Shown: positions 1 to 64,000 of the stretch, piece by piece
Position numbering within the stretch: position 1 is the first letter of the stretch
Layout: each line of letters starts with the position of its first letter
Source of the DNA: Hyphochytrium catenoides
Taxonomy: Eukaryota; Sar; Hyphochytriomycetes; Hyphochytriales; Hyphochytriaceae
Assembly (NCBI GenBank): GCA_900088475.1
Contig: FLMG01001379.1
Span: forward strand, 1 to 64,000
Length of the DNA stretch: 64,000 bases
Reading direction: 5' to 3'
Position numbers and translations under genes: made by a program
Notes under the pieces: model-generated
What the model saw: only the letters and a program-made list of their open reading frames with translations
The model's database searches: none
What the model was told of the DNA's origin: nothing

Positions 1-3000
1 AAGCAAGATGATGGTTGCTGCATCATTGACCACGTCACTCTTGGCCAGCACTCGGCTACGTCGTAACTCTTGTTCTTCCATTCTCTTCCTGCTCCTTTTG
101 ATGCACTTCAAAGCGCTTGACCGCTCGACCTCGTGGCCCTGATCCTCTCCTTGAGTTACGACGAGGTGCTGGTCACCGATTGGTGACGAGGGCAGTCTTC
201 TTGACCTGTGTAACAATGGAGAGCAGGCTGTCTTCGCTGCTCCTATCACTCCATAACAGACAGCTGCAGGTTGCCGCTATTAAATTTGAAGGCTGCCTTG
301 TTCCCTGGGTTACCTCACCTATATTACTGTCAGTGCTCCCGATCCTGTTCCCTCATTTGTTTAAGTCTTCGCGGTACCGTCCACAGGTGATGCCTTCTCA
401 CTATAATTTAGTGTACCTTCACTCCCCACTCTGTCTCTTTGCTCCGGTGAGCCGACGTCTTCATAGGTGGGTCTTCCCGTGATCTAAGAGCCCTTCTTGC
501 GTTTGCAATCCCTTGTCGTGGTGGAGTTTCCACGCAGTCGATTGCGTCGTCCTTGATGGCTCCTTAGACCATGTTTCCAAGCTGATCTGACACTCAAGGG
601 CGACTGGCCAGAAATTTCTTAAGGTTATGTAGTTCTAGTTCGCTGTTTGCTGTCCCACTACTTCTTACCATTGTGATCCTCCTCTGTCCCAACGAAAGCT
701 AATAACATCCCGGTCTCGCCAGCTCTTCTGTGTACTCGTACTAGCGTTTTCTCTTATCTTCCTACCTTGACCTTGGTGCCTGTTGAAGGTAACTGGATTC
801 TGATGCCATTGTCTGTGTCCTTTGGCCTGAGACTTAACGACCAGCAGTGCGTACCTTTGTCCAAGAGATGGTGCAGCACAAGGCATGCAAGGGACAGACA
901 GGACGGAAAGAGGTGGAGGAGCAGACCACTGGCGCTGCTACAAGGAGAAAGAGCACCCTGTCGCACAAAGGCGAAGCGTCATGCCATGGAGGATCATGGC
1001 CACTCTACCCAGCGCTTTCCTTCTATCTCTATTCATCCCCTCTGTCTCCGCCTTTGTCAAACGCTTGTCCTCGCTCCTTCAACTGCATCCTTTCTCCTTT
1101 ACCTCTCTTCCCCAAACTTCCAATCTCCCTTTCTCTCTTTCTCCCTGACGATGACGCATCTCCCTTCTTCTCCTGCTGAGAGTCCGCCGTGCCGACGGCC
1201 CCAAGAAGAAGCTATTACTACTGTGAGAAGTAGAGTTCTATGATGACTGCAGCTCAAGCCCATTCCCAAGCCCTGTCCAAAGTTAAGGCTAGAGGCCAAT
1301 GCATCTTCAAGGACATCTACGAGGGCACCAGCTTCCCTCCAGAATTGGAGGAGATTAACTTTGGGCTCTCCCATATCTTACATAGTTAAGATAGGGTGGC
1401 TTTCTTCGCAGAGAAGGATATCTTGGGCTCCTCAATCCATAAACTCGGTAGAGAGCTAAATTCGGTGACGTCTTTCAATCAGTAGTGGACGAGGAGGTGT
1501 AAGATCGGGTCCTATGAGAAGGATGCACTGACAACTGTCCGTCTTTGTAGGTTGTTATTGGAGACAATAATGATCACGGGCGGAATACTCTTAGGAACAG
1601 GAGCCTTCTTCAACTGTTGAATCACCACTCCTCTCACTTCAATGCTCAAAATTCCTGGCATTGCAAGATTGAAAGCTTCCCCTTCAAGACATGAGGTAGT
1701 GAAACTATAACGATGCAAAATCTTCACTGGATTGAAATGTTTCCAATGCGAAACGACATATTTATCTTGCGCCATCATTCCGCAACTACTCTGTAAGATC
1801 TCCCTAGGTAGAACTAGGGCTCATTGGGCCAGAGGCTGGCGAACAAGGTTGCACCGCAGCACACAGCATTCTTCTTTATCTCTTCAGCCTTGTTCTGCTG
1901 CCATGTCTCCTTCGGAAGCGCTTGTCTCACTCGGTCACCCTGCACTATTATTGGCCCTGTGGCAAGTGGAACGGCTGCTATCCAATGTTACATCTCTCCA
2001 TCATAGCATCATCAGATGGTGCCCTGTCCTCTAAAGATACCTCCCTCCCTCCTGTGCCGTCTTTCTCCTGCAAAGAGGGCTGACGATGATGGAGGAGTTC
2101 TGATTGTTGTGTCTGCTATGTGTGCAATTCTGTGACGGTAAGGCTTTGCAAGTTCTACAGAGTCAAAAGGGTGAGACTGCCAAAGAAATAACATCGAGGA
2201 ATTTGGTACAGATAACCTTTTATAAACCTAGCGTACCTCTATCTTTGTTCGAAGCACCAGAATCCATCAGGAAGTAGCCTTGAAGCGAACCTCATCTGTC
2301 TCTCGTCTTCCAACACTCCTTTCGCTTGTCCTCCTCCGTCCCTTTCGTTTCCTTGGTCGCACTCTAACTCCCGCTAGCCTCTATAATCCCCTTTCTCAAC
2401 TCAGCCTACCCTACACGCACTTACAAGCTTCCTTGAAAGGTCATTGTCCTCGCAGTCGCCCAGTCTCTCCCTTTTGATATGTCTTCTTCTGCTTTCGATA
2501 TCTTTCTCTGATTATCATGGAGTCCCTCTTTCTTTCCCTCTTGATCTGTGGCATGACCAGCTGGTGCCCTCGGCACGTCAACTATGTGGCGATAAGCTTA
2601 CATGTTATCTCTCATGCTTTTCCTTGTACCTATGACTACAATTTGATTTGTCTTGCTATCTTCTCCTGTCTCGCTATACTATCGAGGATAACATCCTCTG
2701 ACGTCTTTAGCGTTTATTTATCATGGCGTGAAGCAGCCTTGGTGAATAGCTGTAGTTGGGACATCTGAGGCTGACGAGTCATCAGTCATCTAGCCAGCCA
2801 TCCCCTTTCATTCCTTTGCATGTCACTCATCGTACACAGACATCATCGGCTAGCACTCTCTACGTGCTCTTTCTTTCTCAACATGCCCTGGGGTTCTGAA
2901 GATTTTATCCTGTCATCCTCGGTGATCTCCAGATTCCGATGACGCGTCGTCGTCTATGTATTCTGATCCCTCCTGGTCCCATCCTTTCTTCTCGACGTCA

Positions 3001-3183
3001 TGCGGGCATCGAGCGGCCGTGAAGCCAGGGACTCGGGCTGAAGGGAGTCCTTGTGCTCAGTTCCCAGCGTTCAGGTTTCTCATAAATCAATTTCCCCAGT
3101 GGAATTAACTCCAGGCAGCTTTTTCCGACCTGGCATAAGAGAGACTCAGCGTTCTCAAAGCCCAAGCGAACCTAGAAGGTAGA
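1..3183. other. gene-poor stretch, no supported gene
   Basis: I see no domain-like reading frame and no chain of exons on either strand. The plus strand is pyrimidine-rich over long parts. The open frames here are short and low in complexity. The last roughly 150 bases must include the promoter of the secreted hydrolase that follows. Confidence 0.5.
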
Positions 3184-4806
3184 ATGATCCATCCAGTGCG
3201 TCATCAACGGCATTATTCAGCCTTCTTGGGCATATTGCTCTGGAGCTACGCCGCACTTGCCCTAAACCAAGGCGTCACCTATGCAGAAGAGTTGGGCGAG
3301 GACATCCGAAGACTAGAACCAACTCGCTTCCGTAATGTGAAGATCCCTGCTACGAACAATGTCTTTCTTGATGGCAACGTGATCGAACCTCGCTTTGGTA
3401 CCAAGAACCCTGCAATTGTCTTTATCAGTAGCTGGGGACTTAACGACAAGGAGTACCTCGCCCAAGCCGCCAAGCTGGCAGATGACGGCTATACTGTTCT
3501 TTCATACACTGCAAGAGGCTTCTGGGGCTCTGGGGATGCAATCGACACAGGGGGCCCTCTAGACATCGCTGACGCTACCTCTGCCATTGACTGGCTTTTG
3601 AAGAACACCCAGGCAGATCCTGACCGCATTGGCTTTGCTGGGGTATCGTATGGTGCAGGAATCAGCCTTATCGCATCTGCTTTTGACAAGAGGATCAAGG
3701 CCGTAGCTGCCCTCAGTGGCTGGACCGACCTTGTTGAGTCTCTCTATGGAGAAGGAACTCGCAGACCTCAGGCGGCATTCCTTCTACAGGCCGTAGGAGC
3801 GGTGGTCGGGAAGCTAAGCCCAGGACTTCGGGAAACGCTGGATAACTACTTCGGCAACAAGAACGTCGACAAAGTTATTGCCTATGGTAAAGTTCGTTCT
3901 GCCGCGACCTACATCGACGCCATCAACCGCAACAAACCTGCCATCTTTCTCTCTAACTCCTTTGGGGACAGTCTCTTCCCGCCGAACCAGTTGGTGGAAT
4001 TTTTCCAGAAATATGACGGACCCAAGCGTCTGGAGTTCGCTCCTGGTGACCATATCGTGGTCGAAGCGACCGGGCTTATCGGTCTGCCAAATCAAGTATG
4101 GACCAATACTATCAGGTGGCTTGACCGCTATGTTGCTGGCAAGCTAAATGGCATTGAGAAGGAAGGCCCGATCTTTCTTCGAACGATCAGTGGAGAAAAG
4201 GCTGATTTTTATGCTACATGGGGCGACGTGGCCCCTTCCACTGCCCGCCTTGGACTTCAAGATATCAACCTGCTGACGGGTACTGGGAAAATGGGAGGCT
4301 CTCCAAGCAAGGGTTGGACGCAACAGATTCTGACAGGCATTGGCACAACCGCAGACGGTGGTGTTGCCCTTCTTACCAACGGCCTCGCAGCGCTTATCAA
4401 AGTCTATCCAATGCTCTGGCTGCCTTCTGTCGATAGACTCCGTGGCGCTGTGTGGGTGACTGACGAATTTAGTTCTGAACAGCGAATCAGAGGAATTAGC
4501 ACCCTCCACCTGACTATCCGGCCGTCCAAGCCAACTGGCACTATTGTCGCGTACATGCTCGATGTCGACAATGGAACAGGCAAATTGTTCAATTTCATCC
4601 CTTATTCCTGGAAGGGAGCTACTCCAGGCAAGGATCTCAGCATTGACGTTCGATTCTCTGCCACGGCGTATGACCTCCCTCGCGGCCGCCGCCTTGCACT
4701 TATTGTTGACTCAAAGGATTCCCTCTTCTCGGATGAGAATGGCTTTAATGACGCCATCATCATTGCTGGCGAGTCCTGGCTTGACCTCTCTCTCAACAAC
4801 AAGTAG
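3184..4806 (+). CDS. secreted alpha/beta hydrolase, CocE/NonD (S15) family
   Basis: Single uninterrupted frame of 540 residues. The first about 27 residues are basic and then hydrophobic, which suggests a signal peptide. The core is an alpha/beta-hydrolase fold with a nucleophile elbow GVSYG (Ser155). Asp262 in FGDSLFP and His290 in PGDH are placed to complete the triad. The C-terminal 200 or so residues resemble the jelly-roll domain of the X-Pro dipeptidyl-peptidase/cocaine-esterase family (S15). The order peptidase core then jelly-roll is normal for the family, which cleaves acyl or prolyl bonds; the substrate cannot be told. The gene lacks introns in an intron-rich region, and such secreted forms are common in bacteria, so acquisition by transfer is possible. 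Family call is good; exact activity is inference. Confidence 0.8.
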   Translation: MIHPVRHQRHYSAFLGILLWSYAALALNQGVTYAEELGEDIRRLEPTRFRNVKIPATNNVFLDGNVIEPRFGTKNPAIVFISSWGLNDKEYLAQAAKLADDGYTVLSYTARGFWGSGDAIDTGGPLDIADATSAIDWLLKNTQADPDRIGFAGVSYGAGISLIASAFDKRIKAVAALSGWTDLVESLYGEGTRRPQAAFLLQAVGAVVGKLSPGLRETLDNYFGNKNVDKVIAYGKVRSAATYIDAINRNKPAIFLSNSFGDSLFPPNQLVEFFQKYDGPKRLEFAPGDHIVVEATGLIGLPNQVWTNTIRWLDRYVAGKLNGIEKEGPIFLRTISGEKADFYATWGDVAPSTARLGLQDINLLTGTGKMGGSPSKGWTQQILTGIGTTADGGVALLTNGLAALIKVYPMLWLPSVDRLRGAVWVTDEFSSEQRIRGISTLHLTIRPSKPTGTIVAYMLDVDNGTGKLFNFIPYSWKGATPGKDLSIDVRFSATAYDLPRGRRLALIVDSKDSLFSDENGFNDAIIIAGESWLDLSLNNK

Positions 4807-5650
4807 AGAGGAAAGGTCGATGCACTGCGCCATTTTTGGTCCTCTTTGTCCCTAGCAGTCCGTATGAGCCGTCCCAATCTCGTAGACTTCAGTCGTTGGA
4901 GAATTTGTCAAGTTTGTGCGCCACTTGTTTGATGTGGCCATAACTAGCTAATAACATGATATCTTTGAAGGAACTCTTCTGTATCGACATGGCAGCAAAG
5001 GCCCGTAGTTTATGGCTCACTATTCTAAAGCTTTAAACCTTCCGTCTGATGATCCTCCGCCAACAATAGCTCTCCGTCATCTCATCAGTCGGTCGCATCT
5101 TCCTCATAACCTTTCGTAGATTTTTCGTAGAGCGGCTGTTACCAATCAGAGGCGTATGTAGCTTCAGCAGTAATCACAAGCCAGGTGTGAGGAGTTATCA
5201 TGTTATTGATTTTTCTCTGTAAGCATGGATTCCCTATGGAACCATTTGTAGAGCCTGACGTGGGGGTGGGCAGGCGGCAACAGACGTGACCCTTCCAAGT
5301 CTCTCTCGTCCCACCCACGCACTCAGAACATCAACAGGGACCCCTGTCTCCCCTGTCTCCCCGCACCTTAAATAACAAAGAAGCCCCCCTTCTCTCTCCT
5401 CGTTCTGGTCCCAGCCAGGATCTTTCGATGATCGCTTGAAGGCCCTGAATGAGGTTGAAGTCAGTCTTTCAGCTGCTGCTAGGAAAAGTACCTCCTCCCT
5501 CTCCCTTCCCATTGATCTCACATCCTCTTGTGCTGCAGCCACGCTAGTCACTCGTGCACTGGCACTCTCGGAAGCACTACTCGGAAGCACTACATCGTGT
5601 ACCAACACCCACCACGAAATACCTCTGCCCACGTAAATCCGACCAGAAGG
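4807..5650. other. intergenic region between hydrolase and catalase
   Basis: No coding exon recognised. A short direct duplication (CGGAAGCACTACT-like, near 5568-5592) lies close upstream of the catalase start. The region should hold the hydrolase 3' end and the catalase promoter. Confidence 0.4.
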
Positions 5651-8138
5651 ATGCCGCGTGACGAGGCTTACCGCCAACTTGAGGAGTTCAGGAAGCTCCA
5701 GCCGGTAAGTGAGATTAGACACCTCTCAGCGTTTCGAAGCAAATGAACTGATTAGTTCTTGATGCATCCTAGAATCCTCCCCCTGCCACAACGAGCAATG
5801 GCGCTCCGGTTGAGGTCAATGGCCTTACAGCTTCCCGCACCGCTGGGGAGCAGGGTCCCATTGTGCTTCAGGTACTTGCCGAGAAGGCTATCTAATCTGC
5901 ACAAGTTCTGGTTGCTGATCTCCCTTCTCTTGCTTGATGATGTAAAGGACTTCGCACTGCTTGACCATATGGCACACTTCGACCGTGAGAGGATCCCAGA
6001 GCGTGTTGTTCATGCCAAGGGAGCCGGCGCCTTTGGCTACTTTGAGACCACAACCACCAATGCTTCCAAGTACTGTCGTGCCAAACTCTTTTCCCACGTG
6101 GGAAAGCGCACTCCAGTCGCCGTGAGATTTTCTACGGTCGGTGGGGAGAGTGGTAGCGCTGACACTGCTCGTGATCCTCGTGGGTTTGCCATCAAGTTCT
6201 ACACAGAGGAGGTAAGCTTGAGTTGTAGTTCCGGCGATATGTTTGATTCTCACCTGAATGCAATGGTTGCATTACAGGGTAACTGGGACCTTGTTGGGAA
6301 CAATACCCCCATTTTCTTCATTAGGGACCCTATCCTCTTCCCGAGGTAAGTCTTAGGCTCCTGAGCACATCACATCGAAGAAAGCTTTCGTTCACACACC
6401 CTCCTTCCAGCTTCATCCACACCCAAAAGCGTAACCCGCGGACGCACCTTAAGGACCCGGATATGTTCTGGGATTTCATTTCTCTGCGACCGGAGACGAC
6501 TCATCAAGTGAGCTTCCTCTTCTCGGACAGGGGAACTCCAGATGGGTACCGACATATGAACGGGTATGGCAGCCATACGTTCAAGAACGTTAACGCCAAT
6601 GGAGAGTATTGCTGGGTCAAATACCACTTCAAGACCGACCAGGGTATCCGCAACCTGATGGTAGGTGGGCAGTAAATTGATACGATAGACTATCATGAAG
6701 CCGGATGGAGAAGAGCTGCAGACAGTACGGAGCTATGCCGCTAAACTCTTTGCCCCCAATGACTGAGGCAGTTGGCATGCGGTGCTTGTATAGGAGAATG
6801 GGAGATAGGAGAATTCCCAAAATATAGACAGCAGCTGTGGTCCTGGCCGAGCTCTGACCATTGACATCCTAGATCGAAGAAGCAGAGAAGTTGGCGGGAG
6901 AGAATCCAGACTATGCCACTCAGGATTTGTACACGGCCATTCAAAGAGGAGAATTCCCCTCTTGGACTGTGTACATGCAGGTCATGACTCCGGAGCAGGC
7001 CAACAACTGCAGTTTCAATCCCTTCGACCTTACCAAGGTCTGGCCTCATAGCCAGTATCCTCTCATTGAGATCGGAAGGATGGTGCTCAACAAAAATCCC
7101 ATGAACTACTTCGCTGAGGTGGAGCAGATTGCCTTCTCACCGTCACATATGGTACCTGGAGTAGAGCCCTCCCCTGACAAGATGTTGCAGGTGCGGCCAC
7201 AGCACAGTCGGACTTATTCTTATAGGCGGCATAGCTGACTTTTTCTTCTTTTGTTTACCCACACTATCCAGGCGCGCCTCTTCTCGTATCCTGACACTCA
7301 TCGGCATCGCCTGGGCACCAACTACCAACAGATCCCGGTGAACCGTCCTTTGGTACCGGTCAGCAACTATCAGATGGACGGACCTATGGCCATCAATGTA
7401 CATAATGGGGCCCCGAACTATTTCCCAAACAGCTTCAGCGGCCCGGTAGAGGTGCCCGCTGCTGCTGAACACAGATTCAAGGTAACCTTTAGCGTTTAGC
7501 GATACCGGCGACACTGGAGCTACTGCTGTCATGTCGCTGTTCTCCCATGCTATGCTACGTGTGCTCTCCTTTCATTGCTGTTCTCTGGTAGAGTTCTCCT
7601 CGGACGTTGAAATGTTGATCCTAGTGCTTTTTTTCTTTCTTTTAGTTTTCTTGGGATGGGGGTTGGGGGGAGCGGTGGACGGGAGTTGTATCAAGCTGGC
7701 TTCAGACATATCCTTCTCTAGCTAAATGAGTGGCGTCTCACACGGTTCTTGTTCCTCTGTAGGTTTCAGGCGAGGTCGCCAAGTTCTCAACGAAGGATGA
7801 CGACAACTACTCGCAAGTGGGTGTCTTCTATAGAAAGGTGCTCAATGAGCAGGAGAGGACTCGTCTTGTAGACCACATCGCCGGAAGCCTGGTTAACGCG
7901 CAAGAGTTTATCCAGAAGAGAGTCGTAAGGAATTATCATGTTTCACTTCGCCGTCCCAACCATGCTGACTAAATGCCCCCATTATATGCAGATTGCGAAC
8001 TTTGCTCTTGCGGATGCTGATTATGGACGGCGTATCGCAGACAGGATCAAGGACATCGCGAACACCAAGCCTACTCACAAAGCAATCAAAAAGACCGCGC
8101 CTCTTAATCCTCCCCGACAAGTGAAAGCTGCACTTTAA
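5651..8138 (+). CDS. catalase (haem), nine exons
   Basis: Exons: 5651-5704, 5773-5871, 5948-6211, 6278-6345, 6411-6660, 6873-7190, 7272-7481, 7763-7924 and 7992-8138. All junctions are GT-AG and in phase, giving 523 residues, close to small-subunit catalases. Visible signatures are RVVHAKG with the catalytic His (about residue 73), [11 protein letters not shown] with the distal Asn (147/148), and RLFSYPDTH with the haem-ligand Tyr (357). It converts hydrogen peroxide to water and oxygen, normally in peroxisomes. The C-terminus ends in AAL, which is not a typical PTS1 signal, so location is open. Its 3' end faces the IFRD gene 326 bases away. Confidence 0.95.
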
Positions 8139-8464
8139 AGCTCGTTGGCTTCAACAGCCGGTTTAGAGGAAGAGGGATAAGCAGGTTGAAGGCGACAAGA
8201 CATCGGCATTTTAACAATATAATGAGTTAACGTGACTCTTACTATTCCTTGATACTTCTTAATCTATATTGTCTCACATCCTGAACAAAATGCCGCTTGC
8301 CACGTGCCTTGCCTCTCCAGTTTCCGTCAAGTCTACGGTTATTCAAAGTTCGACGCTCGACGGTAGCATCCCTACTCACACATCCGCCAAAATTGAGAGA
8401 ACGGTCTCTGCAAAATGACCCGAGATCCGTTAAAAGTCTTAAATTCCAAATTTGTTTATGTCTC
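8139..8464. other. convergent intergenic spacer
   Basis: Space of 326 bases between the 3' ends of catalase (+) and the IFRD gene (-). It must carry both polyadenylation regions. No further gene is visible. Confidence 0.5.
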
Positions 8465-10668
8465 TTATGTTTCATAAACTCCCCGTGCAGCGTCTCGGTT
8501 ATCCCTGAGCGTTCTCAGGCCTTTGCTTCGCTGCTTTCTGGCGCTTGAACTCTTAGCATTGTGTACTTTCTTCTCCCGCTCAGCAGAGTAATGCTCAGCC
8601 GTCACCATGTTGTCCTCACTGACGAGGATATCTTGGATCAGCGGGTTATTTACAAAGTGTTCCTGAAAGGCTCCCTGCAGAACACTCTTCAGCGCGTTGT
8701 ACTGCTTCACTTCTGCCCACTTGTGGAGGATCACGTTCAGGCCTCGCATTTGTATGTCTACCGTGGGCGCAATGTTGTCTGTCAAGGTTTTTGCAATGAC
8801 CCGGCAAGCGGCCCTGAGATTCTTCTTTCCCTTCTTTGAAACCTTCTTACTGCTTTCTTGAGAAAGCTCCTTGATTTTATAAGTCATATGTTAGATGTGA
8901 ATAGGCTGGATGGTGGCAAGGCAGAAGTTGTTACGAGAATGGTGCTTAACGGAGAACGTGACATCACAGCTGCTCCACTATCCTGGGCCCGAAAGCCCTG
9001 AAAACAGTGTGACACAGACAAACTGCAGTGCGATGCAAGAAAAGACAGGGACTAGGAAGACTGACTCACCTGAATTCTATCAAGGACACCCCCAAAGGGC
9101 GATTCTGGCGGCTCATCAAAAATGCTCCAATGCTCGTCCAGTTCATGCATCATCTCAGCTGCAGGGCACAAACAGAAGCAAGCATATCTTTCAGCCCAAC
9201 ATCAAACCTAAGAAACCCTTAGCGGCGGCTAACCGAGAATAGACTATACAAAACACAAGAGCTCGTGAGTAAACGGTTGATGTCTTACCGATAAGGGCAA
9301 AGTTTTCTCCACACGAGATCCGAAGATCGATGTTGGGATGGTCCAGCACAGTCTTCATGGCTAGTAGCTGACTGCCAAAATCTTCTTCGGAGTCCATGGC
9401 ATTTTCGACCACTCTTTCGGAAGCAAGAGAAGTGATCAGTAGACCCCACATCTCCAACGCAGTGAAGGCAGACTCCTCCGCAGCCTTTTTGAACAGAGGG
9501 GTTAGCCGTGAGTAAGCTTTGTTTCATCTAACTTTGCTATAACATCTGCCGTACGTTTGGTAGTCTGAACGAGAATAATTTTTCACAGAGAGACAGGACT
9601 TCCGTAGTATCTTGGTCGTCGGTAGAGCACACGAAGCACCCGACGGCGAGGGCCTCTAAAGCAGCCGCGCGCACCGCATCAGCCTTCGCGGTTTGGATTG
9701 TCTTCATAAGAGTAGGTTGGATGTCTAGGAAACCGTAGGCCGTTAGAACGAGACCGCTAGTGTAAATGTGAGCTTAAAGAATAAGAGACAGACGAAGGGA
9801 CGCGAAGAAGAGGAGACGCTTTATATGCTAAGGCTATCCATCCACCCGGTCCATTAGGCGCTTACCCTGATAGTAGTTGTCCTCATCTGCTCCAAGAGTG
9901 ACGCACATCAACGCAAGTGCCCTACAGGCCAGTACGCACTCTCCGGGGGTGTTTTTCTTTCTTAGAACATTAAGAATCTCCGAAGTGAGCTCCCCTGATG
10001 TACGTAGAGCCTTAGTTAGCGTTACGTTGACCAACGGTAGAGCATTTTCAGTCTGATAACCTACCTCTCATGGAAAATGCGAGCTCCGAGCAGACCTTGG
10101 ACGACAAAGTCTCATTTATCTGCACGAATCAGTTGAGGGATTAGCTAGTGTCAGCGAAAGAGGTCCAAAATATGCCGAAGAGCGTAAGGCAGGACTATCG
10201 ATAGACCAAAAAGTAACCTTAATCAGTGCAGATGATAGCTAGCGGTGAAAGCAGACAGCGGATAGTGACTGTGTTACCAGCTCAAGAGCATCGACCCGTA
10301 GGTTAGCCTTCTTTTCTGTGATTAGCTCCATGGAATGGTCCAACTTATTCTTGGCGTCTTCGTAGTCTGTTTCTGACTGCAGCAGCCCAGAGTTACCGAG
10401 AACATTGTCAATATTAGTGGTTCTCTAGGGAAGTTGAATGAAGGCAGAGCCTTACCATACTGCTAGTATATGACTTCTTCTGGTGTGATCTGGAAGGCAT
10501 TACTATTTGCTCCTCGAAGTCCGGATTTGTCCCCAAATCACGGTCATTTAGAGGCTCTTCGGAATCGGAGTCGTCCAGTTCCAGACTCCACCTTAGTAGC
10601 GATCTCCCGCTTTCTGAAAGCTTGCGCCGGTATGCCAGCCTTCTTGTCTCTTCCTCTTGCAGCGACAT
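8465..10668 (-). CDS. IFRD-family protein (interferon-related developmental regulator-like)
   Basis: Eight exons on the minus strand: 10456-10668, 10278-10424, 10065-10119, 9866-9994, 9555-9724, 9289-9484, 9070-9158 and 8465-8869. They join in phase to 467 residues. The N-terminus is acidic and charged. The middle is a helical-repeat IFRD domain, seen in segments such as ANLRVDALEL, VCSELAFSMRG, CRALALMCVTLGADEDNYY, LEALAVGCFVC and SAFTALEMWGLLITSL. The C-terminal exon matches the IFRD_C pattern (IQMRGLNVILHKW, FQEHFVNNPLIQDIL) and ends in a Lys/Arg-rich tail. IFRD proteins are transcription or ribosome-associated regulators in animals and plants; the role here is inferred by family. Several introns show CTAAC branch sites, which fixed the acceptors. 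Confidence 0.88.
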
Positions 10669-10718
10669 GTTTACACTAAAGATTCTAGGCTGAGAAAGTC
10701 CTTATCTATTCTAGATGT

Positions 10719-11050
10719 GTTGACCTGCAACCTCTTCAGCAGTTGGCAAATGACAAAGTGACTAACGCTTCGGTCGGGCCCAACACTCTTGTCGAAGCTT
10801 GTCGAACAGAGGTCAATTATCCCTCTTCTTTGACCTTCGGTGACTAAAGAGGCGCGAATAGCGTTGTGGACTTCTGCAGATACCGTTGACCTGCAGCCTC
10901 TTCAGCAGTTGGCAGTTGTCGTGTGACCAACGCCTCGGTCGGGCCCAACACTCCTGTCGAAGCTTGTCGAACAGAGGTCAATTATCCCTCTTCTATGACC
11001 TTCGGTGACCGACGAGGAGCGAATAGCGTTGTGGACTTCAGCAATCACCA
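10719..11050. repeat. tandem direct repeat, two 166-base units
   Basis: Two adjacent copies, 10719-10884 and 10885-11050, share long identical runs (for example TCGGTCGGGCCCAACACTC and GAAGCTTGTCGAACAGAGG) with scattered substitutions. They begin about 50 bases upstream of the IFRD start codon, between IFRD (-) and mS29 (+). The position suggests a duplicated promoter element, but nothing else proves that. Confidence 0.8.
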
Positions 11051-11783
11051 GAAACCAGCAAGACACTCTCCGTACTAAACTTTCCGATGGCCGTCAATAG
11101 GCCTCGCTATGACTTTGTCTTTCTCGGATGAAGACTGAAAGGAAGGATGGGATGAGTCCAGAGCAGCGGCGAGGACGACAACGAAGTGCGAATAGTCTGC
11201 AGTTCGCTCTTCGCCTCACATCATTGCCCTTTCGTGCTTCCTCTGCTCTCTGTCACCCCACCGACGGAGCGCCGCTGACTTGTCAAATTTGGCTTTCTAA
11301 ATCCCCGCCTTGCCACCTATCCTACATAACCTAACTTAAACCTTAGCCGCTATGACCATTATAATTGCGCCTTTTCCTCCACTAAAACTCGTTCAAATTC
11401 CGCCTTGAAACCAGGTTGTTGTACAAGTACATATTTTAGTCCGTACTCGCCATTTTACAGGTTGAAAATTCAGAATTGTACCAAGTAAGGCAAAATATAC
11501 GAATTCGGATGGCATCAGGATGGATGGGCGAGACTCCCACGAGCTCATACAGTACTTGGTCTTATTATTGCAGGCCTACCCATTGCTGGCGACTTGCCGT
11601 TAGCAGCACTTTTATTGCCGATTGTGGTTCGGAGATGCTGCTGGTGGAGATCGACTTGAGGATGACAGAAAGATGCCAGGGAACTGTAGCCGCTATGGCA
11701 GAGATATTTCCAAGTGGGTTCGCATCGGTCAGCACTGTATAAAGCCCAGGAGATGAGGATATATTGAACGCACTGGGCAGATC
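11051..11783. other. intergenic region upstream of mS29
   Basis: No exon recognised in the rest of the divergent region between the IFRD and mS29 genes. Open frames here lack similarity to any family I know. Confidence 0.4.
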
Positions 11784-14028
11784 ATGTTGACCTTAAGGGC
11801 TGCGCGCCGCATGGCGCAGGTAAGTTGATGACCCTATGTCAAACGGTACAAAGCACCTCCTAAATAAGGAGTCATAGGTGGCAGCAGCTGCTCGGTCTCC
11901 ATCAAGATACCAAGGGAAAAATGCATCTGCTCCTTCTGCTTTGATGGCGATTAGAAGCTCCCAGAGGTGTGCATACAGCGGTTTGCAGTTGCCGTCTGCT
12001 GTTCTGAGTCATTCTTCACTGACCAGGAGAATTCACGCAACTCGGACCTTGTGTGGTGACGAGGAGGACTTCAACCAAAATGTCTCTCAGAGCCTACTTG
12101 AAGAACCTGACCAGTCAAGCAGCTCCAGAGACCTGTCCATGAGCTTAACAGAATCTCTTAGGCTTTCGCTGTCATCGATGACTGATGGAGACATTTACTC
12201 AGATCAAAGTATCCCAGCTTTTCAACAGGAGGAAGAGCCAGATTACGCTGACGAGGAAGAGGAGAATATTCCTTGGTGGGAGTCGATGGTACTAAGAGAT
12301 CCATATGGACGAAAGTCAATAACCACGACTCCCATAACTGAGGTAGGCCTTGTGTCAGATTGCATTTGGAGGAAGCTGTGAGTCTAAACGATCTACCAGC
12401 ACGAGGAGAGGGATATAAATAGAGTTTACATGCTGAGACCGGAGGAACTGTCCCGAAACTTCACAGAAGGGTAAGTGATTTGAGCCACATACAGCACAGT
12501 AAGCAGCACCTAAGTGCTTCTATTTCTAAAGAGTGGCTGGTGGACTGGACAAGGAGTTTGTTCGCCATAGTACTCGAGGCATTCTCGTCCGAAGGCAAGG
12601 TTTGGAGATGGTCGACAAGCTTCGACGTACGTGCCCCTCCTAAATGGGTGAAGAAACTTTAAGGGAAGCCTTACCCTCTTTTGTTTTAATGGATAGAGTT
12701 TGCTGCAACCGGAAGGTCCATAAAGCAAGTACAAATTCTAGATGGTGTCCGAGGATGTGGAAAAAGGTTAGTCGCTCCGTCCCTATAAGGCTGTGAACAT
12801 GAAAGGCGACTCACTCGCTTTTGTAGCGCTTTAATGACCTACGTGGTGCATTATGCAAGAGAGAGCGGATGGCTGGTTCTGTTCATCCCTAGACTTAGTG
12901 ATATTATCAGTAGTGCCAAGGTCGTGCAGCCGTGTCAAGGAATTGAGCACATGTTTCAAACGGATTTTCCACACTCAGTCTCAGTCGTCCTTAGAGAGGT
13001 ATGAGTGCCACGCGTTACTTCCATACCCGGCGACGGAGATTGTCTAAGGCTCTTCTATCGAAGTTCGTAGACCAGCATGCCCAACAGCTGGAGAATATCC
13101 CCTTGAAGACCCCGATTGCTGATTTAGCTTGCAAGGCGCGTGTTCTTCAGGTTCGTCTTGACAGTACGTGTGAATCTAAACCCGAGTTTAGGCTAAAACG
13201 CTTACTTCCTGCAGAAAGAAGGGATGAACCTCCTCGATCTGTGCCACGTAGGCATAGACTACCCGAACTTTGCCACGGCCACGTACTCCGACTTGCGAAG
13301 AGAGCTCTCCCTAGTTGACGAGTACGATCTTTCCTTCTCCCCAGTTGCCGTCATCTTCTTATCTTCACTGACTCTTGCAAATGCAGGTTTCCCGTTCTCA
13401 TTGCCGTAGACGACTACAATATGCTCTTCCAGAAGCCCCGCATTTTCTATGAGTTCGAGTCAATTGATGTGACGAATCATGCATTTTATAATGCTGTCGC
13501 CGACGTACTCCCGCTCGATGAGTAAGTGGCAAAGTTCTAGGGGAAGCCGTTATCGATGCTTAGTTTATGTGTCCTTTTTGCCACCTTAGAGGGTCTATAA
13601 GGGCTAGGCTAAGGCCAGAGAGAAAGCTGAAGAACGGGACGATTCTCCTAGCCACCACCGCAAAGTATCCAGAAAGCTCGAGGATGCAAGAGAAGGTCAA
13701 TTTGCAGCGACTATGTTCATCTGTTCATTGATAACCTGGCTTATTTGACACGAACCCTGTCACTTCCCTTCTACAGATGAATTGTGGATCCCTGCTTAGG
13801 AAGGTCAGTCCTTATAACAAAGAGGAGATGCTCAGCATCATGAAGTTTTACAAGAGGCTAGGACTCCTTCCGTATGGTAAGAATGACCATTGATAGTCAG
13901 ACTCCATTGAAGCTCAGATCCTCATGTCAATGTTAGACGCACTGGATGACGAGGTCTCTTTCTGGAATATGAAGAGTCTGGTCGATTCTAACCCAGAGAA
14001 ACTACGCCAACATTGTGAGGCTCTGTAA
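11784..14028 (+). CDS. mitochondrial small-subunit ribosomal protein mS29 (DAP3)
   Basis: Twelve exons: 11784-11819, 11878-12342, 12400-12470, 12532-12626, 12697-12766, 12827-12998, 13049-13150, 13215-13321, 13387-13521, 13590-13695, 13777-13876 and 13937-14028. All are in phase, giving 516 residues. The first about 55 residues are rich in Arg, Ala and Ser with no acidic residue, fitting a mitochondrial presequence. A P-loop GVRGCGKS (239-246) follows, then YVVHYARESGWLVLFIPR, FPVLIAVDDYN with the Walker-B-like aspartates, and the C-terminal YKRLGLLP / NPEKLRQHCEAL segment, all in DAP3 order. DAP3 is a GTP-binding protein of the mitoribosome head. An acidic insertion (roughly residues 60-160) precedes the conserved core. 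Confidence 0.92.
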
Positions 14029-14194
14029 CGCCAGTGAATATGCTTTTTGTTGTTGTCACACACAACCATTGAGCCAAAAAACTGTTCTGGATCTTCGCCA
14101 AGGTTCTCAATTGTGGCCAGATAATCGGATAACACAGGGTAAACAGTGGGGTAGGAGCTTCTAGTGTTAGTTACATCTAGGGCTGCCTGATGGG

Positions 14195-15150
14195 CTAAAT
14201 GCTCTTGTCCATCTGTGACTTCCACACCCCGTAATGAGACGTTTTCTTCCACAAGTAATAAAAGTCAATCACCTCTTTCGTGCTCTTTGTCCTAACAAAC
14301 TTCTGGATGGTATGGAATTGCTTCCCATAAATACAGATTGCCGACTCGAACACTGCCACCTCATAGGGTGACCAGTAGTCTGAAAGAACGTCATTGGCGA
14401 GAAATCTTCTTTAGCTCAGTCAGTACTTGGGATCGGGAAAAGAGCTCGCTTCATCCTTACCGAAGATCATAGGTCTTCTTACTGGAGACATTAGCATGCC
14501 CAAAGTCGTGAGCTTCTGGAGCGGGACAAGCCCATTTTTCTACCGACATATAATGAGTCAGAGGACGAAGAGAGGGACCAAAAGGGTCAAAGAGTTGATC
14601 AATAGCAGAATGCAAGAGCTGACCCACCATTAAATATTCGGCTCTGTTCGCCGTGTCTGGCATAGTGCTGAACGCACCATCATGGTAGTACATGTCACTA
14701 ACTACATCTAGATATGAATCTAAGAGCCTTGTTACTGTGCCTTTTTTGTCGGAGGCCTTTCCCTTTTTATAGGTGGCTCCAGGTCTGGGGGAAAGAGGCG
14801 CTCCTCTTGGCACTTTGGGAGATGCCTCGTCTAACGCTAGTAGGAAGATGAAAAGTCGTGATTAGCCTGAGCATTTGCATGGAAGTATTGTGGACGTTGG
14901 CCTCTTACGTCTGCCATGGTGATACTTGTCATCTTCGACCTGAGGTACAGTGACCCTGACGTAAAAATGTTCTTTACCCTGCTGTGATCCGCCAGGCAGG
15001 ATGCGTAATAAGTACTCACCTAAGCCTTTTGGTCTCCTTCTTGGTGTCTGGGGCTTGACTTTCGGCCTTCACACTCTCCAGCTTCACATGATCGTTTGTA
15101 TCGCTATCATGGCAGGTCTCATCACTAGATCCGCCATGGGAGGTCAACAT
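14195..15150 (-). CDS. SANT-domain protein, ELM2-SANT corepressor-like
   Basis: Four exons on the minus strand: 15020-15150, 14909-14955, 14461-14836 and 14195-14408, in phase for 255 residues. The C-terminal 65 residues form a SANT domain: DYWSPYEVAVFESAI, YGKQFHTIQKF, TKSTKEVIDFYYLWKKT. This pattern (KS..EV..FYY.WKK) is closest to the SANT domains of MIER/RCOR/MTA-type histone-deacetylase partners. I cannot confirm an ELM2 domain in the first 180 residues, which are Ser/Lys/Glu-rich and then predicted helical. The protein ends nine residues after the SANT helix. Likely nuclear; the partner is unknown. It converges on mS29 with only 166 bases between stops. Confidence 0.72.
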
Positions 15151-16644
15151 CAAAGAGCTGCTTACCGCTGTCGCTTGCCAACAAGCGAGTTCTCCATGCT
15201 AAGAGCATAAACTACCCCTCCTTGCGAAAAGGTAGATGAAGCCTATCTACGCTTCATACCAGACACTTACTCCATTGTCAAGCCTGCTTCAAGAAGTATT
15301 ATCAGCTTGCGTGCCGTAAATTCCGTCTCTGCTGAGGGCTGTGTGCTTTACGGTCTCAGTCGTTTAAGCAAGCGCACAGCTTTGGTCGAGTCCCCACGAT
15401 CCGTTATCACTTATCAATTGCACTTTCACCTCCTGACCGAGTATACTGCCAAAGAATTATATTTTAAGCTGTTGTCACACCAGCATCAATTGTCGCGGCA
15501 CAAAGCTGCATCTTTCTGGCGAAAAGGACTACTGTACTCCTTTTAGCACCCCAAAGGTGCTCAGTGCAGATTCTTTTGTTGGAGACAACCAAGAAGAGCC
15601 TGATTCGAACGCAGCATGTCTCGAATAATGTGGACTCTATCTGAAACAGCCCCGTACAAACTACAAATAGTAAACCCGAACCAAGATTTGAACTTGGAAC
15701 AGCAGAGGTGGTGGATGAACAGAATGGAGAGTACATCGCAATCTCTGTAAACACAGCACCTGCCGTCTTATGAGTTTTTTTAGCTCGCCTGTTCTACTTT
15801 TTCTATTCCAGAGACTCAGTGAGTCGTCATCACGTAAGCCTTCATAGAGCTATTCGTTTCTGCGCCAAAGACACGACTTCTAAAAATCGGTCTCTTGCAT
15901 GGCCATCACGAGCTTTAGACTGCCGAGGACCACCAAGCTAAGGTCACAGCATAACTTTCAGCTTCAAAGTCTCACCTCCCTGCCGCAGTAGCGTTACTAT
16001 GACTAATAAGCATACGATAACTGCTGCTGACGTGGGAAGGAGCTGCTCTTTCTCCTGTAGTGGTTCTAACTCTGTGCACCCTTTCTGGACAGTCGACGAT
16101 GATAAAATGGCAGTGACTTGAACAAGAAAAGCTTGGCGGAATTCTTCCGAAAGTAGAAAAATGGCACGCGAGAATGGGCCAGAGCCATTTTGAAATCAAA
16201 GAGCTTCATATTCTGTTTAAGAATTGAAAGTTGGGCTGCATTCCGTAGGGGTTTGCTGAGCTGCCTGTCTTTTGTGTGAAGCGGAAGACCTAAACAGACT
16301 AACGCTGCCCAATACTTCTAGCTTTGGGCCCGGTGCGCCTTCCTTCCTTTCGCTCATAATCCAATTTAATTCGTTGATAACACCATCTTACTTTGAAGCT
16401 CGCGTAATTGCTCAACTCAACTCCGCATTGGGGAGAAGAGGTCCTGATTCTGCTGAGGAGTTCTGACGGTCTATCTTGTTGTTCTGTCTTTGGTGCTTAG
16501 CAAGCTGTCTCTGCGAAAGGAAAGCTTGCTTATACACTTGACGTTGCTTTCTGGTTTGCACTCTTACCAACTGTTGTGCTAAGGGTTGCGGTAGGCCAAG
16601 TGTAATCTTTATGAGACGAGTATAAATGGAACAAGCAGTTTGAG
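15151..16644. other. intergenic region
   Basis: About 1.5 kb between two diverging genes. I find no exon chain. A perfect T-arm-like hairpin near 15660-15690 on the minus strand lacks a matching acceptor stem and is not called as a tRNA. Confidence 0.4.
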
Positions 16645-17703
16645 ATGGAGCATAACAGCTCCCCTCTACAACCTCCTAAAGCCAGAGAGGAACTTCTCCA
16701 ATTGCTGAAAGAAAGTATTGAGTTCCTCATCTGCAAGTATCGAGAGCTTGAGAATCGGACCAATGGGACACATGCAACCGCCAGGAATCACAAAGTTTCG
16801 GCGAAACCCTCAGAGTTGTGTCTAGAATCTGACTACCTGAAGTTAGAAGATGCAGTTCGAGAAGAGGCCGAGCACGCGATGCGCATCATCGAAGATTATC
16901 AGCGTCGGACAGCAGATGTCTCGAGAAGGAGGGCAACCCTCCTTCAGTTCGTAGACATGAGAAAGGCTGAGCTTCAACAACTTAATTACAGCTACGAGCA
17001 GGAAGAAGGGAGAAAGAATACCCTAATAGAAGCTGTGGAAGTACGAAGAGCTAATCTCAAAACCCTGGCAACCCGCAACTCCATGCTGGTAAAAAGTATT
17101 ACCACATTGGAGGCAAACTACTCCCGAATGAAGCAAATGTGCTCCGACGGTGCCACTTGTTACAAGGAAGCTCAAAAAATTCAACAAGCCATGTTGGTAT
17201 CTGCTGCCTCGTTCTGCGAAGAAGTAAGAATTGCCCTTCGGGTTACAGAGACCATGCAAGCAGCGCTTGTGAATACGTTGGCAAAGGCCGATGAGATCCA
17301 GCATGAAAGGAGACTCATCCAAAGGCAGTCCAGGGAGCTAAGAATAAGAGAAGCCGATCAGAAGCGGGCGCTGGAAACGGAAGCGCAAGATCTAATTCAG
17401 AAGCGGAACAAACTGGAACGTGAGCTCAGATTGCTGTCCCAGCGCAACATCAGCATAGAAGCGTCCCTTCAAGAGTGCACTCAGGAAGCAGAAGAGCTTC
17501 TAAAAGAGCACAAGCTACTCTCAATGCGCATAGCCTTCGAGCAGTTACGGCGCTTCCAAAATAAACGAGCGAACAAGACTCTATCTGCGCACTTGAAAGG
17601 TTTGCGGCTTATAGAGGAGTCCAAGGACAGCCGGGCTTCGGAAGTCAGGAATGCAGCCCCAAACGGGTTAGACCCCTTTCTTGACGATCTGAACCCATGG
17701 TAA
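16645..17703 (+). CDS. coiled-coil protein of unknown function
   Basis: Single exon of 352 residues. Most of it, about residues 60-330, is charged helical sequence rich in Glu, Arg, Lys, Gln and Leu with heptad-like spacing, so a long coiled coil is likely. There is no signal peptide or membrane segment. The tail is short and acidic and ends LDPFLDDLNPW. I do not recognise the family; cytoskeletal, axonemal or Golgi scaffolding roles are typical for such sequences but are not shown here. The stop lies only 27 bases from the stop of the opposing SEC6 gene. Confidence 0.75.
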   Translation: MEHNSSPLQPPKAREELLQLLKESIEFLICKYRELENRTNGTHATARNHKVSAKPSELCLESDYLKLEDAVREEAEHAMRIIEDYQRRTADVSRRRATLLQFVDMRKAELQQLNYSYEQEEGRKNTLIEAVEVRRANLKTLATRNSMLVKSITTLEANYSRMKQMCSDGATCYKEAQKIQQAMLVSAASFCEEVRIALRVTETMQAALVNTLAKADEIQHERRLIQRQSRELRIREADQKRALETEAQDLIQKRNKLERELRLLSQRNISIEASLQECTQEAEELLKEHKLLSMRIAFEQLRRFQNKRANKTLSAHLKGLRLIEESKDSRASEVRNAAPNGLDPFLDDLNPW

Positions 17704-17729
17704 AGATCAATGGAGTAATGACTATAACG

Positions 17730-20700
17730 CTACTGAAAAGAGCTGCTGCTGGAGCTTTTTCCACGCTGTAGCACCGACAGAACAGATTTTGGGTACAATG
17801 AGCCCCTCCTTTTGGTCCGCGGATTAGATGGACTGCGCCTCATTCCCAGTCCTGCCAAAAGGTCAGGCGTACTAGGTTTATCTTGTCTGGAAGACTTTGA
17901 CTGGGAGTAGCGCAAAGCGCCCTTCACCCCTTTCACTACCCGGGAGCTCTTGAGAATCCGTATACTCCGACGAAGCCCAGCGCTGCCACTGGGTTTGGAC
18001 TTTGTAGAGAATGAGAACACGAGCCGATTATCTTCCTGGTCGCATTCCGACAGCCAGTTGGTAACCTGCTCAGAAGATGGCTCCAATGCTCTTCGCTGCG
18101 AAATAGAGACTTAACACGAGAACTCTTATCTCTCTTCCTGCCTCCAACTCCAACCTCACCAGTTGCCCGCGCTGAAACGTACCTGTGTTTTATCGATGTC
18201 CGATCTCAAGGAGAGAAGGGCCCCTAGCGCAAGCTTGGAGTCTCTTCCAAAGTACTCGACCATCTACACAGAACGTCTAATTGGTAACAGTTGTGATCTG
18301 CAACATAACGTTGTCCGCTTACCTCAGGGAACACTGCCGACGGATCCCTCTGTGAGAAGAACCTGGAGACGAGCAAAATAGGCTCCAACGCCCTCAGCAC
18401 CTTGACTGGCAGCTCTGGCTCCACCTCTCTGAGATCATCCAGATACTTGATCGTGTATTCCTTGAGCGCGGCGTGGTCGCGAGATATTTGAGCCGCTACT
18501 AACGTCATCTCTTCACTTCGGAAGCGTATTGGGAGAATTTCGCCACTACCATCTAGGGAAAAGCTTCACGCGTAAGAAGGGGCTACTTAGTGAGAACTCA
18601 AAGACGACTGAAAGACTTACCCGCTACAACCTTGGGGATCTCGACTTGTGCGCCTTCAACTAATCGCTCGATGTAGCTGCAGACAAGTCTGTCAATGCAG
18701 GCGGCCACCACTAGTGCGAAAGAAGATCTGGAGGCTATCCAAGTTTTGAAGTCCGCCAGATAATCGTCGAACGTGGCAAGTACGGTAGTCAAAGGTGATA
18801 GACTGCCGGACAGCCACCGCGGGCAGAACAGCAATCCTAAAGGCCGCTTTATATCCTGCCAAATGGGCCGATTAGCTCAATGGCAGTAGTCCCTTGCTTA
18901 GTCCTTGTCTATTACAACCAAGTTTCCTATCCTTACTGCCTGCCTAAAGTCAACTCTTCTATGCTGTCTGTTCCGTCACTGAGCCACCATCCATTGCAGT
19001 TCACTCCCATCTTTCTATTCAGCCGCATCACTTAGTCCTCAGAAGCTTCTGTTCAGGTCCTTTTGACAAATAGGTCTTGTTGCTAGTTGTTGCTCTTATC
19101 TGTCCCCTTACCTCATAGATGGCTGAGACTATCACATTAACAGCAGCTGCTGTAGCTCCGTCCGGGGTCTGAAATCGCTCAATCAAATATTGTTCCAGCT
19201 CAGCCACACTGGGCTCGTCCATAGCGTCCCGACAGAGGTTTAGAATTTCGGTGGAACGCGTTCGAACTCCATCGTTGTCATTCACAATACTGCAGAGTAT
19301 TTCTAGCGCCCCAGCTCTGTCCTCTGCATTTTCACTGCTTAGCTGCTCACGAAGTGCGTCGCAGCTTCTTCACTCATGTCAAAAACCCATACCTTGCGTT
19401 GCTGCTGCTTGAACCTGCTCCAGGTGCCACTCTTGACGAGTCTCAAAGATTGTAAAGAAGAGCTTTGCAATGGGAAGCAGTCGTGGTCCGCGCAACCGGT
19501 TTTTGAGGTTTATGAGTTCCTTCATGATGTAGCTAACCATATCATCCACGGCCTAAGCAGGGATGTGAGCTAATATCTTCCCTTATCCTCGGGAGCAGAA
19601 AGCAGCTCACCATAGTATGAAAGTACCCTTGAGGTGACTTCAAAATCTGGTATGATTGTCGGATAACTGCATGAAAAGCGGGGCAGTGGCATATAAATAA
19701 CCATAGTGCAGAACGATTAAGGAAACCTTAGATAAGGCCTAGCACGTTGTAAAAAGCACACGGCTCGTTCTCCACCTGCATTCGACCAAGTCCGAAGCTG
19801 CAAAAAAAGACTCATTAGACTACGAGCCGGCAAGAATACGGTCTGAAAGCGCACGCACTTGGGTCCTGATAAGTTCCATGTAGGCATTAGTAAGGAGTAC
19901 ATCCGTCTCGCTGAAGGTCTTCTGTAGAAAAGGCATGTAGTCAAGTCCCGAAGCTTGCTCCATTGACTCGTCCAACCATTGGACAGACCGAAAAATGTCT
20001 CTGAGCGCCATCCCTTCCACCCTGGTCCTCACTAGCTTCATCTGCTTCTGCATGGTCTTCAAGATCTCGGACTCGAAAGCATCGTAGATGCGATAGTCCG
20101 AAGGAAAAAGATAAACCAAAAAGTTTTTGACTGTTGCCATTCCCTCAAGGAGGCAGGGGATAGACGCAGGGGCCTCTTTATCAGCAGAGCCGCCGTTAGA
20201 TTTGTCTGCCGCACCCAATAACAGGTCGGTATTCGCTTTGCAATGTGCCTTTATGGATGCCTCCACCTCAAATTGGCATCTTGCGCCCAGGTTGTCGAAT
20301 CGCTCAAAGCCATCACTGGTTGTGCAGAAGAGCTCCCGAACTGCTGAATATATCGTCTGCCCGTATTTTGAAGCCACCATTAGTGGTTTTTGGAGGTCGT
20401 GCATCGTTAGCCTGTCGTCTGAACTCAGGCTTGCCCGGTACCAACCAACCAGACACCCTCCCCTTTACCGAAGCCATCTTCCTGCTTTTTGTTTGTCTCC
20501 ATGATCTTACCTATTGCCCGTGCGCCAACCCGCTACCACTCTATTGGCGGTCGTATAGTGGTGAACATAGGCACGATAGATAGACGTCACGCACCTTAGA
20601 GTCCCTATCAGCCGCCTCTTCAGGTTCTGGGTCCATCTTTAGAATATACTCCACGCACTCAGTAAGGAGAGCTGGATTCTCTTCAGCATAGTGCAGAGAG

Positions 20701-22703
20701 TTCTTGAGAATACTCCAGAACTTTTCAGCAACTAAGTGCCCCAAGGCGTCGACACACTCAAAGTGCTGCCCAACCATGTCTACAGCTACGTTGGGGACGG
20801 CTCCAACTGAGCACGTTTTCGAAGCCATAACGTAAGGAAGTCAATTAACAGCAACCAAGATGAGTGCAGAAGCCCGAACCCACCTTCTGAGGCTGAACTT
20901 TCTTCGCTTGTCGCCTCTGTCAGTCGTCGAAGAAGGGCATCCCTATTGACACAGGGCTTGAGAGATAAAAGACAGGTAACTCATGACGGATGGCCAAAGG
21001 TAATTTACCTCCATAGGATGAGCCTCTCCCATTCCGCCTCTATGGAACTCCACTGAGAGATATCAGCATTCAATGTGCTCTCTAACCGCTTAACTTCTCC
21101 CGGGATTCTCAATAACTGCAGGGCTGGCTCCCAGTGCGTCGCTACGGCAGCCCTTTCCGTCCGTCTTAAATCGTCTTGAAGAGCAACGACCTATTGCATG
21201 GCCAAAAGAGTCGATCTAAGGAGTAGGGAACATAATGAAGCAGTAGTCACCATGGCGAGACCGTACAGTTTCCTGAAGCTGGACAATTTTAGCATCTCGC
21301 TCTAGAACTCTGGCGGTTGATAGCTTCAGTTGTATCAGGAGATCTAGTACTTCTTCCTCCAGCTCTGTGATTTTGTCCTCGGGTTGCTTCGACTCTTCAG
21401 TCAAAGACTCCTTACTCTCACTGGACAAAGGAAACGTGAGCCCGCCATCCTAAGCTTAAACACAATGCTGTCTACTACCGGGTTCTCTCCTACCTATTCG
21501 TGGTATTGGAGGGCTCTGGCTCAGTCACCAAAGTTTCTAGGTCACCTAATAAAAAAGGGCAGTAAGAGGAGATGGCGGTTGCAGTAAAGGATGCACCACT
21601 GCCAGGCCGCAAAAGAGACAAGAGGATATACCGCATCCAGTCTTACCTGTCTTACCAGAGGTAGTGCGATGGAGAGGAGCAGACGTCTGGCGATGGTTAT
21701 TCCCATCAGCCTATGGAAGGAATTAGGAAAGGTGCCGGCCAGAACGAGAAAAAGGTAAGCTCCGAAAAGTCATTGCCAACCGGACACAGAGCAGAATCTT
21801 GATTACCTCGCGCCGGTCTCCTAGTTCGCTTTCACTCTCAATTACCTTAACTCGCTGAGATAGAGTTGGAATGAAGATTCTTGCTTCCTGAGTAAGAGGT
21901 TCTCCGCTTGATGTGCCACTGTGTCCCCTTCTTGGAGATTTAGGACTTTCTTTGTCTAGAATCTCAAGGCCATCTTCCAATAAAGGCACTGCTGGGGCCG
22001 AAGTAGCTGAGCTCCAAGCAGAGTAGGTTGCTAAGTCTTCCGGTATAGCGCTTAGATCCAACTCCTCCCCTTCTGACTCGTCAGAACCTTCAATTCGGAA
22101 AGTTCCTCGAGAGACAAGAGGGCTATTGCTGCTGCTTTTGCCTTTCTCCTTTGCTTCTTTCTTGCTCCTTCCGTTTATAGGATGGAGCACGGGCTGTTGC
22201 ATAAAGGTAAAGGCCGACGTTACCTCTTGGTCCTCTTCAGCACTTGCATGTTGAGGTAGCTCTGTGGTTGAAGTGCGAAGGAAGCCAGGAGCCAAGCTAG
22301 GAGAAGACTCTTCTGTGTTATTATGGCGCAAGAGCTCATTCTCAGTTCGAAACTGGTTTAGCGTGAGCTTCAGCCGCTCAATTTCCTCTTCAAGGGCTGC
22401 CTTTTCCATTCGAATGATCTTGTTTCGCAGCTGCACTTCATCCTGGCCAGTAGGAAACAAGATAGTAGTAGAGACAAAGGCGGATTTAATTCGCCGCCAA
22501 ACTGAGCTCTGGCGCTCTGTATCTGGTTAGTCTAGGGCGCTTACCAGCATGTTATTGAGGTGAGCATTCAACACTCTTAAGGTTTTCGACTCCTCCTCGA
22601 CCGTGGCGCCCGGTGATCCAGCCGACTGGCTTGCGGCTGATGGTAGGCCTCGCCTGCCCGCTGTTCCTAACGAGCGGCTGCCCTTCAGAGCCCTTTTCTT
22701 CAT
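17730..22703 (-). CDS. SEC6: exocyst complex subunit Sec6/EXOC3-like, with N-terminal coiled-coil extension
   Basis: Minus-strand gene. Firm exons: 22545-22703, 21807-22442, 21656-21710, 21494-21545, 21267-21420, 21009-21190, 20884-20942 and 20595-20806, all in phase. Further exons lie near 20405-19822, 19630, 19560-19390, 19370-19100, 18840-18620, 18555-18333, 18262-18182 and 18110-17730. The junctions at 20594-20345 and 19830-19570 are not resolved. From about 21200 downward the sequence follows Sec6: ALGHLVAEKFW, ENPALLTECVEYI, VKNFLVYLFPSDYRIYDAF, SPQGYFHT, then LLSLRSDIDK near the end. Sec6 is part of the vesicle-tethering exocyst at the plasma membrane. The first 330 or so residues (coiled coil at EEEIERLKLTLNQFRTENEL, then Ser/Glu-rich) and a basic C-terminal tail of about 100 residues are extra to the usual subunit. 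Confidence 0.8.
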
Positions 22704-23453
22704 CGTCCCTGTCGCTAAGCTTTAAGCCCTACAGACTCTCAGCTGAAGATGCGAAAGGGAAAGAGCCTGTACCCCCTTGCCACACCACGCCTATAGGCGA
22801 AGAAAACCTCATCTCCTTGTCCAGCGGCTTGATGAAAGTAGCAGACAGTGGTTTCCTGTATGAGGTAGACTTCCCGGCAACCCAGAGACGTGGAATCAGC
22901 TCTCTCCCGCTCTCATTGCCTGCCATAGGGGCAGTGATCTTCTTGCTTGTGGCCTATCATGCCTGTCTTCTTCTGAGAGTTTGGGATGCTGCTGCTGCTG
23001 CTGCTGTTGCTGCTGTCTCTGAGCGGGGCATCTGTGACACTTTGGATGAACTGATGATGGGATGATTGATATGCCTTTGATGGGATAATGGGCGAGTATT
23101 ACTACTGCTGACAGCTGGGGATATGCACGTTGACGGGGCACTCTCGTGCCTATTATTTACCAATGTGAACGTGAGCGAGGAGCGACAGAGACACAACTGA
23201 CGGGGAGACAGAGTGTGAAAGAGATGGACGGAAGTGGAAGGAAAGAGGAGAAATATGAAAAATTAGGTTGTTAAGTGATGAAAAAGAGACGACATGAGAT
23301 ATTCCGGTATGAGAGACAGAGAAGCAAAGAGGGAAGGAAAGAATGAGCAAAGTGCATGAGAAAGAGCGACTGAGAGAGACAGATAAAGGGCAGGTGGAAG
23401 GGAAGAGACCGCGGAACCAAAAGAAAGCAGAAAAAAAAGAGAGAGAGAGAGAC

Positions 23454-23496
<43 letters not shown>

Positions 23497-23740
23497 GAGA
23501 AAGAGAGGAAGGAGAGAGAAGAGGTGAAGGAGGAAGGACACTGATTCTGATGATGCGAATCCTCGTCATTCCTAGTTGTTCATTTTCCTTCGGGTAATTC
23601 TATGGGTCCTCCCCTCTCCCTCAATCCTATAAAAGGCACATCCTCATCAGCAGCCCACGAAAGGCAGTCGGTGCTCTCCCATCGCTGGTGCATTCTGATC
23701 CCTCTCTGCCGCTCCATCGTCCCAGCGAGTGCGAAGGCAC
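22704..23740. promoter_or_regulatory. divergent promoter region, SEC6 (-) and riboflavin kinase (+)
   Basis: About 1 kb between the start codons of two diverging genes. It holds a CTG/GCT trinucleotide run near 22987-23013 and the GA microsatellite listed separately. No coding exon is supported; frames over the repeats are artefacts of low complexity. Confidence 0.45.
23435..23520. repeat. GA microsatellite
   Basis: Almost pure GA dinucleotide repeat, broken by a few C, G and A bases, about 200-300 bases upstream of the riboflavin kinase start. A CT-rich run of the opposite polarity lies at about 23845-23905 inside its first intron. Confidence 0.9.
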
Positions 23741-24909
23741 ATGACTCCAACAGCTCCTAGCGCTGAAAGGCAGGTAGTCCCCTATGGACCGCTGAAGCTG
23801 AGGGCTAAGATAGTAAAGGGTAAGTGTGGACTTTATAAGTCGCTTCTTTCTCTCTCTCTCCCTCTCGCTCTCTCTCTCTCTCTGTCTCACTCTGCCTCTC
23901 TCCTCTCTCTGTTCTTGACCGTCACCGTCGCCGTTGTCAGTAGTGAGAGCTCAGTCTCTTAGCTCCTGTGCTCGTTGCTTTGATCCTCCTGTCCGAGTCT
24001 TCGTTCTATGAGAGCCCCTACTTTTATCGCTGTTAAAGAGTCTCACTGGTCCGCTCCCTGCTGCGGCTATTACAGGCTTCCAGCGGGGAAGTTCGGAACT
24101 TGGCTATCCCACGGCCAACCTTTCCCCTGAGGACTTGGGAGATGAAGTATTTTCATCTCTAGAGCCTGGTGTGTACACTGGCTGGGCTTCTCTGTCGGGC
24201 AAGTACAAGGAGGGCGGTCCATACATGGCTGCGGTCAGCATAGGCTGGAATCCAGTGTATAACAACAAGGTGAGCCATGGATTGGGGAGATGGGCATAGG
24301 AAAGACGATGAAAGCTTGAAGGCGGTAGAATCGAGGAGAAGAGAGGAGCGGCAAAGGGAAATAGATAGAAAACAGGCTAATCTAAAAGATGACCATTGAG
24401 ATGGGAATGCGACAGGATAAGTAGTGCCTCCCTGGATGCGTGCTCTTAAGAACCCCGCCAGAGAGGGAAGAGAGTTAGAGCCAAAGCGAGAGACAGTTGA
24501 TCTGGGAGACAAACTACTTTAGAGTGTGATTGAGGGACAGGTTGCCACCTCTGACGCCTTTGCCCTTGGTGACAATTATCGTCTTGTGCACGCTATAGGA
24601 AAAGACTGTCGAGCCCTATCTTCTTCACAAGTTTGAGGAGAACTTTTACGGAGAGACGATGAAGCTCATCATCTGTGGCTACGTACGGCCAATGTTGAAC
24701 TTCACTTCGCTGCAGGAGCTTATTGACGCTATAGAGGCGGACTGCAGAATCACGCAAGAGACCCTCGACCTGGAGCCGTATAAGGTACCACGGCCAGTTT
24801 TAGTCTTCATGGCTTGCTCTTCAACTAGGGCGTACGTGAAATAAGTAGTCTAACTCTTGTTCTCGTCTTACAGGCTTTGAAGACAGACAGCTTCTTGAGC
24901 TGTTCCTAG
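23741..24909 (+). CDS. riboflavin kinase, monofunctional
   Basis: Four exons: 23741-23819, 24076-24269, 24599-24784 and 24874-24909, in phase for 164 residues, the usual size of a monofunctional eukaryotic riboflavin kinase. Clear family segments are GFQRGSSELGYPTANL (PTAN binds the ATP/Mg site), PGVYTGWASL, AVSIGWNPVYNNK, KTVEPYLLHKF, FYGETMKLIICGYVRPMLNF and SLQELIDAI. It phosphorylates riboflavin to FMN. No FAD synthetase domain is attached, as in yeasts and animals. The next gene on the opposite strand makes the riboflavin precursor, with 391 bases between the stops. Confidence 0.95.
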
Positions 24910-25300
24910 CGCCCAGCTATGCCTGCGCATGCAGCCTGAACGTGATCTGCCATCCCCATCCTACTGTTTCCTGCATCTAGCTCTCCTGTCTCTTCTAAGG
25001 TCCCTCAGCCTTCCTCTGAAATCGTCTCTTCGTCCTTTCTTCTGATAGGCAGTTGTGTGGGCCTTTTGCCTCAGAACTAGGTGCACCACAGCTATATTTA
25101 GCGACTTAAGTTATTCCCACCATTTGGTCCGATTCTCGCTGCATCTGCTTTGTCAGCTGACAAAGCTCCTGATATTGGCTCCTTCTGAGTCCAGTAGCCC
25201 AAGAAGCTGTCTCTGGAAAGTACAATTCGTAAGGCAGCGTAGGGCACGGTCTTGACCTTAGCTGCATTGGACCCCAAACTTTTTAATCCTCTCCTAATGC
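24910..25300. other. convergent spacer between riboflavin kinase and lumazine synthase
   Basis: No gene seen. The stretch must contain the 3' ends of both riboflavin-pathway genes. Confidence 0.5.
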
Positions 25301-26412
25301 TTAGCTTCGATCCCAGAGTCTATAGAAGTGAGAAGTAATCGTGGTGACAGCAATAAAGACTAGAGCGGTTGAGAGAAGGAGCTCGGGAACTTTTTGTAGG
25401 GTGGACTTTTTGGTCTGACGCCTTAGAGTAGCCATCTCCACAGCGCTTTGAGCCCACTCTGGGCCATGATTGTGTCCACCAGGCAGTAGTCCTGCCCTAA
25501 GCTTTGCTTGTTCTTCATTTAGACACTCCAACACTCCAAAGAGCACCTAATGCAAGCCGCAGTCAGTCTATAAGGACCTTTCATCCCCTTTCTTTGTCGT
25601 TGCCATGTCCCACGGCTCTCCTTAGCGAGTCTCTCTCGCATCGTAGCCATCCATCGGCGAGAGACTTTCCGCAGGCTCTTCCTGTCTCAGTATCCGCCAT
25701 TGCGCTGTTCTGGTTCCCTGTTCACTTACCGGCACTCCTGTCTCAAGGTTCAGTTTCATGATACCCTGCGTCACTCCCTCAGAGATGTACTCGAAGTGCA
25801 TCGTGTCACCCTTAATGAGGCAGCCCACGCATATCACCGCATCAACTTTCTCCTTCTTGATGACCCTGCTGGCTGTGTAAGGCAGCTCGTAGGCGCCTGG
25901 ACACTGATAGAGAAGGATATCCTAGAGCGATAGAGCAAGACGAAAGTTCTGAGTATAGGGAAGAAGCTGGTGGAAGACTAAAGGGTAAATGTCACTGGCA
26001 AGATGACGCGTGAAGAGCAGCTGAAGAGACTGAGACGAAGTTCAGCAAGCGAGAACTAATAGAGAAGCAGGAATACGTGCAGGACTGCGTCCATGAGGGG
26101 TGAGTGGGCTGGGGTGACGTAGTAGATAAGAGTGTCAGCCAACCTTCTCTTTGAGGTTCAACTTCTTGAGCTCCTCTTGAGCACCCGAGACTATCGCCGA
26201 AATGACCGCCTCATTCCATCGAGTGTAGCAGATGGCTTCATGGCGAGATAGATTGGACATTTGAAGTAGATGGAGAGGTTTGTTAGCACGTAGATCACCA
26301 TAAGTCCAGCACTATTGGGACCACGCTGCCTACCGATTCTGAGGCCAGTGCCATCCAGCTCCCGGTCTCTAATCCCTTTCACAGCCTCCGCGGTCTTCTC
26401 GTACGTCGCCAT
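25301..26412 (-). CDS. 6,7-dimethyl-8-ribityllumazine synthase with C-terminal hydrophobic tail
   Basis: Four minus-strand exons: 26334-26412, 26144-26235, 25730-25921 and 25301-25546, in phase for 202 residues. Lumazine synthase landmarks are [37 protein letters not shown] with the catalytic His (residue 99), [27 protein letters not shown] and [17 protein letters not shown]. It condenses the ribityl-aminouracil with dihydroxybutanone phosphate in the penultimate step of riboflavin synthesis. The normal enzyme ends near residue 165; here 35 more residues follow with a hydrophobic stretch at about 174-191 ([18 protein letters not shown]), suggesting a tail anchor. No plastid-type presequence is visible before the enzyme domain. 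Confidence 0.93.
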
Positions 26413-26988
26413 GACAGGTATCCCAAGATCTTTACTTCAGTAGGACTGGGGAAGGTTGATGAGGCCGTTGATGAATCTCAGATGAAGCATCAGGAAGAGG
26501 ATTAACGCCTGCTTCCGGTCGCTCATCGAGGATGCACAGTTCTAAGATCTTCGTCTTCAATCGGCAGCAGATCTAGATAGAGACGATCACGATCAAGAAG
26601 CTTGCATTATCGGTTAGCAGCTTTTCGGGGCGTTACCGGGTGGTGGACGAACTTTCAATGGCTTGAAGCCATGGATAAGAAGCTCTTTATTCTAGGATCT
26701 CCTTGACAGTATCTGTGCTGCATCCGCTCATCAGCGACTGGTGAAGCACCATCTAGAGCTTCATCAATCGCCTCAGACATGAGTGGAGGGTCTCTCCGCA
26801 ATATCCTAGTAGCCCCTTCTTCTGGTTTTGATCTTTAGATACTATGGCGCATCGCTGCCCTTTGTAGGAGCCCGAGGTCGTCCTAGCGCATTGATCTTGG
26901 CCTCCGAGACGAGAGAGCCTCATCGTTATCGAGGCCTGGCTTAAAGAGGTGGTTTTCTGAAAACTCTTAACCTTTCACCGCGTGAGAT
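26413..26988. promoter_or_regulatory. divergent promoter region, lumazine synthase (-) and uridine kinase (+)
   Basis: 576 bases between start codons of diverging genes. No exon or repeat stands out. Confidence 0.4.
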
Positions 26989-28407
26989 ATGGTGCCAACC
27001 AGTGAGAGGGTCTTCTTCTTCACGACTGGGTTTGCCGCTGCCCTGGGTCTTCTAGCAGTCCAACACTTCCTGCTGCAACATCTAGCAAAGGGGAGGAAGT
27101 CGGCGGATGACAAGCACAAGCAGTGGGCGGATGCCAGTTCTCCCAAGAGTTCAGGCTCCTTGTCGACGCCCGGCAGTCCCACATCCTCATCTGTTATTGG
27201 TGTAAGAGACCCCGCACATTTGGAGCACTGTCAGGTGAGTGGAGCTGCCAGTCATAGTGCATAGTGAAGGCTGCCCTTCGACGAATGAAGAACCTTCTCT
27301 TCTTGCATTTGGTTAAAGAAGCTATCCCCTTGCTCCGATATATCAGAACAGATGTCTGGCACGACTACCTCTTTGTCGGCCGCCGATCAGGCTGTTTGAT
27401 GCTGGTGCTTTGACGCTACTTTGTGACGATGCTAATATCTGTTGTTGAGGTTGAGTTTTCCTCCGTTCTCCTCTATGTGAGCCTGGTACTCTTCGTGCTG
27501 CCGCCTGTCTCCCGCTAGCGCGCTCACGGATCTCTCCCACAATCAGGAGGTCATCAACTCTAGGAAGGCTAGCGTCCACGATAGTGAAGATAGTCCTATA
27601 ATTATTGCGGTAGCAGGAGGCACGGGATCGGGCAAAACGACGCTAAGCCGTGCAATTGTAGAACGATTCGGAGAGGAAGATGTGACGTACATCAACCACG
27701 ACTTCTACTATAAGGACCTCAGTCATCTAACCCTTGAGCAAAGAGCTAAGGTATCACTTTATGAATCTTTCTTTCAGCGCTATTCGCACACGAGCGCTCT
27801 GTGGCTTTTACTCGTGGGATGGGCCATGTCCATTGTCTAACTTCAGATGCCGCAGCACAACTTCGATCATCCTGAGGCTCTGGACACCGATCTCTTGATC
27901 TCGCATCTGAAGCTATTAAGAGAAGGGAACACAGTGCTCATTCCTCAGTATAACTTCAAGACCCATTCCAGAGAGGAGAGAACAGTTCCGACAAAATCCA
28001 AGAAAGTAATCTTACTGGAAGGGATCCTCATCTTTGCCGGTATGTATGCGTTTGGACTTGTCGTTCAAATCTGCCGAGAAGGCCGACATCAGCACGAGGG
28101 CTGTTGCTAAGCATCTCTTTCTATCGATCCAGATCCACAATTAGTGGAGCTGCTAGATGTGAAGATTTTTGTGGATACACCTGCAGACATACGCTTCATT
28201 CGAAGACTGAGAAGAGATATATCCGAGCGCGGAAGGACGGTTGAAAGCGTAGTAGGGCAATATAACACAACCGTTAGGCCTATGCACTTGACATTCGTTG
28301 AGCCGTCGAAGCAGCTCGCTGACATCATTATCCCGTTTGGGCTGAACCGTATTGCTCTAGATATGGTAGTGTCACGGCTGCGAGCTTACGTGGCGAACTC
28401 CTGCTAG
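26989..28407 (+). CDS. uridine/cytidine kinase with N-terminal membrane segment
   Basis: Exons: 26989-27234, 27547-27750, 27847-28039 and 28133-28407, in phase for 305 residues. A small exon inside the 312-base first intron cannot be excluded. The kinase part is standard: P-loop GGTGSGKT (about 106-113), [50 protein letters not shown] and DIIIPFG. It phosphorylates uridine and cytidine in pyrimidine salvage. Unusual is the N-terminus: residues 8-29 form a hydrophobic segment ([20 protein letters not shown]) followed by a Ser/Pro-rich linker, so the enzyme may be membrane-anchored or targeted to an organelle. Confidence 0.9.
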
Positions 28408-30484
28408 TTCTCTCGGTTTTATGAGGCTGATCCATGTTATGCAATTATAATAGAGCAGTTTTCTTAATGCTGAGCTTTCAGACGCACGAATCAGGCTGTC
28501 CGTATACACGCAGCAAGAGACCATGATGACTGCTAAAGGCACTTCGACAGCGTGGCCTGAAAAAGTGAAAGTTTGTCATGACCTTCTGACCCGCGGATTA
28601 CTCCGATCCTAATATTTCAGCTGAAGGAGTCTCCACTGCCTGCCTACATAGAAACTCAACCTGGTACAAGGCTGTCAAAGAGGTAACGGAAGGAAGCGCA
28701 GAGAAAAAAGACACAGAATCCAGCATCTCTTTTCCATATTACTGGCACATGCACAGCGTCCCTTGACATGCGCCCTAGTGGTGTCGCAAAATGTCTTACG
28801 CTGCGAGGCGGACTTTCGTGAGCTTACCACTAGTCCTTCCCATGGACAATCAAGAACGAGGCCACGATAAAGATAGCCTTATTGCACATTGACGTAGATT
28901 CCACGGCCATTCCTGGTCCTAGTACCCATCCGCCTCATGGTCACCGCTTAGACTAGAGGTCTCCCTAGCTAGCTAAAGGATGTCAGGAAACAGTTGTCTT
29001 TGGCTATTCCTGTGATCCTTGTTCGAGAAAGCCCCACGATGCGATACCATTAGACATAGGACTAATTCATCAACAAAGACGTCAGGAGTTCAAGAAGTCC
29101 ATGGTTACAGAAGCAAGTGGCTATGTCTTCTCCCGCAAAGATATCGATCTTGTGGCAGCCTCCTAGGCCTTTATTTGCATAGATCGCGCTACTGCTGCCA
29201 GCATCCTGACACTACTTCCTGCAAATGTGACTCTCCTTCCAACATGGCACAGGGGCCCTGCCATCGAATCCTTGATGTGTCTTTAGAACCGAACTGTATC
29301 CTACAGTAGTCCCCTCCAACTCTCTCGTGTAATATAAGACTTCGTGTACTCGTAACAGATTGAACAGCCCTTCAGTCTTTTCCTGGCCTTGCTGTCTGCG
29401 TGCCTCATAGAGTCATCAGACTGTAGGAACAGCCACCGAACGGTACGAGTTACATCGACGTCGCCGCGGTGGGCACCCAATAATGGCGTGTTTCCCAAAG
29501 TTATCTTCCCCCCTTTGTCCATACAGAGTCAGCATTGGACAGCCAGCCCGCTAGTCATATCCCAGCCAATGGGAGGCGAGATCCAGGACAAGCAGCCAAT
29601 CGGAGGGAAAAGGGTTGTACTTTGCCCTTGCCAGTTCTGGTGCCTCATCACCACGTGAAACCTTCACAGAATCATTGAAAGAAACTTACCCTTTAACACC
29701 ACAGTTACAACATCAGTCCGGAAAGATTCAGCCATATCATAGCTTTCACTCTCGAGGGCGGACAGCATTGCATAAGAACGGACCCAAACAGCCCCAACTG
29801 CCCACTGCCATGGAACCAACAAGGAGCCAACAAACTTTGTCCTCTGAAGCCCGTTATAATCCTAGACCCGCAACGAACCAGCACTTAAGGAAAGGGGATG
29901 ATCGGTTATGGTTTTATAATGGCCGATAGATATCGAAGAGGTTCTTTTGTTCTATAGTCTTAGACGAACCTTAGGTAAACTTAGGTAATTTAGATAGTCC
30001 AAAGAATAAAAGCGCGGGTTACGGAAAGCTCTGATCACCCCCTCCAAAGTGTGTGAGAGGAGGGGACAGCTTCACGTCTCTACTTTTGTATGATAGTTCT
30101 ATCTCGATAATAATAAGAGCCGGACTCTACCACAAGCATGAAGAAGAGTTTCCAGAGTTCAAGAGAAAGACAGAGCTTATGAGACCCGCTGTATCTCTTC
30201 TGGCGCCGAACATCATCAGCCAGATTTCCCGACATTGCCCGCAAAGACCCCGACCCTCCTCACACTCATCGTTTGAGCTCAAGCGGCAAGGTGGGCGGAG
30301 CTCCAGGTTCCTGAGTTCGTTCATTCTGGCCATGCCATAACCTCCTTCTCCTGCGCCGTGCACCATCAGTCTCCACTCTTGGGGCATTGTGCAGACTCAG
30401 CAGCATATGAGCTGGCCAATCGTCAGTGTTTAAGCTAGGGTGAGCCACATACGGTAGGCTCAAGACTGAGAAATAACTCCCAAA
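28408..30484. other. gene-poor region with coding-like fragments
   Basis: No intact gene. Several short stretches look protein-coding but do not chain in phase. The plus-strand set is listed as a possible pseudogene. A minus-strand piece near 29692-29835 ends at a good donor but has no partner exon that I can place. Confidence 0.35.
28525..29290 (+). pseudogene. possible decayed gene, dynactin p25 (DCTN5)-like
   Basis: Read on the plus strand, fragments occur in an order that recalls the left-handed beta-helix protein DCTN5: AYIETQPGTRLSKR near the start, KCLTLRGGL, IKIALLHIDVDS, a PLDIG segment, then LLPANVTLLP near 29210. The fragments lie in different frames, and their splice phases do not agree with GT-AG introns, with stops in between. 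This may be a decayed copy, or a real gene that I have mis-spliced, or chance. The family assignment rests on weak motif resemblance only. Confidence 0.22.
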
Positions 30485-32098
30485 ATGAGGCTCTACGCAA
30501 CAGGCATCCTAGCCGCGGTTCTCCTTTCTTTTCCTCAGGCGGAGTGCCAGGACTTTCCTCTGCGACTATTCGGTATTGGTGACTGGGGCAACACGCAACC
30601 GGAGACAGGAGCAGACAAAGATGCACAGCGGAGAGTGGCAGAAGCAATGGCAAAGTATGGAGCTTCGGTGCGCCCTGTCGCGGTGGCAACCCATGGGGAC
30701 AACTTTTACTGGGGCGGGCTGGCAAATCCTAACCATGAGAAGTTTCAAGAGGCGTTCGAGAACGTCTACACCGGAGATTCGTTGAAAGATGTTCCATTTC
30801 TGTTGACTTTAGGAAACCATGACATAGGAGGCAATGCCTACTTATGCGGCAAGGATCCGGGAACTAGTGCACAACACGACAAGTGGCATGTACCATGCAA
30901 CAGTAAGCAGGAAGCGATAGATGCAACACGCATGTATTACCAGGCATCTCAGAGCTACAGTTCTCAGAAGAAAGGCTCTGGAAGGCTTACCTTTGATGGA
31001 GCTTACTATATGCGGGCGTTTAAGGTGGGCTCGCTCAGTGTGGAAGTCTATATTGTGGATACCAATGTAGTCGATAGTGGACATATTTGCTGCCAGAAGG
31101 ACGGCTACGGACAATGTGCGGACCGCATGGGCGGTGTCCCTAGAGAAACCTTTGATGGGTGTATGGAAGTCTTACGACAATCCTTCAGCGAGAGCATGGC
31201 AAAACTCGGGCAGGATTTGGACAAGTCAACGGCAACTTGGAAGGTTGTGAGCACCCACTACTGTCCCACAAGACATATTGGAGGGCCCGAACTCCAGAGC
31301 ATTGTCAGCACGGTGAAGGACAGGGTACATGTATGGATGTGTGGGCACACCCACACAACGGTTCATGACTATATGAGCGTACCGAAACTGCACGTTCTCA
31401 TGAATGGTGCTGGAGGTGGGATTGTTCTTGATGGTCCTTCTTCTCTGGGGGAATCTGGCGAAGTCAGTACGGTCTGGGCCCCTCCTCGATCAGCCTATGC
31501 GTTCACGGATCTTCAGATGTCTGCAGAGTGGATGAAGATTAGCTTCGTCACCTATGACACGACTGTTACTGGGGGAAAAGAGGTAATGGCGTGCAGGGCC
31601 ATTCCGGTCAAACCAGGACCAGCAGTGGAATGCGACACCCTGCCGTCCCAAGCCCCCGCGGTCGAGCAGCCCCCCGTTGGTGACAAAGCTGCTAATCAGT
31701 CCTCAGAGGGCAGTGCCCAAGAGCCAGGCGGCACTCAAGGCGACTCTTCGCCTACGGCTTTGCTCTTGCCTACCACGACTTCTTCCTCAGTTGACAACGT
31801 AGTACAGCAGGGGAGTATCATTGGTAGTGACTCTGGTGATCCCACTGCTGTCAATGAGGCAGCCGCGTCGGGAGCGAGTCGGAACAGCACTACCGTGATG
31901 CTCTCAGTGGTAATGTCCTTAGCAGGTGTGGGAGCAATTGTGGTAGGCGCCGCGATGTGGTATAGACGACGACGGAACACTAGGTGGAGAGCTAGCGAGC
32001 TGCAAGAATCTATGGTCTACGATCCTAGGAGCAGAACGCCTAGAGAATCTTCAGTAGTGTTTGACTCGCGAAGAGGCACCACTCTACTGCGACTATAG
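30485..32098 (+). CDS. purple acid phosphatase, type I membrane form
   Basis: Single exon, 537 residues. Residues 1-22 are a signal peptide. The metallophosphatase core has all metal-ligand motifs: GDWG (32-35), GDNFY (71-75, with the metal-binding Tyr), GNHD (110-113), STHYC (His258) and GHTH (287-290). The set matches the small mammalian-type (TRAP/ACP5) purple acid phosphatases. After the catalytic domain come about 90 residues rich in Ser, Thr, Pro and Gly, likely a glycosylated stalk. A transmembrane helix at about 470-492 follows, with a 45-residue Arg-rich cytosolic tail. Predicted role: phosphate release from extracellular or lumenal esters. The lack of introns is unusual for this region. 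Confidence 0.9.
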   Translation: MRLYATGILAAVLLSFPQAECQDFPLRLFGIGDWGNTQPETGADKDAQRRVAEAMAKYGASVRPVAVATHGDNFYWGGLANPNHEKFQEAFENVYTGDSLKDVPFLLTLGNHDIGGNAYLCGKDPGTSAQHDKWHVPCNSKQEAIDATRMYYQASQSYSSQKKGSGRLTFDGAYYMRAFKVGSLSVEVYIVDTNVVDSGHICCQKDGYGQCADRMGGVPRETFDGCMEVLRQSFSESMAKLGQDLDKSTATWKVVSTHYCPTRHIGGPELQSIVSTVKDRVHVWMCGHTHTTVHDYMSVPKLHVLMNGAGGGIVLDGPSSLGESGEVSTVWAPPRSAYAFTDLQMSAEWMKISFVTYDTTVTGGKEVMACRAIPVKPGPAVECDTLPSQAPAVEQPPVGDKAANQSSEGSAQEPGGTQGDSSPTALLLPTTTSSSVDNVVQQGSIIGSDSGDPTAVNEAAASGASRNSTTVMLSVVMSLAGVGAIVVGAAMWYRRRRNTRWRASELQESMVYDPRSRTPRESSVVFDSRRGTTLLRL

Positions 32099-33430
32099 AA
32101 GCGACGATAGTAACGGTCGCTAGTTGACTCGTGTGTTAACAATTCGTATTTATTGGGGCTCGCCCTGTGATATGCTCGTTCATCTTGACTAGTCGCGTGC
32201 TGTTCGTGGCTCTTGCGTTAACTATCGATAATTGGGAAAAGTATTAGTTCATCAACTCATGTGGCCAGCCGTTCTTTCTTTTCTTTCCCTAGGACAGGAG
32301 CTCTTGACCCCGAAGCTGTACCCACAGCCACTGACGTTTAGCGCAGAGAGCGCCACTTTGCCTAGTGACAGTGTCCTCAGTAGTGCAATCATTGGATAGA
32401 GTAGGCCTTAGAGGTTGTCATGGGTCCCTAATTACACCTTTTCCGTCGCCAGATGACAGGTGAATCGGTCTTTCCCTCTCTCTTCAGACACTCACCCAAG
32501 ATGACCCTTTACTGATTAGTTCTATGCCGAAAGTCTGCTAGCTAGCTGCAAGCCTCAACAATGCATGACCGAGCGAAGCCTGTTGGGTCCTCTACTACTG
32601 GAACTTCCTAGCAAAGTCTCATGATGCTGCAGGATATCTATAGGAGAGCAGGGTGGAACGGGGTTGGGGGAGGAAGGGGAAAGGAAAATCTTTCCCCTCG
32701 GTCAAGCAAAGTCTGATGGGGAGCTGATTTTCCCTGATACCCCAGTTTGGCATATATGTCAAAATCGGGCTCTTTGATCTCTATGTTTCTGAACCCATCA
32801 TCCTATCGAAAGGGTGTCTTGGGAAATAAATGTCACATTCGACTTTGTTCCTTTGACGACCTGACGATCTTATTCCACCACTCTTTCCCCCATCTCTCTC
32901 GGACTCTTCCTCACCTTTGGCCCGTCCTTTCCTCTGCTTCTAGGATACGTCTTCTGCCTCTGTCTCTCTGCTCATGTCATCGTCTCCTGTCATCATCGAA
33001 ACCCAATCAGCATCCCAGACCAGCCTCGCTCCTCCCTCCTCCCACCACTGAGCAGGCGTCTCCCTCGCTCTCTCCTCCTCTCTGTTCTATGAGGATCGAA
33101 AAGCTTCTTCACTCTTCCTCTTAGCGCGTCGTGCAGGGTGACGTGTTCAAGCCCCCGCTCTCCAAACTCCTTCCTCCTCAGCAGCTGCCGTTATAACAGC
33201 GCAATACCTTGATCTGCTGGTCATTCTAGGGTACATACCGGCGCTGGATTGACCAGATAGTCTCTCTTTGACCCAAGTCATCAGCCCTGATAGGATCACA
33301 TCGTTTCCTTCGTTTTGACGAGATCTGGTCGTCCAGACCTCATTTGTGAATTTGACTCTTAGTCTTCAAGACCGATACAGACGCCAACGCATCTACTTAC
33401 CGATCTTCGCCGCTCAATAGGACAAGGAGC
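32099..33430. other. intergenic region
   Basis: About 1.3 kb without a recognisable exon. Part of it (32870-33080) is CT-rich on the plus strand, which often marks promoter-proximal DNA in this window. Confidence 0.45.
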
Positions 33431-34576
33431 ATGGTAGAGACAAGGCATAACCCAGTAGCTCCGGAGCTTGGATCTCTCCGGACGGTGGACATGTTCACTG
33501 CCATACAGATTAGGGGCTTGACCATCCGGAACCGGATCATGTTGAGCCCAATGTGCATGTACCATTGTGAAAACAAGGACGGAGTTGCATCTGACTTCCA
33601 CGTCATGCACTACGGAACAAGGGCGCTGGGAGGGACTGGCATTGTATGCGTAGAGGCAACCGCAGTGGAACCAAAGGGCCGAATTTCTCCTCAAGATCTA
33701 GGGATTTGGGGTGACGAGCATGTAGAGCCTCTTAAGCGGGTCACTAGCATTATCAAGGAGAATGGCGCTGTCCCAGCCATTCAGCTAGCTCATGCAGGAA
33801 GAAAAGCAGCAACTTATAGGCCCTGGGGCGTAGGTACTAAGAGAGGGGCTATTCCTGAGGACGAGAGCTGGGAACTTGATGCTCCAAGTTCTATCGCATG
33901 GGGCACGCACTATCCTACCCCTCGTGAGCTAACTGTGGACGAGATCAAGGAGAAGGTCAATCTCTTCAAGCAAGCTGCAGAGAGAGCCCTAGCCGCCGGG
34001 TTCCAGATTATTGAGATTCATGGGGCCCACGGCTATCTCATCCACGAGTTCCTTTCGCCTGTCACCAACAAGCGGACGGACAGCTATGGCGGGAGCTTCG
34101 AGAATCGTATAAGCTTTCTCTTGGAAGTCGTGGATGCCGTTAGGAGTGTATGGCCCGAAGATCTTCCTGTGTTCCTCCGTATTTCAGCTGATGATTGGCA
34201 TGAGAGTGGCTGGACGCCAGAAGACTCTGCTCGTCTAGCCCAAGTGGTAAGGGAACACGGCGTGGACCTTGTCGATTGCTCCGCAGGAGCTATCTCAAAC
34301 GACGTCAAGTACCCAGCATCTCTCGGTCAGCAAGGCTATCAAATTTACCTCGCTGAGAAGGTGAAGAAGGAAGGCGGCGGTGTGCTTTCAGGCGCCGTAG
34401 GAGGCATCAAGGAGCCTGCATTTGCCGACAGCATTATAAAGGAGGGTAAAGCTGACATCGTGATTATTGGGCGGCAAATGCTTGCAGACCCATTCTGGCC
34501 TAATCATGCAGCTGTGGAGCTGAAGCAGAGAGAGCGGTTAGACTATGCCCCAGTCTACAGATGGGCGATCAAGTAA
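33431..34576 (+). CDS. old-yellow-enzyme-family oxidoreductase, YqjM type
   Basis: Single exon, 381 residues. It is an FMN-binding TIM-barrel ene-reductase of the YqjM (thermophilic-like) class: SPMCMY (39-44) with the flavin-tuning Cys, QLAHAGRK (118-125), the active-site pair in HGAHGY (His197 and His200), and LRISADDW. It reduces activated C=C bonds with NAD(P)H; the natural substrate is unknown. A second Met at residue 21 begins MFTAIQIRGL, where bacterial homologues usually start, so the true start may be 33491. The bacterial-type class and the lack of introns are compatible with gene transfer. Confidence 0.92.
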   Translation: MVETRHNPVAPELGSLRTVDMFTAIQIRGLTIRNRIMLSPMCMYHCENKDGVASDFHVMHYGTRALGGTGIVCVEATAVEPKGRISPQDLGIWGDEHVEPLKRVTSIIKENGAVPAIQLAHAGRKAATYRPWGVGTKRGAIPEDESWELDAPSSIAWGTHYPTPRELTVDEIKEKVNLFKQAAERALAAGFQIIEIHGAHGYLIHEFLSPVTNKRTDSYGGSFENRISFLLEVVDAVRSVWPEDLPVFLRISADDWHESGWTPEDSARLAQVVREHGVDLVDCSAGAISNDVKYPASLGQQGYQIYLAEKVKKEGGGVLSGAVGGIKEPAFADSIIKEGKADIVIIGRQMLADPFWPNHAAVELKQRERLDYAPVYRWAIK

Positions 34577-35464
34577 GGGAGATGGTGGGAAGGAGACAGA
34601 AGGAATATACTATTTAAAGCTTTTAACTCAACCTCTAATTAACACACATATTTGAAAGGATTGCTCTGTATGAAGTCTGTCAAATGCACCTTGTACAGAG
34701 TCGGGAGCGCCATCCATCATATCTTCAAAGGATGAGGTGCTGCATCTAGTGCCGTGAGCAGGTATCCAATGTGAAGAAGAAGCCATGACGGGAGGGGTTT
34801 GAGGGACAAACAGACTGCCGTTGGCTCCATCTACCAGGATGGGTCTCGTCCAAAGCGGCACTGCGACGACAGATCATAATCTCCAGAGATCCATCATCCA
34901 TCACCTCCAACATGCATGAACTTTGGCTGAAATGTTTCCATCGTCGGGACCTAGCTGTACACAGTGAAGAGGGCTTGAAAGAATGAGATGATACTTTCTT
35001 GATGAAAGCTTCATGGCCAGTCTAACCTTCATTCACATCATCGAAAGGACACGCACGGCCACGCCATCATTAGAGACCTAGCAGGCCAGCAGATAAGGAG
35101 CGCTTCCGTACGAGAACATGCAAGCAATGTCACACCGATAGGAGAGAAGCTGAACCGCCAGTGAGAAGTCGAGAGCAGACCCGATGGATGAGAGATAGAA
35201 ATAGTCAGGATGTTAAGAGCTTGATAGCTGCAGCTACACTCAGTCAACGTCAAGTAAGTCACAGCAGATACTGCTGGAAATGGTGACTATGGCCCCAGAT
35301 GACACCATTGTACTAGAGCAACACTAGACGAACAAAGGCGATGAGGCTAGGTTTGGGTCATCCTACTATCGGAGGACTAAGTTGACCTTCCGGGAGCGGG
35401 AAAGCGCCAGCCTCGCGGCCAGAGGGTCCCTACGAGGAGAGTAAAAGCCAGACCCCCAATAAAG
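34577..35464. other. intergenic region
   Basis: Nearly 0.9 kb between two genes on the same strand. No exon recognised. It should contain the promoter of the receptor/PI3-kinase gene. Confidence 0.45.
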
Positions 35465-38400
35465 ATGACAGTAGCACAAGTTCTCCTCTTCCTACTATCG
35501 ATTCAGACTTATGGAAAGTTTACGGTGGCAACCCGTGCAGGTGACGATATGCTGCTTCCTTGACTGACCCGATGCAGGCCTTTAACCATAACCCGCTCAT
35601 GCACCCCTGCGCCTATAACTTGACACTCCTGCTGTCTACCCTCGGTGTCTGCGACTCCCAGCTTGGTTGGAGGCTTCCGATAACTGTACGCAAGCCTGCT
35701 TTCAATATTGTGCTTGTCCATTGGGCATAAATAAGGTGCAGAGCTTACACACAATAGCTGCTGCATGATAGCGTGTTGATGGGTTTGAATGACGCTCTTC
35801 CAGGTACCTTGTAGCGGGAATGGGAACTGTATCGAGGGTGTCTGCCAGTGCTTCGGTGGATTTGAATCGTCTGATCCTACTCAAGCAAACTGCGATGTTT
35901 GTAAGTGGAAGGAGTGTGCCAGTTCCCTCTGCCAACCTGGATCTTCAGACATCAAGTGCTACCTGATCCGCTTCTGTCCCTCCTTGCCTAAGTCTTATAA
36001 GGTTGATTGTCTTTTCCCTCCTCGCCTGTCAATCCAGTAGTCTAGTAGCTTCTCTCCTTTGATGCAGTAGCTCTCCTCAGCTAAGCCTCCCTAGACCCTG
36101 GTATGTTAAGTTAACAGCACTTTCTTAACATCTGCAGTGGTTCTTGGCATAAGCAGCTACCCGTACCTCATAGCTACCACTGCAGCAGCCATCACTCTCA
36201 TCATTACCATCCCGTCCTCGCTCATGGTTTTCCTACTGCGGCGGAAGAAGTCAATCATTGAGATGAGGCCAATTCTTTCCCAGCTGATCAATGGTGGCGT
36301 GGTTCTAGGAATGAGCGCTCTTCTATATGCCCTGAATAATGAATCTTCCAACGCGGATTGTGCTGCCATCTGGGCCGTACTGGACTACTCCTTCGTCATT
36401 ACGTATGGGACGCTTCTCCTCAAGGTACACCGCATCTCATTCTACGATGTGCGGGACACACTCAGGTTTGGCGCTTAGTGGCATGTCTTGTGGTTGCAGA
36501 TGTTGAGTATCTCTCGGACTGTGACATCCAAGAACTCCATTGCATTGGACGACCGATGGGTTATGAAGGGCCTACTAGCCCTCCTCCTCATCAACACAGC
36601 TGTACTTGGTATTGTGTATGGTAAAATGACCCTCGTCTATCTCAGAACTCATCCCTTGATCGCCTGACTACTTCTTCCTCCTTTTCCGATATGGAAAAGG
36701 GGTTCAGGGCGTGGACACTTTCAGTGACAGTCAGACAGCGAGTCAGCTTAGCCGGGAGGAGGGAATCACTGCTATGGTAAGGAACCTTGGTCAGCGGTAA
36801 CTAGATGGCTTAAGCATTCATGTCTTTGGAAATACGCCAAGAACTTTCAGTCCTGTTGCCCGACTTGGGTTGGGGCTCTAGTCTGTGCCAGTCGCCCAGT
36901 TCTATCTCTTGACAACTGAGAGTAGAACCTTGAAGTTTTATAGCACGTCTTCTCCACAATTGCCTGACTTTCTCGGACCGCCACAGGGCCCGGACCAGTC
37001 TGATGAATATTTAATCTTGCTGTGCTTCTGATTGGTACAGACATATCGCGGCTGTGTCTTGAGAGACTATGGCCTCATTCTCTCCATAATCATAACTAAG
37101 GCCCTCCTTGTCCTTGGAACTTTCATCATCAGCTTCAGGTCCAGAAGGGCCCCGGAGCCCCATGGAGGTATGCAGATTGTTATTGGGATATTCATATTCC
37201 GGCCGTTATTGTCTCGCCTTACATTCCCCATTCTTACCTCTCTCTTCCAGCGGAGAGTCGGGCCATTCTCTTCGCCATCTTCACTTCGGGTTGCGGTTGG
37301 GGTGTGGCCGGGCTACTCCTACTTCCCAATCTTCAGGTCCCTGGCGTAAATTATCAGTATATGTGTGTCTCCATAGGCATGGCGCTTTCCTTCGTAAGTA
37401 TTCACTACTAACTGGTCGTTCCCTACTTTCGGCTAGTCAATGGTTGTAACATCTCACTTTACTGCTCAATATCCTTAACATGGTCTCATCGCCGACCATC
37501 CCTCTCTCACTGAACTGCTCTCGTGTCCAGAGTATCTGTGTTCTATCTTCGGTGGGTCCTGCAATGCGTAACCATTTCTATAGCAGCCGCTCACGGTTTC
37601 TGGTAAGTGGCTTGTCCTCGATAACACTAAGCCTTCACCCCCAGGATCCTCATTATGCTCACCAATATCACCCCATTGCCTCTCTGTGGCTTATTGCCCA
37701 CAGATTGCTCCAGTCCATTTTTTGAGCCTATCAGCTAAAGGAGACGGGCTTAATGTGCAGGACCCTGGCAGCGTTAATGACCTGCTTATAAAGACCGACT
37801 GGTCAGGTAAGTTGAGGAACAATGTGGCCGATAGAGCGACAAAGGAACTTCATCCACACCCTCATTCGGCGGGGCAGAGCGCAGCGTGCATCCCATCTAA
37901 AGTAGGGCGAGAAAAGAAGGCTGGTTACCAGGCAGATAACAGGGAACATAAGACATTGACAGTCTTTCCTTAGACTTCAATAAGGTGGAAAGACTACACC
38001 AGCAGTTGGAGACATTGGGCTACCCGCTCACATCGTTGCCAGAGCTTCTTCTTTTCCTCCTGTCCGGGGACATCAAGATAAATAAAATGAGAGCCTATGC
38101 GGTGCGCTGTCTAAAGGTATTCGGCCCTTGCAGCCTTTCATCGTGTTGCCATGGCAGAAGATCCTTCGTCCTCCACTGTCTTTATCTGATCTTGGGCTCC
38201 CTCATGGTCCGTAATCAATGTCACGCTTAACTGTGTACTCTTTGTTCTCAAGCTTGCGCGATTTATCTCAGCTTTCCACTCGTGAATCTCTTCTTGGCAT
38301 TCTTGGTCGCCCTGCACCGAATGATGTACTCCATGGGCCTCAGTTTGCACCTGCCTTCAGGAGCTGGACAGCACAGACCTGGAGTTCCTACTCCCACAAT

Positions 38401-41400
38401 TGGTACAGGCTCTACGTTATGAGCCCCAGCTCAATGATCCTTCTTGTGGCCATTCTGAAACCCGGCATGCCTGCGAGGATGAGAGCCCGCTTGCATCCTT
38501 TTTAATAGCAAGAGCGATAGAAGAGGAGGTGTTCGGCACTGCTTTCCATTGGCAACTAGAAGTAGAGCTTCATGCCGAGATGTTGGTTACCTACAATGTG
38601 GTACGAGGCAGGAAGAGACTTGTAGAGATGTCGGTCTCCTTTTTCTTCGTCCTATATAGGCTCCTTCGGCTCCCTTTTCCCTTCTTGTTTCAGGCCTGCC
38701 TAGGCTAATATGCATACGAGGAGTCAACGGATTCCGTAGATAGAACCAACACAGCCTGTCCTTCGACTGTTGCTAAGCTAAGCCTGGTTGGCGCCGTAGG
38801 ACGGATTTCTTAAGAAGGTGTCCAGACCGAGTGATGTCATTTACATCTACAAAGGGTAAGTTGACCTGCTGAGGCGAGAGAACGAAGGCAAAATGAGAGA
38901 GCAGCCGGTTCTGAGCAATGGCTGTCGACGGCCATATCCAGGACCAATGCTCGCACTCTTATACCCATATGATTGCCAGGGTTCAAGAAGTATTCATGCG
39001 AGAGCTGAAGGCAAAAAACCCCGAGCTGCTGCAAAAGATTCAAAACCAGCGCAACTTCATGGCCAGGATTCATGAGGCGTGGAACGAGGCTGATGAGGAG
39101 GGAGGGAGCGCCTCCCAGAAGACAACCTATCTGCAAAAGAGTCTGGAAGCAGGGTAAGGATTGGCTAGTAGATTGCCCTCTGAAGTAAAAGAAGGTGGTC
39201 ATCTGGTAAAGTCCATCAATGACCGTAAGAGAAGACAGAGAGGACGGAGAAGAGCGAGGAGGAGTTAAGATAAATGGAAGTAGAGTAGTACGGGGTGAAG
39301 AAACACGTAGTCTCAGGAAGCGCAGGGTTGAAGACATTCAGAAGCAAGGCTAATAGCTTTTTTCTTACGCAAGCGGGAAGTACGAAGACCTTGCACTTCT
39401 GTCACCTGGCACTACCCACCCACTTTACCCTCAAGTGATAGTCAAAGGACTAGATCCTCGTGGCTGCTTTTTTCTGAAGAGCAAGACACGACCCCTTTTG
39501 GTTGACTTTGTCATAGACAAGGAGGCTATGATCAAGCGTGAAGAGGAAAGGATAAGGACCAAGGAAATGGTGGGCTACCTCCTCTCGGTCTCCATGACAG
39601 ACCGCTCCATACTGCAGTGTGTGATACCCCTGTCTCCTAAGCCCTATCACAGACTGCTCCTATTTATTGACTGTTGCCCTGGTAGATCTAGAGTTTAACT
39701 TAGAGCTCTCGACTTTGCAGGAAGAGTTCTACTCTGAAGACGATCAGGTACCCCAAGGAACTAAAAAGATTGCCAGCTACATTCAAAATGGGACCCTTAC
39801 GTCCTACACTTCGCTCATCATTTGGCTAATCCTTTCACCCATGCGCGCCTGTCTGTAGGTCAACGCTAAGAAGTACCGCATCAAAATAAAGAACCTGAAA
39901 GCAGAGCAACTCCTGAACTTTGACTCCAGCAGCCTAAGTGACCCTTTCATCTGTGTCGAGTGTCTAGGCAGAATAAAGGCCACAGAGTAAGACCTCTTGC
40001 GACACGGTCTTTCGCACGCTTAATATTCTTCTATAGACTTCCCTGAGCTTCAAGGCTTTCCTTTTTTCTTGGTTATCTCCTCTGAGCATACGTTGAGTAG
40101 GCTCTGACAGTTGTCTCTTACTTACGTATTAGGACTGTCATGGACTCTCTCTCTCCCCACTGGAAGGAAGAACTAGTTTTCACCGTCGGGCTGCGTCCCG
40201 ATGTCCTGCTCTTCTCCTTGTTTGATGATGATGACTTTGGCAGTGAGAAGAAGGGTGATCATAAACGAAAGAAAGACTTTCTTGGAGAGAATAGTGTTCT
40301 CATTGAGGATGGCTGGTGGTCTATGAGGTTAGTCCTTCCCTAGTTTGCCCCGTTCTCTTTGTGCTCAGATGTGTACGTGTTGCAAGGCATTTTCTGTGGG
40401 CTTGGCAATGCTACTTTGATCTCTGGAGCCGCTGTTCTTCATTAGTGACTCTTATCAAGTCTCTGGTCTTGCAGCAATGCGCTGATCTAAGCTTCTGACG
40501 TGAACAGTCCCGAAGACCAAGAACGCACAGAAAGGACCCTAGAGCTTGAATTGGAGAGAGTGAGGAGAGGAGGAGGTGGAACGGAGAAAATTAAGAGTGG
40601 CAAAGTACACTTTAGTATAATCTGCGAGGAACTCGCGCCTCATTCCCCACAACCGCCATCCTCGTCTCTTCCGCCTGTTCCCGGTGCAGTCGCTCATAAG
40701 TTCACTCCCATCGCACCTAGTGCCCTGGAGAGCAACTACAGAGAAAGAGCGAGACAAGCAGTTGAAGGATTTCTCTCGTCACACTCCTGCCGGCTAATTT
40801 ACAAAGCAGGGGACAATCTTCGCCAAGACGTACTGGCGCTACAACTGATGGGACACTTTGATTTTGTTCTGAAGCAGAGGGGCTTTGACTCGAAGATCAC
40901 AAAGTACGGTTGTCTACCACTAGAGCCCACCCGGGTAAGCTCTTGTCCTCTTTGTTTCTAAACTCTCTAGTGTTTTAGCTGAGCTATAGGTCCTGCCAAT
41001 ATTTGCCTACGGGGTGCTGCCTCTCCTGGTTTCATCGACATTTCCATTATTCTGTCTCCTATACCTTGCAGCAGCCGTTGCCGTGTCCGTCTTGTTGGTC
41101 ATCTTACTCTCATTAAATACTAACCACTCCGCTTAACTGTATCGATTGCTGGGTGTCACATGTCTCGGATCTCCTCAGGGTTTCATTGAAGTTGTCGACG
41201 CTATCCCCATCAGCAGAGCCCTGAGTGATTATAGCTCGCTCTCCTCCTTCCTCAAGAGCAAAGCTGGCGATATAGTCATGCCCAATGGTCTCGTTTCTGA
41301 ACCAGCTTTTCATTTGCATGCCTCGTCTCCCCTTCCAGCTTCGCCGTGAATACTCTCTCCACTGCGCTACGAACTTGATGTTAACACTTAGTGTATCTGG

Positions 41401-42347
41401 CCTTCTGTCTAGAAGAATATGCTGCCCCATTCAGCATTCTTCCATGGCCATTAATAGCGTTCGCCATTGCGATCTTTACCTCTCATTCTTCTCGTAGGCA
41501 TTCAGAAGGATATCTACAGCAACTACGTGCATTCCCTTGCGTCTGCCTGTGTACTTTCCTTCGTGCTGGGGGTGGGAGATCGCCATCTGGACAACATCAT
41601 GATAAGCCCTTGTGGGAAAGTGTTGCATATAGACTTTGGATTTCTCTTTGGGAATGATCCGAAACCATCTCCCCCTCCATTCCGTCTCACACCTGAGATG
41701 GTGGCCGTTCTGGGAGGTCCAAGAAGTAAGGTGAGAGTATAAAACGACGAGGTCACGAAAGTAGGACTTAGAGGAGAATACGCTATGGTGCCAGATAGCG
41801 CAGGGCAACTAAGCGCTAGCAGACGCAAGGGGGGTGGGCCACTAAGCAAGCAGGGCCAGTGAACTGACAGTTTCCCGCTCCTGTGGGTTATCCTCTGCTG
41901 CCAGGAGTTCAAGTTCTTCATACGCCTTTGTCAAGACATCTACATCACCATACGCGGATCACCATCCCTCTATCTGATGATGGTCAATCTTATGAGAGAT
42001 GCAGGCATACCTGACCTACAAGAAAAGCCAGATAGAGTTCTTGCGGAGGTGAGTAAGTCTCTGACATGGCTCATGCCCAATCCTCTCTATCTTTCGGTCC
42101 GTGTAGATGTAAGTAGCTCTCAGTTTTTGAATGTCTGCTCTCGAGCCGAAGGATAAGCGATGTATGAATCTATCATAACCGAGCTTCTCGCTTAATTCAG
42201 CTCCGCGCCAGATTGCTGCTTGGCAAGGACGATAAGAGGGCCCAAAAGTTTATGAAGCGGTTGGTACTGGAGAGTCAACAGCTCAGTACAGCTGTCCGGC
42301 TTAGCGTACAAGAGCTCCTTCACAAGTTTGCCGTCACTTTGTCATAA
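35465..42347 (+). CDS. class-C-like 7TM receptor fused to PI3-kinase
   Basis: Twenty-three exons: 35465-35540, 35662-35735, 35804-35900, 36138-36424, 36500-36620, 36700-36776, 37041-37167, 37251-37393, 37531-37602, 37704-37806, 37974-38116, 38361-38600, 38800-38855, 38980-39153, 39374-39569, 39721-39747, 39859-39986, 40133-40327, 40508-40934, 41179-41287, 41498-41730, 41905-42048 and 42201-42347. All 22 junctions are phase-consistent, giving 1131 residues. Order: signal peptide; Cys-rich EGF-like ectodomain (to about 82); seven-helix domain (83-358) with class C traits (LLLKMLSISR, then the loop before TM6 and GCGWGVAGLLLL); PI3K helical domain (359-520; YAVRCLKELD, LLPQLVQALRYE); first kinase strands (597-662; RPLLVDF); C2 insert (about 672-820); catalytic domain with LIYKAGDNLRQD (Lys878), GVGDRHLDN (984-990) and HIDFGFLFGNDPKPSPPP. 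All catalytic residues are present. The weakest junctions are the 27-base exon 16 and the GTCTCG donor at 41288. The fusion rests on the 37602/37704 junction. Confidence 0.78.
39859..40631 (+). other. C2 domain inserted in the PI3-kinase N-lobe
   Basis: Exons 17, 18 and the start of 19 encode a C2-like beta-sandwich: KKYRIKIKNLKAEQL, LSDPFICVECLG, DSLSPHWKEELVF, LLFSLFDDDDFGS, DFLGENSVLI and, after a charged linker, GKVHFSIICEE. The flanking sequence is kinase on both sides: RPLLVDF before and SCRLIYKAGDNLRQD after. Acidic residues at the SDPF and DDDD loops could bind calcium. Confidence 0.75.
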
Positions 42348-42514
42348 ATTTGTTCACACTGAACGGAAAGACGAGTAGGTGGCTACGGGGTGCCTTTAAA
42401 GTAACGAGCTTCTTGTCCAATTGGCAAAGGCGCCGCTTAGTTCTCTATGCATTTAGCAGGGCTGTAGAAAGGCAGTCGTGAAGGAAGTCTTCACAGATAA
42501 CGTCCTTAAGATGT

Positions 42515-45500
42515 CTATAGCCACTGCATTGCTTTGAAGGAGTAGTGAGTACTAAAACAGAAAGACATCGCCAGGAGCCACCAATACAGGTAGCCGTATC
42601 GCTCCCGTAGCTCCGGCATAATATCGAAGTTCATCCCATACACACCAGTCAAGAACTGCGCTGGCAAGAAAACAGCAAACACAATGATTGCAATCTTCAT
42701 CCTCTTCTCAATGCGTGCCTCCTATATTCAGATCAATGTGCAAAGCGGACAAGAGAGTGAGTTTGGTCACTGCATCTGATCGTCGCTAGTAAGATGCATT
42801 CACCCTACCTGCATCTTGTAGAAAGCATAGGTTAATTTACGGCATTGAGAGATAAAAGTGTCCACAAGTTCAACGGCCTGAGAGGAAAGCGATTAGTCAA
42901 GACCAAACCGCTTCCAAAAGAAACGCCGTCTGCACTGCAATTAGCAAGGACATCAGCAGCAGTGGAGGGTACAAAGGTGAATCGACGGGAAAGCCTTGGA
43001 GTGAACAAAGGTGACGAAAACTAAGAGCCATAGGTTATTGGGTAAAGAACATCAAACAAGGATCGCCAAAAGTGCTGGTAGAGATAAGAGGCGCATACAT
43101 CGCTGGCATCATCTCTCGTATCTCTTAAGTAGAAGACAGTGTTGGTATCTATGGCAGATGCTGCGATGAACTGATTGATGACATCAAGGTAGGGAAAGAG
43201 AATGCGACGAAGCTTGGCCAGTTGACCGCTGTGACAGAAGATGCATTAGTGACACTTTCCATGTATTGTAGATGCCATCTGGCGCAGTAAGCATCTCCAT
43301 TCCCACAATGACATTCTAGAGTAACCTTTGAGCGAGATTCGCTGCTTACCTAAGCCTATGTATTCGCGAAATCTGGAATTGGTGGCGTTCAATGTTCATC
43401 TCGTGCTCAAGTATCTCAAGCTGCGTCTGAAAGGCCTCGACAACTGCCTATCATAAGCAGGAAGGAAGAGCAGCGCTTAGTGAACTCTTTCGCAAGCGCT
43501 ATGATGTGTTGAGAAGGTGGCCCAGCGAGGTGACCATGCAGATATTGAGAGGCTAGGTGACAGTAGGCTAATGTATAAGGAATTTAGGAATTAGGCGCGC
43601 AAGGTGACAAATAGTCACCACACAGAGCCAAGACCGGCGACTTTTGGGAGAGCCTGGTGAGACTCAAGGAAGAGGGTTGCTAAGTTAGAATCAGGTCAGG
43701 AGACTCACCTTTGCCTCTCTAACCAGTTGATTTAGTATCTCATACGTTAGGAAGACTGCTCCTCCTGTCCTAAGCCGCGAAAGGCGATGGTTCATCTTCG
43801 CCACAATACCGCTCCACAAATGAGGAGGGCATTGGTCTAATATGGTCAACACTGTGCAGTCTTCGACTACCAGGATGTTGACCTATGCCACAATGCTAGT
43901 TAATGCAGAGTATCCGAATGAAGGGCAATTTGATATCATTCACTCACGACCAGGAATCACGACGAAGGACCATAGGTTGAAAGCCATTCATTGCAATGAA
44001 TATGAGGGTAACATGAAACGGCAAGACCATCACACTTTGAGGTTATCTATGGATGTAATCAGGAACAGTGACACGGACATCTAATAACTCAGTCACGAGG
44101 AGGGAAAGGGGAAGAAAGAAGGGGATGTGGTATCTTCATCTTAAAACCCACCTGACCAAGCTTCAATTGCGTAAGATCGTCCATTGCAGGAATTGAGGGG
44201 GCAATTGAGGAGAGACTGTTTCCCTCGCTGTTCATAGAAAGGCGCTCCTCCAACTCTTCTAAAGCCTGATCTTTACGTTTGAGCTCCCTTATCGTTAATG
44301 CCTCCTCCACCTCCTCACTTTCTCCAAGAAGATGCAGCTGTTCCTCGGGGCCTCCAACCGATCTCCTCGACGCTGAGCTGCAACAACACGTTAAGCTCTA
44401 TTCAGCAGAGCTGATGAGAAGAAGGCACTACAAAGAAGGCTCTATTCTCCCACCGTAACCAAGCCTTGCTCTGTAAGCGCATAAGACGGCGTATAGCGTC
44501 GTTCCACTGCCCCGACCGTCTACCTCCTTGGACCTTAGGACTGCCAGCTAAGGTTCCGTATCTAAGGAGGAATTGGTGAGTAACGGTATCAGACAGATAT
44601 GGAGCCTGAAGCAAAAGGAAGCTTCGTCATTGCAAAGTTTATAGTTTGCCTCTACCTGGAAGTATGCCGATGAAGGGCTTGGGGAGACGAGATATTGTGA
44701 GGACTGCTGCCAGTGCTGGAGACTCCTAGTGCGGCGCCTCTCTTGTCCGGTCCGGAGATATTGTTGAATTTCGTGGTGGTCCAGCCGTACCATATTCTAG
44801 ATGGTTTGGCCAGCAGGTTTCCCCCATCAATCTCATCATGATGGAAGGAGCCGTCATCTTCGTCTCCGTCTTCGACGTTCCCCTGCCCTAGTTGAACGAC
44901 CGGTAGCACAATAAACAAATGATGCTCGTGCTGCTCAATCTTCGGTCGTTGACCTAGGTGAGGAAGCAACAGAAGTCAATACGTATCGAAGATTACAAAT
45001 AAGCACATAACGAGCACAAGAGCCTTCAGCTAACAGAGAAAGAGGGAGGAGGGGAAGACATTTTTTTGCGCAAGCAGACAGCTAGGTTCCTGATGGACGG
45101 TTATTAGTAACACTAACCAAAGTGAAGAATGTCTTCAACTGCCAGGGGATGCAGCCTGTGCTTCACTGCTAGCCGCTTAAGAGCCAACTCGTTAACTCCA
45201 CGTAGATTGACCCACCGAACAGTTGCCCAGGGGGGTAGGTTTGAATAGGTAAACCCTTCGAAGTCCTTGACGTGAAACAGAGAGCGCACCCTAAAAGAAA
45301 ATGTTAAATCGCTGTCAAGAGGAGAATGTTATCGAATAGGCCCTCAACGAAATGCAGAGGACAACCACTAGCAGGCAGCTAAAAAAAGCATTCAGGAGTG
45401 CGCATCTGTTCTACAACATACAGTCTAGCCACGTGAAAATGACCAATTCAGCTTACCTTGATGGAGAATAGTCATGGACATCGAGTTCAACCGTGTCCTT

Positions 45501-47814
45501 TCTGAATGCTGAACCCTCAATAGATCTAACAGTGCTCGGGGAAAAGAGGTCTGCTAGCTTTATACGGAGTACCATAGATTCGAACTCTTCAAAGGTGACC
45601 CCGCCACTGTGGTCGCTATCCACCTATAGATGGGACCTTGAGCGGAGACTGGACTATCTATCCCTCTAATAGCGTTATTGTAGACCAAAAGAACGTTACT
45701 AGAGTAAGCAGAGGAACAAAAAAGAAGAGTCAAGATAAACCACGTCAGGGTGTTTTTAGGTACCCGTTTGAGCAAAGCCCTGAATGACGCTTGGTCCTCG
45801 CACCAGATGCCCAGTTGCTTGAGCCCCTCGTAGAAATCGTCGTAGGAGACCAATCCATCGGCTAATGCAGGGCACAACAGCCATGAATGGTAGGGGAAAG
45901 TTAGAAGACTACCAACCGGGCAGTGGAACGAAGCAAGTTTGTATGCTGGAACTTGAGGGGAGGCAAGACTTAACATTTTCAAGAATCTTACCGTTCAGAT
46001 CAAGTTTGGAAAACAATCTCTGAAGTAGACTTCTGGTAGTGTCGAAGTAGCTGGAGGGAACAGATCAGCGAGGTGTCGTCAATTCATATGCCAACAAATG
46101 CGTACACTACTGGCCACAGCATCTTATCAGCTTGTAACATTCATCTTGAGCTATTATAGAAGCGTGCGCCCTTTCCAGCATGGAACTTACGGGTCTAGAA
46201 GTGAGAGGTCATCACTTATCTCTCGGTGTCTCTCTCCGTCGTCAAATGAGTGACGACGCCTGCTCAGTGGAGAAGCAATGACATTAAAGCCCTGCAGATC
46301 CACATCGCGAGTTTTGATGGAAGGAAATGTCTTTGGGCGAAGTGGGGTGGATCCTAAAGCGAGGGAGATTGAATAAAGTCAGAGTTAGCCCGCATGCCAA
46401 GCCTAAAAAGCGCCGAGCCCAATCAGGGGCAGATGAAGACAAGGCATAGAGAGGGCTAAATGGAATATACAGAGGGAGAAGATGGACGGAAGACACTCTC
46501 GTTCTCCTACCTCTTTCCTCCTTCCCAGAGTTTCGTTCATACTGAGCCAAAGTTTTCTTGGCCGATTCAAGAAAATAGGCTGTAGCGTTGTCAACATCCT
46601 GCGAACTCTTTCCTTCTTCATTCGTGGATGACTCGTCTGCAAAGAACGAGCTCTTTGATCTTTTCTCTCGATTAAGATCAAGATTCAAGCAGCTTAGATC
46701 GATTTTCTCCATCTTTCCCGAGCGCATCTTAGGTGTGCCATGGCCACGATTGCACAGGCTAGGAGCATACCTTTGTTCCTCTGGAGGCAAAACTGACTCC
46801 TGTTCAGAACGTGAGGTACTTTTATTGTCAGTGATGAATTCCAAGCACCCTAAAGAGGTAGCCAGCGGCGGAGAGCAAAAAGGCAGGATGAAGTACTAGT
46901 AATAACGGGACGAGCGACGGCAAGTAGAACCCAGCTAGTGGTATGGGTTTAGAAGTAATCCTAACTCGAGCTCTTACCTCCTCCTCCTGTCCCGGCTTTT
47001 GATTGCTTCCCCAGAGCCAGTTTGTCATGCGATCCCCGATTGACCCAGTGCGATAAAATGTGTAGGATTGTCTCTTGACTAGCAAAGGAGTGGTCTCGTA
47101 CGAGTCTTTCGCCTGGATATGTTCAATTGCATCCTCTCCGTCCTTGGCGTCTGCTCTTGAGGCTCTTCTTCCAAAAGCCAGCTGCGTGACGGCTGGATTG
47201 CTAACAAAATCTCCATCGTTTTCTCCTTGTCTAAATTTATGCTCTGGCAGAACCGCAGTGGTGGTAATGTTCTGGTTGGCCTCTGGTCTTGAGCTCCGTC
47301 TGCCGAAAGGTAGCTGGGCAACCGCGGGGTTGATGGAGGTCTGTACATCTAGATCGCCTTGCTTGTCGGGACCAGTGACAACGTGAGACGCTCCGTCACT
47401 ATGCTGAGAGCCAACTTTAGCCTCGGGCCGGGACCTCCTCCTGGAGAAGGGAAGTTGAGCGACGGCTGGACTGATAGCCTTCTGACCGCTGCTCTCCCTC
47501 TGCCTCTCGGGTGGTGGCCCTACCGCAATAAGTCCACTTGGCTTGTGGTTACTTGTCTGCCCTGACTCTTCAGGGCGAGATCTGGATCGTGTAAAAGGGA
47601 TTTGCGCTACTGCTGGGCTTATGTTACGGGAGCGCTGCTCTCCAGAAAGACTATTACCTTCTTCAAAATTTCCTTCCAGGTCTTTTGAGCGGACATGCTT
47701 CTTGGCCTCAGCCGTCGGTGAGCTTGAGGAGGAACCAGGATGGGACCCTTGTCTGACGGGATCTGTGCTCAGTGGGAACTGGGGTGCTTCCCGAGATGAA
47801 CTATTGCTTTCCAT
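42515..47814 (-). CDS. CorA-type magnesium channel with two EF-hands and N-terminal repeats
   Basis: Fifteen minus-strand exons: 46978-47814, 46511-46799, 46191-46353, 45992-46050, 45764-45861, 45457-45623, 45118-45290, 44656-44953, 44432-44561, 44152-44343, 43709-43882, 43350-43447, 43099-43228, 42809-42877 and 42515-42721, in phase for 1027 residues. The first 225 residues hold four copies of an 18-residue motif (listed separately). EF-hand loops are DLNADGLVSYDD (447-458) and DSDHSGGVTFEE (484-495), both with canonical ligands. The CorA part has LHPLAVEDILHFG, GQVNILVVEDCTVLTI, RLRTGGAVFLTYE, a long cytosolic helix, and the pore helix with YGMNF (GMN 988-990) followed by the second helix. 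A charged, His/Asp-rich insertion of about 190 residues splits the cytosolic domain. It should import Mg2+ and may be gated by Ca2+. Acceptors of exons 2 and 10 were chosen by phase. Confidence 0.85.
47145..47625 (-). repeat. four copies of an 18-residue protein motif in the CorA gene
   Basis: Within exon 1 of the magnesium channel gene the motif (I/S)(S/N)PAV(A/T)QLPFGRRSSRPEA recurs at residues about 65, 114, 161 and 205, spaced 44-49 residues. The links between copies are polar and not conserved. The RRxS core resembles basophilic kinase sites. Confidence 0.85.
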
Positions 47815-50725
47815 TGGGGCTCGTGCAGATCGAGCTTCTCCCTAGGCGATGTTCAGTGTCTCCATGCAATCTTCGCCATGGTGCCAATCACTTGAGCCCC
47901 ACACTTCCACAAAGCGTTTCCCTTGACTCTACTGTTCGACTTGTACCTGATGTCGTCGCCCGCGTGAAGACTAGACAGCCCCTACTACCTATAGGGAACG
48001 AGTTCCATCTGAGACCGCGACTCAGAAGGTGAGGTCCTCAACCCGTGCGCCGCATGGTCAGCTTCTCTCTATGAACAACTCCTCTTACTATAAAGAACGA
48101 CGTGCACCATATGAGCGAAGCAGCAGCAATGTTCTTCTGTCTATCATTTTATTGTTAAAGATCTGATCTGGTTAACACTGTGACGAAAAGAAGCGTTTTT
48201 AAGGTAACCTTATACATGGTTTACATAAGTAGTAAGGGTAAAGGCCTTTATTTTACTGTACGGGCGGCATTGCATGACCTGCTGACACGGACCAGATATC
48301 TTCGTATAGTTTCGGTCAGTGAAGCCGTGAAGCTGGCTGATCTTTTGACCATCATCAAGTTACAGAGGGAGCATACAGTCAAGGAGGACATAGAACAGCT
48401 AGAACAATCGTGCCATCTTTTTATAGGAGTTCATGAGAGGGAGGCGCACATCATCAGTCATATAGTGTGACATAGCTATTATATGTCGGTACCGCTAATT
48501 ATAATCTGTCGATATTATAGTATCACCTCACGCCACAATCTCACTTTCTAGCAGCAGCAAGCCTAGCAGTACAAGCCGTAAGGCCCCGCTTTAGCCTTGC
48601 AGTAGTAGGTTGAAGCACGTTACTACCTTATTATGACAGAGGACCTGAGATCAAGGTTTGGAAGGATAAATCACAATCTACTTTCATAAATAACATCCGC
48701 GTCGCATTGACGATGCTTATCTTTATTTCTCATAATACTGATTATAAGGGCTGCTTACTAGCATTCAATGCATCTTCAGACGATTGCAGATTCTCTTGTC
48801 CTTAATATTTTCCTCCTTCCTTCGTCTTCTTCAGATGAGCTGATTGGCGCGTATTCACCCATATACGATGAGTGCTGTTGTCTACGTCTCTTTTTCCTTT
48901 ATTCAGCGCGGAGTGATATTGCCCCTCCTCCTGCTGCCTTGTTGAATCACTTCCTTCCTGACAAGAACCACCGTTGGTCCCCGAGTGCTCCCTCTTGTGT
49001 CAAATTATTTCTTTCTTTCTTTTTCCCGCATTTCTTCCTCTTCTTGCACCGTCTTTTCCCACTTCTTTTGGGTGGTGAAGGCCAGCAGTTGCTGTTGACG
49101 GTGGCGTAACTCACATAATTCCCCTCCTTCCATCAAGAAATCTTCCAGGAAGAGGGTTGGTTGAGATGAAGAGTCATAGAGCCGGCGGACATGATTCTCC
49201 TTGCTCTTGAAGAACTGCAAGATAACTACGGGCGTCTTTGAAAGCCATGGTCACGTGAGAAGCCACCTATAATTGTATCTACCATAGCTCATGTTGCCTA
49301 CAACAAACTAATTAAAAATCTACAGGCTAAGTTTGTTACGCATCGCCTCAGGGGCTTAGGGTTGATTCAAGAGCGGATCGGCCACTTTTCGTCACGAGAC
49401 CTTTCAGTATTGAGACCGTCCATACTATCTAGTGATGACGCCTATTATAGTCTTCTTTCTGTCAACACGATGACAGAAGAGAAGCATCTCCTTGTTGTTG
49501 GGGCAGTATGCTTGCAGGTGCCGCAGTATATGTCGCAGCATCATGCGGTTCAACAGCTTCGATGATTTAGCCAGACTCGGAGAACACAGTCTTAGGTAAG
49601 ACGTCGGGTAGGCGTGGTTCCTGAGCATTAGCAGCTTTTTGAGAGGGTCCACGACCCGATCGTACTCTCTGGCTATCGCTGTCATCTTATAGCAGGTACT
49701 GCTAGGCGTCTACAATAGGGACCGGTCCGCTCCTCTCTGATGTTCACACTCTCATCAAACAATATAAAAAATAGTAGTGACCGCATACTCACAGACCTCA
49801 ATCCTTCGGGATACACAAGTTGATGGGTTCGCGCCTTCCAGTCGTGATGATGGTGTATATTGTATCCCTGCTCACCTTATTCCATATAGAAAACTGATGA
49901 CTGATGACGGCAAAGGGTTTGGGGTGACACTGTGGCCTCCTCTCTATCATCAACCGGTAAGGCCATCTGAATGATCTGCAGCACCATTTGACAATGTGGT
50001 CAGCTGTCAAAGATCTTGAGCTGGTTGGCACTTCCTTCCTTGGTCGGCATAATAGCCGGTCAAGACCCAAAACGAAAAAGAGCTTGTCCTCACTACCCTT
50101 GAAAGGAAGCAGAAGCCCGCCACCAGTGTCCATCCTCCATACAGTTCCTAGTGCGGTAGGTTCTTAGGAAGGGAAGGGTGGACAGTGGGAGGAAAAACTG
50201 TGTTTCTGACCCCTGGATACAGGCTTGCTAACACTATACGAAAGGTAAGTGGTCTTATAACTGATCAGCTGTCCCGTGTAAGGAGGTAGGTGCGGGGGTT
50301 GACCGAAAGATGCGAATCATCATCCTTCCAATCCATCATCTTGCTGCCTGATGACACTTCATCACTCCGAGAGCTCATGCTACTCTCCTCTCCCAACAGA
50401 TAGAGCTAGCAAGGAGGAGATGACCCCTAGCAGAGAATGGTAAAGTCCATGAAGGCAAGGAAGAGGCGTAGACTTTGCGCTGCCATCATCCTTTCTACAT
50501 CGACGATCAAGGATGAGCTGACCGCAGCATAGAACCACATTGTCCGAGCATGAAGCGAAAGAGATTGTTATCATAGATAGATACGGAGCCGGAGACAGAA
50601 GTCGACCTTTGATCGATTCACAGACCGCGGTCTCTTTTGCCAAAGAACAAAGGGGCAGGAGAGTGACTAACAAAGGAACTGGAGCTGTTCACAGCTTGGA
50701 TTTGTAACTTCGCAAGACTCGAGCC
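47815..50725. other. gene-poor region, partly AT-rich
   Basis: No complete gene. The part from about 48100 to 48800 is more AT-rich than the rest of the window and has a 96-residue frame (48180-48470) with no recognisable domain. A coding-like piece at 49005-49240 (-) is listed separately. The remainder shows nothing that I can support. Confidence 0.4.
49005..49240 (-). pseudogene. possible SAPS-domain N-terminal fragment
   Basis: On the minus strand a frame reads FFKSKENHVRRLYDSS, then TLFLEDFLMEGGELCELR, then QQQLLAF. This recalls the start of SAPS-domain proteins (PP6 regulatory subunits), where a short aromatic start leads to a TL.EL(L/M)DE..L.ECK..N.KL..FL pattern. It then runs into Glu/Lys low complexity and stops. 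No SAPS continuation is found downstream, so it is a fragment, a decayed exon, or chance. Confidence 0.25.
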
Positions 50726-52128
50726 ATGGAGAGCGCAGGAATCGACGTCACGGGCGCCGAAGACTGCGAGTCTTTTGAGCTTTGTCAGTCTGATGGCTTC
50801 AGCGAAGTCTTTTATGACACAAGAAACACAACGGTGACACCACTCTTTGAAGCTGGCAGCAGAGAAGAGGTAGAAAGGAGAGATAGCTTGAGTAAGTGGC
50901 ATTCTATGCTTTAACGGTTCGGTTCCCATCCTTACTATTGTTTGTGTCTTTAGTTAGTAGCACCATTGATAGTGCCAAAGAGGCCCTGGGATCAGCCATG
51001 ACGGATGAGCAGCTGGCTTCGCATGCCTCTAGAGTGAAACAGTTGTTGACGCAGATGCTATCTGGAGACAGATGTGTGAAGTTGGTGGCCACTGTCGTCT
51101 CTGGTCTGTTGATTGCCTCTAGGGCAATGCAGAATATCACCTTCTGCAAGGCAGCTGCCGCAAGTCTAAGACAGTCTGCTACAGTCATCCGGCAGCCCAT
51201 AGTGACTAACACTATGGCGAGATGCTTGGATGTTGCGGCTATAGCATTAGAGAACGAGCAGGTGACTACAAGTCTATCAAATTCATTGGCTCAAACTGCG
51301 GCGACCCTAGAGAATGAGACTGTGGCAGCCACCGTGGAAGTCACTGCGGAATCGTTGGAGAAAGCCTTTGACAAAACAATGAAGATAATGAACCTTGCAC
51401 TTCAGAACGAACGGCTCTCTGAGGTTGCCCACAAGATTTCTACCAATGAAGTGGTCAAGCAATCAGTCACAAAGACTGTTGAGATTATGGAGCAGGCTAT
51501 GGAGACATCTGCTGTGAGGACGACTGTACAAACCGGGAAGTACATAGCGCGCAAGACTCTAAGCAACAGACATGTGCAAACTGTTGGAAAGACTGCATTA
51601 GATGTAGCCTTCAGAGTAGCAGGAGACGAACGAGTCCAGACATTCGCTAGCAAGAATATAGAGTTTGCGGCAACGGCAGCGAGTGCAGTAGTCAACAATC
51701 AAGGCTTTAACAAGGCTTTCCGTCTAGGCTCGGATGTCGCGACGGCTGGAATGAGCGCAGTTGAATCTATCTGGGTCTATGCCTCGGCACCAGCAAGTCT
51801 GGTCCCGGCCTCTTTTCAGAAAAGAACACCTGAAAGACAGCTACTTCTCGACGTGGTTGACGAATGTGGGCTAAGCGGACAATGTAGCGACCTCCATGCA
51901 CTGTTAGCTGAGAGTGAGGCAGCCAGACGCGCTCTCATGACTTTGGCTCTACAAGCAAGAAAGGAACTTGAAAGCGAAAGACATGCCCATGCCCGCACAT
52001 TGGACTATGCCAACGAACTCTCTATAGCTCTTGCAGCAGGAGTTCGGAGACTCAACCCTGACATCCATCTTCACAAGAAGCAGACTGATATTGCTTTGGA
52101 TGGTCGTCTGTTTGCCCCTGTTCACTAA
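50726..52128 (+). CDS. Ala/Thr-rich helical protein of unknown function
   Basis: Two exons, 50726-50891 and 50954-52128, in phase for 446 residues. I do not recognise the family. Residues 1-60 are acidic. From about 60 to 330 the chain is a long run of small residues and spaced charges, with recurring turns of the type (L/x)xNExV (LENEQV, LENETV, LQNERL, STNEVV, LSNRHV, AGDERV). Such a pattern suggests amphipathic helices that could lie on a membrane or lipid droplet, or form a helical repeat. The last 110 residues are a charged, probably coiled-coil region. There is no clear signal peptide or transmembrane helix. Confidence 0.75.
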
Positions 52129-53210
52129 GTGGCTTCTACTCCTATTCTCAGGGCTCCCTTGCAAATGGTTTCTGTGAGAAGAGCTTCAAGGTCAAAGCCC
52201 GCTCTAAGCTATTGCGACGGGCCTTGGCGCTTTGCGTCGAGCAACGTAATCTTTAGCACATGTAAATAGAAGATTTCCATCGCTCTACAGCTTAGTACTC
52301 CATCTAATAGCAGTCATTGCATGTTGTTCTCTTTTCAATCTCACTCGATCTATAGCGTTAGCTGGCTAAGATGAATCTTCATGGCTAGAGCCCTCACGAC
52401 CTAATTGATGATAAACAGGACCAGAGACGTCACCAGGCTAACTAACTAGACAATAATCCTTAGCTGTCCGGGCGACCAGTTCGGTGCTGTAACCTTGGCC
52501 AGCCCTTCGTTACGATGGCCCTCAGGGTTGGCTGCTAGCGTTCGCAGGATTACCTCTTCGTGCTGGTCTGAGCACCTTGAGAAACTAAATCACGCGGGCC
52601 TGAACCTGGAGATACCGTCGTCCTTCAATGCCGCTGGCGGATCTCGTTGTTGGTTGCGGCTGATGAGCCGATGAGTAGCAAAAAACCTTTCTGCCTTCTT
52701 CTCGTCCAAATGATGCGAATGTCCCTTCCAAGCGTCATCACTCCCTGACTTGGAACATCAGTTAGACTTACTCGACTTGGAGACTATGACCACTTCGACC
52801 GTTACCGGCATTTCCTCATAAATATACCACAACGGACACTCGCATCAACGCGAACATCAACCAAGCTCATGATGTGCCGTCGCCTAGGGCTTTCTGCTTC
52901 TTACGACTTGCCCACTCTGCTCTGTGCTCGACGGCAGTGAGCTCAACAAGTGGCATTCCTAGTCTTCTTTTAGGCGCTGGTGTGTGGCGTGGTTCACATA
53001 GTGATTGGTTGACTGACAATGGTTGCCTGGATCGGGCTCAGGACATCAAGCGCCAGATGGAAGCTCGCAGATCGTACCTACGATAGAGTCCAAAGGAGGA
53101 AGCGGCCATAAGAGGTTCGCTTTTAACATAGACAGCTGCCCATCGCCGAGGATGGACGACAGCAGCTCTCCCCACTATTGTCCTTCCACCAGTGCCTAGA
53201 TAAGGGCAGA
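52129..53210. other. intergenic region
   Basis: About 1.1 kb between two plus-strand genes. Frames here show no family resemblance; no exon is supported. Confidence 0.4.
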
Positions 53211-56200
53211 ATGGAGCCATCACCTGGGGGAGACATGCCCGATCTGGTGACTGAAGGGAGTGAAGGCAGGTCATCCACTCGGGGCGACTCAGACGCGACC
53301 GAGGCGGGGAGGGCTGGAAGGGGGATCTCGAAGGCCCAGGAACATCTTGACCACTGCCTTGCGGACTTCGTCGCATCGTGTAGCGATTATTACACCTTGC
53401 TGCATCAGCGAACCTCTTCAAGGGCTGGGTCAAAGTCCTTTGTCGACGTCGTGAGAACCAAGCTTCTGACCCTTTATGATGCCGTCACCCACGTGTGGCA
53501 GAGTGAGGTAAGCACCATTTTCGGAACCTCCTTGCGGCAGTATTATTAACAGGCGGAGTCTTCTCCTGGTAGGACGACAATTGCTGCAGGAGCATCTTTG
53601 AGCAGAAGCTTCAGGACAGGCCTCTAGACACCATTCTTGGCATCCTTCTAACTACCTCATCTTTAGAGAAACCTTTGCATACACCCGTAAGTTCATAACG
53701 ATACAAGCAAGATAATCTCTGACTTTTGGATCTTCAGGCGCTGCATCTGCTCTCTGGGCTCGGGTATCACCCCTCCGTTAAGCTAATGCTGGCCCAGAAT
53801 GTCTCAGTTTGGCAGTCGATCTTCAAGTTTCTAGCCAACGAGATAAATGATGCGTCCGCCTCCCAGATGGAGGTGGAAGCGTTTACCCTGATCAATGACC
53901 TGCTTGGTATCAAAGATGGACCGAACAAACTTATCTCCTGCTTTCGTTCGTTTCCTGAGGTCTTTCAGTATTGTGTGCGACAGTCAACGTCTCAAAATCC
54001 AATTGTCAAGGCTGCAGTTAGTTGCATGCTGGAGAAGCTCGTTAACGACCCGGATGATGTAATCAGAAGTGGGAATGAGGTTTTACTGCTAGGTTTGGAA
54101 GTTTCCCAATTGATATCCATGGTGCAATGTGCTGTGCCCTTGGCCTGCTCTCGTGCCCTGGACGCCCTGAGTATCTTGCTCGATAGGGGTAAGGAGCAAT
54201 TTCTGATGGGTGCTCGGCCCGCCAGGAGCTAACCTCTCAATTGTTAGGGCTTTTAAATGGTTCAAAGAGTATTGAAGCGCCAGTTCATTGGGGTTATCTT
54301 CTGTGTTCTTCAGTCGCATCCCGCCATTCCTGGAATAAGCGGCTGTTTGTGATGAATAAGGAGTATTTATTTAGGTGATTACTGGCCCTGTCTCCCACTG
54401 ACTTCTTTGTTGACATCATTTTAGCTACGTGCAACTGCTACTGTTCCCTAACCTCAATTATCTCGATTCAGTGACCCTTGCGTGCCGTAGGTATGGAGAT
54501 GGTACATCTGCGGTGGCGAAAGAGAAATATTACCTCCCAAGCCTCACTCTGAAGATGACCGGTCGGTGATCTTTTAAGCTCTTGTTCCTCTTTCATGGAA
54601 GTCATCTCACTCAATCTTCCATATACTCTGCTCTAATCTACTAGATGGAAATACTACCATCCACCTTTGTCCTGAATTTACGGCGGCCCCAGTCATTGCT
54701 CTTCGCTCTAACGGGGACGACTCTGGCATACTCTCCTGCTGGTATGAAGCGCTGGCAAACGCGATCACTGTTGGAACACCAGATCGGCTTGATCGTGGGC
54801 TCACACAGGGACGCGATATCAAGAGGCCTTCCGGCCCTCCTTATTTTGGAATGGATGATATGAAGTTTGTCTCCCTTTCGGATATTAACCTAGAGGTTTT
54901 GATGGAACAGGTAGCATACGAAGAAGATCTACGGCATTTGCGCCTCGACTAACTGCTACTGACTCCACCTCCCTCTTCTCTCGTGTCTCGCATTTGTCCC
55001 TCCCCCGCTCTCCGCTTCTTTTCGCTTCTCTTACCTTAGCTGGCGAACTTATTGCAAATATCTAGAAGTCCAGCTGTCCTAGAATCAGCCACACGTGTAC
55101 TTTCTATCATATCATCCTCTGGTAGCCAGAGCCATCGCGCAATCCTTCTGGCTTGCAGCATCCCACACCTAGCACTGCACCATGTCCGGTCCCCAAACCA
55201 GAGAGTTCAGGAGTATGCTGCCAGGGCGCTTTCCAATCTTACAGACGAGTACGATCTAGAGCCAGGTAAAGTTGACGGTTTTTTGGGTTGTACGAACTCG
55301 CATCTCTCGTGAGTTCCAAAGCTACGTTATATTTGACTCGAGCGCGTGTTATTCACATTGTCCACCTCACCTGCTGACCTTCTGCCTTAATACATTGCTA
55401 TATAATACTTCTTAGACGGTATGCTTAGCCGACGCCCTATCGTGAATATCGTTTCTAATACAGGCAAGAACAGCAAATCCCATATCGACATCTGCCAGTT
55501 TTTGCTGGCAGCAGGAGCTATTGAAGGCGCCTGGATGGGCCTTCAATCTAGGCGAATTAAAACTGTGCTCTATTCGGCTAGGACCATAGTAAATCTGGAG
55601 TTGTTTCGAGCCAAACACCCCGAAGGACAAGAGCCGAGCTCAAATTCTACACGCACACCGTCCATGTCCTCCTCCCAATCCTTTTACTTTCTGAGGGGCC
55701 TCTTGAGCATAGCAGAGGAACACGCACTGACTGACGATGACGAAGTCGAGGTTGCGGTTGCTGTAGTAGAGCTCCTTCTGATGAAGGCTGCCTTCAGCTC
55801 AGATAAGGAGGTTTGTGCTAAACCAAATTTGAAGTGATACAAAGCTAAATAGCGAAGGGCAGTGTGGGTTGATTATGAAGTCAGGAGCTTGAAGAGAACA
55901 CCAATTTACATAGAAGAAGGGACGGGTAAAGGAAGCGACGGCGACAGAAGGAAAGTAGCTCTGAACGGAAAGCGAGTTATTGCAATGGGCGGAATGGTCT
56001 AGGGAAAACGAAGAGGGTCAAAAGGAATCAGTATCCATTCTTATAGAGCTTTTCCTTCCCGCCACTTTGTGACCATTAGGCTATCGTGAGAGAAGGCGGT
56101 GTGGATTACCTGTTGCATGTCTCCCGGCTGACTCCGCAAAGAAAGTTTCTCGGTGGCCTTCTAGACCTTCCGCTAAAGCGCCTGATTTCCATTCTATGTG

Positions 56201-59200
56201 AAGTTGGCAGTTCTGGTAAGTAAAGAAACTGTCCCGCATGCCCTCTTCCCTTCTTTTTTTTCCTTTTGGGATGCGCTAACGTAATACTCTTACAGCTTCC
56301 GGGAATGTCACTCTATCGCACCTGGAGCTCTTGATGTTTACGAAGCAGGCGGACTTAGTCAAGCTTTCTCTTTCTCTCGCCCTGCAGAAGCTAAGCGCCT
56401 CTTTGCCGTCGTCACTTATTCCCGATGCACAACCCTCACGCTTGTGGATGGACGCCACACCCTCTCTGCTTGACCCGTTATCTCAGCCTGCTGTACCGGA
56501 TGTGAGGAGAGCGATGGCGGATATCCTGCAAGAACTGTCAAAGGATGAAGAAGTGTCACTCAAATGCCCCCTCCCCAACATCGTTAGTCAAATGACTATT
56601 CAAACCTCAATTTCAGGAGGTCCCACACTATCAAGCCCTCAATCGCCTCGTCATCGGCCTAGCTATCTTTCCCGGATCCTACACACCATGGGGGAAGCCT
56701 TACGAAAGGGATATGCCGAATCGAGTACAGATATCCTGTTAAGATCTCTAGATTGCCTTTACCTGTTGTCATATTTTCCTGTCGCCTCGGCAAGGATGCG
56801 CCAGTTAGGTGCTCACTTGAGCCTATGTGAATGTTTGGCTGCACCCATTTCGGTTGTTCTACAACTGAAGGCAGCCAGGATCTATCTTTACCTCCTGCTA
56901 ATGTGTTCCAAGGTTACTGCTCTTGATCCTCAGTTAGAGGTAAGCTAAAGGAGTTAGATCCTGGTGGAGATCCACGTTGCCCTTCCTCGATATTCCCTCA
57001 GACTACTGGTGACTTAGACTAATCCCAAGCCTCAACTTGATGGGACGACTCATTCAACAAATACGCAGACTCTTCATGGCTAAGTCTTCTATGTCATTGC
57101 AGGTGACCCCTCTTCTCCTCTGCCTTCGCCGAACACGAGACCTGGATTGCGAGAAGGAGTCATCTTCTGTGGAACTGATGTTAACACTGTTATCAATCCT
57201 CACACTCTCTTCCCACTCAAATCCCAAACCGGAGTCAGGGCCAATTGGAGACTCCGTGGCGGCTGATATTGAAAACAACCGTCAATCAATCAGTGCTTGT
57301 GGGGGCTTAGCCGTCCTGTCCTCTTGTCTAGGTCATCCTCGGACACTGATCGTCACTCGCGCATGCGAGGCTTTGGCGTCTATCTTTCGTTCAGAGTAAG
57401 CAACAGTTGACGGCTATACCTCAGACAAGGAGAATAAAGGGGAGGGGCATCGAATTGAACAAGTGTTTAGTAAGGCGTATGTACCTCGCGCACTCAGAAC
57501 CCATTAAAGGTGAAGGGTCAGCAAGCAAGGGTACTATTGAGTATAAATCAACTAGGAAGGAACAGCTTATGCTTTGTCCGGTTAGCTGTTATTGATACCC
57601 TTTTCTCATCATCTCCCTTTTCAGGAGTCTAGCGGAGAGATACTTCTACAATAACATGGACGGAGTTACTTGCTTGGCGGGCTGCATGTTTCCCTCGGAC
57701 TTACAAACCGAAAGCTCCTCTTTCTCGTCGGCGTTCTCGACCTCAGACTTGCTTCAGCTTGAGGCCTCCCATACCTTGAAGGAGCTTTGCAAGACGCAGG
57801 CAATCAAAGCGTCACTTCTTCGGCTTACGGTGGGACAAAAGGGGCCCCGACGCATGCTTGTGGAACTCTTGGCAGCCCTTTGTTCTCAGAGGGAGGCATT
57901 GGAGAAAGATGTAAGTGAAGGTTAGGTTTGTTCCCGTTCCGTATAGTTGATATATTAATATCGGCCGTCTCTGGCCCCATCTCAGCTGGAAGCACTTCTG
58001 GAGGCCATGGTGACTGATAACAACGGGGATCTTGACGTAGTCCCTCTAGAGTGCATTCTAGATGTTTCAGCCCTTAAGTCCTTACTTAGGGTCAGAAGTA
58101 AGTTATGATACTAAACTGAAGTGAAGGGGCAGTAATGGCAACCGACGGTTTGCCCCTAGTGAGAACGCGTTGGTTTGCCCCTAGTGAGAACGCCTTCTGC
58201 CCTTGTCTGGTGCAGGGAGATTCGGGTTTTGAAGCGTTCTCTACTAACAGCCAGTTCGTCCTTGCACCATTAGGTCCAATTGTGGTCAGAGCCGGACTGG
58301 CGGTGTTAGCATCAAGAGCGGAAAGAGGATGCCTTCCCGCTATATCCGCACTTCCCTTCCCTTCACTAAAAGCTCGACTGCTGATCCCGCAAACTGGTGT
58401 TGTTGGCATGGTGCGGTCGTGGACTAGAAAGTAGGTGTATAGGCTTCTCACTGTTCACTGTATTTGCTCCTGCGTTGGCGAGCATCTTGTACTCTGCCGC
58501 TTGTATTAATGCAGCTTTGGTCCTTTTCGTCTTTCTCTGGTGTGGTCCACCATCCTCCTGTGCTTGTAGGTTGTTTGTTTTGAGCGAAGAGTATTTATAC
58601 CGATTTGATCTTAAGCCCGAACTCCTCGCGGAGGCTAGGGATAAAACGTGGCTTGGAGGATGCATTGTTAGACTTCAAGAGGTAACAAAACACCTCTCTC
58701 TACTGATGCGCGCTTTTGTCGTAACGTTTTCGGGCTAACTGGTTCTGGATGACCTTTTAACCTCGGCACCGTTGGTGTCACGGTCATATCTGTGGACATG
58801 GGGTGCGCCCCCTATGGTAGCTCAAATGTCTACGTAATAACTTGTCATCCTGTGGAGTGGAAGCTCAAGTGAGATTGAAGGCTAACCATCTATTTCGGCG
58901 TAGGCTCAAGGCCGACGATGTGTAGAGCTGTTGGAAAAGGCTGACACCTCATCGCCAGTGATGGTTTTTACTGCAGAAAGGGGAGAGTCAGGAGACGGGC
59001 AGCTGCTGGATTGGTTCCAGGCTATAGCTAGTATATGCAGCAAGTACGGCAACAGCGATGGTGAGCTGCTACACATTAGTTTGTAACGCCTTATTCTCAT
59101 CTACTCTCACTATGGCGATTGCATTCTGGTTTACCCTGTCTGTCTGCCATGTTTGTGGTCTCAGATCGTCTTTTACGAGAACAGTATGTTCCGCTAACTT

Positions 59201-62200
59201 GCGGTGTTCCTAGGCTCCCCAATTCTCTCTGCCCTAGACGATGGTAGTCGTCACCGCTCCTTCTCCATTGCGTCCTCCTTCTCACAGCTCTCCAAGACCA
59301 GCGGCTTGTCGTCTTCATCACTGCGTCCCACCTTCTCCAGCTCTTCCTCCGCTCGACGCCAGACTTATGGATTAACTGCACATTCAGCTCTCTCGTGGAA
59401 TGAGCTCGAGCCAGAGATATTTTTGCCACAGCTATTGGAGGTATATGTTGCCTGTTTTAAATCTGGCCTTTGCTACTTAGATGGGGTACTTTCGCTTAAT
59501 CCTCTCATGATCATCCCCCATCTGGTCCTCTCGCTATTGTCCCATCGTTCCATTGGATAGAACGTTGCGGCCGTAATGGGCCAACTCGAGTCCTTTGTAT
59601 CGTTTGCTAGTTACGTTTTTCAAGCAATGTAAATAGTGACTTTCCTTTGGCAGCTTATGAGCAGATTTGACGAGGATATCGTCAAAGAACAGCTAGGGCG
59701 CCTTCTTTCTACCTTGGCCGCAAGTCTACATCAGCGAAAACGAGGTTCGAAAAGCGCACAGACTAAGACGGCGAGCTGTTCTCGTCACTTCTTTTATCTT
59801 CTTTTGATCTTGTAGATCGCCATTCTCGACTCCTGTGTTATGTTCCGCTACTTATAATAATCATTTGCAGTCCCATTTCCTACTTTTGGCCTGCCACAAG
59901 GAAAGCTAATCCATGTCCCCTGACTGCATCGCGGACGCAGCTGTACTTTGCTCCCAAGAGTGCTTGCGAGGCTGCATCTCTTTGGTACGCTCGCGGAATC
60001 GTCGATGTGCAACGTATGGCGCGGCCATTCTTTGCAACCTCTTTGAGCCGCCATGTGCTGACACAATGGCAAATTTTTCAGGTAAGTCAGGAGTAGAAGC
60101 TACTGAGAGGGCAGTATTTCGGACTTTTGCGCTACTAAGCTGCATACTCTGGTTTTAACGATACCACTAAGACAGCAAGTCTTCGATAAATCGTGGCAGC
60201 CTCTCATACGCCATGTGTGCCTCTTCATAGATGCTCTCGCAACAGCTGGCATCACACATCGGCTTTCTCTCCTAGTCAAGGTCCGGACACCGGTCTCTAC
60301 ATATTACGCCTTGCGGGCCTTGTGGGCTATATGCCAGGTGAGATGACTCTCCAATCTCCTTGTAGTGCGGTCTCTCGATGGGCTGGCATCGCCTTTTTGG
60401 GCATTTGATGCATTGGGACCTAGCGGCCTGGGCGAGCAAATACAAGCGGCATCTGAGCACTATGTTGCAGTCCTCTTCCCGAAATTCGACCAGGGCTCTG
60501 GTAAGCACTGACGCTGAGTTCCTGAAAGCTGTCATCACTTCGCAATGGACCATCCAGCAACAAGTTGCGATAGGTAAACATTAATTTGATGTTCAGCTAC
60601 ATGTCTGATCAGCTTTTGAGCTTCAATCTGACCCTATTGAGTTATGTTATCACGTATTATTCTATCTCCTGTTCCCTAAGAACTATCAAACTAATGATCC
60701 CTCTTCCTTGTGTGCCATGGTACCCGTGCTCTATAGGGTATCAAGCTGTCGCCCTAATGAGGATAATGGCTTCAGACAGAAATGCCAAGGCATTGTTAGC
60801 GACTAGAGGGGGCCTGGACTACCTTTTACACCTCACTTCCTTCCTATCATCCGAAGCAGTGACCCCAAGTGGCCGACGTTTTTCAATGTTCTCCTTGCTA
60901 GTCTCTGAGAGAAGCAAAGAGAGGGATAAGACTTCGGGCTTTTCTCCACCTTCGCCTTCAACGGAATTAGAGATGTTTGATGTTGATACTCTGAGCGTAG
61001 ACGATCAAGGTGAGGACTCACACTAAGTGGAAAAACGTGTGCAATGGACTCAGCTCGCCTTTGAGATAGCTCAATCGAGGTAGTGGTAGGATAACGTGGG
61101 GGTTGCAGAAGGGCAGCTCACTGTTGAGCTAACGTACATGCTATTATCCGCTTCCGTTATTCCTTTCTAGTCGGAGCAGTGGATGACTTGAACGAACTTA
61201 TACGGAGAGCTGAGTTCACGCTGCGTACCCTCTTTGGGGAGGAGGATGAGGTTGTTGAGCTTCTGCCTCTTCCTCTTATACTAAGACTTTGTGACGCCAA
61301 GGTTGGGGAAGTGGTCGTTCAGGCAACAAGAGCATTAGCGAAGCTGTGTGCATCTGATTCCGTCAGGGAGAGCAACACCGAGAATGAACAAGGAGGTGGA
61401 CCTGGCGGAGATGGAGGATCCTTGCCAGATCAAACGGAAGGGGAGGAAGCTACGGGCCCCACGGACACACCCTTGCCGGAGGAGCTCGAAGAGCCATCAT
61501 CTGAGGAGAAGAGAACTATACGGGAAGAAGCTGCCAAGCAAGGTGATCTATGGCGATTTTTCTGACATGCTCATAATAAGAGCTGCAGTACACCTTGTAA
61601 TCAACGGTCTTTTATCCGATATTGGGCTTTACTACCTAAATCCGTTTCCCGAATGCTTTCCGTGCGAACTCTTGTTGCTCACTGAGACTCTTCGTGTTCC
61701 AGGGTTTCATCGCTTAACAACATTGATTGCCGAATCTCGAACGGGCTGCTTTGGCAAATCTAGTGCTCGGGTTCTGTTCTTCTCCCTTCTCGCCGTCAGA
61801 AATCTCATGAAAGACTCAAAGATACGGGACGAGGTCACAAAGTACGACATGAGGGTGGCAAGACTGCACTACTCTTACCTTGGTTTACCTGCATATACTC
61901 TTACAAACCGGTGGTCGTCTACTGAAAGTGTATCTGTGGGACCAAAATCTTTTCGTTGTGACCTCTGTTAGTGTGAAAGACGTAAGCGTCTAACTTGGTA
62001 TAGTGCGGTGCAGACATCCGTACACTAACACTAGATCCCCTCATGCATTTCCTCATTCTTCCTTGCAGGAACTATGTCTTGGACGCCCTTCGCCAAGTGC
62101 TTGAGGATTCAACTGTGTCCTACTCCACACGTTCAGTAGCTAGTTCTGCGATCACGCTGTGCCTACTGTCTCCTTATAACTTTGACGAAGAGGTGCTTGA

Positions 62201-64000
62201 GCGCCTTCTTGACAAGGCGCTGGGGCTGCTACGGGACGGAGAAATGATTCTTCAAAAAAGGTGGGAACGAATGTGGGCAAGGGTCAGCTAGGCTGGAATG
62301 GAAATTCTCCTCGCATACTTGTTGTGTCTACTCCCATTCTTCGTTGGCCTCATTTCGGTTACCCTTTGCTGCAAGGCCCTTTTCCCTTTTTCACTCAGCT
62401 CATTTGAACGACATGTGTCTATGTCCGAGGTTGCTTTTTATGTACAACTTTCGTTCTTGCCTACCCACCGTACCAGTAAGAGGACACCCTGTGTGTGTCA
62501 TCTTCAAGCATGACTTCCCCTTCCCTGTTTTGGCCCTCCCGGTTACCAGTCTGGGTCTAACAGCTACCTCTTGCCTTCTATTTTCTTTTAGAGTTGTCCC
62601 TCCTCTCCGGATATTTTGTATAAGTTTGGCTGGTTGCCTAGCGCAGCTCTGCCGCTTATCCGAGCGCCACCGACACCAGTTGGTTAGCAGGGATGTCCTA
62701 GAGGTTGTCAACGCATGTTTTGACTTGAAGGACCAGGAGTTATCGGCCGCCTGTTGCAAAGTAAGTCGCTTGTAAAAATACAAATCTGGTAGAACGGATA
62801 CCTGCGCTCTGGTGTGCGATTTATTGCGCGACCACACTTAATAACATCTCGTTGGTGTACCACAGATCTTAGTCTCCCTCTGGGCGTCTTCGCCTTTGAA
62901 GTCACTCATTATCTCGCACTTCTCCTCTGGCCTCGAAAGAATAGTAAGACCTCTGGGATACTTCTCATCGCTTGAGGCTTTCGCATCATAATCGAAAAGT
63001 ACATGTTGTGGTCCGTCCTCTCATTCTCGTCCTCAGCATTTCTGATCTGCCTATCAAGTCATGCTTTTATCCTTCAGCGCCGCTAGCTATCCTATTGATT
63101 TTTCCAGATTGAGGCAAGGGACGCGAGTGTATTGCACTTCCGCTGCCTCTTACTGCTCTGCTTGTAAGCTCACAGTTCGTCTTGCTTGGAGGTTTCGCTC
63201 CTGGGCTCTGACAAGCCACATGTGCTGGTGGCTGCCTGTCGAGTTATCCAAGGATTTTGTTATGACAAGCAGTCTAAGCTTAGGGTGCTTAACATGAATT
63301 TTTTGCTCCCAAAGGTTAGATCTCTTAGCGAGGAGCAGCTACTCTATCATAACAGTCTTTCGTTCCCCATGGTAATGTCATTTTCTAATCCTTGCCCTTT
63401 GCCCTAGCCTTCCCTTCTCCTCGCGTTTCATCCCATGGCCTTTGCTGTTCGATTCGCCTCGCAATTGACATGACGCACATTATCTGATAGTAATGCTTTG
63501 TTTGGCTACGTTTCGGGGCACTTAGAATTCATCTGGACCATCTTCGGATAGCCCACACGGCCTTTCAACATCACCATCCTCCTCCTCGACGTCAGGAGGG
63601 GGTATACTAATTATCTGTGCGGAAAGGCTAGTTCTTCTCTCTACTTTGGAAGACCGAGTTAGGGAAGTGGCCAGCCAAGTGCTGCTGGCGATAGTGTCCG
63701 ACAGTCCAGACTGTAGTGGTAATCTCTTATTTTTTAGTGCCGTAGCATGCCTACCCTCAACGTCTGCTCGCTTCCGGATATTCTGCTCATTCTCATTGAG
63801 TTACCTCGACCTCCACTGATTTTGGTTTCAATACAGCTGAAGAGCTGATTGGAGCCCATTTGACGATCGATCAGCTCCTTATCTTGTCCCGCGCATCGGT
63901 CCCGCTAGTGGTCCGACGCGTGCTTGAAGTGCTGGGCAGGATGGTAGAGAGGGGGGCCATGTCTGGAGCGGCCCTGCTCCCATTTCCGGCAAAACTGGGT
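53211..64000 (+). CDS. large armadillo-repeat protein with internal PH domain (3' end beyond window)
   Basis: Multi-exon gene running off the right edge. In-phase exons: 53211-53507, 53573-53686, 53738-54188, 54314-54374, 54425-54501, 54645-54910, 55040-55265, 55416-55810, 56080-56215, 56296-56939, 57103-57395, 57625-57910, 57986 to 58090 or 58097, 58216-58430, 58570-58681, 58904-59060, 59214-59440 and 59654-59744. More exons continue to the end, the last frame reading DQLLILSRASVPLVVRRVLE. ARM/HEAT-type helices recur (for example VQEYAARALSNLT; later GEVVVQATRALAKLC). Exons 58216-59060 read as a PH domain: MVRSWTRKLFVLSEEYLYRF and, at the end, LLDWFQAIASIC. The junction at 58090-58216 is uncertain because the better GTAAGT donor is out of phase. 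No orthologue recognised; a membrane-linked scaffold is a guess. Whether all of this is one gene is not certain. Confidence 0.7.

Follow-up and report, generated by a model that had tools for sequence, protein, structure and literature searches.

A class C seven-transmembrane receptor and a class III-type PI3-kinase predicted on one chain in Hyphochytrium catenoides and Saprolegniales oomycetes

We identified in the draft genome of Hyphochytrium catenoides a gene predicted to place a class C seven-transmembrane (7TM) receptor and a class III-type PI3-kinase (PI3K) on a single polypeptide. Computational analysis of the window (the whole stretch of DNA analysed, 64,000 nucleotides) shows how the gene is built, the order of its domains, its conservation, its closeness to class III and its catalytic motifs. 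The best explanation, to which we assign a probability of roughly 0.6, is a single receptor-enzyme with an EGF-like ectodomain, a class C 7TM domain and a cytoplasmic class III-type PI3K carrying an insert, in which the 7TM domain would anchor the kinase and ligand would shift it. The same estimate jointly covers the proposal that the gene is a member of one conserved family common to Saprolegniales oomycetes.

Gene structure and the receptor-kinase junction

The gene lies at 35465-42347 on the forward strand, where 23 phase-consistent exons encode 1131 residues with no internal stop, the exon chain and length that had been read from the letters. The chain runs from a signal peptide through a nine-cysteine EGF-like ectodomain and a class C 7TM domain to PI3K helical and catalytic domains:

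35465..35540, + strand: exon 1, start codon and signal peptide (hydrophobic residues 3-21; donor CAG/GTGACG)
35662..35735, + strand: exon 2, first Cys-rich part of the ectodomain, CxxxCxxxCxCPxGxN (4 Cys)
35804..35900, + strand: exon 3, EGF-like part of the ectodomain (5 Cys; weak EGF-family matches below cut-offs)
36138..37602, + strand: exons 4-9 (36138-36424, 36500-36620, 36700-36776, 37041-37167, 37251-37393, 37531-37602), class C 7TM domain (7tm_3)
37603..37703, + strand: junction intron (101 nt)
37704..38600, + strand: exons 10-12 (37704-37806, 37974-38116, 38361-38600), linker and PI3K helical (PIK) domain (PI3Ka)
38800..39569, + strand: exons 13-15 (38800-38855, 38980-39153, 39374-39569), helical-to-kinase linker and first N-lobe strands (alignment to relatives, with HPLYP and KS-x-[AT]-[KR]-P motifs)
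39721..40787, + strand: exons 16-18 and the start of exon 19 (39721-39747, 39859-39986, 40133-40327, 40508-about 40787), N-lobe insert with C2 (PF00168)
40788..42347, + strand: rest of exon 19 and exons 20-23 (to 40934, 41179-41287, 41498-41730, 41905-42048, 42201-42347), class III-like PI3K catalytic domain (PI3_PI4_kinase) and stop codon

The final exon model combines the earlier coordinates with inspection and with alignment to relatives, the last of which set exons 1 and 2. A simple splice scorer run without guidance, kept as a control, got 13 of the 23 exons exactly right; it broke up real exons, set the ectodomain wrongly and picked up neither exon of the key junction. Inspection of the splice sites supported that junction: the exon at 37531-37602 closes in phase 0 at CTG/GTAAGT and, following the acceptor CCCACAG, the exon at 37704-37806 opens in phase 0, as the sequence-only reading had it.

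Two adjacent genes, or two splice forms, could in principle yield a receptor that stops after TM7 alongside a kinase with its own start. The scorer's failure to choose the key junction would fit such an arrangement, as would an alternative acceptor before 37645, which adds 26 residues and a stop after TM7. This acceptor, named in advance as a route by which the fusion could fail, implies however an intron of 42 nt, whereas the 22 in the model run from 68 to 264 nt. The TM7 and helical exons lie just 101 nt apart. In the frame of exon 10 the nearest upstream stop is at 37581, and between it and 37973 there is no in-frame ATG ahead of the helical domain, in agreement with the earlier remark that no start codon lies near enough for a separate kinase gene. 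Proteins of the same order also occur in seven species and on one further contig (below). We consider separate genes or transcripts very improbable, and conclude that the sequence evidence confirms the receptor-PI3K fusion as one real gene.

Receptor and kinase domains

Pfam profiles were scanned against an earlier 1137-residue model, which differs from the 1131-residue model solely in exons 1 and 2. All four profiles that had been proposed as a check scored above their curated cut-offs: 7tm_3 (E 9.7e-16, 58.6 bits against a cut-off of 33.5), PI3Ka (E 3.3e-18, 66.3 bits against 31), PI3_PI4_kinase (E 6.3e-40) and, in the N-lobe insert, C2 PF00168 (E 8e-10, 39.3 bits against 22). The receptor half agreed with its first description as a signal peptide, a Cys-rich ectodomain and a class C-like 7TM domain, given the hydrophobic stretch, the nine cysteines and the 7tm_3 match, and 7tm_3 was over its cut-off in 7 of 7 fused relatives scanned as well. 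Hydrophobicity analysis gave seven peaks within residues 98-342, with borderline peaks at residues 80-98 and, inside the kinase, at 966-984 and 991-1009. Cys157 and Cys249, the pair expected to join TM3 and the second outer loop, were present in 11 of 11 aligned sequences, and a disulfide between them is predicted. The four cysteines of exon 2, and four of the five in exon 3, were found in 8 of 8 aligned sequences covering the region, a set that includes the window's own and two near-identical A. astaci models.

Before TM1, Pfam returned weak EGF-family matches only, plus one low-scoring YWFCY match overlapping the 7TM domain, and found no Venus-flytrap or BMP-like ectodomain in the model. Such ectodomains are common, although not universal, in class C G-protein-coupled receptors (GPCRs). 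The protein resembles class C GPCRs of the GABA-B and mGlu type in its 7tm_3 match and its TM3/second-outer-loop cysteine pair, but differs from them in having a short EGF-like ectodomain without a Venus-flytrap domain, and a C-terminal lipid kinase. A sequence search with the 7TM slice gave no solved structural relative.

The best PDB match of the kinase was PIK3C3/Vps34, at 213 bits, whereas the best class I chain scored 135 bits; on this difference we rejected identity as a class I PI3K, the producer of PIP3. Catalytic motifs are present as KAGDNLRQD (GDN replacing GDD in the ATP-site motif), GDRHLDN, IDFG and DPKPSPPPFRL, the last forming the activation loop, which reads DPKPLPPPMKL in Vps34. 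The kinase thus appears closest to class III, an assignment that leans on the PDB bit scores because no more than one class I-type row entered our trees (P0125; the search motif is missing from P0005, P0008 and P0078). Because of this affinity, PI3P rather than PIP3 is the expected product; we infer both activity and product from the sequence. Of the earlier reading, the receptor-kinase fusion stood and the kinase class was corrected, while ligand sensing that drives 3-phosphoinositide production without a G protein or adaptor is a candidate role.

Likewise, the 'full PI3-kinase module' of the sequence-only reading was right about the helical and catalytic domains but not about the whole. Pfam did not detect the canonical N-terminal PI3K_C2 (PF00792) in the model at E values up to 1, and a C2 of another kind sits within the N-lobe of the kinase, so that the module departs from a standard full PI3K. 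The protein shares with Vps34/PIK3C3 the helical and catalytic domains, the DPKPxPPPxxL loop and a C-terminal helix ending near HKFA, but has a signal peptide, ectodomain and 7TM domain where Vps34 has PI3K_C2, and a far longer N-lobe segment. Class III PI3K acts in a complex with Vps15 and Beclin/Vps30 and has PI3P as its sole product. For Vps34, the general view is that PI3P output is set by how the complex assembles and is recruited, with no receptor on the same chain in control.

Fused relatives, the N-lobe insert and genomic context

We searched with the kinase region and found 7tm_3, PI3Ka and PI3_PI4_kinase together in 10 proteins among the best 120 of 242 matches. Among the matches listed, these come from seven Saprolegniales oomycete species and one further contig, and none of the 10 carries a functional description. 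This recurrence of the domain order is the strongest evidence for the fusion. Absence of the fusion from Peronosporales such as Phytophthora would not follow from these best 120 matches, as the search depends on shared words. All 10 are colinear with the window's model, junction included; five span the ectodomain to the C-terminus, and the remaining ones have no ectodomain or have deletions. The sequence-only reading had suggested a search of other genomes for the same order, and these public proteins supply it; a fusion unique to the window's genome is ruled out, as Saprolegniales proteins share its domain order. Searches in which about 8,000 candidates sharing the most words were scored gave no fused relative among 11 matches for the full-length protein, and no matches for the 7TM region. 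Since the fused family was reached only by the kinase-region search, these negatives would have misled.

In a kinase-only tree, the window's protein and seven fused relatives formed one group (support 98/98), with the window's protein on a long branch of 1.83 changes per column. Support for the fused group was 99/98 in a second kinase tree, whose 32 rows omitted P0006, P0125 and three others, and 87/93, unstarred, when P0012 was left out. The trees and the insert count used 7 of the 10 fused proteins; P0082, P0091 and P0112, all from Aphanomyces astaci and with no K-x-GDD segment, were left out, P0112 also having no C-terminus. Because the window's protein and its seven relatives form one tree group, a single origin of the receptor-PI3K fusion is the simplest reading. 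In our analysis, this one gene is the evidence for kinship of the source genome to oomycetes.

The draft genome is fragmented, with 1105 contigs, and the three protein models from Aphanomyces astaci show deletions or a cut-off end, features that an assembly or annotation artefact would share. The window, however, contains no N, and the colinear relatives come from other genomes and fall in one tree group; we find an artefact scarcely credible, slightly less so even than separate genes. Judged on these comparisons, the fusion is neither a misjoined gene pair nor a private oddity.

In all 8 fused proteins measured, the window's among them, the N-lobe segment is 159-238 residues long, compared with a median of 44 in 71 other PI3Ks. 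By the same motif, 59 of these 71 have at most 65 residues. Long segments are not exclusive to fused proteins, as 4 of the 71 others reach at least 163 residues. An uneven comparison, with one motif for the fused proteins and a looser one for the rest, gave 163-242 residues for all 8 fused proteins and at most 65 in 75 of 88 others (of 117). Insert length depends on the motif, the last match of the looser motif giving 40 for the window and no value for P0016; the alignment to fused relatives displays the long segment directly.

We compared the inserts with hhalign. The window's insert alone gave E 0.02 (probability 2%) against a Saprolegniales profile and E 4.5e-4 (probability 33%) against P0012; combined with P0012 it reached E 2.9e-6 against the Saprolegniales profile, the best of 30 column shuffles being 0.09. 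The best solved matches of the window's inserted C2 were otoferlin, myoferlin and Munc13-1. The Pfam C2 match was weak and below the cut-off in P0012 (E 0.0073), and no C2 was found by Pfam in the six Saprolegniales proteins scanned. The window's C2 keeps an acidic loop pattern, and these loops could add a calcium-dependent membrane contact.

Identity of the window's protein to the four relatives compared was 38-42% in the ectodomain, 42-45% in the kinase, 21-27% in the 7TM domain and 15-24% in the insert. That the 7TM domain falls below the ectodomain and kinase would suit a mere membrane anchor, with PI3P made constitutively and regulated by calcium, dimerisation or trafficking rather than by a ligand gate. 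An anchor would also suffice because the kinase has no detectable recruiting PI3K_C2. However, a signal peptide, an ectodomain of constant cysteines and a full 7TM domain with Cys157/Cys249 kept would be costly for a plain anchor, and we regard such a role as unlikely.

The genome contains a class III-like PI3K locus at C559 (tblastn pieces that together reach from residue 122 to residue 792 of P0018) and a further PI3K locus at C579. Because neither contig has 7tm_3 among the matches listed, the fused gene seems to be an extra one beside the genome's other PI3Ks. Among the matches listed, PI3K_C2 occurs at C579 only; PIP5K gave 29 matches, none on the window's contig (C361). The genome also encodes a G-alpha subunit and has 14 class C receptor matches besides the window's own, pieces counted. 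A RuBisCO large subunit was looked for and not found, and COX1 sits just downstream of a frame that we read as COX2-like. The presence of G-alpha means that G-protein signalling may be available to the organism, and the receptor half could then be an ordinary GPCR whose kinase provides an output in parallel or as feedback, or responds to activation by G-protein subunits. Models C to F in the available text of the GPCR-bigram review are of this kind (PMC6033456). Fusion makes a diffusible relay to the fused kinase needless, though, and we rate an ordinary GPCR as somewhat less likely again than a plain anchor.

Known receptor-enzyme fusions and a proposed mechanism

The types of GPCR-bigram given in the available text of that review are PIPK, INPP, AC, PDE, TKL and aspartic protease, PI3K not being among them, and direct 7TM control of a catalytic domain is there called unprecedented (PMC6033456). 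The window's protein is like a GPCR-bigram in having a 7TM domain followed by a C-terminal catalytic domain on one chain. Its catalytic domain, PI3_PI4_kinase, lies outside the types named there (PMC6033456), and hence the fusion would be a new type of GPCR-bigram, not a listed one. The GPCR-PIPKs (RpkA of Dictyostelium and the GK proteins of Phytophthora) share with it an N-terminal 7TM domain and a C-terminal intracellular phosphoinositide kinase, an oomycete distribution and a proposed direct coupling, in the parts of the sources available (PMC6033456, PMC3206951). Their kinase, however, is a PIP5K (PF01504), a domain not among the 9 Pfam families matched by our model, whereas the window's belongs to the PI3/PI4-kinase superfamily (PF00454), and its 7TM domain, of class C (7tm_3), follows a signal peptide and an EGF-like ectodomain. 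The GPCR-PIPK linker motif, given as LR(x)9GI in the available text (PMC12716839), is absent by inspection from window residues 335-395. GPCR-TKL and the choanoflagellate GPCR-TKL/K, as described in the same text, also join a 7TM domain to a kinase (PMC12716839), but one of protein-kinase fold rather than a PI3K-superfamily lipid kinase. Among the titles listed by our searches of open-access papers, none reports a 7TM-PI3K fusion; a paper beyond these could. The earlier statement that no PI3-kinase version was known thus holds for the papers searched, but the proteins themselves were already in public databases.

For the receptor-enzyme that we favour, the 7TM domain would anchor the kinase at a signalling or endocytic membrane, replacing recruitment of the Vps15/Beclin type via the PI3K C2. 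Ligand would bind the ectodomain or the 7TM domain, probably of a dimer like those of class C receptors, and displace the helical and kinase domains, bringing about conversion of PI to PI3P beside the receptor. PI3P would in turn draw FYVE or PX proteins, leading to uptake, sorting or autophagy, with the window's inserted C2 possibly making calcium-dependent contact with the membrane. We infer the ligand gating and the membrane and calcium roles of the fused protein. In a bolder form, offered tentatively and with more doubt than confidence, it would be an undescribed type of ligand-gated receptor lipid kinase: the class C 7TM domain would switch the class III PI3K directly, with no need of G protein, adaptor, Vps15 or Beclin, and PI3P would arise at the receptor's own membrane; the N-lobe insert, in the window's lineage a C2 that may bind calcium, would be a second input, and the arrangement would have become fixed in oomycetes and their kin.

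The family provides an example of a PI3K with no detectable canonical C2 and a large N-lobe insert, and adds the PI3-kinase superfamily to the partners known for fused receptors. The question posed by GPCR-bigrams, whether a 7TM domain gates the enzyme, becomes testable here by one lipid readout, PI3P, in yeast. The fusion suggests a receptor that could make a PI3P signal directly and, if the ligand-gated reading is true, in these organisms a single protein would lead from an external signal to PI3P.

The receptor–kinase gene and its junction

The genome that contains the fused gene is a 42.5-Mb draft in 1105 contigs, taken to be eukaryotic because it has introns. Two other frames flank the gene:

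ending at 34576: NADH:flavin oxidoreductase frame, upstream neighbour
35465-42347, plus strand: fused gene, modelled as a single gene with 23 exons that encode 1131 residues
42518-42721, minus strand: CorA-type frame, downstream neighbour

Exons 1 and 2 of the final model were set by alignment with fused relatives. All exon phases are consistent and there are no internal stops, bearing out the 23 phase-consistent exons of the sequence-only reading, and the resulting length is exactly the one it proposed. The four profiles suggested as a domain check were found in order (7tm_3, PI3Ka, C2 and PI3_PI4_kinase), each above its curated Pfam cut-off, in a scan of our first model (1137 residues), which departs from the final one in exons 1 and 2 only. 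Hydrophobicity analysis gave seven peaks across residues 98-342 and a predicted signal peptide at residues 3-21, with borderline peaks at residues 80-98 and, within the kinase, at 966-984 and 991-1009. N-terminal to TM1, the short ectodomain contains nine cysteines and matches EGF-like families weakly. The core of the interpretation, a class C-like 7TM receptor and a PI3-kinase in one chain, was right.

Receptor and kinase meet in phase 0 where exon 9 (37531-37602) is spliced to exon 10 (37704-37806), from the donor CTG|GTAAGT to the acceptor CCCACAG, as the sequence-only reading had placed the junction. In the frame of exon 10, a stop at 37581 is followed by no ATG up to 37973, in agreement with the claim that the helical domain has no close upstream start codon. 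An acceptor before 37645 would permit a receptor-only product, but at the cost of a 42-nt intron, whereas the 22 introns of the model span 68-264 nt. Sequence alone is not decisive on the junction, since a simple unguided splice scorer, which matched 13 of the 23 exons, did not pick the 37602/37704 join. The question was decided by relatives predicted to carry the same fusion rather than by splice scoring.

Fused relatives in other genomes

We searched 5.8 billion proteins with the kinase region and considered the best 120 of 242 matches at E ≤ 1e-20. Ten of these 120 proteins combine 7tm_3, PI3Ka and PI3_PI4_kinase, so that the domain order recurs in other genomes and the apparent uniqueness of a PI3-kinase version has to be corrected. 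They come from Achlya hypogyna, Thraustotheca clavata, Saprolegnia diclina, Aphanomyces euteiches, A. stellatus, A. invadans and A. astaci (three models), all genera of the Saprolegniales, and from a 97-kb contig encoding P0012, the top match (45% identity). With the whole chain or the 7TM part as query, each search scored about 8000 candidates and did not reach the fused family. The window model and ten fused relatives align colinearly, linker included. We conclude that a receptor and a lipid kinase are joined in one predicted chain that is kept in other genomes.

Five of the ten relatives (P0012, P0013, P0016, P0019 and P0034) extend from ectodomain to C-terminus, and of these P0012 has no signal peptide. 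The ectodomain is missing from P0015, P0028 and P0112. In the A. astaci models P0082, P0091 and P0112, stretches of the helical or kinase domain are deleted, probably through skipped exons. Public entries call the fused proteins hypothetical, unnamed or phosphatidylinositol 3-kinase by similarity, and their annotation may be unreliable. Of the ectodomain cysteines, eight are shared by all eight sequences covering them, a set that counts the window and a near-identical pair of A. astaci models, and all 11 aligned sequences have Cys157 and Cys249. Across four relatives compared, the short ectodomain (35662-35900) shows 38-42% identity versus 21-27% for the 7TM part, suggesting that the ectodomain has a conserved function related to ligand or dimer.

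In a kinase-only tree of 37 rows, built without the trait's own columns, a branch supported at 98/98 separated the window and seven fused relatives from the other rows. Support was 99/98 in a 32-row tree from which P0006 and P0125, both long outside rows, and three more rows were left out, and fell to 87/93 when P0012 was dropped; the window's own branch is long (1.83). The trees omit the three A. astaci models because these lack the K-x-GDD segment, and they hold too few class I rows for a rooting that would place the group among PI3K classes. This grouping is most simply read as one origin of the fused receptor-PI3Ks.

Kinase class and an unusual layout

The closest solved relatives of the window kinase are class III PIK3C3/Vps34 (213 bits; best class I chain, 135), and its activation loop, DPKPSPPPFRL, resembles DPKPLPPPMKL of Vps34. 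KAGDNLRQD, GDRHLDN and IDFG are all found, the first with N for one D. Given this kinship, PI3P would be the expected product, as judged from family knowledge. The fusion proposed by the sequence-only reading stands, with the kinase reassigned as class III-like and its layout revised. The module is not the full one described: Pfam did not find PI3K_C2, which precedes the helical domain in Vps34, in the window protein, and a C2 of a different type sits within an N-lobe insert.

From the first N-lobe strands to the K-x-GD motif, all eight fused proteins measured span 159-238 residues, versus, by the same motif, at most 65 in 59 of 71 other PI3Ks and at least 163 in 4 of 71. In the window, a C2 of the ordinary type (PF00168) is clear within this segment (39721-40787); its best solved matches are ferlins and Munc13-1. 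The C2 match of the P0012 insert is weak (Pfam E 0.0073), and a Pfam scan of six Saprolegniales proteins detected none. By hhalign, the Saprolegniales segment matched P0012 at E 4.6e-8 and window plus P0012 at 2.9e-6; the window insert alone gave 0.02 against Saprolegniales and 4.5e-4 against P0012. The best E from 30 shuffles of the window-plus-P0012 columns was 0.09. Position and profile scores make common descent of the insert likely. The acidic loops of the window C2 (SDPF and FDDDDFG, with its DDDD run) resemble those of calcium-binding C2 domains, whereas the relatives' inserts lack them in the alignment; a calcium input specific to the window's lineage is possible.

A profile search of the genome found PI3Ka on four contigs only: the window's, C438, C559 and C579. 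Frames on two of these, and one elsewhere, are as follows:

C559, minus strand: pieces of a class III-like PI3K gene
C559, locus L038, 217-720, minus strand: G-alpha frame, sharing contig and strand with those pieces
C579, loci L036 (2933-8799) and L037, one strand: in order, cNMP-binding, GAF, PI3K_C2, PI3Ka and PI3/PI4-kinase pieces
locus L053, 31-1305 and 1438-3003: frame that we read as mitochondrial COX2-like, with a long C-terminal extension, and COX1 directly after it

Among the matches listed, PI3K_C2 occurs on C579 alone, a different locus from the window gene; the C579 frames are possibly a second sensor-PI3K fusion, with a cyclic nucleotide or GAF sensor. One of the 15 7tm_3 matches listed is the window's own and none falls on C438, C559 or C579. 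Because that search works exon by exon, with just 27 bits for the window's own receptor, it could overlook another receptor that is split.

Place among known systems and proposed mechanism

GPCR-bigrams join a 7TM receptor to a C-terminal catalytic domain. The partner types in the consulted sections of a review are PIPK, INPP, AC, PDE, TKL and an aspartic protease type, and PI3K is absent from them (PMC6033456). We found no 7TM-PI3K fusion in the available portions of an mBio paper on GPCR-PIPKs (the PIP kinase version), an oomycete inositol review, an oomycete domain-fusion paper, the Phytophthora infestans kinome or a 2025 GPCR catalogue of animal relatives (PMC12716839), by term look-up in the Saprolegnia parasitica genome paper (PMC3681718), or in the open-access literature searched. 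The window's fusion shares the receptor-enzyme plan of known GPCR-bigrams but differs in its PI3K enzyme and class C receptor. We therefore call it, within the scope of these sources, a GPCR-bigram with a new enzyme partner and a class C receptor.

We infer that the 7TM domain would carry the kinase to a membrane, where ligand binding would shift the helical and kinase domains or change the strain on them, and PI3P would then be produced beside the receptor. Independence from G proteins, proposed by the sequence-only reading, is a suggestion. RpkA, a Dictyostelium GPCR-PIPK, is described in the consulted part of its report at endosomal membranes and phagosomes (PMC3206951); by analogy, an endocytic role for the fused receptor-PI3K is plausible.
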